Positions 1-64,000 of a stretch of DNA of 64,000 bases are shown one piece after another (positions within the stretch are counted from its first letter, which is position 1; every line of letters begins with the position of its first letter). Under the pieces are notes generated by a model. The model was not told where the DNA came from. It ran no database searches and saw nothing but the letters and a program-made list of their open reading frames with translations. Position numbers and translations under genes: made by a program. This stretch comes from Channallabes apus (lineage: Eukaryota > Chordata > Actinopteri > Siluriformes > Clariidae): assembly GCA_030522415.1 (NCBI GenBank), contig CM060107.1:9258770-9322769 (forward strand), written 5' to 3'.

Positions 1-667
1 TTCATGGGGTGTGTGGTTTTTTCAGGGAGGATGAGCTCCCAGGAGAGAGATAGCTCGCAAGCGTCTCTTCAATCTGCGGCATCATCATATAAAACCACGA
101 ATTTGCATCAATGACATTCGAATAAATCGATGTCAATAGCACAAAAATTTAATAGGTCTTATTCCATGAATGAGTTAACTCATCATGGAGGCCGCCAAAG
201 AAGTGGAGAGACCATCGTTGAGGCCCCTCCCCCGGCCACCCGACCACCCGTCTAACTTTGGGCGCTTGAGGGATTTTTTTCCTTTTCACTCCTGCGGCCA
301 GTCGAGGTGCAATTGTTCGACCGCATGTTTTTTTTGTTTTTTTGTTTTTTACTACTTCCGCGGAAGCCAGAGAGGAAGTCTCTTCTGCCCATTCACAAGA
401 ATGCCGGAGCGTCCTTGAGAAATGGATGCTAAAGCTTTCTGATCCGGTGAGAGCGCGAGAGAAAGGGAGAATTCCGTCTCATGCACGTCTGCCAGATCAG
501 CACGTGAACCCCAGGAATGCACCGCGGCTCGTGGTTACGTTTTATAGAATATTTAATTTATATCGCCTTCCGAAAGAAAATTGTCACACGGAGGCACGCT
601 TCTCCTATCAAACCCTGCCATATTGGTGAGTTATCTAACACTTTCTTTTTTTTTTTTTTGTATATTT
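1..667 (-). mobile_element. DIRS element, 5' internal region, inverted and cut by window edge
   Basis: Read on the minus strand this matches the region just inside the left terminal repeat of DIRS1. The bases around 600-636 reversed give the CTCACCAATATGG block also found at 5850-5865. The first 60 bases reversed share CTATCTCTCTCCTGGGA with 6308-6330. It should cover the 5' leader and the start of the gag-like ORF1, but no intact frame remains. The rest of the element lies left of the window. Confidence 0.6.
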
Positions 668-1460
668 TGTAACAGGTTCGACCCTATGTGCACGGGCGGC
701 ACCATGAAACACGGACACGAGGCAAGGTCTTACAGGAAAAAGGGTAATTTATTCAGAAAAATGGGGAAGGAAAGGGTTAAAGGGGGGAGGATGGAAAGAA
801 AGGGAAGGGAAGGTGATGCATGTGCAGGTCTGGTTGACAGTTGCCCCGCTGGCATGTGGACACAGGTAAGTGGTGAAGGTGGGCAGAGTGGCGACTTTGG
901 AGCATGCGGAGGTAGCGCTTCTGCACGCTCCCATGACGGCGACCTCTCCCGCTTGGCTCTCTCAAGCCAAGACCAGCCCCTCCCAGCTCACTCTGGGCGC
1001 AGCCTCAGGCGGGAGTCTCTCCTGGACGTCCGTCAGCTGGACGGCTTTCCCAGCTGGGATCGTGGGCCCTAACGCAGTCCTCTCTGCGGCCTTTTCCACT
1101 TTGGCGGCAGGGATGCGAAGGCAGGTTCAACGCAGAAGTGAAGGTGCTGTCCTCTCACGGAGATCAAAGGGCGGCATTCCCCTTTTTAAAGTCTCTGGGG
1201 CGCATCACATTGCCCCGCTCGTGTGCCACTGTCTTTTAATGCATCCACCGCATAGAAAATCCAGCTTGCCAATAGTCAGGCCCCGAGCTACACTCCCCGC
1301 TGTGTTTTATAGCGCAGAGAGACGCCCGGGATCATTAAAGGCGATAGCTCACCAGCCGTGCCTGATTCCGCGGCCCTGCTCCTTCAAATACCAAAAGGGG
1401 GCCACCTAGTGAGCGAGGAGTGAGCGAGGATCGATAGTAATTTGGGCGCATGCCGTGACA
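668..1460 (-). mobile_element. Solo LTR inside the inverted DIRS
   Basis: On the minus strand the 793-bp segment begins TGTCACGGC and ends CCTGTTACA, so it has TG...CA ends. It is flanked by a 4-bp repeat ATTT (664-667 and 1461-1464). In the same orientation there is a TATAAAA box near 1305-1312 and, downstream, an AATAAA signal near 745-752, the order expected of U3-R-U5. No coding frame is seen. It is likely a Ty3/gypsy-type solo LTR left by LTR-LTR recombination; the family was not identified. Confidence 0.6.
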
Positions 1461-1464
1461 ATTT

Positions 1465-1680
1465 GCTTGCACACACATACGTGCAAAAACAATGCAGTCC
1501 TTGAAGACCTGAAGATGTTTCCGGTTCACTCCTATTTATAATCTGCAGGTGCACCTCATCAGGTGACGTTACCTGACCGAGGTTGTATAAGCCAAAATTT
1601 GGCGTGTTTGACATACACATGCTTCACAACCAGTGCACTCCAGTTTCACGGAGCATCGAGTGTGGCTTTTGAAAGGGAAC
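1465..1680 (-). repeat. DIRS terminal repeat, inverted, continuing across the solo LTR
   Basis: Blocks such as GGTGACGTTACCTGACCGAGG, AAAATTTGGCGTG and AGCATCGAGTGTGGC match the terminal repeats of DIRS1 (5690-5800, 10260-10560) and DIRS2 (45700-45870, 59480-59640). With the preceding DIRS segment it forms the left end of one minus-strand element. Confidence 0.7.
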
Positions 1681-1731
1681 TGGAGTACCCGGAGGAAACC
1701 CACCAAGCATGGCAAGAGTCACCATGGTATT
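1681..1731 (-). repeat. SINE fragment
   Basis: GGAGTACCCGGAGGAAACCC followed by ACCAAGCATGG is the reverse complement of the middle of the tRNA-derived SINE seen complete at 9754 and 20050. It abuts the DIRS end directly. Confidence 0.6.
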
Positions 1732-1795
1732 AATAAATAAATATTGCTATTTAATAAAAATAAAGAGGAAAATGTGGGCAATACTAAATGCCCCC

Positions 1796-2270
1796 ATGAT
1801 TCAATAGTTTGTAAATCCATCCTTAGCAGCAGTAATTTGAAGTAATCATTTTCTCTATGACTTTATCAGTCTCTAACCTCATTGTGATGGAATTTCGCTC
1901 CATTCTTCTTTACAACATTGCTTCAGGTCATTGAGAGTATTTGGGCATTCACACTTATGCACAGATCTCTTAAGTGCCCCCATAGCATTTTTGGGTTGAG
2001 GTCTGGACTTTAACTAGACCATTCCAAAAGCTTGATTCTTTTATTTTCCAACCATTCTGAAGTGTTTTTCAGATCATTGCCATGCTTCATTATTAAATTT
2101 CAACCAAGTTTTAGTTGACAGACAGATAGCCTGATATTTCCCTCTAGAATACTCTGGTATACAGAGGAGTTCATGGTCTTTTCAGTGACTGCAAGGCACT
2201 ACGGTCCTGCAGCTGAAAAAAAAATCCACAATCATCACCCTCCACCGCCATTTTTTACATGTAACATTAA
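1796..2270 (-). pseudogene. Degenerate Tc1/IS630-type transposase relic
   Basis: The minus strand reads as a decayed DDE transposase C-terminal half. The stretch reversed from 1990-2030 (AGTCCAGACCTCAACCC) corresponds to the conserved SPDLNP segment around the second aspartate, followed by equivalents of the C-terminal helices. Many stops and shifts interrupt it. No inverted termini were found. The family call rests on the SPDLNP-like nucleotide string and on resemblance to fish Tc1-type relics. Confidence 0.5.
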
Positions 2271-3519
2271 CATTTTCATTAACATGTGAGATTTCCAGTT
2301 CTTGCTTTTTAAAAATATATATATTTCTCTTAGAATTGCATTGTCTGAACATGCTGAATATCTTGGGAAATCTGCTTTTGGGAAGATTGGCAATCGTCTT
2401 TCTTACTGTAGAACATTAAACTCCAAATTGTTTGGAAATTGTTTTTTATAAACTTTTCCGGATTTATGTGCAATAATATTTGCTTCTCTATAGTATTTTC
2501 CTCTTGGAATTGAATACTCACATCAGAATGCAGCAGACAAGCAAGCTGCCAAAAATTGGTAAGGAAACCTTGTTTCTTCAATGGAGTCTAAATTTGCTGG
2601 AGATGGAGGTTAAGATGAGATTTAGATGAAAAAAGTCAGCTTATCCTGTAGATGATATTCAGAATATTTGAAATAAATTTTCTTTACAATGTATTTGATA
2701 ATTCTTAACTCCTAACCTGACATCCAATATGCTTTATATGTGAATGATTGTCTCAATATTTTGAAACGTTCTGGCCAAGTTTATATTATAATAAACAGAC
2801 TAGAATAAATTGGCATCAGTTGGCTCAAATGGTACAATGCAGTGTTCAACAAGGTTCTTCTCTATGCCCATTACTGCTTTCTCCTTTTGGGCCCCTTGGG
2901 CATGCCCCTTAGCATAATGTGAAAATGTTATTATTATTAATAAATAAATGCAATGTACAGGATAAACATACTATAGGCTTGTAGAACATTATTTATGAAA
3001 CCGGAGCTGTATTGCAGTATTGTCTTACATGAGCAATGTTAAAAGGAGAAATAAATATGTAATTGCAGTTCACTCTGCTTTTGTTTAGTCATTTTTGTTT
3101 CTCCCTGTTTTGCACTGATACAATTTCTGTTGTGATGATGCAATGCAAAATAACATGCAATCCCTGAAGTGTTCAATCAGTGGATATAAACAGGTTGTCT
3201 ATTTTCTGGAGCAACGACCAATTATTAAATTTTAATGAGCTGTAACATTTGTGCAAGGTCCCAAGTGATAAAAAAAATCCATGATTGGGACAGCACTGAG
3301 TTTTGGATTTCTGGTAAGCTAGTAATGAAAGATAATTCATTCTTGAATTGTTTCACTTCATGTGTATTGATTTTACAGTCTATAAAATTGTCACTTAAAT
3401 TATGAAAAAATGCCCATCTAATTTTTTTTAAATACAAATTTTGTTATATTTGTTTATCATGTCTGCAACATAGTGTTGCATTCTGTAATGTTAATGAATT
3501 CATATTTTTAGCTTATATT
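2271..3519. other. AT-rich stretch with one possible L2 fragment, no gene
   Basis: No supported gene. At about 2822-2935 the text (GTGTTCAACAAGGTTCTTC ... TTGGGCATGCC) resembles the [22 protein letters not shown] motif region of the L2 LINE at 25049-25110, so an old L2 scrap is likely. The short frames here show no recognisable motif. Confidence 0.4.
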
Positions 3520-3532
3520 TGGAAATGGTGAA
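3520..3532 (+). repeat. Left target-site duplication of the nested LINE-A complex
   Basis: TGGAAATGGTGAA here and TGGAAATAGTGAA at 18663-18675 (12 of 13 identical) flank LINE-A copy 1 and everything inserted in it. LINEs commonly make 7-20 bp duplications. This supports reading 3533-18662 as a single primary insertion. Confidence 0.7.
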
Positions 3533-3839
3533 ATGCAACCATGGGGGGGGGGGGGGGGGGCGCAATCCAGTGTATTCTTGTGCCAGTCCCAAGTCTGGAT
3601 AAATGCAGAGGGTTGTGTCAGGAAGGGCATCCGACGTAAAACATTTGCCAAATCAATGATGTGAATCAGAAATATCATTTCCATACCGGATCGGTCGTGG
3701 CCCGGGTTAACAACGACCGCCACTGGTGCTGTTGACTTACAGGGTACCGGTGGAAATTGGGCTACTGTTGGTCGAAGAAGGAGAGGAGGAAGGCGTGTTT
3801 GAAAGCAGAGAGAGAAGACGAAAGGCAAGAGTATAGGAG

Positions 3840-5626
3840 TGAAGGTAGGGACCTTGAATGTTGGGACCATGACAGGGAAGGGAAGAGAGTTGGTTGATAC
3901 TGTATGATGCAGAGAAGGAAGGTGGATATACTGTGTGTTCAGGAGACCAGGTGGAAAGGTAGCAAAGCTAGAAGCTTAGGATCAGGGTTCAAATTCTTTT
4001 ACCATGGTGTGGATAGGAAAAGAAATGGAGTAGGAGTTATTCTGAAAGAGGAGTTTGTAAGGAATGTCCTAGAGGAGAAGAGAGTATCAGATAGGGTGAT
4101 GAGCCTGAAGCTGGAAATTGATGGTGTGATGTTCAATGTTGTTAGTGGTTATGCTCCACAGGTAGGATGTGTGTTAGAAGAGAAGGAGAAATTCTGGAGT
4201 GAGATAGATGAAGTGATGCAGAGCATCCCCAGAGGTGAGAGAGTTGTGATTGGGGCAGACTTCAATGGACATGTTGGGGAAGGGAACAGAGGGGATGAAA
4301 ATGTGATGGGCAGGTTTGGTCTTGAGGACAGGAATGTAGAAGGACAGATGCTGGTGGACTTTGCAAAGAGGATGGAAATGGCAGTAGTAAATACTTTCTT
4401 CCAGAAGAGGCAGGAACATAGGGTGACATATAAGAGCGGAGGCAGAAGCACTCAGGTGGACTACATCTTGTGTCGACGTTGTAATCTGAAAGAGATCAGT
4501 GACTGCAAGGTGTTGGTAGGGGAGAGTGTAGCCAGACAACACAGAATGGTGGTGTGTAAAATAACCCTGGTGGTGAGGAAGGTGAAGAGGACAAAGGCAG
4601 AGAAGAGGACAAAGGCAGAGCAGAGGACAAAGTGGTGGAAGCTGAGAAAGGAAGAATCTTGTGTAGTCTTTAGGGAGGAGTTGAGAAAAGCTATGGGTGG
4701 TCAGGAGGTGCTTTCAGTTGACTGGACAACTATAGCCAATGTGATCAGGGAGACAGGTAAGAGGGTACTTGGTGTATCATCAGGTAAGGTAAAAGGGGAA
4801 AAGGAGACTTGGTAGTGGAATGAGGAAGTCCAGGAGTGTATACAGGGAAAGAGGCTAGCTAAGAAGAAGTGGGACACTGAGAGGACTGAAGAGAGTAGAC
4901 AGGAGTACAGGGAGATGCACCGTAAGGTGAAGGTAGAAGTGGCAAAGGCCAAACAAAGAGCATATGAGGACTTGTATGCTAGGCTGGACAGTAAGGAGGG
5001 GGAGGTGGATCTGTACAGGTTGGCGAGGCAAAGAGATAGAGATGGGAAGGATGTGCAGCAGGTTTGAGTGATTAAAGATAGAGATGGAAATGTACTGACA
5101 GATGCCAGGAGGGGGATGGGAAGATGGAAGGAGTACTTTGAGGAGTTGATGAATGAGGAAAACGAAAGAGAACAAAGAGTAGAAGAGGTGACTGTTGTGG
5201 AGCAGGAAGTAGCAAATATTAGTAAAAGTGAGGTGAGAAGGGCGTTGAAGAGGATGAAGAGTGGAAAGGCTGTTGGTCCTGATGACATACCTGTGGAGGT
5301 ATGATAGTGCTTAGGAAAGGTGGCAGTAGAGTTTCTGACTAGTTTGTTTAACGAGATCTTGGAGAATGAGAGGATTCCAGAGGAATGGGGGAGAAATGTA
5401 TTGGTGATGATTTTTAAGAACAAGAGAGATGTGCAGAGCTGTTGAAATTACAGAGGTATAAAGCTAATGAGCCATACAATGAAGCTCTGGGAAAGAGTAA
5501 TGGAAGCTAGGTTAAGTGCAGAGGTTTGAGAATTTGTGAGCAGCAATATGGTTTTATGCCTAGAAAGAGGACATCAGATGCCTTATTTGGTTTGAGGATG
5601 CTGGTGGAGAAGTACAGAGAAGCTAT
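3840..5626 (+). pseudogene. LINE-A copy 1 endonuclease and N-terminal RT (broken)
   Basis: AP-endonuclease-type domain: VGTLNVGTMTGKGREL near 3843, VQETRWKG near 3940, VSGYAPQVG near 4143, GADFNGH near 4254 and DYILCRRCN near 4460. These correspond to the catalytic blocks of the family. The longest open part is 3904-4815. Breaks: a 4-bp insertion near 3900 shifts the start, an in-frame TAG at about 4813 replaces a Trp codon of copy 2, and more stops follow near 5066 and 5302. The RT start (KSGKAVGPDDIPVEV, near 5260) is visible before the DIRS1 insertion cuts the frame after LVEKYRE. Inactive. Confidence 0.8.
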
Positions 5627-5835
5627 GGGAACCATTTTGTCACGTGGCCGGTCGTGAAGCGTGCTGTGAAAACACGGCAAGTTTTTGGCTATATATAGCC
5701 TCGACCAGGTGACGTCATCTGATCAGATGCAGGTGGAGGCTATAAATACAGGTGAGCCGGCAACAAATCTCAGATCATTTGTCTTCAATGCCTTGTTGTG
5801 AGCGTGTTGTGTTTAAACCAGCAAAATAAGAAGGT
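5627..5835 (+). repeat. DIRS1 left terminal repeat (outer part missing)
   Basis: CTATGGGAACCATTTTGTCA through the GTGACGTCATCTGATCAG block to the TTGTCTTCAATGCC block is matched in reverse by 10370-10560 and directly by DIRS2 at 45728-45890. The outer 40 bases (TTCCCTTTCAAAGGC and on), present in DIRS2, are absent. Confidence 0.75.
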
Positions 5836-6943
5836 ATTTAACTCACCAATATGGCGAGTTTAAACCAGATATCCCTCCTTGTGTGATAATCCATATCGGA
5901 GTGCGATCTCTACACTGCTACGACTAGTGCTGAGCGCGTCGCGCATTCCTGGCTTAAAACTCGTGCATCTGACAGAGCTGCGGCAGACGGAGGTAAGCGC
6001 CCCCCTTTCTTCCGCGTTCTCATCACGAGGATTCCTCTCTTGCTTAGCGGAGATGAAAATAGCCTTAAGCACTTTAAAAAAATAAAAAAAAAACCAGTAG
6101 ACGACAGCTTCTGTCGGGTGGCCGGAGCCTCAACGACGCTCCCCCCCGCCCCCTTAGCTCTCTCCATATGAGTTAACCCTTTCATGGAGTAAGCTGTATT
6201 CATCCCGTGTATTTCCTGCCATCGATTTATTTATTTATTTAAATATAGTTGATGTGGAAACACGGGGTTATATGATGACGTACAGATAGTAGAGACGCTT
6301 CACAGGCTATCTCTCTCCTGGGACATCATCCTCCCTTGTAAGCTTATACTTCCTTTCTAGCTGTGTAGACTTTTATCTTCCCTGGAGGGAAAAGCTTTTC
6401 ACGCAGTAGGTCAGCTTGGTTCTCCACTGCACACCAGGGCGGTTTTGCAGGCCTACCAGGCTGACCTGCCGAGAGACTTAAGTACTGCCGGGGCTCTTCA
6501 AGATAAGGCATATTGGAATTATGCCGAGCTACAGACTTGTCTCTTCATGCAACAAAGCAGACGGCTCATGTTATTGGTCATTTTATGGCTGCTACGGTTT
6601 TCGCAGGAGGCACCTGTGGCTAAATCTCAGGCGCATCAAGGATAGGATTGTGCATTTCTCCTTAATGCCCCTATCTCGCCTTCTGGCCTGTTACACGATG
6701 TCGTTGACTCAGCCGCCACTAGGTTCTGGGGCGAATTTATACGAACAAGCTTTTGGGGAATTCCCTCCCTGCCGTGCTCAAGAGTCGGGATTGTCGGCCA
6801 CCCAGTCTCGACCGGGTCTGATTCTTGCGAGGCGTAATCACAAGGAGTTTTTTTTTTTTTTTTTTTTGGACCCGGGCACCTCCTCGTAAAGATTGGGGTG
6901 CGCCGCATTGCACTATCTGCCCCAGGAGGTCAGACTTATTTAA

Positions 6944-7030
<87 letters not shown>

Positions 7031-7200
7031 GTAAAATAAAATAAATGCGGGTGGCCCCCCAATAGGGAGAGGCACCCAGAATTCCTTTCAAACAAATAAG
7101 TGTTCTCCCTGGCACCCCCAGGAGGTCGGTGTTCTTGCTCCGCCACCACTGGTGTTTCGGGCAACACCAGTCTCCAATAGGCTGTTAGTTCTTCGGTTTT
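5836..7200 (+). pseudogene. DIRS1 gag-like ORF1 region, decayed
   Basis: This lies between the left repeat and the RT remnant, where DIRS elements carry ORF1. It shares blocks with the inverted copy at 1-640 (CTCACCAATATGG, CTATCTCTCTCCTGGGA). Short frames only, interrupted by poly-T near 6848-6867 and an A/TA tract. No domain could be recognised, so this is assigned by position. Confidence 0.4.
6941..7030. repeat. Poly-A and (TA)n simple repeat
   Basis: About 19 A followed by about 70 bases of TA dinucleotides with one AA interruption. It generates spurious lysine/tyrosine-isoleucine frames on both strands. Confidence 0.95.
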
Positions 7201-7209
7201 TCCTGCCAT

Positions 7210-8640
7210 GTTTCAGGATGCCAAACATCTAACCGCCCCCCCCCACCCCCGTTTAACCAAGCCGCAGAAACTTTTGCCCTTTTCTGAGAAACTGGTAGCG
7301 TGGAAGCTACTGCCAAGTATATCTCCTTGGGCACTAAGCACTGGAGAGAGGAACTACAGGATTCAGTTCTCACTTCACCCTCTGTGTTTTCAATGGCATG
7401 GTCTCCACTTCCATGAACCAGAAAGTGCGCATCTGCTGACAAAGCTGCCAGGGAAGGGGGCCATGGAACATGTTCCCCCACCAGACAGTGAGTCAGGCTA
7501 CTACAGCCGGTATTCTTGGTTCCCAAGAGGAACGGGGGCTGCGTCCAATTTTTCAGATTCTGCGGGCTCTCCCGCTATCTGAAAATCAATGAATACAGTT
7601 CAAATGTTGACTGTCAAGGTGATTGCTCTCAACCCTACCAAGCAATTGATTTCTGACAATCGATTTAAGGATGCTTACTTTCATACAGAAACATTGCTAC
7701 AACACAGGAAGATCCTGAGGTTCGCTTTCGGGGGCGAAGCTTACCAGTATCGGGTCCTTCCATTGGTCTAGCTCACCCGCACATATACAAAATGCACGGA
7801 TTTAGCCCTGGTTCTTACGGGCATCCGGTGGCTAGTGCTTAGACATCAGCATGTCGTCCTAGCTCATCTCTGTTCTCAGGATTGAGACCCAATGCCACGA
7901 AAGCGTGCTCTTTCCTGTTCAGAGGACAACACATTGGGTGCCATATGGGATTCGATCGTAAGCGGGCACAGCTGTCTCCCGCTCGTGTCGAACCCATTCT
8001 CAACACCCTCAAGGAAAACAAGCTAGACCAGAGAGTGACCATCACTTTCAGACATCCTAGCTCTCATGGCAGCTGTATCCACGGTGACACCTTTGGGCCT
8101 TCTGCACATGATAGCATTCCAAGTTGTGGCTAAGAACCAGGGGATTTCACTAGGGCCAATCCCCAATATGGGTTACGCGCCAGGTGCTTCGTACCCTTTC
8201 TATGTGGTTCAGACCCCGGTCTCTACTCTGGATTCCACTCTAAGTTCATCTTGTCATCGCTAGGCTAACGACAGATGCTTCCCAGACTGGGGTGCGGTCT
8301 CAGATGACCGTCCAGCCCAAGGGAGCTGGAAAGGCTATCTTCTCGCATGGCACATCAATTGCCTCAAGATGATGGCTCTATTTCTGGCCCTAAAGCACTT
8401 CCTCCAGCAGTTGAGAGGCTGCCATGTCCTAGTGCGTTGGACAACACTATGGCAGTCTCATATATTATCGCCAGGGCAGACTGTGCTTGCGCCGCTAACA
8501 GCTAGCGCACCAGGTTCCTGTCCCTCAGGGCGATTTACATTTCAGCATGGATGCGGGAGCAGTAGTACTGTCCAGTCTATCTCTGACACACGGGGAATGG
8601 GAACCCCACTCCGAAGTAGTCAGGGGGAGATTTTCATGTA
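7210..8640 (+). pseudogene. DIRS1 reverse transcriptase / RNase H remnant
   Basis: Parallel to the DIRS2 RT frame at 46136-47875 with many shifts and stops. Recognisable pieces: the LVAWKLLPSISPW leader near 7290, VPPPDSESG near 7470, FGGEAYQYRVLP near 7729, LLHMIAF near 8098, and the RNase H-like MMALFLALKHFLQQLRG near 8369. The DIRS RT-RNase H order is kept, but no catalytic YxDD box survives in frame. Inactive. Confidence 0.7.
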
Positions 8641-8691
8641 GCAAGGCGGACCTCTTGCCTTCCAAGATATGCTTCGCCTTTTACTGCTCTT

Positions 8692-9750
8692 CAGATTTAC
8701 GTCCACCACATCAGCTAGTGGCGTAGGTCAGAGCAGCTTCTACAGGTTTTGGATGAGAGATGCTATTGCCCTCTCCTATGAGGCGCGTGGGCTCACTTCG
8801 CCTCTAGGAATCAGGGCTCTTTCAACCATGGGGATTGCCTCATCTATTGCATTATCAAGAGGTATTCCCCTGCAGCAAGTATCTGCTAAGCAGGTGAACC
8901 CAGTCCACTGCCGAATTGTTTCAGTGCTGGAGTTTCCGTCCTCGCGTCTGTGCCCTAGTACTCTCAGGATGTACGTGACTGCATCCTCTCTCAACTATCT
9001 TCCGAGAGCTCTATAAACCCAACAGGCACCCTATTGCTTTTGAAGCCTTCCGTCCTCCGTGCTTACAGCTTCGGAGCAGGAGAGACTTCACTTGCTGTGT
9101 CCAGCTTGTGCCCTTCAGATCTACGTCCACTGCATCAGCTAGTGGCGTAGGTCAGAGCAGTTTCTACATGTTCTGGATGAGACATACTATTGCCCTCTCC
9201 TATGAGGCGCGTGGGCTCACTTCGCCTCTAGGAATCAGGGCTCTTTCAGCCAAGGGGATTGCCTCATCTATTGCACTAGCAAGAGGTATTCCCCTGCAGC
9301 AAGTTTCTGCTAAGCAGGTAAACCCAGTCCACTGCCGAATTGTTTCAGTGCTGGTATTTCCGTCCTCGGGTCTGTGCCCTAGTACTCTCAGGACGTACGT
9401 AACTGCATCCTCTCTCAACTATCTTCCGAAAGCTCTATGAACCCAACAGGCACCCTATTGCTTTTGAAGCCTTCTGTCCTCCGCGCTTACAGCTTCGGAG
9501 CAGGAGAGACTTCACTTGCTGTGTCCAGCTTGTGCTCTTCAGATTCACATCCACCGCATCAGCTAGTGGCGTATATTGCCCTCTCCTATGAGGCGCGTGG
9601 GTTCACTTCACCTCTGAGAAGCAGGGCTCACCCAACCAGGGTGATTGTTCCAGTCTCACCAGCAGGAGGTATCCCCTGCAGTAATTGTGTTGCGCGAAGG
9701 GTTGGTCCTCCCCGCACACATTTCTTACATTTATAATCTGGATGTTCATG
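8692..9750 (+). pseudogene. DIRS1 tyrosine recombinase remnant in a 424-bp tandem array
   Basis: The unit beginning CAGAT(T/C)(T/C)ACGTCCAC recurs at 8692, 9116 and 9540, an exact 424-bp period (two full units and a partial third). Each unit puts C-terminal recombinase text (DAIALSYEARGLTSPLG, near 8760 and 9187) before N-terminal text (SAKQVNPVHCRIVSVLEF, near 8886). DIRS2 has these in the opposite order (58398 then 59054). The array therefore arose by duplication across a deleted gene. It cannot encode a normal recombinase. Confidence 0.75.
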
Positions 9751-9753
9751 CTA

Positions 9754-10114
9754 GGCGGCGCGGTGGGGTAGTGGTTAGTACTGTCGCCTTGCACCTCCAG
9801 GGTCCGGGTTCGATTCCCGGCCAGGCTCAATTCCCGTCTCTGTGTGCATGGAGTTTGCATGTTCTCCCCGTGCTTGGTGGGTTTCCTCGGGGTACTCCGG
9901 TTTCCTCCCACAGTCCAAAGATATGCTGGTTAGTCTAATTGGCGTTCCTAAATTGCCCGTAGTTAGTGTGTGTATGTATGTGTGTGTGCCTTGCGATGGA
10001 TTGGCACCCTGTCCAGGGTGTACCCCGCCTAGTGCCCGCAGTCTCCTGTGATAGGCTCCAGGTCCCCTGCGACCCTGAACACAGGATTAAGCGGTATAGA
10101 AAATGAATGAATGA
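9754..10114 (+). mobile_element. tRNA-derived SINE inside DIRS1
   Basis: A 361-bp SINE. Its tRNA-like head has a box A-like GGGGTAGTGGTTAGTAC and a box B-like GGGTCCGGGTTCGATTCCC. The body has GGAGTTTGCATGTTCTCCCC and the tail is CGGTATAGAAAATGAATGAA. It is flanked by a perfect 12-bp duplication ATGTTCATGCTA (9742-9753 and 10115-10126). It resembles fish Mermaid/V-type SINEs by the shared core, from memory. Confidence 0.85.
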
Positions 10115-10244
10115 ATGTTCATGCTACTCCGGGCTCACTGCCACAGAGTTAGCTGCCCAGGTATAGTTCTGAGACCTTCTTGGCTTTGTGCGCACACGCT
10201 ACACAACCTTGGGGTCCAGACACCTGTAGTGCGGCGGCGTTTGT

Positions 10245-10615
10245 ATTCTCGTTCCCATAGCGTTTTACGCAGCATCGAGTGTAGCCTTGAAAGGGAATGT
10301 CTCGGGTTACTTTGCAGTAACCCTGTTCCCTGAAAGGCAGGAACGAGATGCTGCGTCCGAATGCCGCACTACCTTGTGACCGGACGTCCGTTCAGACAAA
10401 TTAATCTGAGGTTTCTTGCCGGCTCACCTGTATTTATAGCCTCCACCTGCATCTGATCAGATGACGTCACTTGGTCGAGGCTATATATAGCCAAAAACGT
10501 TGGCGTGTTTTCACAGTACGCTTCACGACCGGCAACGCGACAAAATGGTTCCCATAGCGTTTTACGCAGCATCTCATTCCCGCCTTTCAGGGAACAGGGT
10601 TACTGCAAAGTAAGC
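10245..10615 (+). repeat. DIRS1 right terminal repeat and internal complementary region
   Basis: Contains GTTCCCATAGCG, AGCATCGAGTGTAGCC, TGAAAGGGAATGTCTCGGG, GTAACCCTGTTCCCTG and, to the right, the inverse of the left repeat with TCAGATGACGTCAC. Ends GCAAAGTAAGCCGAGACG, as DIRS2 does at 59676-59693. The pieces complementary to both ends match the internal complementary region that DIRS elements use to join their ends. Confidence 0.75.
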
Positions 10616-11234
10616 CGAGACGATTTAGAGAAAGCGTACGACAGGGTGCCGAGAGAGGAGCTGTGGTGTTGTATGAGGAAGTCTGGAGTGGCAGAGAAGT
10701 ATGTTAAAGTTGTGCAGGACATGTATGAGAGCTGTAAGACAGTGGTAAGATGTGTTGTAGGTCTGACAGAAGAGTTCAAGGTGAATGTGGGTCTGCATCA
10801 AGGATCGGCTCTAAGCCCCTTTTTGTTTGCTATAGTGATGGACAGGATGACAGATGAAGTTAGACAGGAGTCTCCATGAACTATGATGTTTGCAGATGAC
10901 ATTGTGCTTTGTAGTGAGAGCAGGGAACAGGTGGAGGAAAATTTGGAGAGGTGGAGGTACGCTCTGGAAAGCAGAGGAATGAAGGTTAGCCGCTGCAAGA
11001 CGGAATACATGTGTGTGAATGAGAGGGACCCAAGAGGAACAGTGAGGCTACAAGGAGCAGAGGTAAAGCAGGTGCAGGATTTTAAGTACTCAGGGTCAAC
11101 GGTCAAGAGCAACGGAGAGTGTTCAAAGGAGGTGAAGAGACGAGTACAGGCAGGTTGGAATGGGTGGAGAAAAGTGTCAGGTGTGTTGTGCGATAAAAGA
11201 GTATCAGCAAGAATGAAAGGAAAGGTGTACAGGC
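10616..11234 (+). pseudogene. LINE-A copy 1 central RT
   Basis: Resumes with DLEKAYDRVPREELWCC and continues with LHQGSALSPFLFAIVMDRM (near 10795), the catalytic MMFADDIVLCSES (near 10883) and FKYSGSTVKSNGECSKEV (near 11082). This corresponds to residues 550-752 of the copy 2 protein. A TGA replaces Trp just before MMFADD (10877-10879). The frame is cut at GKVYR by LINE-B. Confidence 0.8.
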
Positions 11235-11345
11235 ATCTCAGGTCGTATCCTCAGAGCCTGCGCAGACCAGCTAGCACCTGTGTTCACTGAGATATTCAAC
11301 ATCTCTCTATCTCAGTCAGTGATCCCCACATGCTTCAAAGAGTCC

Positions 11346-11350
11346 ATCAT
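11346..11350 (+). repeat. Gypsy target-site duplication, left
   Basis: ATCAT here and at 16832-16836, immediately outside the LTRs. Collapsing one copy restores the text seen in LINE-B copy 2 around 35565-35575. A 5-bp duplication is normal for Ty3/gypsy integrase. Confidence 0.9.
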
Positions 11351-11915
11351 TGTCATGCCCGAGCCTCCTCAGTCCCGGAGAGAAAGATCCGGCTCGCCGG
11401 ATTACTGAGCCGTGGCTTTGTCTCCCCGTAGTGTGTCCATGTATGTCATTACTCACCACAATTAACTAACTCAGATCACCTGCGCACACCTCACCTGCCT
11501 CCCTATTTAAACCCAGCCGAACCCACACCACACTGTCTGGTCACCGTTGTATCACCACTCACTAACGTGTGTATGTCTTTCTGCTCCCCCAGGTTTGAAG
11601 CGGTATCTGCAGGCGAAGTCAGGCGAAGCGAGACAGCTTCGCCGTCCAAGTAATATCCTCTGAGGACACAGAGAAGTTTTGTTTCTTTTTGTTATGTTTT
11701 TTCCGAAATGACATTCTTGGTTGAATTTTAGTTCGAGTTTAAACCGCCTGCAGACCGCGCCTGGATATCGGCGTAGTGAACGCCTGGTTAATAATCATTA
11801 CTGTGAAGAGTCTCTGAGACGTTTTCTTTTGAGGCAAAGCACAAAATAAAGACTATACTTTCCTGCACTTGCGTTGACGTGTGTGTGCTTTATACAGAGT
11901 GAGAGAAACATGACA
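11351..11915 (+). repeat. Gypsy 5' LTR
   Basis: 565 bp, TGTCATGCCC to AACATGACA. TATA-like TATTTAAA at 11504-11511 places the transcription start near 11533-11540. AATAAA lies at about 11845. The last bases contain the ATG (11909) that opens gag. Confidence 0.93.
11504..11511 (+). promoter_or_regulatory. Gypsy LTR TATA box
   Basis: TATTTAAA about 25-30 bp upstream of the GTCTGGTCA that is complementary to the primer site. The 3' LTR carries the same motif at about 16420. Confidence 0.65.
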
Positions 11916-12947
11916 GATGACCAGACCGCTAATCATCGAAACGCAGCAGGAACACCCCTACCGAGGGATACACTGCCCATGAAGGATTACATCCGCCGGC
12001 AGCAGGGACAGATGGACAGCCTGGCCCGAGCCATTAATGACTTGGCTCATAGTGTCCGGGACATCGCCACTGGCCAGTCACCCCCCCCGGCGGGGTCCCC
12101 GCGCCGCGCACGATCCCCCCCACGAGCAGCGCCCCCGGAACGCTACGCGGGGGACCCCGAGGCATGTAAAAAATTTCTCCTAGCCTGCGAGCTCTATTTC
12201 GTGGATTACCCGGACCTGGACGACCAAGGGAAGGTCAGATTCGTCACCCAACGGCTCACAGGGCCAGCCATGGACTGGGCCACGGCAATGTGGAGCGCGG
12301 GCGGTCGGGAGACGTGCGACTATGGGCGGTTCTTACGGGCCTTCCGCGCGGTGTTTGACCACCCTGATCAGGGAAGGAGTGGAGAACAACAATCATTGAG
12401 AATAAAACAAGGACAAACCACCGTGGCGGAATATGCGGTCCGCTTTAAGATCCTGGCGGCTGAAAGCGAGTGGTGCGAGAAGAGCCTGCTCGCCCGTTTT
12501 CGTGATGGACTGCATCCGGACATCCAGCTGGAACTGGCCTGCAGAGATGCAGAGATGGACCTTGATGACAGTATCCAGCTGGCTATTAAACTAGACCAAC
12601 ATCTCCGCAGTCAAAGACGGCAGCCCTCGACAGGGACGGCAGGGGGCAGTCTCAACCCGTGCCAATGCCCCAACCGCCCAAAAAGCCCTACAGAGTCGCA
12701 CGAGAGATCAGCCGCGGAGCCCATGGACGTGGGCACCTCCCGGCTGTCCGCGCAAGAAAGACGCCGCCGGTTCACGACAGGCTTATGCCTGTATTGCGGA
12801 GGAGAAGGACACCTCATAAAGGACTGTGCTATTATACCCAAAGTAACTTCATGCACACCCACACGCACCACGCAGTCATTTTGTGTTGATGCCACCATAT
12901 CATTTAATGATTATGTTGTGTCTGTTTCCCCCTTAATAGATTCCGGT
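11909..12947 (+). CDS. gag: Gypsy gag and start of protease
   Basis: Starts at the ATG in the last bases of the LTR (MTDDQT); an in-phase ATG lies at 11874. A gag capsid-type region follows ([18 protein letters not shown] near 12136; [14 protein letters not shown] near 12433), then the CCHC zinc knuckle [14 protein letters not shown] near 12787, which binds RNA. The frame continues into the protease active site PLIDSG (12933-12947), where it departs from the pol frame. Gag and pol thus look like one original reading frame, as in many chromoviruses. The frame as it stands runs on to a stop at 13031. Confidence 0.85.
11918..11926 (+). promoter_or_regulatory. Likely self-priming primer-binding site
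   Basis: Two bases after the LTR, TGACCAGAC is the exact reverse complement of GTCTGGTCA at 11535-11543, the predicted 5' end of the transcript. The Tf1/sushi group primes minus-strand synthesis from the 5' end of its own mRNA instead of a tRNA. No TGG-type tRNA primer site is seen at the LTR edge. The match is 9 bp, so good but not proof. Confidence 0.6.
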
Positions 12948-15900
12948 GTCGGCTGGGAACTTCATCTCACTTTCTCTTCTTTCCTCGCTACACGCTCCCG
13001 TGTCAAAGCTTCCAACCCTGATCGCGATTAAAGCTCTGGATGGCAAACCACTAAATCAATCGCCAGTTTATATGCTCTCCATGCCCCTGCGATTAACTTT
13101 CCCCGGCCACACAGAGGAGCTACAATTCTATGTGCTCCCTCAGGTGAGTCAGTCCGTCGTTCTGGGCCTCCCATGGCTCTGCGTCCATAACCCTAATTTT
13201 GATTGGGCAGCCTCTCGCATCGTATCCTGGTCCCCTCGATGTGCCAAATTCTGCCAACCATCACCGTTAATGGTCCAAACTACTACAGTCGAAAGCCCCC
13301 GCGCCCTAGTATCTACCCGCGTGCCATCCGAGTACACCGCATTTTCTGACATGTTTAGTGTTAGGGCAGCTACACGACTTCCCCCTCATCGCCTGTGGGA
13401 TTGCGCTATTGACCTCCTGCCTGGGAAAGCACCGCCCTGCTCCCGTGTTTACCCGTTGTCCCTGACCGAAACCAGGGCGATGGAGGAATACGTGAGTGAG
13501 CCTCTCAGACAGGGGCTCATTAGTCGCTCCACGTCACCCGCGTCGGCTGGTTTCTTTTTCATCGAGAAGAGAGGCGGGGGCCTCAGACCCTGCATTGATT
13601 ATAGGGGACTCAATGCCATTACAATCAAATATAAGCACCCACTGCCTCTGGTACCAGCCGCGATCGATCTGCTCCGCGGCGCGTCCATCTTCACTAAACT
13701 GGACCTCCGCAGCGCTTATAACCTCGTTCGTGTTCGCAAGGGAGACGAGTGGAAGACTGCGTTTAGCACGACATCAGGACATTACCAATATAATGTAATG
13801 GCTTATGGACTGGTAAACGCACATGCGGTGTTTCAGGGGTTCATGAATGACGTGTTCCGACATATGTTAAACCGTTATGTTATAGTGTATCTGGATGATA
13901 TCTTGATATACTCGCGGTCATATCACGAGCACGTTAGTCATGTGACTGCCGTCCTCTGTCGCCTAAGGGAACATGGGCTCTATGCGAAGGCGGAAAAGTG
14001 TGAGTTTCACCAAAAGGAGGTCGCATTTTTGGGCTACCGCATAGGGCCACTGGGGGTTCAGATGGACGTCGCCAAGGTCAGTTCGGTTCTACAATGGCCG
14101 GAACCCACCTCAGTGAAGGCGCTACAAAGTTTCCTTGGGTTTGCCAATTTTTACCGACGCTTTATAAGGGGCTACAGTACGTTGGCAGCACCGCTCACCA
14201 ATTTATTAAAAGGGAAACCAAAGCGCTTAGCCACCTTCACGCTGGAAGCGCGTCACGCTTTTCAGCGTCTAAAACAAGCATTTACATCAGCGCCTATATT
14301 AAAACTTCCCGACCCTAGTAAGCCCTTCGTAGTGGAGGTCGACGCGTCGGAGGTAGGACTAGGGGCGGTGCTGTCACAGCGTCATGGCCACCCAGAGAAA
14401 TTATTCCCCTGTGCTTTCTTTTCGAGGAAACTGACACCTGCCGAGTGCAATTATGATATCGGTAATCGCGAACTGCTAGCAATTAAAGCAGCGTTAGAGG
14501 AGTGGCGACATTGGTTGGAGGGAGCAGAACATCCTTTCACGGTACTGACCGATCACTGGAACCTTGAGTACCTCCAACAAGCTAAGAGACTTAACCCTCG
14601 TCAAGCCCGCTGGGCACTGTTTCTCACTCGTTTCGATTTTCATATTACATATCGCCCCGGCTCTAAGAATCTGAAAGCGGATGCGCTATCCCGCTGTTTT
14701 GCGTCGCCGGACCGACCATTGGTACCGGAGCCTATTCTCCCCCCGTCACTCGTGGTTGCCCCGATCACGTGGGATTTCGACACGGAGATAGCCCGAGAGA
14801 CGCGGTCCGACCCCGTGCCGCCGGGCTGTCCCCCGGGTCGAACCTATGTGCCGGAAGCACTACGAGAACGAGTGGCGGGGGAAGCCCACATTAATATCTC
14901 ATCCGGACATCCCGGCGAGGCAAAAACATTAAAACTACTAGAACCAAAGTTCTGGTGGCCAAATATGCGCGAAACAGTGAAAACAGTCGTTTCGTCTTGT
15001 GCTATTTGTGCAGCCACTAAAAGTCCCCGAGGGTTGCCAGTTGGGAAATTAATGCCCTTACCAACACCTAATAGACCGTGGTCCCACCTTGCGGTGGACT
15101 TTGTCACGGATTTGCCAGTGTCAAAAGGGTACACGACAGTCTTGGTAGTGGTAGATCGCTTCTCTAAGGGCTGTCGCTTTATTCCGTTCTGCTCTCTCCC
15201 TACCGCCGCCCAGGTGACTGATGCCTTATTCAACACAGTGTTTCGCTACTACGGTATCCCGGAGGACATTGTTTCAGATCGGGGTCCCCAATTTATCGCT
15301 AAGTTCTGGAAAGCTTTTTTCCAGAAATTGGGGACTACTGTTAGTCTAACCTCAGGCTATCACCCTGAGTCTACTGGGCAGGCAGAGCGGACTGTTCAAG
15401 ACCTCGGGAGGTTCCTACGTGCATATTGTAGCAGTCGACAACACGAATGGGCAGACTGTTTATTTTGGGCGGAATATGCGCGAAATTCTTTAAGACACTC
15501 TTCTACCGGCCTAACGCCGTTCCAATGTGTGCTCGGATATCAGCCACCGCTCTGTCCATGGCATGCCACTCCCACCAATATCCCCATGGTGGACGAGTGG
15601 TTCAAAAAAGCGGAAAAAGTATGGGAGGGGGCTCACGCCCACATCTCCCAAGCAGTTCGCCGGTTCAAACAATTCGCCGATAGGCGGCGAAGGGAAAGTC
15701 CTCCGCTCCAGGTAGGAGATCGGGTTTGGCTCTCGACAAAGGACCTCTCTCTCAACCTCCCCTGTCGTAAGCTGTCCCCCCGGTTTATCGGTCCCTTTCC
15801 CATCATCACCCAAGTTAACACCGTTTCCTTCAAATTGAAATTACCCTCACACATGAGTATTAACCCAGTGTTTCATGTTTCTCTTCTCAGGCCGGTGATA

Positions 15901-16215
15901 CGGGGGCCGCTGGACGGAGGTGTCATAGACCCTTCGCTCCCCGGAGCTGTGGAGATTGAGGGCGCTTCAGCGTTCAGAGTCCAACAGTTATTGGACTCCC
16001 GAAGGCGGGGGGGCTCCCTTCAATATCTCGTGGACCGGGAGGGGTACGGGCCGGAGGAACGCAGCTGGGTGCCAGCCAAGGACATCCTAAGCTCTGATCT
16101 CATTTCTGAGTTTCACCGGGCTCGGCCGGATCGTCCCGCACCCCGCCCTCCGGGTCGACCCGCCCGCCGGCAATACCACCAGGCCGGTGGGTCTCTCCCC
16201 CCTTTGGTAACATGA
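12948..16215 (+). CDS. pol: Gypsy pol: protease end, RT, RNase H, integrase, chromodomain
   Basis: Continues protease one base out of phase ([10 protein letters not shown] from 12946). [13 protein letters not shown] near 13583, [11 protein letters not shown] near 13690, [11 protein letters not shown] near 13885, [14 protein letters not shown] near 14128. RNase [17 protein letters not shown] near 14335, [12 protein letters not shown] near 14454, [13 protein letters not shown] near 14536. Integrase: an HHCC zinc region with GHPG near 14905 and CAICAATKS near 14999, then the DDE residues in LAVDFVTDL (15090), SDRGPQF (15275) and [11 protein letters not shown] (15361). Chromodomain near 15965-16120 ([17 protein letters not shown]), which may steer integration to chromatin marks. 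The RT carries [13 protein letters not shown] where the family has prolines, so decay has begun. Confidence 0.9.
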
Positions 16216-16249
16216 GGGAAGCGCCCACCTCCCCTTCAGGTAGCCGGTC

Positions 16250-16266
16250 CTGGGGGGGGGGGGTGG
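16250..16266 (+). promoter_or_regulatory. Polypurine tract before 3' LTR
   Basis: A run of about 13 G then TGGTG directly before the LTR start at 16267, the position where the plus-strand primer is made. Length may vary because it is a homopolymer. Confidence 0.6.
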
Positions 16267-16831
16267 TGTCATGCCCGAGCCTCCTCAGTCCCGGAGAGAA
16301 AGATCCGGCTCGCCGGATTACTGAGCCGTGGCTTTGTCTCCCCCTACTGTGTCCACGTATGTCATTACTCACCACAATTAACTAACTCAGATCACCTGCG
16401 CACACCTCACCTGCCTCCCTATTTAAACCCAGCCGAACCCACACCACACTGTCTGGTCACCGTTGTATCACCACTCACTAACGTGTGTATGTCTTTCTGC
16501 TCCCCCAGGTTTGAAGCGGTATCTGCAGGCGAAGTCAGGCGAAGCGAGACAGCTTCGCCGTCCAAGTAATATCCTCTGAGGACACAGAGAAGTTTTGTTT
16601 CTTTTTGTTATGTTTTTTCCGAAATGACATTCTTGGTTGAATTTTAGTTCGAGTTTAAACCGCCTGCAGACCGCGCCTGGATATCAGCGTAGTGAACGCC
16701 TGGTTAATAATCATTACTGTGAAGAGTCTCTGAGACGTTTTCTTTTGAGGCAAAGCACAAAATAAAGACTATACTTTCCTGCACTTGCGTTGACGTGTGT
16801 GTGCTTTATACAGAGTGAGAGAAACATGACA
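16267..16831 (+). repeat. Gypsy 3' LTR
   Basis: 565 bp, nearly identical to the 5' LTR. Its ATG codons at 16790 and 16825 are in phase with the LINE-B RT frame beyond the border, giving a 419-codon composite frame to 18049. Confidence 0.93.
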
Positions 16832-18049
16832 ATCATTGTTCCTGTCCCGAAGAAACCACATCCTGCTTCCCTCAATGACTATCGCCCTGTAGCCCTCACC
16901 TCAGTAGTGATGAAGTGCTTTGAACGCCTTATCAGAGACTTCATCATTTCTTCACTACCCGACACACTGGACCCACTACAGTTTGCATACCGTCAGAACC
17001 ACTCCACAGATGATGCAATCTCTCATCTCCTCCACACATCACTCACCCACCTGGACACTAGGAAAGGGAATTATGTTAAAATGCTCTTCATCGACTACAG
17101 CTCTGCTTTTAATACCATAATTCCCTCCACACTCACCACCAAGCTGGAGCACCTGGGACTGAGCTCATCTATATGTCAGTGGATCTCCAAATTTCTGACT
17201 GGCAGACCACAGGCAGTAAGGATGGGCGGACATGTCTCAGCCACACTCACTCTCAGCACTGGAGCCCCCCAGGGTTGTGTTCTGAGCCCCCTGCTGTACT
17301 CTTTGTACACCCACGACTGCGTGGCCACTACCAACTCCACCTCCATCATCAAGTTTGCTGACGACACCATCGTGGTCGGACTGATCACCAACAATGATGA
17401 GTCGGACTACCTAGAGGAGATTGGAAATATGGAGAACTGGTGCCAGAGGAACAATCTCCTCCTGAACGTCAGTAAGACAAAGGAGCTGATAGTGGACTTT
17501 AGTACAAAGCAGGAGAGGAACTACCAGACCCCCGTCATCAACAGGAGCCCAGTGGAGAGAGTGGACAGCTTCAGATACCTCGGTGTTCACATCACGCAGG
17601 ACCTGTCATGGTCCTGTCACATCAACACCGTGGTGAAAAAAGCCCGGCAGCGTCTCTACCACCTCAGACGCTTGAGAGACTTTAGACTGCCCTCCAAGGT
17701 GCTCAGGAACTTCTACTCCTGCACTATAGAGAGCATCCTGACGGGAAACATCACGACCTGGTTCGGGAACAGCACCATGCAGGACAGACGAGCTCTACAG
17801 AGGGTGGTGCGATCAGCCGAGCGCATCATCCGCACTGAGCTCCCTGACCTGCACTCCATCTACAGCAAGCGGTGCTGGACTAAGGCCAGGAAGATCATGA
17901 AGGACCTCAGTCACCCCAGTAATGGACTGTTCTCTTTGTTGCGGTCTGGGAAGCGATTCCGCTCCCTCAAGGCTAACACAGAGAGGCTGAGGAGGAGCTT
18001 CTTCCCGCAGGCGATAAGGTCTCTCAATCACACCTCCACACAGGACTAA
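16832..18049 (+). pseudogene. LINE-B copy 1 reverse transcriptase (5'-truncated)
   Basis: Open over its whole remaining length: [20 protein letters not shown] near 16850, [13 protein letters not shown] near 16977, [12 protein letters not shown] near 17080, [13 protein letters not shown] near 17260, the catalytic FADDT near 17352, [14 protein letters not shown] near 17571 and the C-terminal [15 protein letters not shown] near 17989. The N-terminal RT and any endonuclease are lost through 5' truncation, and the gypsy element separates the first 39 codons. It now reads in phase from the LTR start codon. Confidence 0.8.
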
Positions 18050-18441
18050 TAACATCTTTTAAGCTCACAACACTTACTGGACAATCATGGACACATTCAT
18101 ACACACTTGCACTAAATACTCATACATCTGGACAATTGCACATGTCACCTTTCATGCATATTTGCACAACCACTGACACTTTAATTCTATATACATATAT
18201 ACTCTATCTACCCTATATTTCTATATTTTCGCAATATTTTATTATGCCCTTATTGTACAGTTAATTTTACTAGTTAAAATTATTTCTTTAGTATTTCCTT
18301 TTTATTGATTATTTATTTTACGTACAAGCTTTTATTTATTTATTTATTATTATTATTTTTTTTAAGGTCACTGGCGGTAGTATAAGCATTTCACTGTATA
18401 TTATACTGTGTATGACTGTGTATGTGACTAATAAAATTTGA

Positions 18442-18662
18442 ATCTGAGAATGTGAATATATCGGTAGAAGGATGTTGAGGTTGGAACTGCCAGACAGGAG
18501 GTCTAGAGGAAGGCCAAAGAGGAGATTTATGGATGCAGTGAGAGAGGACATGAAGTTAGTTGCTGTGAGAGAAGAGGATGCAGAGGATAGGGTTAGATGG
18601 AGGCAGATGATTCGCTGTGGCGACCCCTGAAAGGGAACAGCCGAAAGACAAAAAAGAAGATC
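18442..18662 (+). pseudogene. LINE-A copy 1 C-terminus and 3' end
   Basis: CEYIGRRMLRLELPDRRSRG through RQMIRCGDP to a stop near 18630 matches residues 831-889 of the copy 2 protein. It ends with GAACAGCCGAAAGACAAAAAAGAAG. The right target duplication follows at 18663-18675. Confidence 0.85.
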
Positions 18663-18779
18663 TGGAAATAGTGAATGATTTAGTTAATTTTTTTCTAAAG
18701 ATATTATAGTGCCAAAGACTTTTGCATAGTACTGTTTAATATATGCATATTTTACTTTATAACAGTCAGAAATAAAGCT

Positions 18780-19195
18780 GTACTATTCCAATAGGTTTTC
18801 AGTCACCTGAAAACAGGAGTGAGGAGACTTAGTGAGGCTATCATTTGCTTTCCAACATGAAAATGACCCGACACACACAGAGGTTATGTAAAAGCTATAT
18901 GTGAGGGAGTGCTGCACCAAGACAGTCAACAAGTCCTCAACACCTCTGGGAAGTCCTTCAAGATTTTTGGAAATCTTTCAAGATAAGGCATTTACGAGGC
19001 TGACTGAGAGAAAGCCAAGAGTGTGCAAAGCTCTCATCGAAGCCAAAGGTGGATACTTTGATGAATAGAAAATATTCTGTGTTATTGAACACATTTGTGC
19101 TGACTACATAATTCCATATTTGTTCTGTCATAATTTCAGCATTTTCAGTATTAATAACCAATACTTAAAACAATAAAAATTAAGAAAAACATGTG
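18780..19195 (+). pseudogene. Tc1-type transposase C-terminal relic
   Basis: Text near 18925-19070 reads as the end of a Tc1-type transposase (STPLG ... LTERKPRVCKALIEAKGGYF, then a stop at 19066). The downstream TGTCCAAATGTTCACCTGGT resembles the end text of such fish elements. The catalytic half is missing. Confidence 0.55.
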
Positions 19196-20037
19196 TCCAA
19201 ATGTTCACCTGGTCATATAAATGTAACAACTTCCCTGTGAATGACATAATAACAATGATATTTAAACATAGTATAACTGACTTATAATGCCGAGTTCAAC
19301 AGCACATACTTCTGGAAATAAGTAAAAATATCATCACCAGAAACTAATAAATAAATCCCAAACAGATTCCCACTAATGTGTACTTTTCTTTCTTACTTTT
19401 CAAAGTTTGGCATTAAATTGCTAAACAAAATTCTTGTCTGTGGATGAAGAGATGAAACTAAACTTCTTGAGTGTGCTTTTTCGAGGACCTTCTTGGCGTG
19501 ATTTGTTGTTTGGGGAGTGCACCTGTTCATTAGCACAATGTTCTTTACACACTCACATACAATACAAACACTCAAGAAAGATTATGATCCTGTTTAGTGT
19601 GTCTGGATAGACTAGGGATATTTTTGTTGCATCATTCGTATTTAAGGTCTAAAAGAGGAAAGTGAATTGGCTGTAGCATTCAGACTGGTGAAAATATAAC
19701 GTTTGAAACAAATTTTCCAAACTGACTGAGAGTATACATGGGGATTTAGGAGGGATTATACTAGTCTTCATGTAATTTTTCAGTCTAAGCACCCCTAATT
19801 CATTCACCGATTATCTGAGCTGCTGCTTCATGCACTGAAAGACAGAAACTTTGCATTTCACTATCACATAAGTGGCCAATCAACCCAACATGTCTAGCAG
19901 GACACTTTAACCCTTAATTGGGTGAGGAACCACATTTGGGAACTACAGTATGTCATTGCCACCAGCTGACACAAAAAAATCACATACTTTTAGAAAATAT
20001 TTTTGCACTTTGTTTTTTTTAATTATTTTTATTATAC
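19196..20037. other. No gene seen
   Basis: AT-rich sequence without a coding frame of note, repeat signature or RNA gene that I can support. Confidence 0.5.
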
Positions 20038-20049
20038 ATGTTTTGAGAA

Positions 20050-20266
20050 GGCGGCACGGCGGTGTAGTGGTTAGCACTGTCGCCTTGCACCTCCAGGGTC
20101 TGGGTTCGATTCCCGGCCAGGCTCGATTCCCGTCTCTGTGTGCATGGAGTTTGCATGTTCTCTGCTTGGTGGGTTTCCTCCGGGTACTCCGGTTTCCTCC
20201 CACAGTCCAAAGACATGCAGATTAGGCTAATTGGCGTTCCCAAATTGACCATAGTGTGTTAATGAG

Positions 20267-20311
<45 letters not shown>

Positions 20312-20439
20312 TCTGCGATGGATTGGCACGCTGTCCAGGGTGTACCCTGCCTCGTGCCCTGAGTCTCCTGGGATAGGCTCCAGGTCCCCGCGACCCTAAA
20401 TACAGGATAAAGCGGTATAGAAGATGAATGAATGAATGA
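20050..20439 (+). mobile_element. tRNA-derived SINE, full length
   Basis: 390 bp of the same family as 9754: GGCGGCACGGCGGTGTAGTGG head, GGTTCGATTCCCGG box B and (GAAT)n tail. It contains an internal (GT)n expansion at 20265-20311. A perfect 12-bp duplication ATGTTTTGAGAA lies at 20038-20049 and 20440-20451. Confidence 0.85.
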
Positions 20440-20451
20440 ATGTTTTGAGAA

Positions 20452-21270
20452 AAAAAAATAGGTGGATGAGGAACCATGTGTGGCCACCCTAATATTCTTT
20501 TATAAACTAAGCAAGAAAAGTGTAAAGATAATGGAAAGTAATTTGCAAGAAAAATTTTTAATTTTACAATTATAAAAGAAAAAAATTATAATTGGATAAA
20601 ATATAATCACGTGGTACAGATGACGTATGTCAAGTCAGATGACGAGGTATATGACGTTACATAAAATGGTAGAAAAACTTAAACATAATGGGAGAATGTT
20701 TTTTACTGCTGCAATAAGTCCTGCTTACTTCATCCAGATCTGCACAGAGTCCTGAGTCATTCTTTTGTCCTTTTTGACTAGAGATACAGCGTTTGTTTAA
20801 TATTTGTAATTAAAGTACCATTAACAAATGGTAAAAAATCTTCCACATCTGCTTGCATACCACATGAAGTGATGCCCTATGGGCGGTACACTCCCCGGTG
20901 CTAAATGCCAAAGGCACACCTGAACAAGTATCGCATATTTATTTTTAATTTTTTAAAACTAAATTTTAACATGCATGTTGTGTATTCTTAAACAATTCGA
21001 AGCAAAAATATATATAAATAAGGGGGTGAAGGGCTGAAGACTTTTGCACAGTATACAGTATACATTGAATATTGATTGTTTAAAGTAGGTACATTTAACT
21101 TAATTATGTAATTCTTTCCATATGATATATAAACATTTAAGCCACACACACACATATATATATATATGTGTATACAGTATTATATACAGTATATATATTT
21201 TGTTTGTTTGTTTTTGGTTTTTTGTTTGTTTTTATTTCATGATCTTTAAAGCATTTACATGTTTTAAACA

Positions 21271-21272
<2 letters not shown>
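20452..21272. other. No gene seen; AT-rich
   Basis: Nothing identifiable apart from short CA/TA runs near 21143-21200. GAAGACTTTTGCACAGTATACAG near 21036 resembles the terminus of a Tc1-type element, with no partner found. Confidence 0.45.

Positions 21273-21320
<48 letters not shown>
21273..21320. repeat. (GT)n microsatellite
   Basis: About 24 GT units immediately left of the hAT target duplication. Confidence 0.95.
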
Positions 21321-21325
<5 letters not shown>

Positions 21326-21570
21326 CAGCAGTGGTTCTCAAACTTTTTCTGTCATTCCCCACTTAAGGGGGTGAGCGAATTTTCAAGCCCCACTTGTCAA
21401 CACAATAATAACGAAATCGGCCAAGTTTACTGTTTATTGAAATATCAATTTCTAAACCAATAAGATCAAATAACACCAAGTTATAAACAGATAAAATACA
21501 CGTGCAATTGTTATAAAAGGCTTACGTTGTCACTTATCATTGCATAATTGACCCCATGTTTATTAGCTGC

Positions 21571-21951
21571 TCAACAATCGTTTGTAGTTTTTTTGCACTG
21601 GCCAATTCTGTATGCAACTTTGAATGAAGCCATTTCTGCTTTGCTGTCCACTGATTCAGATTTTACCATGAGATTATCCTGCTGCCTGTATTCTGCCAGC
21701 TTTCTTTCAAAGACGTTCAGTGGTTTATTAACGTGACTGGAGTGTGTTGTCTCTAAGTGTCTTCCTAATTTGTTGGGTCTCATGTGGTCTGCTGTCAGCA
21801 GTTTAAGACACAAAACACACACGAGTCTCTCTTCTGCCCCCACCATCACCACCATGAATCCAAGCTGAAGATTCATTAGGGGTGGGCGATATAACCAAAA
21901 TCTTCTATCACGGTAGAAGCGATTTTCTAACTCAATAACGATATATATCAC
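21571..21951 (-). pseudogene. ZBED-type N-terminus of a hAT transposase
   Basis: The frame contains RLVCVLCLKLL, then RPNKLGRHLETTHSSHVNK and KPLNVFERKLAEYR, the C2-x-H-x4-H BED-type finger and linker found at the start of ZBED/hAT transposases. These use it to bind element ends. Everything downstream (the RNase H-like catalytic core and dimerisation domain) is missing, so it could at most make a DNA-binding fragment. The first ~35 residues look non-homologous; the real start may be internal. Confidence 0.6.
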
Positions 21952-22412
21952 AATATAGCGATTTGTATCTGAAAATGCATAAATAAAAATGAAAACACAA
22001 AGAAATTGTTTTACATAATAAAATTTTTTTATGTAATTTTATTTAAACTGTGAATTGCAGATGATAGAAAAGGTTTGACGCGTTTCCACCACTTGTTAAA
22101 ACAGTGCACTTGCGTACCTTCCAAATCACGTTCATCTCATTCGTATCACTTTTCTTATTCCCAAACCAATTCCACACCACAGACGATGCACCTTTTTTTC
22201 TTTAAAATCTCCTCTTTGTTGGTTTCGTCACATACGTATAAGCAAACTCACTGCTGCTGCACCGTCTTCTTCCATTGTCGAAGTGTATGTGAAGCCAAAC
22301 ACATCAAAAGTGGGATGAAACCGTGGCACCCGATTGAACCAAATATCTGCGCAAATACAGCGCAGCGCGACTATCTGGATAGCGCAGTGATGATCTGGTT
22401 TATTTGCGCAGC

Positions 22413-22661
22413 CCGGTGGATCGCGCAGCGCCGCTCGAATCACAAACCTGCGCGACTCACTGTGTTTTATTTAAAAACAATTTATTAAAAATGTCAGGAC
22501 TGTTTAATATTGTTTCCGCCTTGCCATGCCTGTTTTGTACGTGCGCATCCCAGCGGGGTAAAATGTATTTTGATTGTCGGCGCCGTTTATTTCTGTCAGA
22601 GTCGCGCAGCGCTGCCCAGTGGGTTGCGCAGGTTTGTGATTCGAGCAGCGCTGCTCAAGTT
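22413..22661. repeat. GC-rich inverted repeat inside the hAT element
   Basis: About 40 bp around 22425-22463 (CTCGAATCACAAACCTGCGC) is repeated inverted at 22618-22658, with a spacer of about 160 bp. It is rich in GCGCAGCG motifs, unlike its AT-rich surroundings. Confidence 0.7.
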
Positions 22662-22969
22662 TGTCCGACGTTAAACCATTATTGTTCCACTATGGTTCCA
22701 CTTTTTCTCCCGGCCCACAACTGATGTTATTTTAAATTTACTTGTATTAATGATCCATTTATTTGTGTGTGATTGTTTAGTTTTGAGCGTACGCTCTTCA
22801 TTATCAATAAAGAAAAGCATGAATTAGAATAGGTACTTTCCTGTTATTTTCCACTAATTTCCTCCCGTTCATTGCGCCCCACCTGTCATGTCTGTATTCC
22901 CCACTAGTCGGGCGCGCCCCACACTTTGAGAACCACTGGTATACAGTAAAAGAGAGAGAGAGAGAGAGT

Positions 22970-23880
22970 ACAAGAACACGTCTGTTTGTCTGTTTCTTTG
23001 TTCAGGCATCACTTAAAAACTGTGAAATAATTTTTATTTAAATTTCACAAGTGTATTTGGCTGAACTTGAGGTAACATATAGGCTTTGTTTCATCACAAC
23101 TGGACCAAGGGAAATGAAGATATGCTACTTTTAATTTTAAATAAATGGAAAGCATCCTTATATCATAAAAAAAAAACAACACTGCAAAAAATTCATTAGT
23201 TAATATCAAAATTCAACAGATGGTGCTGTACATTTTTTTAAATGCACTTATGAATGCATTGTACACCTTCATTCTGCACACTTCACGGTAACATGTAAAA
23301 AATTTTAGTTCATTTCAAAATTCAGCAGATGGTGCTGTTATACAGTACAGCTATACAGCTAGCACAGCTGTATATAAATATACGTATATAATTTTAAGCC
23401 TTTTTTTAAGGCAAGATATGTAGAAAAGTACAAAATATATTTTACATTAACTACAAAAGAAAATGAAAAGGTCTGAAAGCATCAGCATCTTACTTCTGTT
23501 CTGCTTGTGTTTGGCTATGTGTGACTTTAATGCAATGAGGAGGTGTTTCAGTACTTTAAAGCAATGATTACAATGATGGAGCTTAAAGATTACAATCAGT
23601 GGTGCTGAGGGAAATTACATCCCTTAACACACAATCAAATCAGGGATCCTTATTAGAATAATTTACAGTCATTGTGGGTAATGGATGCATTAAGGATTCT
23701 TTGGTAAAAGAACAATTTCCTATAAAGTTCTTATATAAAACGTCATCTCTATTTTTATTTCTGTCTTTTCTTATCCTTAGTTTTCTTGCTTCATTAGAGG
23801 ATTGATGCACACTGTAGCATCAGCAAATTCTCTTTGAGATGCAGAAAGATACACTGACTGACCTGTTTCAGCCAATGGGC
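22970..23880. other. No gene; short direct duplication
   Basis: No gene. A 45-bp unit (AAATTCA(A/G)CAGATGGTGCTGT) occurs at about 23186-23230 and 23297-23340. Confidence 0.5.
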
Positions 23881-23892
23881 AGATAGATAGAT

Positions 23893-23947
<55 letters not shown>

Positions 23948-23948
23948 C
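23881..23948. repeat. (GATA)n microsatellite
   Basis: About 16 units of GATA with one interruption near 23890. Confidence 0.95.
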
Positions 23949-24319
23949 ATAGATACATAGACATAAATAAGTAAAAGAAAAAATAATCCCACCTAAATGT
24001 AAAGATAATTTATAATGAATTGAACTAAAATCAATAAGACTTAAAGACTCTAATATAGATTACAGTGAAACCTCTGATTGTGAGCACAGTTTATGAGTGT
24101 TCAGAAATCGAGCAAAGATTTAAAAGATTTTAAAGATTTTTGACTTGGAAAACGAACAAGTCTTGGTTTACGAGGACCAAGTATCATGTATCACGCATGT
24201 GCTTCTTGTTTTGACGCCAAGTGTCACGTGATTCACAACTGAGCCAGCGTTTTTTCTCTCTCTTGCGCTGCAGAATTGTGGGTAATTGTCTCCCCTGCTG
24301 GGTCTTATGTAAAGCATAT

Positions 24320-27006
24320 TTTATTTTGTGTTTGAAAGCACTTATGTACAGAGCACGTGTACTGTTTCTTATAATTGATACTGATGTTAACCTAGCCATG
24401 TCAGATTCAAACCTAGAATACTTTACTCCTCTTGAAGAGAATGAACTAATTTCACTCATCTCTTCTGCAAATTCATCAACCTGTATATTAGATCCTATAC
24501 CGACACATTTTCTTAAACAGATAGTACCAGTAATAACAGAACCGATGTTGAGAATAATTAATTCCTCACTCAGCATTGGTTATGTTCCAAAATCTTTTAA
24601 AGTAGCAGTTATTAAACCAATAATTAAGAAACCTGACCTTGACCCCTGTCAGCTGTCCAATTACAGGCCAATATCAAACCTCCCCTTTATCTCTAAGATT
24701 CTGGAAAAGATAGTAGCGGAGCAGCTATGCTCATATCTACATAGAAATCGCATACATGAACTGTATCAGTCAGGATTTAGGCCTCATCACAGCACAGAAA
24801 CAGCACTCATTAAAGTAGTAAATGACCTCCTATTGGCCTCTGATCAGGGTTGTGTAACTATGCTTGTATTACTCGACCTCAGTGCAGCGTTTGATACCAT
24901 TGATCATGCTATTCTTCTTCACAGATTAGAAAATTTTGTAGGAATTAAGGGTACAGCCCTCTCCTGGCTCAGATCCTATTTGACCGATCGTTATCAGTAT
25001 GTAGACTTAAATGGTGATTATTCTGCATGTTCTCTAGTGGAGTTTGGCGTTCCGCAGGGTTCAGTTTTAGGCCCACTGCTTTTTTCCCTTTACATGCTTC
25101 CTCTGGGCAACATAATCCGTAAGCATGGTATTAGTTTTCATTGTTATGCTGACGACACACAGCTATACGTCTCAACAAAACCTGATGAGAAAAACCATCT
25201 TACTAAAGTTGAGCAATGTGTTCAGGACATAAGAAATTGGATGCTAATTAACTTCCTTCTGCTTAATCCGGATAAGACAGAAGTTCTAGTCATAGGACCG
25301 CATACAGCTAGAAGTAAAATCTTAGATCACACCGTAACTTTAGATGGCCTTTCCGTTCCGCCAAGTGCAACAGTAAAAGACCTCGGCGTGATTATAGATT
25401 CCAGCCTTTCATTTGAAGCTCATGTAGATAATATCACCAGGATAGCATTCTTTCACCTTAGAAATATCGCCAAAATAAGAAATATATTGTCGCTAAATGA
25501 TGCAGAAAAACTAGTTCATGCTTTTATCACTTCTAGGTTGGACTATTGTAATGCCTTACTGTCTGGTTGTTCAGTTAGGTGCATAAACAAGCTTCAGCTA
25601 GTCCAAAATGCAGCAGCGAGAGTCCTCACTAGAACCAGAAGATATGAGCACATCACCCCTATCCTATCTTCACTGCATTGGCTCCCTGTGAAATTTCGCA
25701 TTGATTTTAAAATACTACTCTTGACATATAAGGCATTAAATGGTCTCGCGCCGCAGTATCTGAGCGAACTGCTAGTGTCTTACGATCCGCCACGCCTACT
25801 TCGGTCAAAGGATGCAGGCTGCTTATCAGTACCGCGTATTATGAAAACTACAGCTGGGGGCAGAGCTTTTTCTTACAAAGCCCCAAAATTATGGAATAGT
25901 CTTCCAAATAGTGTTCGGGACTCAGACACAGTCTCAGTGTTTAAGTCTAGGCTAAAAACCTATTTATTTAACCAAGCATTTTATAAATAGATTTGCCATA
26001 AGGTAAAGGAGCAGATCTGGGGGACTCATGGACGTAGAGTATTATGGTGAACTGGTATGTTTAGATGCTGTCTTCCTCAGTCTCATTTGATCACTCAGGT
26101 TTGTTGACGGTGAGGTGATTGTTTGCTTTACATCTCAGGGAGCCCTCATGTTTGTGTTTCCTTCTGGCTCTCCCTTTTAGTTATGCTGTCATAATTAGTC
26201 CTGCCGGAGTCCCTGCTTGCACTCTACAGTAAATATACATTCACGTTAGACATTGTGACTGTGACCATACCTAATTGCAATCTCTCCTCCTCTTCTCTTC
26301 CTCCCCCTCTTTCTCTTTCCTCTCTCCCCCTGTCTCCCCCTTTCACTCTTTCTCTCTCTCTCTCTGTCGAGCTACACATGTGGTTCCTGAGCTGCCAGTG
26401 ATCCAGACTCCCTCTGCCCTTCGGACCTGTCTGATCCATCCTGGTGCCCGGTTTCTGGTTGGAGGTCTCATCGCATGGATGCCCCGTGTGTCTCTTTAGG
26501 ATGCGTCTGGTGTCTGGGGATGATTCTCTATACTTAGAAGATGGTTCTGGCCTCGACTGGTGTGGTCAGCTGTTTCTCTGAGGACTTGACAATTCGATAG
26601 TTCAGGACTGGAACTTTCTACAAGTCTATCTGAGTCTCGAATAACTACTGGACTCCATTTTACATCAAGTATTATAACATCAATTAACATCAACTATTAT
26701 AGCTGAACCTAACACTTAACACTATATAAATGCAGATCATTTCCTGCTATCTGTTTCACCCAGATGAGGATGGGTTCCCTGTCGAGTCTGGTTCCTCTCA
26801 AGGTTTCTTCCTATTACCGTCTCGGGGAGTTTTTCCTTGCCACTGTCGCCCTCGGGCTTGCTCGCCAGGGAATATCTGAACATTTTGATTCATACACATT
26901 CACATTCCATACAAACTTAAATAATTCTTTTGATTGTGTAAAGCTGTTTTGAGACAATGTCAATTGTTAAAAGCGCTATACAAATAAAATTGAATTGAAT
27001 TGAATT
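24320..27006 (+). mobile_element. L2 LINE (LINE-C), 5'-truncated, with full 3' UTR
   Basis: Open RT frame followed by about 1 kb of 3' UTR that includes GAGTCTGGTTCCTCTCAAGG and TTTTTCCTTGCCACTGTCGCC, ending AAGCGCTATACAAATAAAA then (TTGAA)n. Together these are typical of fish L2 elements. The endonuclease half is absent. Confidence 0.85.
24330..25990 (+). CDS. L2 reverse transcriptase, open frame
   Basis: The frame is open from 24221, but the codons before about 24330 come from the flanking element. RT blocks: [15 protein letters not shown] (near 24494), [19 protein letters not shown] (near 24655), [13 protein letters not shown] (near 24870), [17 protein letters not shown] (near 25049), the catalytic [11 protein letters not shown] (near 25142), [12 protein letters not shown] (near 25265), then the C-terminal thumb and the [18 protein letters not shown] signature (near 25906). 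It would synthesise DNA on its own RNA at a nicked target. It has no stop or shift over about 550 codons but lacks the endonuclease, so it cannot move alone. Confidence 0.85.
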
Positions 27007-27480
27007 ATAACACATGTGTATGCGCCCGTGTAACACAAAAGAAAGTCGCATTAGAGGTTTTCTCCCTCTCTGTCGATGTGTGCGCGTGCGTAATTTGACA
27101 GCATGCCTGTTCACAAACACAGAGCGAGAGAGAGAGAGAGAGAGAGAGAGAATGATTGTGTGAGTGTGAATTGGCACAGTGTCAAATTACATGTGCCAAC
27201 ACACATAACCCACACACTCGGCAGCACAAGAGAGAGAAGCACACACACACACAGCGCCTGCGAGCATACACGGAAACACTTATCTGTCTGGATTTATTTG
27301 TTTTATTTTTACTTTATATTTTGTGTTAATTATTTTTATCTATTTCTTTTTTTGGCTGTGGAATGAATAATTTGAATTTCAATTATTTCTTTTGGGAAAT
27401 TTTGCTTTGATGTACAAGTGTTTTGGAATATGAGCCCACCTCCGGAACTAATTATGCTCGTAATCCAAGGTCCCACTGTA

Positions 27481-29404
27481 CTTTGTTTATTATTATTATC
27501 AAAAATATATATATGCATGCTGATTTACTTAACCTATTGTTACCATATTAGGCATATATTACTGGACATAACTTGGAAGTTTAAACCAATAAATTAGCTT
27601 TAAATTATCATTTAATTGGTTTTTACAGACACAATATAATACTGTAGGTACGATTGTATCTATTGTCATAGTAAGATATAATAATGAACCGATTTAAAGA
27701 GAAATGAGAGGTTTAGTTTTGGGTGGATAGTTTATGTTTTGAATTTAATCATTTATTTAAAAATTACTAATGTGCTACTTGCTCAATGTAAACAAACACC
27801 TGCACCAATAAATATTAATTTTGAAAATTAGAAAACTGAATATTTTTACTGGGATTAGTTCATATTTGCATCCCTGAAATAACAGCGGTATAAGTGAATT
27901 TGAATGCGCTGGAGTCGTTTTAAAACAAAACTTTTTTCTATGATCTACTTATTTGATTTCTCATCTGCGATTCATTCTCTGATTACGGAACAGGAATTGT
28001 ACAGTATTTGGCTGATGATGAAAGAAGTAGAACTTAGTGTAAACAAAGGCAGAAGATACTCAAGCTTACAGAATGTGATTTCTTTGTATTAAGTTGAACA
28101 GAGAGTTCCGCCATACAGAAAAATAGGCAGTACATGGGCTTCAACCTGAAATAATAATATCACTGATTACATTAAAGATTAGCAGATAATCTTTTAGCTT
28201 TAACCTTTTAACTATTTCTTAACTATTTTTCTTTGACCATCAATGACAAGTGCTTCCTTTAGTCTATCATATAAACTTCCTGATAACTTTCACTTTTCAC
28301 ATTCTTATTGATGTCTTCTATTGAAATTCCTATGTACAAATAATTAAAAATCAACATTCTAGACCTTAAGCAAAGATTTAATATTACTGCTAAAATGAAC
28401 AATATGGTAATATGTATAGTACATACATGAGCCATGTACACGGTTACCACCCGCAGCTAATATTTCCATTTGAGGCCCAGTGAGGATCACTGATGCCATT
28501 TTTGTTGAACTGCTGTAATTACTTTTTCATATTATAGATCATGCTCAGATCGTATTTCACTTTCCAAATTATGGATACCATTATAGCCCTTTGTCTCTCT
28601 CTCTTTTTCATTCTCTTGTTTTCTCCCTCCTTCACTTTCATGCATATTAAATGTCTTACCCTCCCTAGTTGAAAGACAGATGCATCCCACAGTCTCATTT
28701 TTCGTTGTTTTAAGGTCGACCTCAGAGAGAATGTTAAAATCGAATTAATTTGATTTACTGCATGCTTTTTTCTCATTACATTTTGTCTGACAAATGTCAC
28801 AAACAACCCTGAGACTTCAACTCTGTCTCATTTTATCTGAATGTCAAAAAGACAAGTTTCATAACAACACCACATTGCAAATTCCCCTTTCAAATATTTG
28901 GTATGGAAATGAGGCTTCGAACTGCTCTCTATTGACTGTAGTATTCCTTTTATCCTGTGTATGAGTGCTGCATATCCGGTGCATGAAAGAGTCCAGAAAT
29001 CATTATACTTCCTTTGAAATTTAAATAACATGGCTTCAGATGACAGCAGACATGACCTACACCTCCCATTCCACCTTTGTTCTCATTGTTGCAGTGGATA
29101 TTTTTTTAGACGAACATGAAATAGGTACCTCTGGAATTCCAACCTGACCTTCGGTGTATGTTCTATCAAAGTGTGAAATGTAGAAAATGTATTGAAAATA
29201 TATATTTTTTCATTTAACTTCAATATTTTGACACTTTTTTATGACACTTAGTGCAGTAAAACATCTGAATGGTGCAAATGTTCTAAAGAAGTCTGCACTT
29301 CTGTGAATGTTCACATAATCATTAAGCAAAACCACTTTCACATTACAGGAACTCGGCAGGGGTTATGGCCAAGCCAAGTTTTCCTCCAAGCCATTGCCAC
29401 ATGT
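27481..29404. other. No gene seen
   Basis: AT-rich, single-copy-looking sequence. Short frames only, none with a recognisable motif. This is one of the longest stretches not obviously derived from a transposon. Confidence 0.5.
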
Positions 29405-29630
29405 GCGGGTTAGTAAAGGAGTTCCTGAGAAGGAGTTCCTCTGGGTACTCAGGTTTCTTCCCACAGTCCAAAGACATGCGGATTAGGTTAATTGGTGTTC
29501 CCAAATTTCTCATAGTGTGTGAATGTGAGTGTGTGTATGTGTGTGCCCTGTAGTAGATAGGCTTCAGCCCCCCTCGACCTCTATCCAGGATAAAGCAGTA
29601 TACAGTATATGATGTGTAAACAAGCGAGTG
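29405..29630 (+). repeat. SINE fragment, 3' part
   Basis: GGGTACTCAGGTTTCTTCCC, CAGTCCAAAGACATGCGG and AGGATAAAGCAGTATA match the middle and tail of the SINE at 20050. The tRNA-like head is missing. Confidence 0.7.
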
Positions 29631-29725
29631 AGTATACATTTCAAAAAACCTAGGTGTTTTAAATGTCTTTTAAAGGTTTAATATTAAGGCTTCTTCTTTC
29701 TTCTTTGTCTTTCGGCTGTTCCCTT

Positions 29726-32395
29726 TCAGGGGTCGCCACAGCGAATCATCTGCCTCCATCTAACCCTATCCTCTGCATCCTCTTCTCTCACACCAACTAA
29801 CTTCATGTCCTCTCTCACTGCATCCATAAATCTCCTCTTTGGTCTTCCTCTAGACCTCCTGCCTGGCAGTTCCAACCTCAGCATCCTTTTACCGATATAT
29901 TCACACTCTCTCCTCTGAACATGTCCAAACCACCTCAATCTGGCCTCTCTGACTTTATCTCCAAAACATCTAACATGGGTTGTCCCTCTGATGAACTCAT
30001 TCTTGATCCTATCCATCCTTGTCACTCCCAAAGAGAACCTCAACATCTTCAGCTCTGCTACCTCCAACTCTGCCTCCTGTCTTTTCTTCAGTGCCACTGT
30101 CTCTAAGCTGTAAAGCATTGCTGGTCTCACCACTGTACTGTACACCTTTCCTTTCATTCTCGCTGATACTCTTTTATCGCACAACACACCTGACACTTTT
30201 CTCCACCCATTCCAACCTGCCTGTACTCGTCTCTTCACCTCCTTTGAACAGTCTCCGTTGCTCTCGACCGTTGACCCTAAGTACTTAAAATCCTGCACCT
30301 TCTTTACCTCTGATCCCTGTGGCCTCACTGTTTCTCTTGGGTCCCTCTCATTAACACACATGTATTCTGTCTTGCTACGGCTAACCTTCATTCCTCTGCT
30401 TTCCAGAGCGTACCTCCACCTCTCCAAATTTTCCTTCACCTGTTCCCTGCTCTCGCTACAAAGCACAATGTCATCTGCAAACATCATAGTCCATGGAGAC
30501 TCCTGTCTAACTTCATCTGTCATCCTGTCCATCACTAGAGCAAACAAAAAGGGGCTTAGAGCCGATCCTTGATGCAGACCCACATCCACCTTGAACTCTT
30601 CTGTCACACCTACAGCACATCTTACCACTGTCATACAGCTCTCATACATGTCCTGCACCGCTCTAACATACTTCTCTGCCACTCCAGACTTCCTCATACA
30701 ACACCACAGCTCCTCTCTCGGCACCCTGTCATACGCTTTCTCTAAATCTACAAAGACACAATGCAACTCTTTATTACCTTCTCTGTACTTCTCCACCAGC
30801 ATCCTCAAACCAAATACTGCATCTGATGCACTCTTTCTAGGCATAAAACCATATTGCTGCTCACAAATTCTCACCTCTGCCCTTAACCTAGCTTCCACTA
30901 CTCTTTCCCACAGCTTCATTGTATGGCTCATTAGCTTTATACCTCTGTAATTGCCACAGCTCTGCACATCTCCCTTGTTCTTAAAAATTGGCACCAATAC
31001 ACTTCGCCTCCATTCCTCTGGAATCCTCTCAGTCTCCAAGATCTCGTTAAACAAACTAGTCAGAAACGCTACTGCCACCTTTCCTAAGCACTTCCATACC
31101 TCCACAGGTATGTCATCAGGACCAACAGCCTTTCCACTCTTCATCCTCTTCAACGCCCTTCTCACCTCACTTTTACTAATATTTGCTACTTCCTGCTCCA
31201 CAACCGTCACCTCTTCTACTCTTTGTTCTCTTTCATTTTCCTCATTCATCAACTTCTCAAAGTACTCCTTCCATCTTCCCATCATCCTCCTGGCATCTGT
31301 CAGTACATTTCCATCTCTATCTTTAATCACTCTAACCTGCTGCACATCCTTCCCATCTCTATCTCTTTGCCTCGCCAACCTGTACAGATCCACCTCTCCC
31401 TCCTTACTGTCCAGCCTAGCATACAAGTCCTCATATGCTCTTTGTTTTGCCTTTGCCACTTCTACCTTCACCTTACGGTGCATCTCGCTGTACTCCTGTC
31501 TACTCTCTTCAGTCCTCTCAGTGTCCCACTTCTTCTTAGCTAGCCTCTTTCCCTGTATACACTCCTGGACTTCCTCATTCCACCACCAAGTCTCCTTGTC
31601 CCCTTTTCCCTTACCTGATGATACACCAAGTACCCTCTTACCTGTCTCCCTGATCACATTGGCTGTAGATGTGCAGTCAACTGAAAGCACCTCCTGACAA
31701 CCCATAGCTTGTCTCATCTCCTCCCTAAGGACTACACAACATTCTTCCTTTCTCAGCTTCCACCACTTTGTCCTCTGCTCTGCCTTTGTCCTCTTCACCT
31801 TCCTCACCACGAGGGATATTTTACACACCACCATTCTGTGTTGTCTGGCTACACTCTCCCCTACCAACACCTTGCAGTCACTGATCTCTTTCAGATTACA
31901 ATGTCGACACAAGATGTAGTCCACCTGAGTGCTTCTGCCTCCGCTCTTATATGTCGCCCTATGTTCCTGCCTCTTCTGGAAGAAAGTATTTACTACTGCC
32001 ATTTCCATCCTCTTTGCAAAGTCCACCACCATCTGTCCTTCTACATTCCTGTCCTGAAGACCAAACCTGCCCATCACATTTTCATCCCCTCTGTTCCCTT
32101 TCCCAACATGTCCATTGAAGTCTGCACCAATCACCACTCTCTCACCTCTGGGAATGCTCTGCATCACTTCATCTAACTCACTCCAGAATTTCTCCTTCTC
32201 TTCTAACACACATCCTACCTGTGGGGCATAACCACTAACAACATTGAACATCACACCATCAATTTCCAGCTTCAGACTCATCACCCTATCTGATACTCTC
32301 TTCACCTCTAGGACATTCCTTACAAACTCCTCTTTCAGAATAACTCCTACTCCATTTCTTTTCCTAGCCACACCATGGTAAAACAACTTGAACAC
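29726..32395 (-). CDS. LINE-A endonuclease-reverse transcriptase, 889 codons open
   Basis: Endonuclease: SGYAPQ (residues 54-59), GADFNGH (90-96), DYILCRHCN (159-167), ARQHRMVV (183-190). A charged linker follows at about 200-410. RT: GKAVGPDDIPVEVW (421-434), GNYRGIKLMS (481-490), QQYGFMPRKS (513-522), VDLEKAYDRVPREE (549-562), LHQGSALSPFLF (607-618) and catalytic MMFADD (637-642). The C-terminal domain runs to CGDP. The protein should nick target DNA and copy its RNA there. The true N-terminus, with EVGTLNVGSMTGKG and VQETRWKG, lies in another frame at 32400-32560, separated by a small indel around 32380-32400. So it is almost intact but missing its first endonuclease motifs. Confidence 0.85.
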   Translation of the reverse strand: MFKLFYHGVARKRNGVGVILKEEFVRNVLEVKRVSDRVMSLKLEIDGVMFNVVSGYAPQVGCVLEEKEKFWSELDEVMQSIPRGERVVIGADFNGHVGKGNRGDENVMGRFGLQDRNVEGQMVVDFAKRMEMAVVNTFFQKRQEHRATYKSGGRSTQVDYILCRHCNLKEISDCKVLVGESVARQHRMVVCKISLVVRKVKRTKAEQRTKWWKLRKEECCVVLREEMRQAMGCQEVLSVDCTSTANVIRETGKRVLGVSSGKGKGDKETWWWNEEVQECIQGKRLAKKKWDTERTEESRQEYSEMHRKVKVEVAKAKQRAYEDLYARLDSKEGEVDLYRLARQRDRDGKDVQQVRVIKDRDGNVLTDARRMMGRWKEYFEKLMNEENEREQRVEEVTVVEQEVANISKSEVRRALKRMKSGKAVGPDDIPVEVWKCLGKVAVAFLTSLFNEILETERIPEEWRRSVLVPIFKNKGDVQSCGNYRGIKLMSHTMKLWERVVEARLRAEVRICEQQYGFMPRKSASDAVFGLRMLVEKYREGNKELHCVFVDLEKAYDRVPREELWCCMRKSGVAEKYVRAVQDMYESCMTVVRCAVGVTEEFKVDVGLHQGSALSPFLFALVMDRMTDEVRQESPWTMMFADDIVLCSESREQVKENLERWRYALESRGMKVSRSKTEYMCVNERDPRETVRPQGSEVKKVQDFKYLGSTVESNGDCSKEVKRRVQAGWNGWRKVSGVLCDKRVSARMKGKVYSTVVRPAMLYSLETVALKKRQEAELEVAELKMLRFSLGVTRMDRIKNEFIRGTTHVRCFGDKVREARLRWFGHVQRRECEYIGKRMLRLELPGRRSRGRPKRRFMDAVREDMKLVGVREEDAEDRVRWRQMIRCGDP

Positions 32396-32399
32396 TGAT

Positions 32400-32612
32400 T
32401 GAATTTGATCCTAAGCTTCTAGATTTGCTACCTTTCCACCTGGTCTCCTGGACACACAGAATATCCACCTTCCTTCTCTGCATCATATCAACCAACTCTC
32501 TTCCCTTCCCTGTCATGGACCCAACATTTAAGGTCCCTACTTCCACTCCTAAACTCTTGCCTTTCCTCTTCTCTCTCTGCTTTCGAACACGCCTTCCTCC
32601 TCTATTGACCAC
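32400..32612 (-). pseudogene. LINE-A copy 2, N-terminal endonuclease piece out of phase
   Basis: VEVGTLNVGSMTGKGRELVD then MMQRRKVDILCVQETRWKGS, equal to 3840-3960 in copy 1, including the catalytic E of QETRWKG. The frame then runs out of phase with the main frame because extra bases lie near 32385-32400 relative to copy 1. Confidence 0.75.
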
Positions 32613-32859
32613 CAGTGGTGGTCGTTGTTAACCCGGGCCACGACCGATCCGGTATGGAAATGATATTTCTGATTCGCATCATTGATTTGGCAAATGTTTT
32701 ACGTCGGATGCCCTTCCTGACACAACCCTCTGCATTTATCCAGACTTGGGACTGGAACAAGAAGACACTGGATTGCGCCCCCCCATGGTTGCATTGTTGC
32801 TAATTGCTGTATATCTCAAAGTGTTTAGATTTTTTTGGTTGTTTGCTATTTTGCCTTTT

Positions 32860-33310
32860 AAAAAGTAATAAAGAGTTGGTGGTAGACTTCCACCAGAGAA
32901 AACACTCCCCTATGCCAGTGAACATTTGTGGAATGGTAATTGAGATGGTTCAATTGGACGAGTCCCTGGGCATTCACCTGAATAATAAGCCTAACTGGTC
33001 AGACAATATGAATGTGTGTCTGAAAAAGAAGTGGTGGTCTGCTGGATTATCAGCATTCTGACTGTTGACAGGAAGAGACCTAAGAGACAGGTTAAAAGAC
33101 CAGTTCTATTTTGGGATGGCCCTCTGGGCCAATAGAGGTGGTAGTGGAAAGGAAAATGATGAAAAAGCTATTATATATGATGAGAGATGTTCCACCCTGT
33201 TCAGAACATTCTGACAACACTGATTAGAGTCTTCTGTGAGGGAAAGATATACCGCAGGTCCTTTCTTACTGCTGCTGTCAGACTATACAATCAATAATTC
33301 TCCCAATAGT
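32860..33310 (+). pseudogene. Old LINE-B-related RT fragment
   Basis: NKELVVDFHQRKHSPMPVNI and MVQLDESLGIHLNNKPNWSD (near 32866-33000) correspond to [12 protein letters not shown]... and [19 protein letters not shown] of LINE-B. The later text CGCAGGTCCTTTC...CTGTCAGACTATACAATCAA also fits the LINE C-terminus. It is far more diverged than the two LINE-B copies. Confidence 0.6.
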
Positions 33311-34702
33311 CCCATTACACCTCCACTGTGCGTTAATGGGAAATTAATGATTGTGTTTGTAGATCAATTCATCTTAGTTATTTATTATATTATTAATATA
33401 ATATAATACTTCTTAACTTTTTGGTTGCTTGTTGTTTTTACATCTTATCACATATAAATCTTTTGTTAAGGATAATCACATCTTGTTATGTTACTAAGAA
33501 AAAGTAAACTTTACAGCTTGAAATCTGACTGGTATAAAGCTCTGCTGGTGAAGATTGATTATCTTTAACTAGTCAATTAAATGAGTAACATTTTTAACCA
33601 GTCAGAATTAAGAATTTGACAACATTGTGGTATAAAATACTATATTGTCCTACTAGCTAGATTAACCATAATCAGTTAAGTGGACAGGATTGAAGGCATT
33701 AGTCACACTTTCTTTGGCAGGAATGCATAAGTGATGGAAGTGATAATCATGATGAAAATCAGGCAGTTTGTTTTGTATGCATATTACTTGTACAGTAGCT
33801 ATTCAGTAAGAGTTCAGGACAAAATGAGTCTACTGTCCACCATATATTTGCACTGACCTACTTTTAAAGTAGGGATGGGATAGTGATAAGTGACTTTGGT
33901 CTAGACACCGGGCAGCACCAAAGCTTTGGAGAATTTCTAAATACCAAAATGGAAAGGTCAGCAGACCAATTGAAGTTTTGCTGCACTGTAAAATTGAGGA
34001 ATGGTCTGTTAAGTTTACCTTACTTCTCCTTAGAGTATGAGGAGAAACCTTTCTTTTATTATAACTAATTTTACTCTGTGGATATAACATAAAAAGTGCA
34101 GAAAAGTGCAGCTTATTCTTGCTGTGTGGAGTGCCCTTGCAGGATGTCAGGTGAAATAAGGCTAGGGAGAATCATAAAGTTGAGAGATGAAGTTATATGA
34201 ACCCAGACTATTTATCACTTCATATTGGAGAGTCCCTGACAGGTCAGACTGAGAGCATACTGTATGTGACACCTGATATTTTAACTATTGATTTATATTT
34301 ATTTAAACTACAGCAGTGTTGAAGGCTTGGTGCTGAAGGAGAGATGGTGTTGTCAGAAGGTGTTGATGGTACAGTATGAATTGTATCAATGTGCTTGCAG
34401 TAGTACATCATTAGCTATAACCATAGACTGTATAAAAAGAACCAGACAAGCCATCCATGATGTCACCCATACTGGAAGTTGCCCCTTATACATAACTTCC
34501 TTAACTTAAACATGTACTGTAACGTATAAATAGTTTTCTGCACGAAGATGCTCTTTTTTTCCATTTAATAAATTTAACTAAATTATTATAGATATAATAA
34601 TGTTACAATAACATAAGGTATCATTGATGTGTGCTATATAACACATAATCGATGAATATATTTAATAGACAAAATTTTGAGGCAGCCTAGTGTCCTAATG
34701 TT
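33311..34702. other. No gene; one short dispersed-repeat scrap
   Basis: Mostly unrecognised AT-rich DNA. ACCATAGACTGTATAAAAAG with CATCCATGATGTCACCCAT (about 34419-34470) resembles a common fish interspersed repeat. Confidence 0.45.
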
Positions 34703-34953
34703 TACAGTGGCTTACAGGGGCTGAATAATTACGCACACCCCACTTTGCAGTTATAAATCACCCTTTCACACTTTTATAAATAAAAAAAAAATGTTTGGAA
34801 TCATGTATGATTTTCGTTCCACTTCTCACATGTACACCACTTTGTATTGGTCTTTCACGTGGAATTCCAATAAAATTGACTCATGTTTGTGGCTGTAATG
34901 TGAAAAAATGTGGAAAAGTTCAAGGGGGCTGAATACTTTTGCAAGCCACTGTA
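34703..34953. mobile_element. MITE with TACAGTGGCTT inverted ends
   Basis: 251 bp. The left end TACAGTGGCTTACAGGGGC and the right end GCAAGCCACTGTA are inverted. GGGGGCTGAATACTTTTGC, on both sides in variant form, is typical of a fish Tc1-type non-autonomous family. TA lies at both borders. No coding. Confidence 0.75.
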
Positions 34954-35037
34954 GTACTGTGGCCTCAACTCCTGGGGTTAAGGGTTTGATTCCTGCCTCA
35001 GGTCTGCGTTGGTGGAGCTTAAATGTGAAGCATCCAT

Positions 35038-36783
35038 GTGGACTCGGCCACCTTGGCAACTGGGCAATCAGATCTGGACTTCGCGGTGAAAGAGGCGAAG
35101 CAGCGCTACGGGAGAAAACTAGAGTCACAGCTTCAACAGAGTGACTCTAGGAGCCTGTGGCAGGGACTAAGGACAATAACTGACTATAAAGCACCAACAT
35201 CCGGTATGACGAACGCGGACGCTACTCTGGCAGACGAGCTGAACACATTTTACGCTCGCTTCGAGGCTGCAGCTAAAGACGCTAGCAATGCTAATGCTAA
35301 CGGCGCTAATGTTAACGGCGCTAATGCTAGCGGCGCTAACGGCTGCAGACAGGAAGACACAGTCAGCACCGGGAACGCGCTCATCATCTCCGAGCACGAC
35401 GTGAGGAGAGCCTTCAAGAGAGTGAACACCAGGAAAGCAGCAGGACCAGACGGCATCTCAGGTCGTATTCTCAGAGCCTGCGCAGACCAGCTAGCACCTG
35501 TGTTCACTGAGATATTCAACATCTCTTTATCTCAGTCGGTGATCCCCACATGCTTCAAAGAGTCCATTATTGTTCCTGTTCCAAAGAAACCACATCCTGC
35601 TTCTCTCAATGACTATCGCCCTGTAGCCCTCACCTCAGTAGTGATGAAGTGCTTTGAACGCCTTATCAGAGACTTCATCATTTCTTCACTACCCGACACA
35701 CTGGACCCACTACAGTTTGCATACCGTCAGAACCGCTCCACAGACGATGCAATCTCTCATCTCCTCCACACATCACTCACTCACCTGGACACTAGGAAAG
35801 GGAATTATGTTAAAATGCTCTTCATCGACTACAGCTCTGCTTTTAACACAATAATTCCTTCCACACTCACAACCAAGCTGGAGCACCTGGGACTGAGCTC
35901 ATCTATATGTCAGTGGATCTCCAATTTTCTGACTGGCAGACCACAGGCAGTAAGGATGGGTGGACATGTCTCAGCCACACTCACTCTCAGCACTGGAGCC
36001 CCCCAGGGTTGTGTTCTGAGCCCCCTGCTGTACTCTTTGTACACCCACGACTGCGTGGCCACTACCAACTCCACCTCCATCATCAAGTTTGCTGACGACA
36101 CCGTCGTGGTCGGACTGATCACCAACAACGATGAGTCGGACTACCTAGAGGAGATTGGAAATCTGGAGAACTGGTGCCAGAGGAACAATCTCCTCCTGAA
36201 CGTCAGTAAGACAAAGGAGCTGATAGTGGACTTTAGTACAAAGCAGGAGAGGAACTACCAGACCCCCGTCATCAACAGGAGCCCAGTGGAGAGAGTGGAC
36301 AGCTTCAGATACCTCGGTGTTCACATCACGCAGGACCTATCATGGTCCTGTCACATCAACACCGTGGTGAAAAAAGCCCGGCAGCGTCTCTACCACCTCA
36401 GACGCTTGAGAGACTTTAGACTGCCCTCCAAGGTGCTCAGGAACTTCTACTCCTGCACCATAGAGAGCATCCTGACGGGAAACATCTCGACCTGGTTCGG
36501 GAACAGCACCATGCAGGACAGACGAGCTCTACAGAGGGTGGTGCGATCAGCCGAACGCATCATCCGCACTGAGCTCCCTGACCTGCACTCCATCTACAGC
36601 AAGCGGTGCTGGACTAAGGCCAGGAAGATCATGAAGGACCTCAGTCACCCCAGTAATGGACTGTTCTCTTTGTTGCGGTCTGGGAAGAGATTCCGCTCCC
36701 TAAAGGCCAATACAGAGAGACTGAGGAGGAGCTTCTTCCCGCAGGCGATAAGGTCTCTCAATCACACCTCCACACAGGACTAA
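35038..36783 (+). CDS. LINE-B copy 2 reverse transcriptase, open frame
   Basis: Element sequence starts at about 35084; the ATG and first ~15 codons come from the flank. A short lysine/arginine-rich start is followed by an Asn/Ala/Gly low-complexity run (35285-35345, from AAT/AAC-GCT repeats). [18 protein letters not shown] (near 35430), [20 protein letters not shown] (35574), [13 protein letters not shown] (35712), [12 protein letters not shown] (35815), [13 protein letters not shown] (35995), FADDTVVVG (36090), [14 protein letters not shown] (36306) and [10 protein letters not shown] (36723). The endonuclease is lost through 5' truncation. No stops over 560 codons, so a young copy. Rex1/CR1-like by motif style; clade unverified. 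Confidence 0.85.
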   Translation: MDSATLATGQSDLDFAVKEAKQRYGRKLESQLQQSDSRSLWQGLRTITDYKAPTSGMTNADATLADELNTFYARFEAAAKDASNANANGANVNGANASGANGCRQEDTVSTGNALIISEHDVRRAFKRVNTRKAAGPDGISGRILRACADQLAPVFTEIFNISLSQSVIPTCFKESIIVPVPKKPHPASLNDYRPVALTSVVMKCFERLIRDFIISSLPDTLDPLQFAYRQNRSTDDAISHLLHTSLTHLDTRKGNYVKMLFIDYSSAFNTIIPSTLTTKLEHLGLSSSICQWISNFLTGRPQAVRMGGHVSATLTLSTGAPQGCVLSPLLYSLYTHDCVATTNSTSIIKFADDTVVVGLITNNDESDYLEEIGNLENWCQRNNLLLNVSKTKELIVDFSTKQERNYQTPVINRSPVERVDSFRYLGVHITQDLSWSCHINTVVKKARQRLYHLRRLRDFRLPSKVLRNFYSCTIESILTGNISTWFGNSTMQDRRALQRVVRSAERIIRTELPDLHSIYSKRCWTKARKIMKDLSHPSNGLFSLLRSGKRFRSLKANTERLRRSFFPQAIRSLNHTSTQD

Positions 36784-37196
36784 TAACATCTTTTAAGCTC
36801 ACAACACTGACTGGACAATCATGGACACATTCATACACACTTGCACTAAATATTTATACATCTGGACAATTGCACATGTCACCTTTCAGGCATATTTGCA
36901 CAACCACTGACACTTTAATACCATATTTCTATATTTTTGCAATATTTTATTATGCCCTTATGCACAGTTAATTTTACAAATTTTACTAGTTAAAATTATT
37001 TCTTTAGTATTTCCTTTTTATTGATTATTTATTTTACGTACAAGATTTTATTTTCTTATTTTCTTTTTTTTTTTTTTTTTAAGGTCACTGGCGGTCGTAT
37101 AAAAGCATTTCACTGCATATTATACTGTGTATGATTGTGTATGTGACTAATAAAATTTGAATTTGAATTTGAATTTGAACCAAGTTAAGGAAGTAT
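35084..37196 (+). mobile_element. LINE-B copy 2, 5'-truncated, intact 3' end
   Basis: The 3' UTR 36784-37180 ends GTGACTAATAAAATTTG with (AATTTG)n repeats. The left flank (TGGGCAATCAGATCTGGACT, 35061-35080) and right flank (TCTCAGCATCACCTTG, 37208-37223) are found joined, reversed, at 38760-38805, which resembles the empty site. Confidence 0.85.
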
Positions 37197-37259
37197 GATC
37201 GATCAGGTCTCAGCATCACCTTGGAGCAGGAATGAGTGATGATGAGTGTGGCACACATT

Positions 37260-37400
37260 AATTAATGCCTCCTTTGGTGCTCTTGACATGGGCAATTTGG
37301 GAATGCCAATTAGACATAGTGAGTCCCATGTGATAGACTCCATGCGACTCACGCCCCTGTATACGATAAATAGTATATAGAATATTGGTCTAGGGAAGTG
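37260..37400 (-). repeat. SINE fragment
   Basis: GGGCAATTTGGGAATGCCAA near 37289 equals the same block in the SINE at 37505-37826. The remainder is decayed. Confidence 0.5.
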
Positions 37401-37463
37401 ACTGAGCAAGTGAGTGAAAACATTTTGCAAACAGAGTATATTACATAACAGCCAATGTAACCC

Positions 37464-37467
<4 letters not shown>

Positions 37468-37504
<37 letters not shown>

Positions 37505-37825
37505 TTATTATTATGACTCACTCACTCATCTTCTATACCGCTTTATCCTAAATTCAGGGGGCAGGAAGCCTGGAGCCTGTCCCTGGAGACCTAGGGAACA
37601 AAATCCATTGCAGGGAACACACACATTCACACACTATGGGCAATTTGGGAATGCCAATTAGCCTAATCTCCATGTCTTTGGACTGTGGGAGGAAACCAAA
37701 TTACCCGGAGGAAAGCCACCAAGCACGGGAAGAGCATGCAAACTCCATGCACACAGAGACGGGAATTGAACATGGACCCTGGAGGTGCAAGGCAACAGTG
37801 CTAACCACTACACCACTGTGCCATC

Positions 37826-37875
<50 letters not shown>
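37468..37875 (-). mobile_element. SINE inserted in an (AAT)n / (ATT)n tract
   Basis: A nearly complete minus-strand SINE (tail CTTCTATACCGCTTTATCC near 37531, head ACCACTACACCACTGTGCC near 37805). It sits between (AAT)n at 37468-37505 and (ATT)n at 37827-37875. TATTATTAT is present on both sides, consistent with a target duplication in a trinucleotide repeat. Confidence 0.8.
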
Positions 37876-37877
<2 letters not shown>

Positions 37878-37879
37878 CA

Positions 37880-39104
37880 ATGCCTTTTTATGGCTTAGGT
37901 TTATTAACCATAAAATTAAAGGTGTTATTGAATCTGCCAATAACTGTGTGGTTCTTCATTCATTCTTTCATTTATTCATTTACTGCTCACTTCCCCAGGA
38001 ACACCAGCTCATGCCTCATTCAGTTTTTAAAGACATTCTGACTCACAGTGCATGATGTTTCCCCATGTATTAGGTAATTAAATCCACCAAGAAATGATTT
38101 AATTTATTGACATGTTCCAGTGGTTCACCATGTAGGCGTTCACTCAGCTAGCAAATAAACATTTAATTTACCCTTTAAAAGTCATTTCAGAGTTGTGGCT
38201 TTCTAGTTAATGTGTATGTTTGGAACTTGGTGGGTCTGCAGAGACGCTTTGATTTACACCACAGATGTTTGCTGTTGTGCTCGGTGTCTTGGGGAAACAT
38301 GATTCATTTATTTGCACTTGCGTAAGAACACGTACACTAGACCCTTTAATACAGCTCTTTTCCTGGCAATTGAAACAAACAACTGGAATTTAATAATTTA
38401 AAGCATCTCATGCATGAAGAGAAATTTCACTACCTTGTGAGAAGTCTTTTCATGTTCATTGTTTAGTAACCTTCATGTTCTGGCCCTCAGTGGCCTCAGA
38501 TCCATTGACTTACTAATGGTGTGTAATCCAATATCTGGCCTGGTTTAATATTAAACATTATTTCTAATACAAATGGTTTTTCATTTATATGATGATATAG
38601 GGAGCACTAGTCCAAACTAACTACAGTAATATGTTAAACACCGATAGATAATAAATACTGTATAATGTCATCAAAGCAGTATGAGAACATGTCAAGAGGA
38701 CCAAAGGAGACATTAAATAACATTGTATGTATCATACTCATAATCACTCACTACTGCTGCAAGGTGATGCTGAGATCCGAAGTCCAGATCTGATTGCCCA
38801 ATTTCATCCTCTGAAAGGGTAAGAAAGCTAGAGAGGTAACCCACACATGTGAAAATTCACCTTCCGTATTGAACCAGGATTTTCTAGGTGTTGGTGGCAG
38901 CAACACATTTTTCTGCCCCCTCAGCCCTCCCCATGTTACACCAAGACAAACTTCATAAACTATAATAAAATAAGGTGTTTTAGGGATCAATAGTTGGGGA
39001 TTAGTAATGTCAGCTAGGATGGATGTTCAATTTCAACTTAGTTCAGTTAATATATAAATGTCAGATATCTATTTCTCTCACTTTCACTCTCTATACTCTA
39101 TACT
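37880..39104. other. No gene; paralogue of the LINE-B target at 38745-38830
   Basis: Unrecognised DNA. Positions 38745-38805 on the minus strand match both flanks of LINE-B copy 2 in uninterrupted form, so the target was itself a repeat. Confidence 0.5.
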
Positions 39105-39370
39105 TTGCAGGCTATCCCAGGGGACTTAGGGCACAAGGCAGGATACACCATGACTGGGTTGCCAGTTCATCACAGGGCACACATACACTCGAGTTAGTCT
39201 AATCTGCATGTCTTCGGACTTTTAGAAGAACCCAGAGTACCCACAGAAAACCCACCAAGCACAGGGAGAACACGCACAATCTAAACCACAGACCCAAAGG
39301 CGGGACTCGAACCCTCAAGTGAAGGTGTGACCCAGGGTACTAGCCATTATTCTATTGTGCATCCCAGAAG
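39105..39370 (-). repeat. SINE copy, diverged
   Basis: GGCTATCCCAGGGGACTTAG, GGGCACACATACACTCGAG, CATGTCTTCGGACT and CCACCAAGCACAGGGAGAAC follow the SINE in reverse order. It ends near the box B-like GGGACTCGAACCCTC (39303). Confidence 0.7.
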
Positions 39371-39769
39371 TACCATTGGCATTCATAAATGTATCTCTAT
39401 GAGTAAGCCAGGGCCAATAACAGCAAAGAAAACTTTGAAGAGGAGGAGGAACACTTGAGAGAAACCATTCTCATTTGGAGGGCAATGGATAAAAAATTAT
39501 AAATACTTTCCCTTCTCCAAGTCAAATTGCAAGCATATGAGCTACTTATATATGTGTGTGTCAGAGTTATTTCTGTATTCATTCAATGTTTTTATGTTTT
39601 TTTTTTCTTTTTTAATTATCAACTGTTTAATGATTGAGACATGTTGAAGTGCAAACATAGTTGAAATAATAGTAGCTCTGAGCCATCTTTATGGTTTTAA
39701 AGTGATACCATCCATAATAACCTCATTGATTTTTGTAGTGTCCATGAAGAGTAATTTTCAGTAGAAGTG

Positions 39770-39888
39770 AATAATATGCATGTAATACTAACTCTAACCA
39801 GAAATAGGGCATGAGGATGCATCTGGCAGGTCCTGAGAACAGAAGGGAAGAGGATAAGGGGTTTCCTTCGAGTAACATTTACCATAGA

Positions 39889-39926
<38 letters not shown>

Positions 39927-40140
39927 TAACTCTGTATGATCACCGTCACATAATGGATAGGGTCAGTGTATATTTTGTGCAGAGTGCAGGCAGGGACTCC
40001 AGCAAGACTAGCTATGACAAAATAACTTGAAAAGAGAGAGCCAGAAGGAAACACTGGCACATACAGAAAATGCATTTTTAGCCTGAACTTAAAAGGTTCA
40101 AAAACGTATTAGAAAGCTTTTCCAAAACTGTCAAGCTTTG
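39770..40140 (-). repeat. L2 3'-end fragment, left arm of a palindrome
   Basis: Reversed, it reads the end of the L2 frame and 3' UTR (TCCTTCTGGCTCTC, AGTCCCTGCCTGCACTC), as at 26157-26280. It continues outward into text matching 26391-26450, with an (AG)n run at 39889-39922. Confidence 0.7.
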
Positions 40141-40165
40141 TAATAAACTATAAACAAACTACCAA

Positions 40166-40171
40166 ACAAAA

Positions 40172-40247
<76 letters not shown>

Positions 40248-40250
40248 AAA
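40166..40250. repeat. (AAAG)n microsatellite
   Basis: About 20 units, only in the left palindrome arm. Confidence 0.95.
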
Positions 40251-40590
40251 TAAATCAACACCCCCTGCTGTAAACTTTATGATTCACAGAGCAAATGGGT
40301 ATAAAAGTCCAGGGAGTGGAATTAATGTTAACAGGTCATGTGACCTACCTGGCTTATAAATTAGGAACTTCTGACAATGTTACAAGATTTATAGACTGAA
40401 CTAATGTGACACAGTGAGATCACACACGGTTAGCCACCAGACAGTGTCAAAAGCACTCATTAGTATCTAAAGTGTAGTGTCTGTTCTGCTTATGCTGTTC
40501 ACTGACTCTGAAGAAAATTGCTGGTTGAGCATGAGTCACTGCTTTCTGAATAGTTTTAATGAAGAGAATAAGAATAATACACACTGTAGG

Positions 40591-40593
40591 TAA

Positions 40594-40634
<41 letters not shown>
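40591..40634. repeat. (ATT)n microsatellite
   Basis: About 15 ATT units in the unpaired centre of the palindrome. Confidence 0.95.
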
Positions 40635-40635
<1 letters not shown>

Positions 40636-40822
40636 AAAACAGACATGAAGATGAGGGGAAATCAAATATTATTTTATTTAAGAACAGATTAGGTTTGTGT
40701 TTTTCTATTTTTATTTACTGTATCTATACCAAGGCTATGCTCATCCTATAAATCCATAAGTCTATAAATCTTGTAACGTTGTCAGAAGTTCATAATTTAT
40801 AAGCCAGGTAGGTCACATGACC

Positions 40823-40925
40823 TTCTTCTATTCATTCATTTTCTATACCGCTTTATCCTGTTTTTAGGGTCGCGGGGACCTGGAGCCTATCCCAGGAGAC
40901 TCAGGGCACAAGGCAGGGTACACCC
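40823..40925 (-). repeat. SINE 3' fragment in right palindrome arm
   Basis: TTTTCTATACCGCTTTATCC and GGGTCGCGGGGACCTGGAGC match the SINE tail in reverse. It ends abruptly at CACCCTGG. Confidence 0.75.
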
Positions 40926-41361
40926 TGGTTTGTTTATAGTTTATTACAAAGCTTGACAGTTTTGGAACAGCCTCCTAATAAGTTTTTGAGCCTTTTAAGT
41001 TCAGGCCAAAAATGCATTTATCTAGCCGAGGCTTATGTGAATAGATTTGTTCTTAGCTAAAGGAGAAAATCTGATGGTATATATGATGGGCATATAATTT
41101 AATGATGAACTGGCATATGTGGATGCTGTCTTTCCCACTCTCATGAGTTCCCTCATGTTTACTGATAGTGAAGTCACTAGTTGCCTTACTTGCCAGTGTG
41201 CCCTCATGTCTGTTTCCTTCTGGCTCTCTCTTTTCAAGTTATTTTGTCATAGCTAGTCCTGCTGGAGTCCCTGCCTGCACTCTGCACAAAATATACACTG
41301 ATCCTATCCATTATGTGACAGTGATCATACATAGTTACATCTCTCTCTCTCTCTCTCTCTT
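40926..41361 (+). repeat. L2 3'-end fragment, right arm
   Basis: Near 40960-41040 it keeps traces of the last L2 codons (equivalent to 25890-25990), followed by the 3' UTR equivalent of 26020-26290 and (CT)n at 41340-41360. Confidence 0.7.
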
Positions 41362-41984
41362 AGTAATTAAGGTTGTTCTAAATTGGGTTGTTTTTTGTTT
41401 TTAAACCAAATAAAGACAAACCTAACAATTACCTAATTACTGATCATGTGTATGTGTCACCTATTACCACATTTGCTCGTGTACACCATTTAGCTGTAAA
41501 CTCGTCACAAGCCATTATTTTTGCTCTGTTTTGGTTTCCATGGCAACACATGGCTTATAGGTCACAGATGTGTGGAATGTGGGGTGTAGGAATCAAAGGA
41601 GGAGATTTCATTAAGGAGAATGTGAGGCAGGTTAATAACAAGAGCAGTGACACGTTTGAGCTGCTCCGTGTTTCAGTAACCTGAGAGTACTATCACACCG
41701 TAATGGCTCTCATATAGGGAGTTTTGCTCCCTTTATTCTGTTCTCTGATGTTTTTTTTTTGTTTTTTTTTTACGTTCATAAAAGTTTTTGATTTCTAATA
41801 GTTATGCAGCAAGTGTAATGACAATACTGTAAAACCAGGCTCCATATAGCTCTTTGTTATGTCAATGATTAATGGATTATAAATGTGCTACAAGAGACAC
41901 AGTGAAACATCCTGCGGAAAATGACTATAAGGTAAAAGAAAAAGAAATCACAGAATGAGTGCCGAATCATTAAATTTATTAATT

Positions 41985-42110
41985 TTCTAAACCATTTATC
42001 CTGTACAGGCTGTCACAGGAAACATTGAGTCAATCCCAGAGACTTCAGGCATGAGGCGGAGTACACCCTGATCACCAATTACCCTACTCTACATGTCTGT
42101 ATAACAACAC
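41985..42110 (-). repeat. SINE fragment, diverged
   Basis: TTTTCTAAACCATTTATCCTG and GGCGGAGTACACCCTG follow the SINE tail in reverse. Confidence 0.55.
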
Positions 42111-42114
42111 CAAC

Positions 42115-42560
42115 TCTCCTGGGGAGGTTCCACAAGGTTTAGAAGTGTGTTTTGTGTTTGTGACCATTCTTCCAGAAATGCATTTGTGAGGTCAGATACT
42201 AATGTTGGTGTCTCGCAGTCTTTGCTTGAATTCATCCCAAAGGTGTTCTATCTGGTTGAGGCTAGTCAAGATTTTACACACCAAAACTCACTCATCCGTG
42301 TCTTTATGGACCTTGCATTGTGCACTGATCTGCAGTCATGTTGGAACAGGAAGGGGTCGTCCCCAAACTGTTTTCACAAAGTTGGGAGCATAAAATTGTC
42401 CGAAATGCTGAAGCATTCCAAAATGTCTTGGTATGCTAAAAGAATTAAGAGTTCCTTTCACTGGAACTAAGAGGCCAAGGCCAACTCCTGAAAAAGAATA
42501 ACACCACATAATAACCCCCCTCCACCATCTTTACACTTTGCAAAATGCGATCAGACAAGT
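42115..42560 (-). pseudogene. Tc1-type transposase relic
   Basis: Reversed, the text runs through a Tc1-type DDE core. It includes a stretch like GGACCTTGCATTGTGCACTG around the third catalytic region, GTTCTATCTGGTTGAGG (the inverse of a DLNPIEH-type segment, near 42245) and CTGGAAGAATGGTC near 42165. Stops are frequent. It is a different subfamily from the 63.4-kb transposase. Confidence 0.55.
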
Positions 42561-43671
42561 ACCATTCACCACTGTGCTGCCCATTTTTGGTAACCTTTTT
42601 CATTATAATGTAATTTGGTCCATTAAACTTGTCATGCAAACAAAAGAAAAAAAATCTAAATTAACCTCTGATTGTTTTGACAATATATTTAGACATTTAT
42701 TTATAAATTTTTTGTTCAAACTTAGTGAACACAAGCATGTATCAGTCGGATTTAAAGGCTTGTACAAATAACCAACCTTCAACAAGACAAAATCTGCATA
42801 TATTCAATGAGTGGAAAAAATGAGAAGCTTTGTATGGTGCAATTTAGGCAGGGACCTCCCTCTGGGTAGGTTGGGTGTGATAAAGCAGCGATAAACAACA
42901 GACATTGTAGATCTAATCAATATAGAGTGACACGTCAGCACAAATGGAGAAAGAAAAGAGAGTCCATAGGGGAACTAGAGTGTTTCAGCAATAAAAACCC
43001 CCTTGTAGTGTGAAGATCAGCAGATCTGCAGTCCTTGAGTATTCTTTTTTCCCTCTTCCTTTCTTTTTTGCACCCAGGTTCAGGTACAGTAATGTCACCA
43101 AAATCTAGCAAGTTCTGTACAAAAATAGCAAATTAGCCCTTATATGGATGCATTTGAGAGTGAATGCATTCGAAATATGAAAGCAACAAAAGCTAAAATA
43201 TTTCAAGGAAGTCGTTTAATCACACAATCAGTAGATGCTGGCTTTGCATAATTTTCTCCACATCCTAAAACCTGGTGTAAATTAGTGTTTCAGATTTGAT
43301 GCAACAACATGTATGTTCTGTTCATTTGTAGGCCAGGCAGATTACCCACTGCACACAATGCACGGCTTGTTGATTTTGCTTTAACTCAAGCTTTTATCTT
43401 CTCTCTGCAGGGTTCCAAAAAGGCCATGTTCATTACCATAAAGCGCACTGGGTGCTTGCATGGTGCTAAGCAATGTGATTACAGCATGCTTTCATCCTTC
43501 GTATCTGTTCTGTCCTACTTATGGACAACCTTGCTGATGTGTTTTTAATTACTTATATAGTATATATGGCCTTCAGATTACTAAGTTCATTAGAAAGTGT
43601 TGCAAGAGGGATTTGTTAAACCCTTTTGACAGACCAGTCCAGATCAAATTCATATATTTTTTTTCCAGAGA
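42561..43671. other. No gene seen
   Basis: Unremarkable AT-rich DNA. The 79-codon frame at 43309-43548 has no motif. Confidence 0.45.
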
Positions 43672-43950
43672 AATGGGCAGGGATGGTTAGTCTTGCTGTA
43701 AGAGTGGGCAGGATTTGTTAAACTTTCCTCAGGAGCGATCAAATTTATTACAAGACTTTCTCTGGAGGCCGGCAGCACTGGTCAGATATTTTTGTGGGAG
43801 TGGGTGTGATTGATCAAAGTTTCCTGCAGCAGTGGGTAGGGTTTGTCAGACTTTCTGTAGGACTGGGCAGAGCTAGTCATATTTTCTTCAGAAGTAGGGA
43901 GGATTGGTCACACATTCTACAGAAGTGGGCATGATAAGACAAACTTTACA
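43672..43950. repeat. Degenerate ~31-bp minisatellite
   Basis: About nine diverged units following the pattern AG(A/T)RGTGGGCAGGATTKGTCA then ACTTTCTNCAG, for example at 43699, 43788, 43824 and 43890. Spacing is 31-33 bp. Confidence 0.65.
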
Positions 43951-44011
43951 AAGAAAACACAGCTTAATTTAACAATGTACAGGAATCAGCAATAACACTA
44001 AAACCATGAAC

Positions 44012-44323
44012 ATTAAAACCACCTAGGTTTTGGGTTCCCCTTGTACCATAGGGACAGCTCTGACCCCTCATGGATCTACAAGACCTCATTAAAACCACCT
44101 AGGTTTTGGGTTCCCCTTGTACCATAGGGACAGCTCTGACCCCTCATGGATCTACAAGACCTCTTGGATTAAAACCACCTAGGTTTTGGGTTCCCCTTGT
44201 ACCATAGGGACAGCTCTGACCCCTCATGGATCTACAAGACCTCATTAAAACCACCTAGGTTTTGGGTTCACCTTGTACCATAGGGACAGCTCTGACCCCT
44301 CATGGATCTACAAGACCTCTTGG
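44012..44323. repeat. Minisatellite of alternating 76- and 80-bp units
   Basis: Four near-identical units starting ATTAAAACCACCTAGG at 44012, 44088, 44168 and 44244. Units 2 and 4 have an extra 4 bases (TTGG after CCTC). The array is therefore a 156-bp dimer repeated twice. Confidence 0.9.
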
Positions 44324-44740
44324 ATGTAGTGGTGTCTCTGTGGTGTCTGGCACCAGGAAATTAGCAGCAGATCCCTTGGTTGCTATGGGGTGTTGGGTGG
44401 GACCTCATTGAATCTGATTTTTTTGTCCAGTGCATCACATAGGTCAGTTAATGGATTTAGATCTGGGTAGGTTGGAGGAAGGGTTGGTGCCATTGAGATT
44501 GTCGCCTTCTAACCCTGTGCAAGGTGGGCTGTGGTGTGCTTAGTGTACTTGGTCTATTTCAGTAATTACTGCTGCGTTGGCATTTCTGTGGGATCAGACA
44601 AGATGGACAGACCTTTGGTCTCCATGAGCATGGGCAAGCTGTCATGTACAGTATACTGTAGTTGGTGATCAGTATTGTTCAGTTCACCTATCAATGGTCA
44701 TGATATGATGGAGTATGATTGGTGTTTGCTGATCGGTGTG
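44324..44740. repeat. Decayed DNA-transposon-like repeat
   Basis: GTCTGGCACCAGGAAATTAGC and the later TTGGTGATCAGTATTGTTCA with CACCTATCAATGGTCATGAT resemble a dispersed fish non-autonomous DNA element whose end text also resembles 44000-44020. No coding. Confidence 0.4.
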
Positions 44741-45680
44741 TTGGTCTATATTTGTATTACTGGTGCTATTCTTTTGCATGTTATATTTTGCATTTTGCAC
44801 AATTATTCTATAATAATAAATAAATTATAATAATAAATTGACATTTGATGTGATTGATGTGAGAACGCTAAGTGCCTCTCATTCCAACCCACTGAGAAAC
44901 CTCGGCCAATCACTTCTCTCTATCCCCCGGATGCAGGAGGCTACAGCATCCACCGGGAATCAAACTAACGATATATAACAAAGCTGATTTTTTAAGTTGA
45001 TCATGAAGGGTTAGGGACTGAACAGAAAAACTACAACACTCGCAGAGAGTATGTGTACAAGTCAGGGTCTGTTTGTTCACAGTCCTATCCTAGTTAAAAA
45101 CTTTTCCAACCACTGTTGGCTTGATTACATCTATACAAAATTATGTCTAATATTTATTTCCATTTATCACTGGCAAGATATGATCTGGCAACCCGGCTAC
45201 AGAGAAGCCCATATAGTAGATAGTGAAGTGAATGAGAAAGCGATTTTTGGCACAGTGGCTGTCTTGATCCAGATGTAGTCTCAAAATCTGTTGTGGGAGC
45301 AGAAACGCTTTCTCATCTGATCACCAGTAGAGATTCTTCTGACTGATTACTGATAATTCTCCTGTTACTGCTGTATGCAATAATGAGATTAGTAATAGAA
45401 AGTCCTAGGTGCTCTTGCTTGAATGGGGGTGTCCAATGTCCGACCCCAGGGCCATACAGTATGTGGCCCATAGACAGATGTTATTTGCCCTTCAGAATAA
45501 CATGTTGCAATATTCCTTTCACCTAATGATACAAGATTACAAGAGACTTCTTCTGCAATACACCTTTAGTTTACTAAATATTATTTTCCCATGGCTGCAG
45601 ACAAAAAGTGCTGATTTACAGGTTAGAAGGTTATTTTAAAAGAAATGACAGAAATCACTAAGCATGGAAAATGATTTCAT
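44741..45680. other. No gene seen
   Basis: No supported feature. GGGTGTCCAATGTCCGACCC near 45427 may be a worn hAT-like terminus. Confidence 0.4.
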
Positions 45681-45890
45681 GTTCCCTTTCAAAGGCTTTT
45701 ACTCGATGCTGCGTGAAAACGGTATGGGAACCATTTTGTCACGTTGCCGGTTGTGAAGCATGTGTGCAAACACGGAATTTTTGGCTATATATAACCTCGG
45801 TCAGGTGACGTCATCTGATTAGACGCAGCTGGAGGTTATAAATACTAGTGAGCCGGCGATAAACCTCAGATCATTTGTCTTCATGCTGAC
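45681..45890 (+). repeat. DIRS2 left terminal repeat
   Basis: GTTCCCTTTCAAAGGC, TGCTGCGTGAAAACGG, GTGACGTCATCTGATTAG and TCAGATCATTTGTCTTC, matched inverted at the right end. Confidence 0.8.
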
Positions 45891-46135
45891 ATTGTGATCG
45901 CGTGTGTGCAGCAAGCATTTAAAAGCCATTCTAAACAGAGAAAAAAACAATAAAACTCACCAGAAAAAAAGGGCGGAGTTTAGTGTCTCATGCCCGTGCG
46001 GTAAGTACTTGTACCTCTTTCGGAGAAGCTGGCAGCGTGGAAGCTACTGCCAGGCATATCCCCCTGGGGTTTTAAAAAACTGTAGAGAAAGGATACAGGA
46101 TCCAGTTTACATATCGCCCTCCGCGTTTCAACGGC

Positions 46136-47875
46136 GTGGTCTCCACTTCCGTGATACCGGAAAGGGTGCATTTTCTGAGTTCTGAACTCCAGAAACTACT
46201 CCAGAAGGGAGCCATAGAACAGGTTCCTCCTCCAGATACGGAGTCAGGCGTATTCCTGGTCCCCAAGAAGGATGGGGGTCTGCGTCCAATTCTGGATCTT
46301 CTCGGTTTGAACCGCTATCTCAAAAAATGCAACTTCAAAATGTTGACCATAAAAACTATTGCCTCACAAATCCAACCACAGGATTGGTTTGTGACAATAG
46401 ATTTAAAGGACGCATACTTCCAGATAGAAATTTTGCCACAGCACAGGAAGTTCCTGAGGTTTGCTTTTGGCGGGAAAGCCTACCAATTTCGTGTTCTTCC
46501 ATTCGGTCTAGCTCTATCACCCTGCACATACACGAAATGCATGGATACAGTTCTGGCTCCCTTGAGACTCCAGGGCATCCGCATTCTGAATTACATAGAC
46601 AACTGGCTAATCCTGGCCCAGTCTCAGCAGCTAGCACTTCGACACCGGGATGTCGTCCTAGCTCATCTTCATTCGCTGGGATTGAGACTCAACGCCATGA
46701 AAAGCGTTCTCTTTCCGGCGCAGGTGACAACCTACTTGGACGTCAGGTGGAATTCGATCACTATGCAGGCACATCTGTCTCCTGCTTGCGTCGAATCCAT
46801 AAACAACGCTCTGAAGGAAATCAGACTGGACCAAGAAGTGACTGTACATCACTTACAAAAATGTTTAGGCCTCATGGCAGCTGCATCCACGGTGATACCT
46901 TTCGGTCTCCTGCACATGAGAGCTTTTCAGCTGTGGCTAAGAGCCAGGGGAGTTCACATGAGAACAAATCCCCGAATTCGGATAAGGGTTATGCGCAAAG
47001 GACTTCATACCCTTTCTATGTGGTTCAAACCCTGGTTTCTCACCTTGGGTCCCACTCTAGGTCCGTCTTGTCGTCGCAAAATGCTAACGACAGACACTTC
47101 CCTTACCGGCTGGGGCGTGGTCTTGGATGGCCGTCCAGCCCAAGGGAGCTGGAGAGGCCACCTTTTCGCATGGCACATCAATTGCCTCGAAATGATGGCT
47201 CTATTTTTAGCTCTACAGCATTTCCTCCAGCAGCTGAGAGGCTACCATGTCCTAGTGCGGGTGGACAGCACATTTGTAGTCTCCTACATAAATCGCCAGG
47301 GCGGCCTGCGTTCGCGACACCTGAACCAGCTAGCACATCAGGTTCTGCTCTGGGCTCAGGACAAGTTCCTGTCCCTCAGGGCGATTCACATTCCAGGAAA
47401 CAGGAATGTGGGAGCAGACTTTCTTTCCATACAAGCTGTGAATCATGGGGAATGGAAACTCCACCCCGAAGTAGTCGCTCAAATCTGGGAGAGATTCTTT
47501 ACAGCAGAAGTGTACCTCTTTGCCTCCCAGGACACTGCACAATGTCCCCTCTACTACTCTCTGACTCATCCAGCTCCCCTGGGTCTGGACGCGATGGCCC
47601 ATACGTGGCCCAATTTACGCCTCTATGCGTACCCTCTGGTAGCTCTGCTCCCGGGAGTCCTGGCGAGGGTCCGTCAACACGGTTTGCGCGTCTTATTGAT
47701 AGCGCCCCGTTGGCCGGCCCGAGTATGGTTCTCAGAGATAATATCTCTCCTCAACGGCTCACCTTGGATGATTCCAGTGAGGAGGGATCTTCTGTCTCAG
47801 GCGGAGGGGACAATATTTCATCCTCGGCCCGAGCTCTGGAACTTTCACGCTTGGCACCTGAATGGGACCAATTGA
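46136..47875 (+). CDS. DIRS2 reverse transcriptase, RNase H and methyltransferase-like domain
   Basis: A 579-codon frame; the domain may begin a little upstream in other phases. RT: GVFLVPKKDGGLRPILDL near 46249, FVTIDLKDAYFQI near 46387, LPQHRKFLRFAFGGKAYQFR near 46434, then YIDNWLIL near 46594 where the catalytic box should be YxDD. RNase H: TTDTSLTGWGVVLDG near 47088, CLEMMALFLALQHFL near 47182, IHIPGNRNVGADFLS near 47383. The end has LIAPRWPARVWFSEI near 47695, like the DIRS methyltransferase-type domain. A shift near 47865 ends it early, before the recombinase linker. The D-to-N change suggests an inactive polymerase. Confidence 0.85.
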   Translation: MVSTSVIPERVHFLSSELQKLLQKGAIEQVPPPDTESGVFLVPKKDGGLRPILDLLGLNRYLKKCNFKMLTIKTIASQIQPQDWFVTIDLKDAYFQIEILPQHRKFLRFAFGGKAYQFRVLPFGLALSPCTYTKCMDTVLAPLRLQGIRILNYIDNWLILAQSQQLALRHRDVVLAHLHSLGLRLNAMKSVLFPAQVTTYLDVRWNSITMQAHLSPACVESINNALKEIRLDQEVTVHHLQKCLGLMAAASTVIPFGLLHMRAFQLWLRARGVHMRTNPRIRIRVMRKGLHTLSMWFKPWFLTLGPTLGPSCRRKMLTTDTSLTGWGVVLDGRPAQGSWRGHLFAWHINCLEMMALFLALQHFLQQLRGYHVLVRVDSTFVVSYINRQGGLRSRHLNQLAHQVLLWAQDKFLSLRAIHIPGNRNVGADFLSIQAVNHGEWKLHPEVVAQIWERFFTAEVYLFASQDTAQCPLYYSLTHPAPLGLDAMAHTWPNLRLYAYPLVALLPGVLARVRQHGLRVLLIAPRWPARVWFSEIISLLNGSPWMIPVRRDLLSQAEGTIFHPRPELWNFHAWHLNGTN

Positions 47876-47914
47876 GTCAAGCCGGCCTTTCAGCTGGCGT
47901 AATTGACACCATCC

Positions 47915-47916
47915 TA
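47915..47916 (+). repeat. TA target duplication of the 10.4-kb insertion
   Basis: TA here and at 58330-58331. With one TA removed, the codons on either side are in one phase (VIDTIL on the left, SARAPSTRRFYAF on the right), which fixes the insertion borders. Confidence 0.8.
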
Positions 47917-48085
47917 CAGATGTCGCCATTAAAAACCTGCGTTTCGAGAAAAGGGATCCCGTGACTTGCCGCGGCTTTGCGCGGCTGCGTGCGGGAAGCT
48001 GTGAACATGCCCTTCATTACCTGTAGGGGGCAGTCGTGTTTCAGTCTGAAGTATTGTGTGTCTACTGAAGCCGAAAATGTGTGCA

Positions 48086-48100
48086 AATTAAACTGCGCAT
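48086..48100 (+). promoter_or_regulatory. NRF1-like promoter motif
   Basis: CTGCGCATGCGTG, a near-match to the palindromic NRF1 site common in CpG-type promoters, just upstream of a GC-rich exon with a strong donor. A second, perfect TGCGCATGCGCA lies near the other end at about 57783-57794. Confidence 0.45.
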
Positions 48101-48203
48101 GCGTGTTTGGAGTCGCTGTGCCGGCGCTGTGGATCAGTCGGTTGTGGATCATCACGGAGGTTACAACACGGTGTCGCTGGAGCTGGAGTTTGTCGTGTTC
48201 GAG
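48100..48203 (+). other. Putative 5' untranslated exon with GTAAGT donor
   Basis: GC-rich for this window, CpG-containing, ending TTCGAG|GTAAGTTTAG at 48203/48204, a near-consensus splice donor. The exon start is unknown. No AT-rich core promoter. Confidence 0.4.
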
Positions 48204-48644
48204 GTAAGTTTAGCTTTCTTTTTTGGATGTGATTCTCGCTTTCATGACTCCCAATTAATGTTCATCTTAATCTCAGGACGTACAATTAGCAATTTCAGTG
48301 TTTAATAGTGTGGAGATTCACAAAACACCGTTTTCGTGTAAAAACCTGAACCTACGGAGCCCCCATGGGTCCTGTGGTAAATAAATAAATAAAATAATAA
48401 CGAACCGAGCGCGCGGATTAATACACCGAGATGTGTGTTTCTTACCCCCACCCGAGTGAAAACGGCGTCTTCAGACAAAGCCTCGCCAGTTAGATGCCAT
48501 TTCTGAACAAACTGAGTCGTGTGTGTTAAAGCATTAAATGGTAAAAGAGCACTAGCAATAAACGTTTTTTTTCTGAAGCCGGACTTTATTAATGAGTTAC
48601 GAGTAAAGAACCTGTACATATGTTCATACAGTATTGACAGCAGC

Positions 48645-49642
48645 TCTAATTTACTGCGGTAAAGCCAGCCGCGGTTCAGAAAAACACGGTCAAGCCAGCC
48701 GCGATTGATTTTAGTGTGCGCGCATATTACAGCGATTACGGTAGTTTCATGAACAACACAGAGAGAATGCCCCATATCTGAAAAATGCTGCAGTAAAATA
48801 GTTTCATATGTGGTGTGTATATAGTATGGGACGTCCTGAATAAGAACTGATCATTGTTTTTTTCTACTTATTAGAAATGGGGTCTTTATACCCCTTTAAA
48901 GTGTAATAATGTCCAATATCTCAAAAATGCTGCAGTAAAATAGTTTCATATGTAGTGTGTATATAGTATGGGACGTCCTGAATAAGGACTGATCATTGTT
49001 TTTTTCTACTTTTTTTTTTATCATATAATGTGTGTACATTATATGGGATAAAAACTGACCATGGCGTTTTATACTTACTAGAATTTATTTTTTCATAGGT
49101 CTCTGAAGTGAAATAAAGGCATTTTATTTAACTTTTTTCCCCATTGTGAACATTTGTTTATTTGACCTCTCTTCCAAAGCAGACGTTAATCCTCATTATA
49201 GAAAACATTCATTGAAGAATAACTGCTACTTTTGAACAGTAAAACAAAATAAAAATCAATTCTGGTATTTAGAAAGACTAAATACATTATTTTGTCTGTT
49301 TTCTACGAATTCTGCTGTAACTTATCTACATAAAACAATTATTTGAATGGTGAATATTTAAGAAAAATATTGTAACAGACAACCGTCAAAGTCACCAATA
49401 AATAACACGGATATTAAAGCAGAAATGCAAATAAATAAGCAAGTAAAAATTGACGAGCATGTTGTATTATCTCTCAGTCCTGGGCGTCTAAATGAAAAGC
49501 GCTCTGAAAGCGCGTTGTCTCTGTGTCGGTCCTGAAACTACCGTAACCACTGTAATATGTGCGCACACTAAAATCAATCGCGGCTGGCTTGACCGTGTTC
49601 TTCTGAACCGCGGCTGGCTTTACCGCAGTTCTAATTTGTCTA
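48645..49642. repeat. Foldback repeat with ~105-bp inverted arms
   Basis: 48645-48755 and 49528-49642 are inverted copies with few mismatches. Each carries two tandem motifs (GGTAAAGCCAGCCGCGG and GGTCAAGCCAGCCGCGA), then ATTGATTTTAGTGTGCGC and TTACGGTAGTTTCA. About 770 bp lie between. Confidence 0.8.
48773..49015. repeat. 142-bp tandem duplication
   Basis: AAAAATGCTGCAGTAAAATA at 48781 and 48923; GTATATAGTATGGGACGTCC follows in both. About 1.7 units. Confidence 0.85.
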
Positions 49643-49925
49643 AATCGCATTGCAGACAATAAAAATAAGTCGAGTCATCCTGTGACCCTACATGCTTAAT
49701 CTTTGCACACATGATTCTTGCTTCTCACTTTTTCCTTAATCCCTCACTGTTCTATCTTGTATTTTCTAACGGTGTCAGAAACTTTGTGTTAGTAGCACTG
49801 CTTGACGCCTTCCTCTTTTGTAATTTGCTTTGGATAAAGGCAAACTTACAAAAGATGAAGAAATGCCTGAATGTAGTTGTACGAATAAAAGATTATGTAA
49901 TGATACAATGTAAATATTTTCACAG

Positions 49926-49982
49926 AAACAAAGTGTAAAGATGAGACGTGAATCTGAAGAGGATCTCTTTGATGATTGCCTG
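49926..49982 (+). CDS. Putative start-codon exon of the cargo gene
   Basis: Preceded by TATTTTCACAG (acceptor at 49925) and followed by GTAAAG (donor at 49983). Contains ATG at 49941 and 14 codons reading MRRESEEDLFDDCL. Acidic. Too short to identify; supported only by splice-like borders and position between the 5' exon and the recognisable terminal exon. Confidence 0.35.
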
Positions 49983-50379
49983 GTAAAGCATTGTTTTCTT
50001 ATTAATTATACAATTTATTAATACCTTGAATATAGTGTTTGTTGTATTGGACAGAAGCATATAAATGCAAATGTATATATAAATGAGTAATTATTGAACG
50101 AATTTTCATGTTTGGACTAACCCTTTAAATACAAACTCAGCATTCATCATAGGATTTCCTGACACTGTAAAGCCATCTCATGCCATGTTTTACTGATGCA
50201 AGATAAAGCAATTTAACCCAAGTTTAACAATATGAAGTATATGAAGTGATGGTCATTTTTTTATCATCATTTATTTTTATTATTATTTTTTTCTCAATGA
50301 AGTCAGCACAGGTTGAAGCAATTCAGATTTTTTTTGCTTCTCAAAATAAATGATTTATTTTCTTGTAAATTTTATGCAG

Positions 50380-50980
50380 GGGGACAGACGAAGTGACACC
50401 TTCTTAAAATCCTTGTCGTCCGTGCTGTTGAAGGGGAAGAACCGGTTGGTGTATCCATAATCCTTGAAGGAGAGGCTATTTTCAGAAAGTTCTTCTAGAA
50501 CTTGTTGGGATTAAGCTATCACCAAAAGTGCAAGCTTTAAAGATGAAGTTATCATCTTAAAACATTTGATTTGGCTTGACTACAAGTGTTTACATGTTTT
50601 GTTTACATGTTTAGCTTAAAATGTTTTCATGCATTAAGGTTTCAATGGCATACTTTTAAGTGCACTAGTCCAGAGTGCTGATTTGAAAGTTGCAACTTCA
50701 CTGCTTCAGAGGGCTATTACGTTTTAACGTTTATTCTACAGTTTGTTTAAAGTATTTTCTGCTGCATTTTATTTCTAAATGAATGCTGTATTTTATTTAT
50801 TTATTATTTTACACAATTTTGTTTAAAACAAGTATTTCAGGCCCTGGTGCCGTGCAGTTTTTTTCTATGGATGCAAAATTTAGCTGAATGCACTTTTATT
50901 AAAAAGACAACTTGGATCTAGACTGTGAATGTCACAAATATTTGGTAATGTTGGCGAATAAACTGTTTAATTATATTTTA
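50380..50980 (+). pseudogene. Terminal exon recalling a multicopy fish protein C-terminus, deleted inside
   Basis: After the acceptor TTTTATGCAG (50379), the frame at 50397-50498 reads HLLKILVVRAVEGEEPVG followed by VSIILEGEAIFRKF and then a stop. Another frame at 50489-50560 reads VLLELVGIKLSPKVQAL then KMKLSS and a stop. From memory, these two blocks resemble consecutive parts (the xPxGVxIxLEG strand and the LSPKVQALKxKL end) of a large uncharacterised fish family often named SAMD3-like, with a piece between them missing here. AATAAA at 50957-50962 could be the poly-A signal. Most likely a damaged copy; the family link needs a protein search. Confidence 0.4.
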
Positions 50981-51179
50981 GTTGTGTGATTTATGAAAGA
51001 TATAGATGAAATAATTACTTAAGTTTCTTTCCAAAACATAAATTAGCAATGTTTACATTATTATAGGGAGTAATAGGTAGCAAACCTACGCCCTTGTGTG
51101 TGTGTGTGTGTATGTATATATATGGAAATATAATTAATATTTTCGTGTTTAATTACAAAAAAAAAACATTTTAATGGTT

Positions 51180-51865
51180 AGTGATTGTTGCAGACATTTA
51201 CACTATTTTTGAGAACTATTAAGTTCTCCTTCAACGTGTCATAGCCGATAACTGCCCCTTTGAAGCCTTTGAATGGTGTTAAAAATACTTGCAAAACAAG
51301 TATTGCAGCCATACATTGGAGGGAACTTCTGAGGTGGTCAGTGATTGATGGCACGGTCGGTCGGAGGGGGTTGTGATCACACCTATAGATCTTTTGTTCT
51401 AGGCTATCGGTCAAATATCTCTCCACTTGGAAGCAAAAACATGCAAGGGATTTCAGCATCTCGACGCACATACTAAGCTGTTTATAAAGTAGACACTGTT
51501 TGTTTTTTCATTTTGTAATCTTTCCCGTGTTTACCGTGTACTGTACAATGTATATTCATTTTTTAATGAATTACTGTAAATAAACTACACATTCCGTTGA
51601 TTTACCAGAAATGACTTTTCTGTTTTTTGTGTGTGCTAAACTAAACTTCAGGGTCAAAGTAATAGCGATTTTATTTGAAAAGTATTATATATTTACAATG
51701 CTGATAAGTTCAAGCTTAGATTCATATATAAACTGCTTCAAAGTCTTTCCGTGACCGCTGAAATCCGACAGACGCAGGGCTCAAGGGATGTGTGTGTGTG
51801 TGTGCGCGCGTGTGTATGTGTGTGTGTGCGGGTTAGTGTGCCTGTCCTATTTCAGCGGATTTTTC
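51180..51865. other. No firm gene; partial unit of the downstream repeat
   Basis: CTTCAAAGTCTTTCCGTGAC and CTGAAATCCGACAGACG (51735-51780) match 52385-52430, so a partial third unit of the duplicated segment lies here, with (GT)n beside it. The 97-codon minus frame at 51178-51471 has no motif I recognise. Confidence 0.45.
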
Positions 51866-51972
51866 CGCTACCGCAGATCAGTTCATCAACTTGTAATATA
51901 TACATTTTAGGAATATATTAACATGTGCAGACATTTAAGGTTGCGCTGCCCTCTCTTGCCCCTGCGTAGAGC

Positions 51973-52010
<38 letters not shown>

Positions 52011-53287
52011 CTATCTATCTATCTATCTATCTATCTATTATATAAATACACATTTGGAATCTGCATCTACATTTTCTGTTACAAGTATAGAATTAGGTTC
52101 AGCTGAGACTCATGATCAATGGTGTTAGGGTACTTATGTAGTGATAATTAGTTTCAGCCAAATCATTAAAACTAACAATGGACTATGACACTCTTGAGAG
52201 GGGATATGAAGGTGTTATTCATTTATTTATTCTCTACAAGGGTGCGAACAACAATACAGACCAAACTATAACTCTCTCTTACTACTATAAAAAGTCTAGA
52301 CATAAACAAACAAAATACAGCTTTTTTTCCTCAGAGGTAAACGGAAAAGTGAAGTTGTTCAGCTGTTCACTGTCACTGCAGCTTCTTCAAAGTCTTCCCA
52401 CTCCGTGACCACTGAAATCCGACACGACACCACGTTAGGCTACGTCTTGACTCATTTGTATACCGACGTTGATTGGATGTTTCCCGAGGGCTCAGGGGAG
52501 TGTGTGTGTCTGTGTGTGTGTCTATGTGTGTGTGTCTGTGTGTGTGTGTCTATGTGTGTGCGTCCGCGCGGGTACTTGTTCTACTGTTATAAAAACTCTA
52601 AATATAAACAAACAAAATACAGCTTTTTTTTCAGAGGTAAACGGAAAAGTGAAGATGTTCAGTGTCACTATGCAGATGTTACACTCAGTGGAGTTACCGA
52701 AATCATTGGTTTAGTCCTCATTGAGCTTTTGTTCCTCTTATGTGAGCATAAACAGTGAAACATTCCTCAGGTTTATAATAGTGAACCACGTTCCCGTCGA
52801 ACGAAACGAGGCATAATCGTGGTGTTTGCTTCGGTTATGACACACCATAGTTTATTACCTGCTGTGGTAGATCTGAATATTTATTCAAACACAATAATAA
52901 AGCTTTATATCCTCAGGAGGGCTCAGTACATTGTTTTAGCGATAGTTTCACGGAAGCGAGTTCAGAACTAATCTAACCAAACCAAAAAAAAAATAGCTGG
53001 ATAGTTTTGTTCTTCAGAAAAGATATCTGAAGTCACAGAGAGATCCTGCTCTGTAGAAGCTGCCTCAGTCTATTTGTGCAATTACTCCATCCCGCCCTTA
53101 TCAATGATAGTATAGTAATGATGTCGCTGTTGATTATCTGTTCTTGTGCTTTTGAAAAATAATTTTTTTTTCTAAGAACATGTAATAGGATGGTGTTTAT
53201 TGCATATATGTATGTTTTTTTGTAATAGGCAAGTATATCAAAATAATTTAACTGTTTAATAGACATGGGTGTTTTTTTTTACAGATT

Positions 53288-53569
53288 CACTGTAAAACAT
53301 GAAAATAATAATAACCTATTTGTGAGGTAGAATTAACCCAACATTCCAGTTAAAATGAACCAACAAACCCCAAACATATGGGTAGAACATTTGAACCATT
53401 TATGTGGTAGAATTAACCCAGCATTATAGTTAAATATGACCTAGCATTTGGATTGAATATTTAACCCATCTTGCTGGGTTAAATTAACCCAGCATTTAGT
53501 TAGTCCTATATTTACCCAGCAGCTGGGTTAAAAACAACCCAGATTGTTTTTAACCCAGCATTTTTTAGG

Positions 53570-53572
<3 letters not shown>
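53288..53572. mobile_element. CACTA-type MITE
   Basis: Starts CACTGTAAAACATG. Reversed, the end reads CACCCTAAAAAATGCTGGG. The interior repeats AATTAACCCAGCA and GCTGGGTTAA motifs, familiar from fish EnSpm/CACTA-type MITEs. 285 bp, non-coding. Present in copy A only. Confidence 0.65.

Positions 53573-53638
<66 letters not shown>
53573..53638. repeat. (TA)n microsatellite
   Basis: About 33 TA units directly after the MITE. Confidence 0.95.
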
Positions 53639-53644
<6 letters not shown>

Positions 53645-53689
53645 GACATGCGTGTGTCATTTTAATTCAAATGAACATTTTAATCTGTG

Positions 53690-55431
53690 CATGGGCGTCA
53701 ACTCGCACGTTCTGTAATGTTCCATTGTCTTTTAGAGCCCATTACTAAAGCAGGTTACTAAAACCTGGCTTACTACCTATAAAAAATATTTCAATTTAAC
53801 TCATGGGTCTCAATCACAGATGACACGACAAATTATATACTCTGAAACGTTCATTTGAACATTTAAAATGTTAATACAAAAATACAAAAACATGAATACT
53901 AATGTTATCATGGTGTAAATTATTAACATTAGGTTAGGTCCTGCCCTTAATTAATTCATATTATAATTACTTTTACATAGTATAGTTACTGGACTGACAT
54001 TACCAAAACTAGCTATTTGATTTAGCCTTTCTAAAATCAACCCATATATCATTTATAATCAGAAAACATAAAACATATTATGATCTGTTCAACAGCCCAT
54101 CTGTTTTAATTTAGTTTGTATTTTTTATTATTCATAAGACAACCTTTCAGTTTTGTAAATATTTTAGTTATAGTGTGTTAAGTCTTACTTTAGGTTAAAC
54201 GTTTTTGAGAATTTGACCATCCAGCTTAGATAAATGTTATGTCATTGATAAAATCTGGATTAAGGATATTTTATTATATAATTATATATTATTGTGGTCT
54301 GGGGGTTTGCGTGCCTCAACACAATTCAGCAAATACAATACTGTTACTATACAGTAAGGTCAGGTAAAAACAGTGCTCGAACATGATGCCCCCCTCCCCC
54401 CACCCCGTGTTGTCTGGTCTAGAACGGCGCTGCCTCTGACCGTCTTTTGTCTTGTAAATGAGTATTCTCACTCACCTTCCAATCCCCCCAGCGCACACAC
54501 TCTGTTTGTACTGTAAACTGCACTGTAACTGTGTTTGCTAGGGCACTTGGTTATACACAGTACTTTAATGTATGGAACACTTACTTAACTTACTGGTTTG
54601 GTTTAAATATCGCTTGTTACCTTATTCAACAAAATAAATTCATTATTAACGTATTGAAGTATTTTAGTTAAGGACAAAAACTGTGCTTGTGTTTAGAACT
54701 GCTGAACAGCCGAAAACACACACACACCCATCCCCCCGCCAAAAACACACACGCACACACAGAGCAATTAACACTAGGAGTGGAAGGTGAAACCTCAATG
54801 GAGAATACCAAGTTTGTCGTTGCTCTTTTGGAGTTCTTAAAACCCAAAACATTTATTTATACTGAGAAAAAATTATTATGGGTCACAATCACAAACACAA
54901 ATACATATAATCAAGTGTTTAACTGGTTTCATTTGTTTCTATGATCAATAATTATTATTATTATTTTCAGCCCAACTCTTTGACTATTTAAAACAAAGTT
55001 GTGTCCCATTTTTTGCCCATTGAAGTTGTTGGTTCAACTAAACAATTTTTAAATACCCAAACAATCCCCCAAAATTAAAACACGCAAAACATGACTTTAA
55101 CAATTCAATTTATTCTTCCAAAACTAGTCAAAGTTAAAACAGTAATTTATATAAAACAGATGAATACATGTTGTCTTTTTGCTTAAAGTTCATTAAACAA
55201 CCCGGATACACCAGCTGCTTATAAGTCTCTATCTATAGTCCTTTTACATTAAAATAAAAAATTTTCAAATATCAAAACTATTACATATTTGTTATTAATA
55301 ATGTTATTACTTAACAGTTTAAGTCTTTGTTTCCCCCAAAGTACTGTATCAGACATTTTGCAGTTCTATGTTCAGAATATACAGTAGACCTGATCAAACA
55401 TCATTCTAAAGCTGTCGGACTGTGACGTCAT
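53690..55431. other. No gene between the two duplicated copies
   Basis: AT-rich, with a C-rich patch near 54385-54410 and CA runs near 54716-54765. No coding motif seen. Confidence 0.45.
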
Positions 55432-56475
55432 CGCTACCGCAGATCAGTTCATCAACTTGTAATACATACATTTTAGGAATATATTAACATGTGCAGACAT
55501 TTAAGGTTGCGCTGCCCTCTCTTGCCCCTGCGTAGAGCCTACACACACACACATCTATCTATCTATCTATCTATCTATTATATAAATACACATTTGGAAT
55601 CTGCATCTACATTTTCTGTTACAAGTATAGAATTAGGTTCAGCTGAGACTCATGATCAATGGTGTTAGGGTACTTATGTAGTGATAATTAGTTTCAGCCA
55701 GATCATTAAAACTAACAATGGACTATGACACTCTTGAGAGGGGATATGAAGGTGTTATTCATTTATTTATTCTCTACAAGGGTGCGAACAACAATACAGA
55801 CCAAACTATAACTCTCTCTTACTACTATAAAAATTCTAGATATAAACAAACAAAATACAGCTTTTTTTCCTCAGAGGTAAACGGAAAAGTGAAGTTGTTC
55901 AGCTGTTCAGCTGTCACTGCAGCTTCTTCAAAGTCTTCCCACTCCGTGACCACTGAAATCCGACACGACACCACGTTAGGCTGCGTCTTGACTCATTTGT
56001 ATACCGACGGTGATTGGATGTTTCCCGAGGGCTCAGGGGAGTGTGTGTGTGTCTGTGTGTGTGCGTCTATGTGTGTGCGTGTCCTCATTGAGCTTTTGTT
56101 CCTCTTATGTGAGCATAAACAGTGAAACATTCCACAGGTTTATAATAGTGAACCACGTTCCCGTCGAACGAAACGAGGCATAATCGTGGTGTTTGCTTCG
56201 GTTATGACACACCATAGTTTATTACCTGCTGTGGTAGATCTGAATATTTATCCAAACACAATAATAAAGCTTTATATCCTCAGGAGGGCTCAGTACATTG
56301 TTTTAGCGATAGTTTCACGGAAGCGAGTTCAGAACTAATCTAACCAAACCAAAAAAAAAAAAAACATCCGAAGCTTCAAATAGAATGAACGAACTAATGA
56401 AATTGATATATATGTAATTGATATACTGTATATACAGACGTGTGTGTGTCATTTTAATTCAAATGAACATTTTAA
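55432..56475. repeat. Segmental duplication copy B
   Basis: Shorter partner of copy A. It lacks the internal repeat and the MITE/(TA)n block. Direct orientation, about 3.57 kb away. Confidence 0.9.
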
Positions 56476-56822
56476 TGCTTTCTGATACACTTATCAACTT
56501 ATCCACATAAACTTATCAACACATACTCTCCGTGCACGCACATACAATCTCTAAAAAAGTAAAATTAATAACATACATATACAAATAAACAAAAATATAA
56601 ACGTCTATGTATATTGAAGTTTACGGTGAACGCAGAGTCGGCTAAGCACATGTGATGACGCGCGCGCCCTCACCTCTTGTTACGGCTGCCTATTTGGCCA
56701 AAAAATAATTGAACGATATGCCTGGTCCTGGAAAGAGACAATAAATATATATATATTTTTATACATTTATTGCATTGTTTGTTGTTTACAGTCAAGCCAT
56801 CAACATACAATAAAATGTAAAC

Positions 56823-57008
56823 ATGAGATCTAAACTAAAAACTGTGCTCCCTGTGCTGGTGCTGGCAATATCATCTCTTTGTTCTGCTGTCTCCGGCTCC
56901 CTCCCTGGTCCTGAACCGTACCACCATACATACCAGATCAAGAACTTGAAGATGAAGATTATATCTCTCTGGTCTTCTCTCTCTGACGGGTTCCTCCCTA
57001 GTTTCTGA
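56823..57008 (+). CDS. Small ORF with signal-peptide-like N-terminus (speculative)
   Basis: 61 codons beginning MRSKLKTVLPVLVLAIS then SLCSAVSGS: a basic start, a hydrophobic run of about 14 residues and small residues at -3/-1 of a possible cleavage site, followed by a Pro/Ser tail with no motif. The start context AAACATGA is acceptable. No homologue known to me. It may be chance in a 10-kb unit with many short frames. Confidence 0.2.
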   Translation: MRSKLKTVLPVLVLAISSLCSAVSGSLPGPEPYHHTYQIKNLKMKIISLWSSLSDGFLPSF

Positions 57009-57960
57009 TGATCTCAATTAGTTTGTAGTGTTGCTTGTCCAAGGAAACCAGTAATCTTGCTTGAAGTGGAGCAGATATAATTCTCAGAAACTCATTACTG
57101 ATCTTAAAAAAAAAAAAAAAAAAGGTAAAAACAAAAACTGGACTGGCTCAAGTTCTTATGTTAGCAAATCTTAATTACAGTGTGTATAAAGTATAGAAAA
57201 CAGTACACTACAAACAGCACTCACTCCAAATTAGCTTGTTCTATGTTTACGTCACTTTCCTATTAATTTTTACATCGTTAACCAACGGTACTTAAATATA
57301 ATTATTTTCTTCGGCGCCGCTGACTTACTGTATAAACTCCGGTGTTTTTGAAAATCACCACGTTAGTTAGCTAATGCTAATGCAGGTAATATAGGTGGTT
57401 TTAGCTACAGTAGCAAACACGGACACAAAACTCAATCTACAAAGTAGTTGTTCCTGACATAAATCATGAATTTGCTCATAGAAGAGATACATTTAACATA
57501 GAAATGACATGAGTTTGCTTTCTTACCTGGTTTAAATGAGTTTTCTTTGAGAATCTCCACCCGCATGTGATTCAGTCCGTGAAAATGCTGCGTCATGAGG
57601 TCATGAGACACGGTTTGAAGCAGAAATGTCCTTTGTGAATGGATTAGATTTAAGTTTAATCAGGGGCTTTAACTAACAGTAACTGAAATACAGGTTCTGA
57701 TATCCTTCCTTACTTGTTTCAACGTCATGCTCCGGTTTGAGGCGGAAATAAAATTATACCGGCAAAACTATGGTCTAAAGACTGCGCATGCGCAAATCAC
57801 ACTCAACCAAATAAGAGTACCTTGATCAAAATGAAATATTTCACTTTGGTTTCCTGCTGTAAACAGCATTATACTAAAAAAAAAAAAAAAAAAAAGATTC
57901 ACCCATAAGCATAAATTAGACACTTCAGTTAAAAAGAGCAAATTATTTTTTTTACTAATG
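57009..57960. other. No gene; CpG-type promoter-like patch
   Basis: Poly-A runs at 57103-57124 and 57876-57896. GACTGCGCATGCGCAAATC near 57780 is a perfect NRF1-like palindrome. Around 57550-57780 the sequence is less AT-rich and could be a promoter reading leftward, but no exon can be defined. Confidence 0.35.
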
Positions 57961-58329
57961 GAATGAGAAAAAAAAACACATTAAACTAGGTTTACTTTTT
58001 TCAGTGGATCCCTCAATAATTTCTGTCTCCTTTGCCTGTGTTTGATAATGTGAAGCACATATACACTCATTCATCATGAAAGATCTATTATAAAACAAAA
58101 TAAAATTCATGTTCGCTTCAGCACTGTTCATCCGCGTTCTTACATTCATTGTTGTACTTGGTCCGGCTTTTAGATAAAGTCCTTCCATGCGCCATCTGGC
58201 GGATATTCAGTGAAGCGCAACACATTTATTTAAAATTCCCGAATGTTGCCTCCGGCAAGACCCGGCACGCCGCGCGCTAAATTGCGGCATCCCGCGGGAA
58301 AACACGCAGGGTTTTAAGGGCGACATCTG

Positions 58330-59290
58330 TAAGTGCTAGGGCTCCCTCCACTAGAAGGTTTTATGCCTTCAAATGGAAGGTATTCGAGAGCTGGTGCATG
58401 GCAAAGCAGGTGGACCCAGTCCACTGCCAAGTCCTTTCAGTGCTGGAATTCCTGCAAGAGAAATTGTCCATGGGCTTGTGCCATAGTACCCTCAGAACGT
58501 ACATGGCCGCTCTTTCAGACTGCCACGTCCTGACTGAAGGGGTTACTGTGGGAAATCACCCTTTAGTTGCCCGTTTCATTCGTGGAGCTAAACGGTTGAG
58601 GCCACCCACTAGAGTCACTCCTTCGTGGGATTTGTCTATCGTGCTCGAAGGTCTAATCGACACTCCTTTTGAACCACCAGAGTCAGCGCCCGACAAGCTT
58701 CTGACTCTCAAGATGGTTCTTCTTATAGCCATTACCTCTCTCAAGAGACCTGCGTGCATTATCAGTCTCCCCATCTTGCCTGGACTTTGCCCCTGGGCTA
58801 GTCAAGGCCATTCTGCATCCTCACCTAAACTACCTACCGAAAGTTCTTTCTCAACCATGCACCCTGTCATCCTGGAAGCCTTCTGTCCTCCGCCTTTTGC
58901 GGATTCGGAGCAGGAGAAACTTCACCTACTGTGCCCAGTACGTGCTCTTCAGGCCTATGTCCACCGCACCAGCCAGTGGCATAAGTCAGAGCAACTCTTT
59001 ATGGAGGCCGCAACCGGGGGGCGGCCACCACCACACAAACTCTGTCACACTGGGTGAGAGATGCTATTGCCCTCTCCAATGAAGCGCGTGGACTCACTTC
59101 GCCTCTAGGAGTCAGGGCTCATTCAACCAGAGGGGTCGCCTCATCTATTGCTCTTGCAAGAGGTACTCCCCTGCAACAAGTGTGTGACGTGGAGGGTTGG
59201 TCCTCTCCGCACACATTTGTAAGATTTTATAGTCTGGATGTCCATGCAACTCTGGGCTCACGAGTCCTCGAGTCAGCTTCCCAGACATGA
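58330..59290 (+). pseudogene. DIRS2 tyrosine recombinase, frameshifted
   Basis: Replaces an integrase in DIRS elements by recombining a circular DNA copy into the genome. N-terminal SARAPSTRRFYAFKWKVFES from 58332, then VDPVHCQVLSVLEFLQEK (58410). The catalytic core has an Arg in TSLKRPACIISL (near 58735), the RAHSTRGVASSIAL block with the second Arg (near 59115) and the likely nucleophile Tyr in FVRFYSLDVHA (near 59220). The frame changes between about 59000 and 59054, separating the first Arg from the rest. With the 10.4-kb insertion upstream it is doubly broken. Confidence 0.8.
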
Positions 59291-59299
59291 ATCTGAGAC

Positions 59300-59693
59300 T
59301 TCCTGGCCTCGTTCCCATAGCGTTTTCACGTAGCATCGAGTAAAAGCCTTTGAAAGGGAATGTCTCGGGTTACGCGGGTTTGCTGTAACCCTGTTCCCTG
59401 AAAAGGCGGGAACGAGATGCTGCGTCTGAATGCCGCACTACCACGTGACCGGACGTCCGTTCAGACAAATTAATCTGAGGTTTGTCGCTGGCTCACTAGT
59501 GTTTATAACCTCCAGCTGCGTCTAATCAGATGACGTCACCTGACTGAGGTTATAAATAGCCAAAAATTTGGCATTTGCACACATGCTTCACAACCGACAA
59601 CGTGACAAAATGGTTCCCATAGCGTTTTCACGCAGCATCTCGTTCCCGCCTTTTCAGGGAACAGGGTTACAGCAAAGTAACGCGAGACGATTT
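59300..59693 (+). repeat. DIRS2 right terminal repeat and internal complementary region
   Basis: AGCATCGAGTAAAAGCCTTTG followed by GAAAGGGAATGTCTCGGG is complementary to the outer left repeat. GTAACCCTGTTCCCTGAAAA and the inverse repeat with TCAGATGACGTCACCTG follow. Ends AACGCGAGACG. Confidence 0.8.
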
Positions 59694-61063
59694 CTTAAAA
59701 GGGTCATCAACTATCTTAGAGATGATGGACAAGTGGCAGGGTAGATTTTATGAATTTATTGACATAAGCTTTGAAACTAAACATGACAGAACTGGAACAA
59801 CTTAGATAGAAGACTAACTAACAGCATTTTCACACTAGGCATAATTTATTTTTACCATGCCCAGGAACAATTACTCCCCCTCCCCACTCCCCCGCTGATT
59901 ATTTTTGTTCTCCGTACTCAGATACAGTATACTTGCATATTTACACTCTCAGATACAGCACGTGGCAGTAACTTTCTCACTGTGCCTAATATTATTGATA
60001 GTTAAAATAAAAGTCAAAAGCAACGCTCTCATGTGCCTTCCTACTTTCAGAGTCCCAAACAGCATTGATGACTTACTGTAACGTTTAACCAGCAATCTAC
60101 TAGTCCAACAACATAGAGTTTCATGCGATGCCCCTGACAAAATAATATGTATTTGCAATACATATATTGCATACATTTCATGTATAAGATTTTTTTTGTA
60201 TTATTATTTTGACTTTAATGCATTTAACAGTGTTGTTTGTTTTTTGTTGCATTTTGTTTTGTTTTAATTGTATAGACATAGCCAAATGCTTATTTTTTCT
60301 CCGTTACTTAACATAATATAACTTTATGAAAAACGTGACAAGACATATTATTTTTGGTAGTTTGCCAAGAGTTAAGACAGACCTACATTTTATTATTTTG
60401 CATTTTGTTATCATTTTACCGCCTTCTTGTTTGAGCTGCCTTCCTGTTTAATATTCTTTTTTTTTATTATTATTCATGCATTTTAAACAGTCACTTTGAA
60501 ATGATAAATCCAGCTTAATACTCAGTAAATAGTGCAAATGAAAGATGAGCTAGATCTCATTATGCTCTGTTCAACCAGACTGATGATGGCTTAGGTATTT
60601 GTGCTACGTTTATGTCTTTTATTTCCTTTTTCTTATGAAAACAAACAAACAAACAAACAAACAAACACAATCTATGGGGGTGAGGCATTTTGCATTATAG
60701 GGTATGATGTAATTAAATGATCTAATCTTGACAGAATTCAACTAAGTTTTGTTGTAGCAATTACTTTCACTGCATATTTTTTTATCTGCCGATCAGGTTA
60801 TCCATGGCTGAATCTTTCCTATATATGATTTAGGAGACCTTTAATGTAAAGGTGGCTTCATAGCAATGTGTTTAAATACAAGACAGTTCCACATGCATAA
60901 TAACACTGTGAGTGAATAAGTGAGTTCTGAGGGCAAGGCTCTATGAGGTCTGCATTTCTCTTTATTTAGCTAGTTTCGGTTTCATTGCTTAGATCTGATT
61001 ATTGAACAAGGTTGAGTATTGTTATTAAAAATTAATTAAGAATTAGACAGCTTGCAAAACATC

Positions 61064-61103
<40 letters not shown>

Positions 61104-61934
61104 CCCTATTAACCAGGGCATGCTATTCCTTTATAGCATATTTTACACCAACTTCATCTGCCTAAAACATTTTTTATAGTTTTATTTATTGAGTGCAGAG
61201 TTATTAAATCATTAGCTTACAGAGGAATTTGGGAACTGAGGAACTGATGTTTACAAATATAAAGTGGAAAATAAAGACAGAAAGTGAAAGCATTGGACCC
61301 TGGAGACACATTAGCATAAATATCTGTATTGAAATGCAGTGTTTTGTATCCTAGCAGACTGAGACTGTTACTGCCATCCTAACAGCATCACTTGTGTGTA
61401 TAAAAGTAGGCCAGATTTAAAAAAAAAATTTAAAAAATGCATTTTTCTAAGAATGCAGCATATCTTCTATTTTTTTTAATGTCCAGTCAGTCAATATTTT
61501 TACTCACAAGATCTCCTTCAAGATCTGATTAAACCGAATCCGAATCTGAACCTAACTTCTAATGAGACTTAAACTCTCAGTTAGTCTTTCTCATTCATTC
61601 AGAAAACTCACCTCCATGAGTGAGGTTTATTGTCTGATCTATTTGAGTGCAGTTAGCTTAATCAAATCTAATCAATTCTAGTCCAGTGTAGTGTTTTGTA
61701 ATTGGTTGGGCCTCTGTCTGTTCCTTGCTTACCTGTTCTGTCTATATTGGTTGATGTCTGTTTGATAGGTCTGACCTGTCACATCAAATCAGATAACAAG
61801 TTGCATTTTGGGTGATCTCATCAAAACCAGATGAAATCACCAAGTTGTCTATATTATCTGAATGGTTCAAAGATATAAACGATTGGATTACCGATCATTT
61901 TCTCTTGAAAACGGAGCGTTTTCATATTTAGTTC
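59694..61934. other. No gene; AT-rich with short simple repeats
   Basis: (AAAC)n at about 60642-60668 and (CT)n at 61067-61098. No coding or RNA feature supported. Confidence 0.5.
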
Positions 61935-62310
61935 CTAAGCTTTGAAGTAGCCTTCCTAGCAGTGTCCGGGGCTCAGACACAGTCTCCCAGTTTAAAAGTA
62001 GACTAAAGACGCATCCCTTTAGCCTGGCATGCACATAATTTATCCCATAACCTGATATTCCAGTACATCTAAATGCACACTCTCATCTAATGCTGTTAAT
62101 ATGCTAATTATTTTCCACCTGCTGTTCTTTTTTCTACCATTCCTACGCATCTGGAGATTGTGCCAGCTCCAGTAGACAGAGGCCAACCCAACTGATGATG
62201 AGTTCCGTGCTGTTCTCTCAAAGTTTTGTCCTATTGCCACCTCGGGGGAATTCTTCCTTGCCACCGTTGCCGTCGCCTTCGGCTTCCTCATCTGGGACAA
62301 TCTAAGCATT
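61935..62310 (+). repeat. L2-type LINE 3' fragment
   Basis: LPSSVRGSDTVSQFKSRLKT (near 61950) equals the L2 C-terminus [20 protein letters not shown] at 25906. TTCCTTGCCACCGTTGCCG (near 62253) equals the L2 3' UTR. A different, older L2 lineage from the 24-kb copy. Confidence 0.75.
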
Positions 62311-62701
62311 ATGATTTACTGTATACATATTTTTCTTTTTAATACCAAGTTGATTACTGTATCATGCCTGGTTCCTGAGATATGACCAGTGATAGAGTGT
62401 TTATGAGGATTGTCATGAAAAACTAAGTCGTAATCCTTTTTTTAGAATTTCTAAACATAGGTTCTGTGATGTAGTAAAAAGAAATAAAATAACGTAACCA
62501 GCAAGCCCATTTTATAGTGAGAAAATGCATGTATTTCTATCACAACTATACAGGTCCTTCTCAAATAATTAGCGTATCGTGATGAAGTTCATTATTTTCT
62601 GTAATGTACTGATAAACATTAGACATATATTTTTTTTAGATTCATTACACACAACTGAAGTAGTTCAAGCCATTTATTGTTTTAATATTGATGATTGTGG
62701 C

Positions 62702-63283
62702 TGTAGATGCGGACATATTATTTCACTAGTTTTGACGCGTATCTTTAATTTGAAGTTTCACTCACAACAACAGAAGTCTGATGATCTCTTTGTCTCTTGT
62801 AGTTTATTTTGTCAGCATCAAAGAATCAACACTTCATACAGTCGTCTTGAGTAAATCCACTGTGGTTACAGACACCAGTTGGTGTATCTTGCAAATTTCT
62901 AACTTTTACAACAACCTATTTGCTGTATCTTATGCATATAACAACACTTTTGTTGTATATATCTGCTTACGGGTAGATTAGGGTCAAAAGCTTGTGTTTC
63001 CGTAGCCTTCCGCATCTCAACTGACTTTTCTATCATGCGATAGTCATACAAATACATGTCATAGTGGAATGACATCACAGACCAACTTACGATTGTCAAA
63101 ATGGATGCTTCACTAACAAATTTAAAGCTTATGGCTTATGTAATAAACTTAATGCTTAATGCTTAACTAATAAACAGAATAAGATAGAATAAATGAAATA
63201 AAACAGATAAAATAAAATAAACACAACAACAAATTCTGCAGATCCATCTTACATAACAAATGTGATATGGCTCTTACAGTACA
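62702..63283. mobile_element. Solo LTR-like insertion
   Basis: 582 bp, TGTAGATGCGG to TTACAGTACA, flanked by a perfect 5-bp duplication GTGGC (62697-62701, 63284-63288). Several AATAAA-type motifs near 63160-63220. No coding. TG...CA ends with 5-bp duplication fit a retroelement LTR; the family is unknown. Confidence 0.65.
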
Positions 63284-63388
63284 GTGGCATACAGCTCATG
63301 AAAACCCAAAATCCCTATCTAAAAAAATTTGCATATTTCATCCGACCAATAAAAGAAAAGTGTTTTTAATACAAGAAAAGTCAACCTT

Positions 63389-63952
63389 CTAATAATTATG
63401 TTCAGTTCTGCACTCAATACTTGGTTGGGAATCCTTTTGCAGATCCTTGTGTCTTGTGTCTCTCAACTTTCTCTTCACAATATCCCACAGATTCTCTATG
63501 GGGTTCAGGTCAGGAGAGTTGGCAGGCCAATTGAGCACAGTAATACCATGGTCAGTAAACCATTTACCAGTGGTTTTGGCACTGTGAGCAGGTGCCAGGT
63601 CGTGCTGAAAAATGAAATCTTCATCTCCATAAAGCTTTTCAGCAGATGGAAGGATGAAGTGCTCCAAAATCTCCTGATAGCTCGCTGCATTGACCCTGCC
63701 CTTGATAAAACTCAGTGGACCAACACCAGCAGCTGACATGGCACCCCAGACCATCACTGATCACATCACTTCACTGGACTTCAGGCATTTTGGCATTCCC
63801 TCTCCCCAGTCTTCCTCCAGACTCTCGCACCTTGATTTCCGAATGACATGCAAAATTTGCAACCTGTAGCCCATTTCCTGCACACGCCTGTACACGGTGG
63901 CTCTGGATGTTTCTACTCCAGACTCAGTCCACTGCTTCCGCAGGTCCCCCAA
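63389..63952 (-). pseudogene. Tc1-type DDE transposase, broken in the middle
   Basis: N-terminal part LRKQWTESGVETSRATVYRR with VQEMGYRLQI at 63952-63840 (helix-turn-helix region). Then a deletion and shift. The C-terminal part has VWGAMSAAGVGPLSFIKGRV, DEDFIFQHDLAPAHSAK (second catalytic Asp in QHD) and WPANSPDLNPIENLWDIVKR (third acidic residue) at 63757-63440. The first catalytic Asp region is lost in the deletion, so no active enzyme. It normally binds the inverted ends and moves the element into TA sites. Confidence 0.8.
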
Positions 63953-64000
63953 GGTCTGGAATCAGTCCTTCTCCACAATCTTCCTCAGGGCCCGGTCACC

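Follow-up and report, generated by a model that had tools for sequence, protein, structure and literature searches.

A 10.4-kb unit within a DIRS-like retrotransposon of Channallabes apus and its high-copy family of very long, non-autonomous TIR transposons

A DIRS-like retrotransposon in the genome of the catfish Channallabes apus is interrupted by a unit of 10,413 bp (positions 47917..58329, plus strand, of the analyzed window, a stretch of 64,000 nt). With a probability of roughly 0.87, this unit was inserted recently and belongs to a family with a high copy number, whose non-autonomous elements of 8-15 kb are moved by a DDE transposase encoded by another element and carry passive cargo. 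The copies have the same ends, are flanked by TA on both sides, are mostly close to their consensus and lack a transposase, and the results therefore support a young, high-copy family of very long non-autonomous class II transposons with terminal inverted repeats (TIRs), which are moved in trans.

Borders of the unit and the interrupted element

The unit is complete, as defined by its ends, the flanking TA and the restored frame of the interrupted element. The left TIR (47917..47942, plus strand) and the right TIR (58304..58329, minus strand) have a length of 26 bp each, both match CAGATGTCGCCNTTAAAANCCTGCGT without mismatches, and they are identical to one another at 24 of 26 positions. When up to three mismatches to CAGATGTCGCCNTTAAAANCCTGCGT were allowed, the largest number of matches in 100 dinucleotide shuffles was 0. 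The termini are CA..TG, and they are bordered by a TA duplication at 47915..47916 (the flank reads ...CCTA up to the unit) and 58330..58331 (the unit is followed by TAAG...). The target-site duplication thus has a length of 2 bp and not of 8 bp, the length typical of hAT elements. A duplication of 8 bp is also given for Zisupton (PMC12730594).

The interrupted element is DIRS-like, as revealed by a reverse transcriptase/RNase H frame and by inverted ends (45680-45880 against 59663-59463). Its left part (46076..47916, plus strand) contains this frame and the start of a downstream frame, which continues in the right part (58332..59290, plus strand), as was found by joining the flanks. The right-hand frame, which putatively encodes the recombinase, had no match in Pfam at a threshold of E≤0.01. 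Removal of the unit together with one TA generated a single frame that extends without a stop over 101 codons on the left side and 133 codons on the right side and reads DTIL/SARAPSTRR across the junction, whereas the frame was broken when both TA copies were kept or both were removed. The borders, the inverted ends and the in-phase DIRS frame had been proposed in a preliminary description of the sequence, and all three were confirmed by the end matches and the flanks.

Copies, size and age of the family

The preliminary description had named an occurrence of the ends at this locus only as an argument against a transposon. Quantification in the 1.16-Gb genome of the species showed that the terminal motif has 5,307 matches, compared with 70 for the reversed control, and thousands of such ends are thus present. 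Among 100 matches listed, 25 adjacent pairs were convergent (+/-) and 8.0-15.3 kb apart, and 3 pairs under 16 kb had the opposite orientation (-/+). Shuffling of the strands of the 100 listed ends (10,000 runs) led to a mean of 9.2 and a maximum of 20 convergent pairs. Great length, which had been noted before for the unit, is therefore a property of the family.

From the 25 convergent pairs, 14 were picked by size and fetched whole. All 14 turned out to be complete copies that have these ends and TA/TA, with 12-bp flanks that differ between the copies, so that TA/TA was found in 15 of 15 complete copies including that of the window. One of them, e12, is 96.7% identical to the window unit in an alignment over the full length. 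The Kimura distances (K2P) to the consensus were calculated for the left 620 bp; 12 of the 15 copies are within 1.6%, the window copy has a value of 0.8%, and the outlying copies are e5 (2.0%), e6 (4.0%) and e9 (11.3%). A segmental duplication or an assembly join, with inverted ends that occur by chance inside the DIRS element, could account for the duplicated blocks in the interior of the unit, but it would require that all 14 further copies with the same precise borders, TA/TA and different flanks are assembly errors as well, and it leaves the restored DIRS frame unexplained; its probability is negligible.

The end locus L003 has little more than the first ~170 bp in common with the family, at 97% identity, and the same holds for L005 and L006 at 79-87%; in the L005 element, a few short blocks of the interior are shared as well. 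TA precedes the end in 7 of the first 8 end loci, L005 being the one without TA. In addition, a derivative of only 762 bp was found (L007) that has retained the two ends and is flanked by TA on either side, which would be expected if movement requires no more than the ends. At the other extreme, the elements between two pairs of 14.2 and 14.3 kb (L058 and L059) belong to the same family and have foreign blocks inserted into their middles.

Variant ends, which start with TACAGATGTCGCC but lack the T one base later, gave 21 matches compared with 8 for the control, and therefore a second large family of that kind does not exist. A search of a genome contig collection for the ends gave no match, and two loci in a viral contig collection, which share a single phage-like context, were judged to be chance matches.

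Gene relics and insertions in the interior

No transposase had been visible in the unit in the preliminary description, and this was borne out. The longest stop-to-stop frame in the window unit encodes 182 amino acids, and none of the 15 copies contains a transposase-like frame of its own at a threshold of 150 amino acids. Six-frame Pfam scans of three copies (the window unit, e7 and e8) yielded no transposase domain; in the window unit they covered positions 48001-57902, i.e. everything between the outermost 84 and 427 bp.

Instead, the unit contains gene relics that are common to several of the 15 copies. A putative non-coding first exon (48102..48203, plus strand) was recognized by eye; its start is approximate, and it ends at a GTAAG donor. 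It is followed on the same strand by a relic coding exon (KQSVKMRRESEEDLFDDCL, 49926..49982) with AG/GT borders and by a relic last exon (50380..50557), which is internally deleted, has a broken frame and is present in a fuller version in e7. A relic middle exon (reading ISNEFLRIISAPLQARLLVSLDKQHYKLIEIIRN*GGT...) is located on the opposite strand (56962..57102). A protein search with the middle exon gave 11 candidates, none of them at E≤10, and its parent gene was not found.

These exons might be taken as evidence that the elements are autonomous and encode a transposase in small spliced exons that were missed by the ORF and Pfam scans. The AG/GT borders and the KQSVKMRRESEEDLFDDCL exon, which has no break in 13 of the 15 copies, would agree with this explanation, and short exons are poorly detected by six-frame Pfam scans. 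However, an in-frame stop interrupts the middle exon in all 10 copies that contain it, and the last exon has frame changes or stops in the copies holding it, although about 60 residues of its second part are open in e1, e6, e7 and e9. The lack of a transposase domain in the three scanned copies and the 762-bp derivative, which is too small for a transposase, also argue against autonomy, which we regard as very improbable.

The cargo further includes a nested MITE-like insertion of 977 bp (48653..49629) with inverted ends of 118 bp, which is bordered by an 8-bp duplication, TCTAATTT (48645-48652 and 49630-49637); at locus L008 the insertion site has one TCTAATTT. A short nested element (CACTGTAAAA ... 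TTTTTTAGGGTG, 53288..53572, plus strand) is presumably EnSpm-like. A repeat unit is present twice on the plus strand (51866..52993 and 55432..56360), with 94-99% identity in two main blocks. Rfam and tRNA scans gave no matches, and two Pfam matches were judged to be weak, i.e. UPF0697 in a microsatellite-rich repeat (E 0.0014, 19.1 bits versus a cut-off of 27) and Ig_TMEM131L (E 0.033). A Myb/SANT-like match in e7 (E 0.017, 15.9 bits versus a cut-off of 27) is a lead only; the respective stretch recurs in e1, e6, e7 and e9.

Candidate enzymes and convergent CTCF-like motifs

For the mobility of the family, we infer an enzyme of the DDE type that acts in trans and needs the ends alone. It would bind to the ends, which comprise the short TIR and a conserved subterminal stretch of roughly 170 bp, cut the unit out and join it at a TA, which would thereby be duplicated. 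The relic exons, nested insertions and repeat blocks would be passive cargo. CA..TG termini and TA fit EnSpm-like (CMCT/ESTA) as well as Tc1/mariner types. An EnSpm-like enzyme with TA duplication (CMCT clade, ESTA/Mirage-like) has a chance just short of even, a Tc1/mariner enzyme is a rather doubtful candidate, and another or unknown lineage is unlikely.

The partner was sought with the profiles PF03184, PF01359 and PF02992, and the search was thin, with few loci read. For PF03184 (pogo type), we read 24 loci, which are located at 21 places, with ~1.5 kb on each side; none contained an exact CAGATGTCGCC, and 12 of the 24 held 11-mers with one or two mismatches to it. For PF01359, the best 150 of 1,018 candidates contained 145 matches, and the sole frame of more than 300 amino acids among them, an intact mariner of 375 amino acids, has different inverted ends. 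PF02992 (EnSpm type) gave 11 matches, four of them with frames of 718-885 amino acids; at the one locus that was read (761-amino acid frame) no such end was present within 5.5 kb. Of the two options in the preliminary description, the large non-autonomous carrier thus stands, with 14 of 14 copies having the same ends and no transposase-like frame, while its partner was not found in the loci read.

The other option was a new superfamily, with an enzyme that is absent from Pfam and acts on these ends. Such ends are lacking in the pogo-type loci and in the intact mariner that were read, and a literature text search with the end sequence matched only six unrelated papers, as would be expected in this case. 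However, the enzymes searched were those of the three profiles PF03184, PF01359 and PF02992, and TA duplication together with CA..TG termini is known in several lineages (PMC12730594). Since it is the transposase that defines a superfamily, and none was found for these ends in the loci read, a new superfamily is no more than a candidate, which we consider improbable.

Non-autonomous elements of the Tc1/mariner (ITm) group share with the family the TA duplication, CAG... terminal inverted repeats and the presumed movement in trans. In contrast to these elements, which range from MITE size to a few kb, the family described here has a length of 8-15 kb with about 170 bp of conserved end, and no link to an enzyme was found in the 24 pogo-type loci and the one intact mariner locus. 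CACTA elements are likewise often long, with extended subterminal regions and pieces of captured genes. Within the CMCT clade (EnSpm/CACTA, Mirage, ESTA), duplications are 2-5 bp, and ESTA has the same 5'-CA..TG-3' termini and TA duplication, but it is described as fungal and encodes a transposase and TET/JBP (PMC12730594). The ends of the family were tied to no CMCT enzyme at the one PF02992 locus of 11 that was read. The Pack-TIR transposons of animals are likewise TIR elements around gene fragments; in that survey, TcMariner carries 115 of 370, the duplicated regions have a median of 224 bp, and just 3 of 23 are multicopy in frogs (PMC8277862). In contrast, the units described here are ~10 kb long, have a high copy number and contain relic exons without a matched parent gene. 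Teratorn has TTAA as its target, unlike the TA found here. Like other giant elements, it resembles the family as a large teleost DNA transposon with cargo, but it uses a piggyBac-like enzyme and has viral cargo (PMC6431247), whereas no viral domain turned up in the unit. The ISL2EU/PHIS superfamily has a 2-bp AT-rich duplication as well, but there AT is duplicated within A|AT|T (PMC4482050), in contrast to TA in all 15 copies.

Copy numbers in the thousands are usually reached by short non-autonomous elements. In addition, DNA transposition is reported to drop above about 6 kb of cargo (PMC6431247), and so many copies of 10 kb are therefore unexpected. The young 8-15 kb family runs against both the size limit and the short-element expectation, and it is a natural test of what allows long cargo to be moved, be it the ends, the enzyme or a chromatin feature. 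The conserved ends of ~170 bp, together with the 762-bp derivative, point to a minimal construct.

A chromatin feature may be encoded close to the ends. Two CTCF-like motifs that point inward start at element position 104 (48020..48033, plus strand) and 128 bp inside the right end (58189..58202, minus strand), and convergent predicted sites of this kind are present close to the two ends in 14 of the 15 copies. The conservation of the left motif is unremarkable, and the neighboring bases are equally kept in the aligned end loci. We hypothesized that each copy brings a convergent candidate CTCF pair about 10 kb apart and that the family might thereby give rise to self-contained cohesin loops at hundreds or even thousands of sites, perhaps to the advantage of the element, although we judge this to be a long shot. 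If it were true, a cohesin loop may bring the far ends together for transposition or insulate the element from silencing, and this aid would explain the good spread of a 10-kb non-autonomous unit. The paired motifs make the loop hypothesis directly testable.

Borders of the window unit and its DIRS host

The window unit (47917-58329; 10,413 bp) is bounded by 26-bp inverted repeats that differ from each other at two positions, and a TA adjoins it on either side. No other match to these ends with up to three mismatches was found in the window, nor was any obtained in 100 shuffles. The host is a DIRS-like retrotransposon; a frame of 599 aa in its left part has domains of reverse transcriptase and RNase H. 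A second host frame, presumably that of the DIRS recombinase, spans the junction, and no Pfam domain matched its right-hand part at E<=0.01. When the flanks were joined after removal of the unit and one TA, this frame extended without a stop over 101 codons upstream and 133 codons downstream of the junction. It was broken at the junction when both TAs were either kept or removed. The borders in the preliminary description, which had been deduced from the inverted ends, the TA/TA duplication and the restored host frame, are correct. The surrounding DIRS frames have remained open, so that the window insertion is probably recent, like most copies of the family. A second DIRS-like stretch, partly rearranged and 71-88% identical in blocks to the host, is located at 7270-10626.

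Size, distribution and age of the family

The ends were searched in the window's own genome, which comprises 93 contigs with a total of 1,164,683,209 bases. When up to two mismatches were allowed, CAGATGTCGCCNTTAAAA yielded 2,638 + 2,669 matches genome-wide, compared to 30 + 40 for the reversed control. Because each copy has two ends, up to about 2,600 copies can be expected, and at 10.5 kb each they would occupy at most 2.4% of the genome.

End pairing was analyzed with 100 listed matches, which were all exact and came from the first 40.9 Mb of contig C1. Among these, 28 adjacent convergent pairs were at most 40 kb apart; 25 of them were closer than 16 kb and span 8,043-15,262 bp (median 10,529), whereas only 3 adjacent divergent pairs were closer than 16 kb. 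Shuffling the strands of the listed ends gave a mean of 9.2 pairs and a maximum of 20 in 10,000 shuffles. The exact-end pairs cover about 280 kb (0.7%) of this 40.9-Mb stretch, a minimum value for it. The family looks clustered along C1: two 5-Mb blocks, 10-15 Mb with 33 and 20-25 Mb with 25, together hold 58 of the 100 exact ends listed. Part of the copies are shorter than full length; the first eight end loci included one 762-bp derivative and three loci (L003, L005, L006) with other interiors.

The preliminary description had proposed a search for full copies. Of the 25 pairs closer than 16 kb, 14 picked by size were read whole (e1-e14). All 14 were complete: both ends were present, and TA/TA bordered each copy at a different flanking sequence. 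One of them, e12, aligned with the window unit from end to end at 96.7%. In the left 620 bp, the K2P distance to the consensus was 0.3-2.0% in 13 of the 15 copies (0.8% in the window copy); the exceptions were e6 (4.0%) and e9 (11.3%). Two groups were formed by the right 170 bp, with 0-1.2% in 10 copies and 5.2-7.4% in the other five (e1, e2, e6, e7, e9). Judged from these distances, most copies are young. Their interiors are mosaics of common blocks.

Animal Pack-TIRs have duplicated regions with a median of 224 bp, and only 3 of 23 in frogs were multicopy (PMC8277862), in contrast to the 8-15 kb and high copy number of the present family. Transposition was reported to fall above 6 kb of cargo (PMC6431247). 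The partly accessible literature, searched by end sequence and related terms, yielded no description of the family; a Repbase or Dfam entry may exist.

Proposed mobilization and candidate partners

No transposase was revealed in the window unit, e7 or e8 when all six frames were scanned against Pfam. At a threshold of 150 aa, eight of the 15 copies lacked any frame. By eye, the frames of e5 (364 and 150 aa) are retroelement-like and one of e13 (193 aa) is Tc1-like, and few or no other copies hold these stretches. The frames of 150-188 aa in e3, e4, e10, e12, e13 and the window unit look non-coding. The ends are kept for about 166-170 bp even where the interiors differ, and the 762-bp derivative has both ends and TA flanks. 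The simplest account is mobilization in trans: the transposase of another element would recognize the ends, and the recognized unit would be excised and inserted at a TA.

Tc1/mariner elements have CA..TG termini with a TA duplication, as the present family does. The same combination is described for ESTA of the CMCT clade (PMC12730594). Because of the long conserved ends and the long cargo, we favor an enzyme of the CMCT/ESTA type over Tc1/mariner.

Exact copies of CAGATGTCGCC were absent within about 1.5 kb of all 24 PF03184 loci; 12 of these loci hold 11-mers at 1-2 mismatches. For PF01359, the best 150 of 1,018 candidates gave 145 matches, and the only frame above 300 aa among them, an open mariner-type frame of 375 aa (L060:1793-2917), has its own, different ends: the 18-bp inverted repeats close to it show no relation to those of the family. 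Four of the 11 PF02992 matches have frames of 718-885 aa; at the one of these four loci that was read (L061), the family ends were absent within 5.5 kb. No partner was found among the few candidates tested, an outcome that says little. The EnSpm-like transposase frame of L061 (1919-4201; 761 aa) is equal in length to a frame at C3:18172790, which hints at recent activity of an EnSpm family in the genome.

Interior content and a CTCF-like motif pair

A relic exon, KQSVKMRRESEEDLFDDCL, with AG/GT borders is present in 13 of the 15 copies. The last exon is damaged, and is fuller in e7 (...YFQKVLLELDGIKLSPKVQALKMKLSS). On the opposite strand near the right end, the exon ISNEFLRIISAPLQARLLVSLDKQHYKLIEIIRN*GGT occurs in 10 of the 15 copies, all 10 with the stop. 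These exons may derive from a multicopy family of teleosts with the annotation SAMD3-like; a protein database search with the opposite-strand exon gave no match. A Myb/SANT-like relic in e1, e6, e7 and e9 matches below the Pfam cut-off. TGCGCATGCG, which we assume to be NRF1-like, lies near each end (48094-48103 and 57783-57794), beside putative exons reading inward from both ends.

The window unit also contains a nested MITE-like insertion (48653-49629; 977 bp) with 118-bp inverted ends and an 8-bp duplication, TCTAATTT, and the uninterrupted site in L008 supports the nesting. A short element at 53288-53572 with the ends CACTGTAAAA / TTTTTTAGGGTG is presumably EnSpm-like. Two long direct repeat blocks (51866-52993 and 55432-56360; 94-99% identity) are matched in other copies as well.

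Mammalian transposons can carry CTCF sites (e.g. PMC7156512). A loose CTCF core pattern, written after the sequences had been seen, matched only twice in the 64-kb window, both times within the unit. The left motif (48020-48033, + strand) starts 104 bp inward from the left end, and the right motif (58189-58202, - strand), convergent with it, starts 128 bp inward from the right end. With about 0.7 chance matches expected at equal base counts, the mere presence of two is weak. The left motif is intact in five further aligned end loci (L003, L005-L008). The adjoining bases are likewise conserved, however, and its intactness therefore does not speak for selection acting on the motif. The convergent pair is found in 14 of the 15 copies; e6 has the right motif alone, and e14 has a third, internal match. 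It is this fixed arrangement, rather than presence, that would give the pair its weight and make it worth testing.
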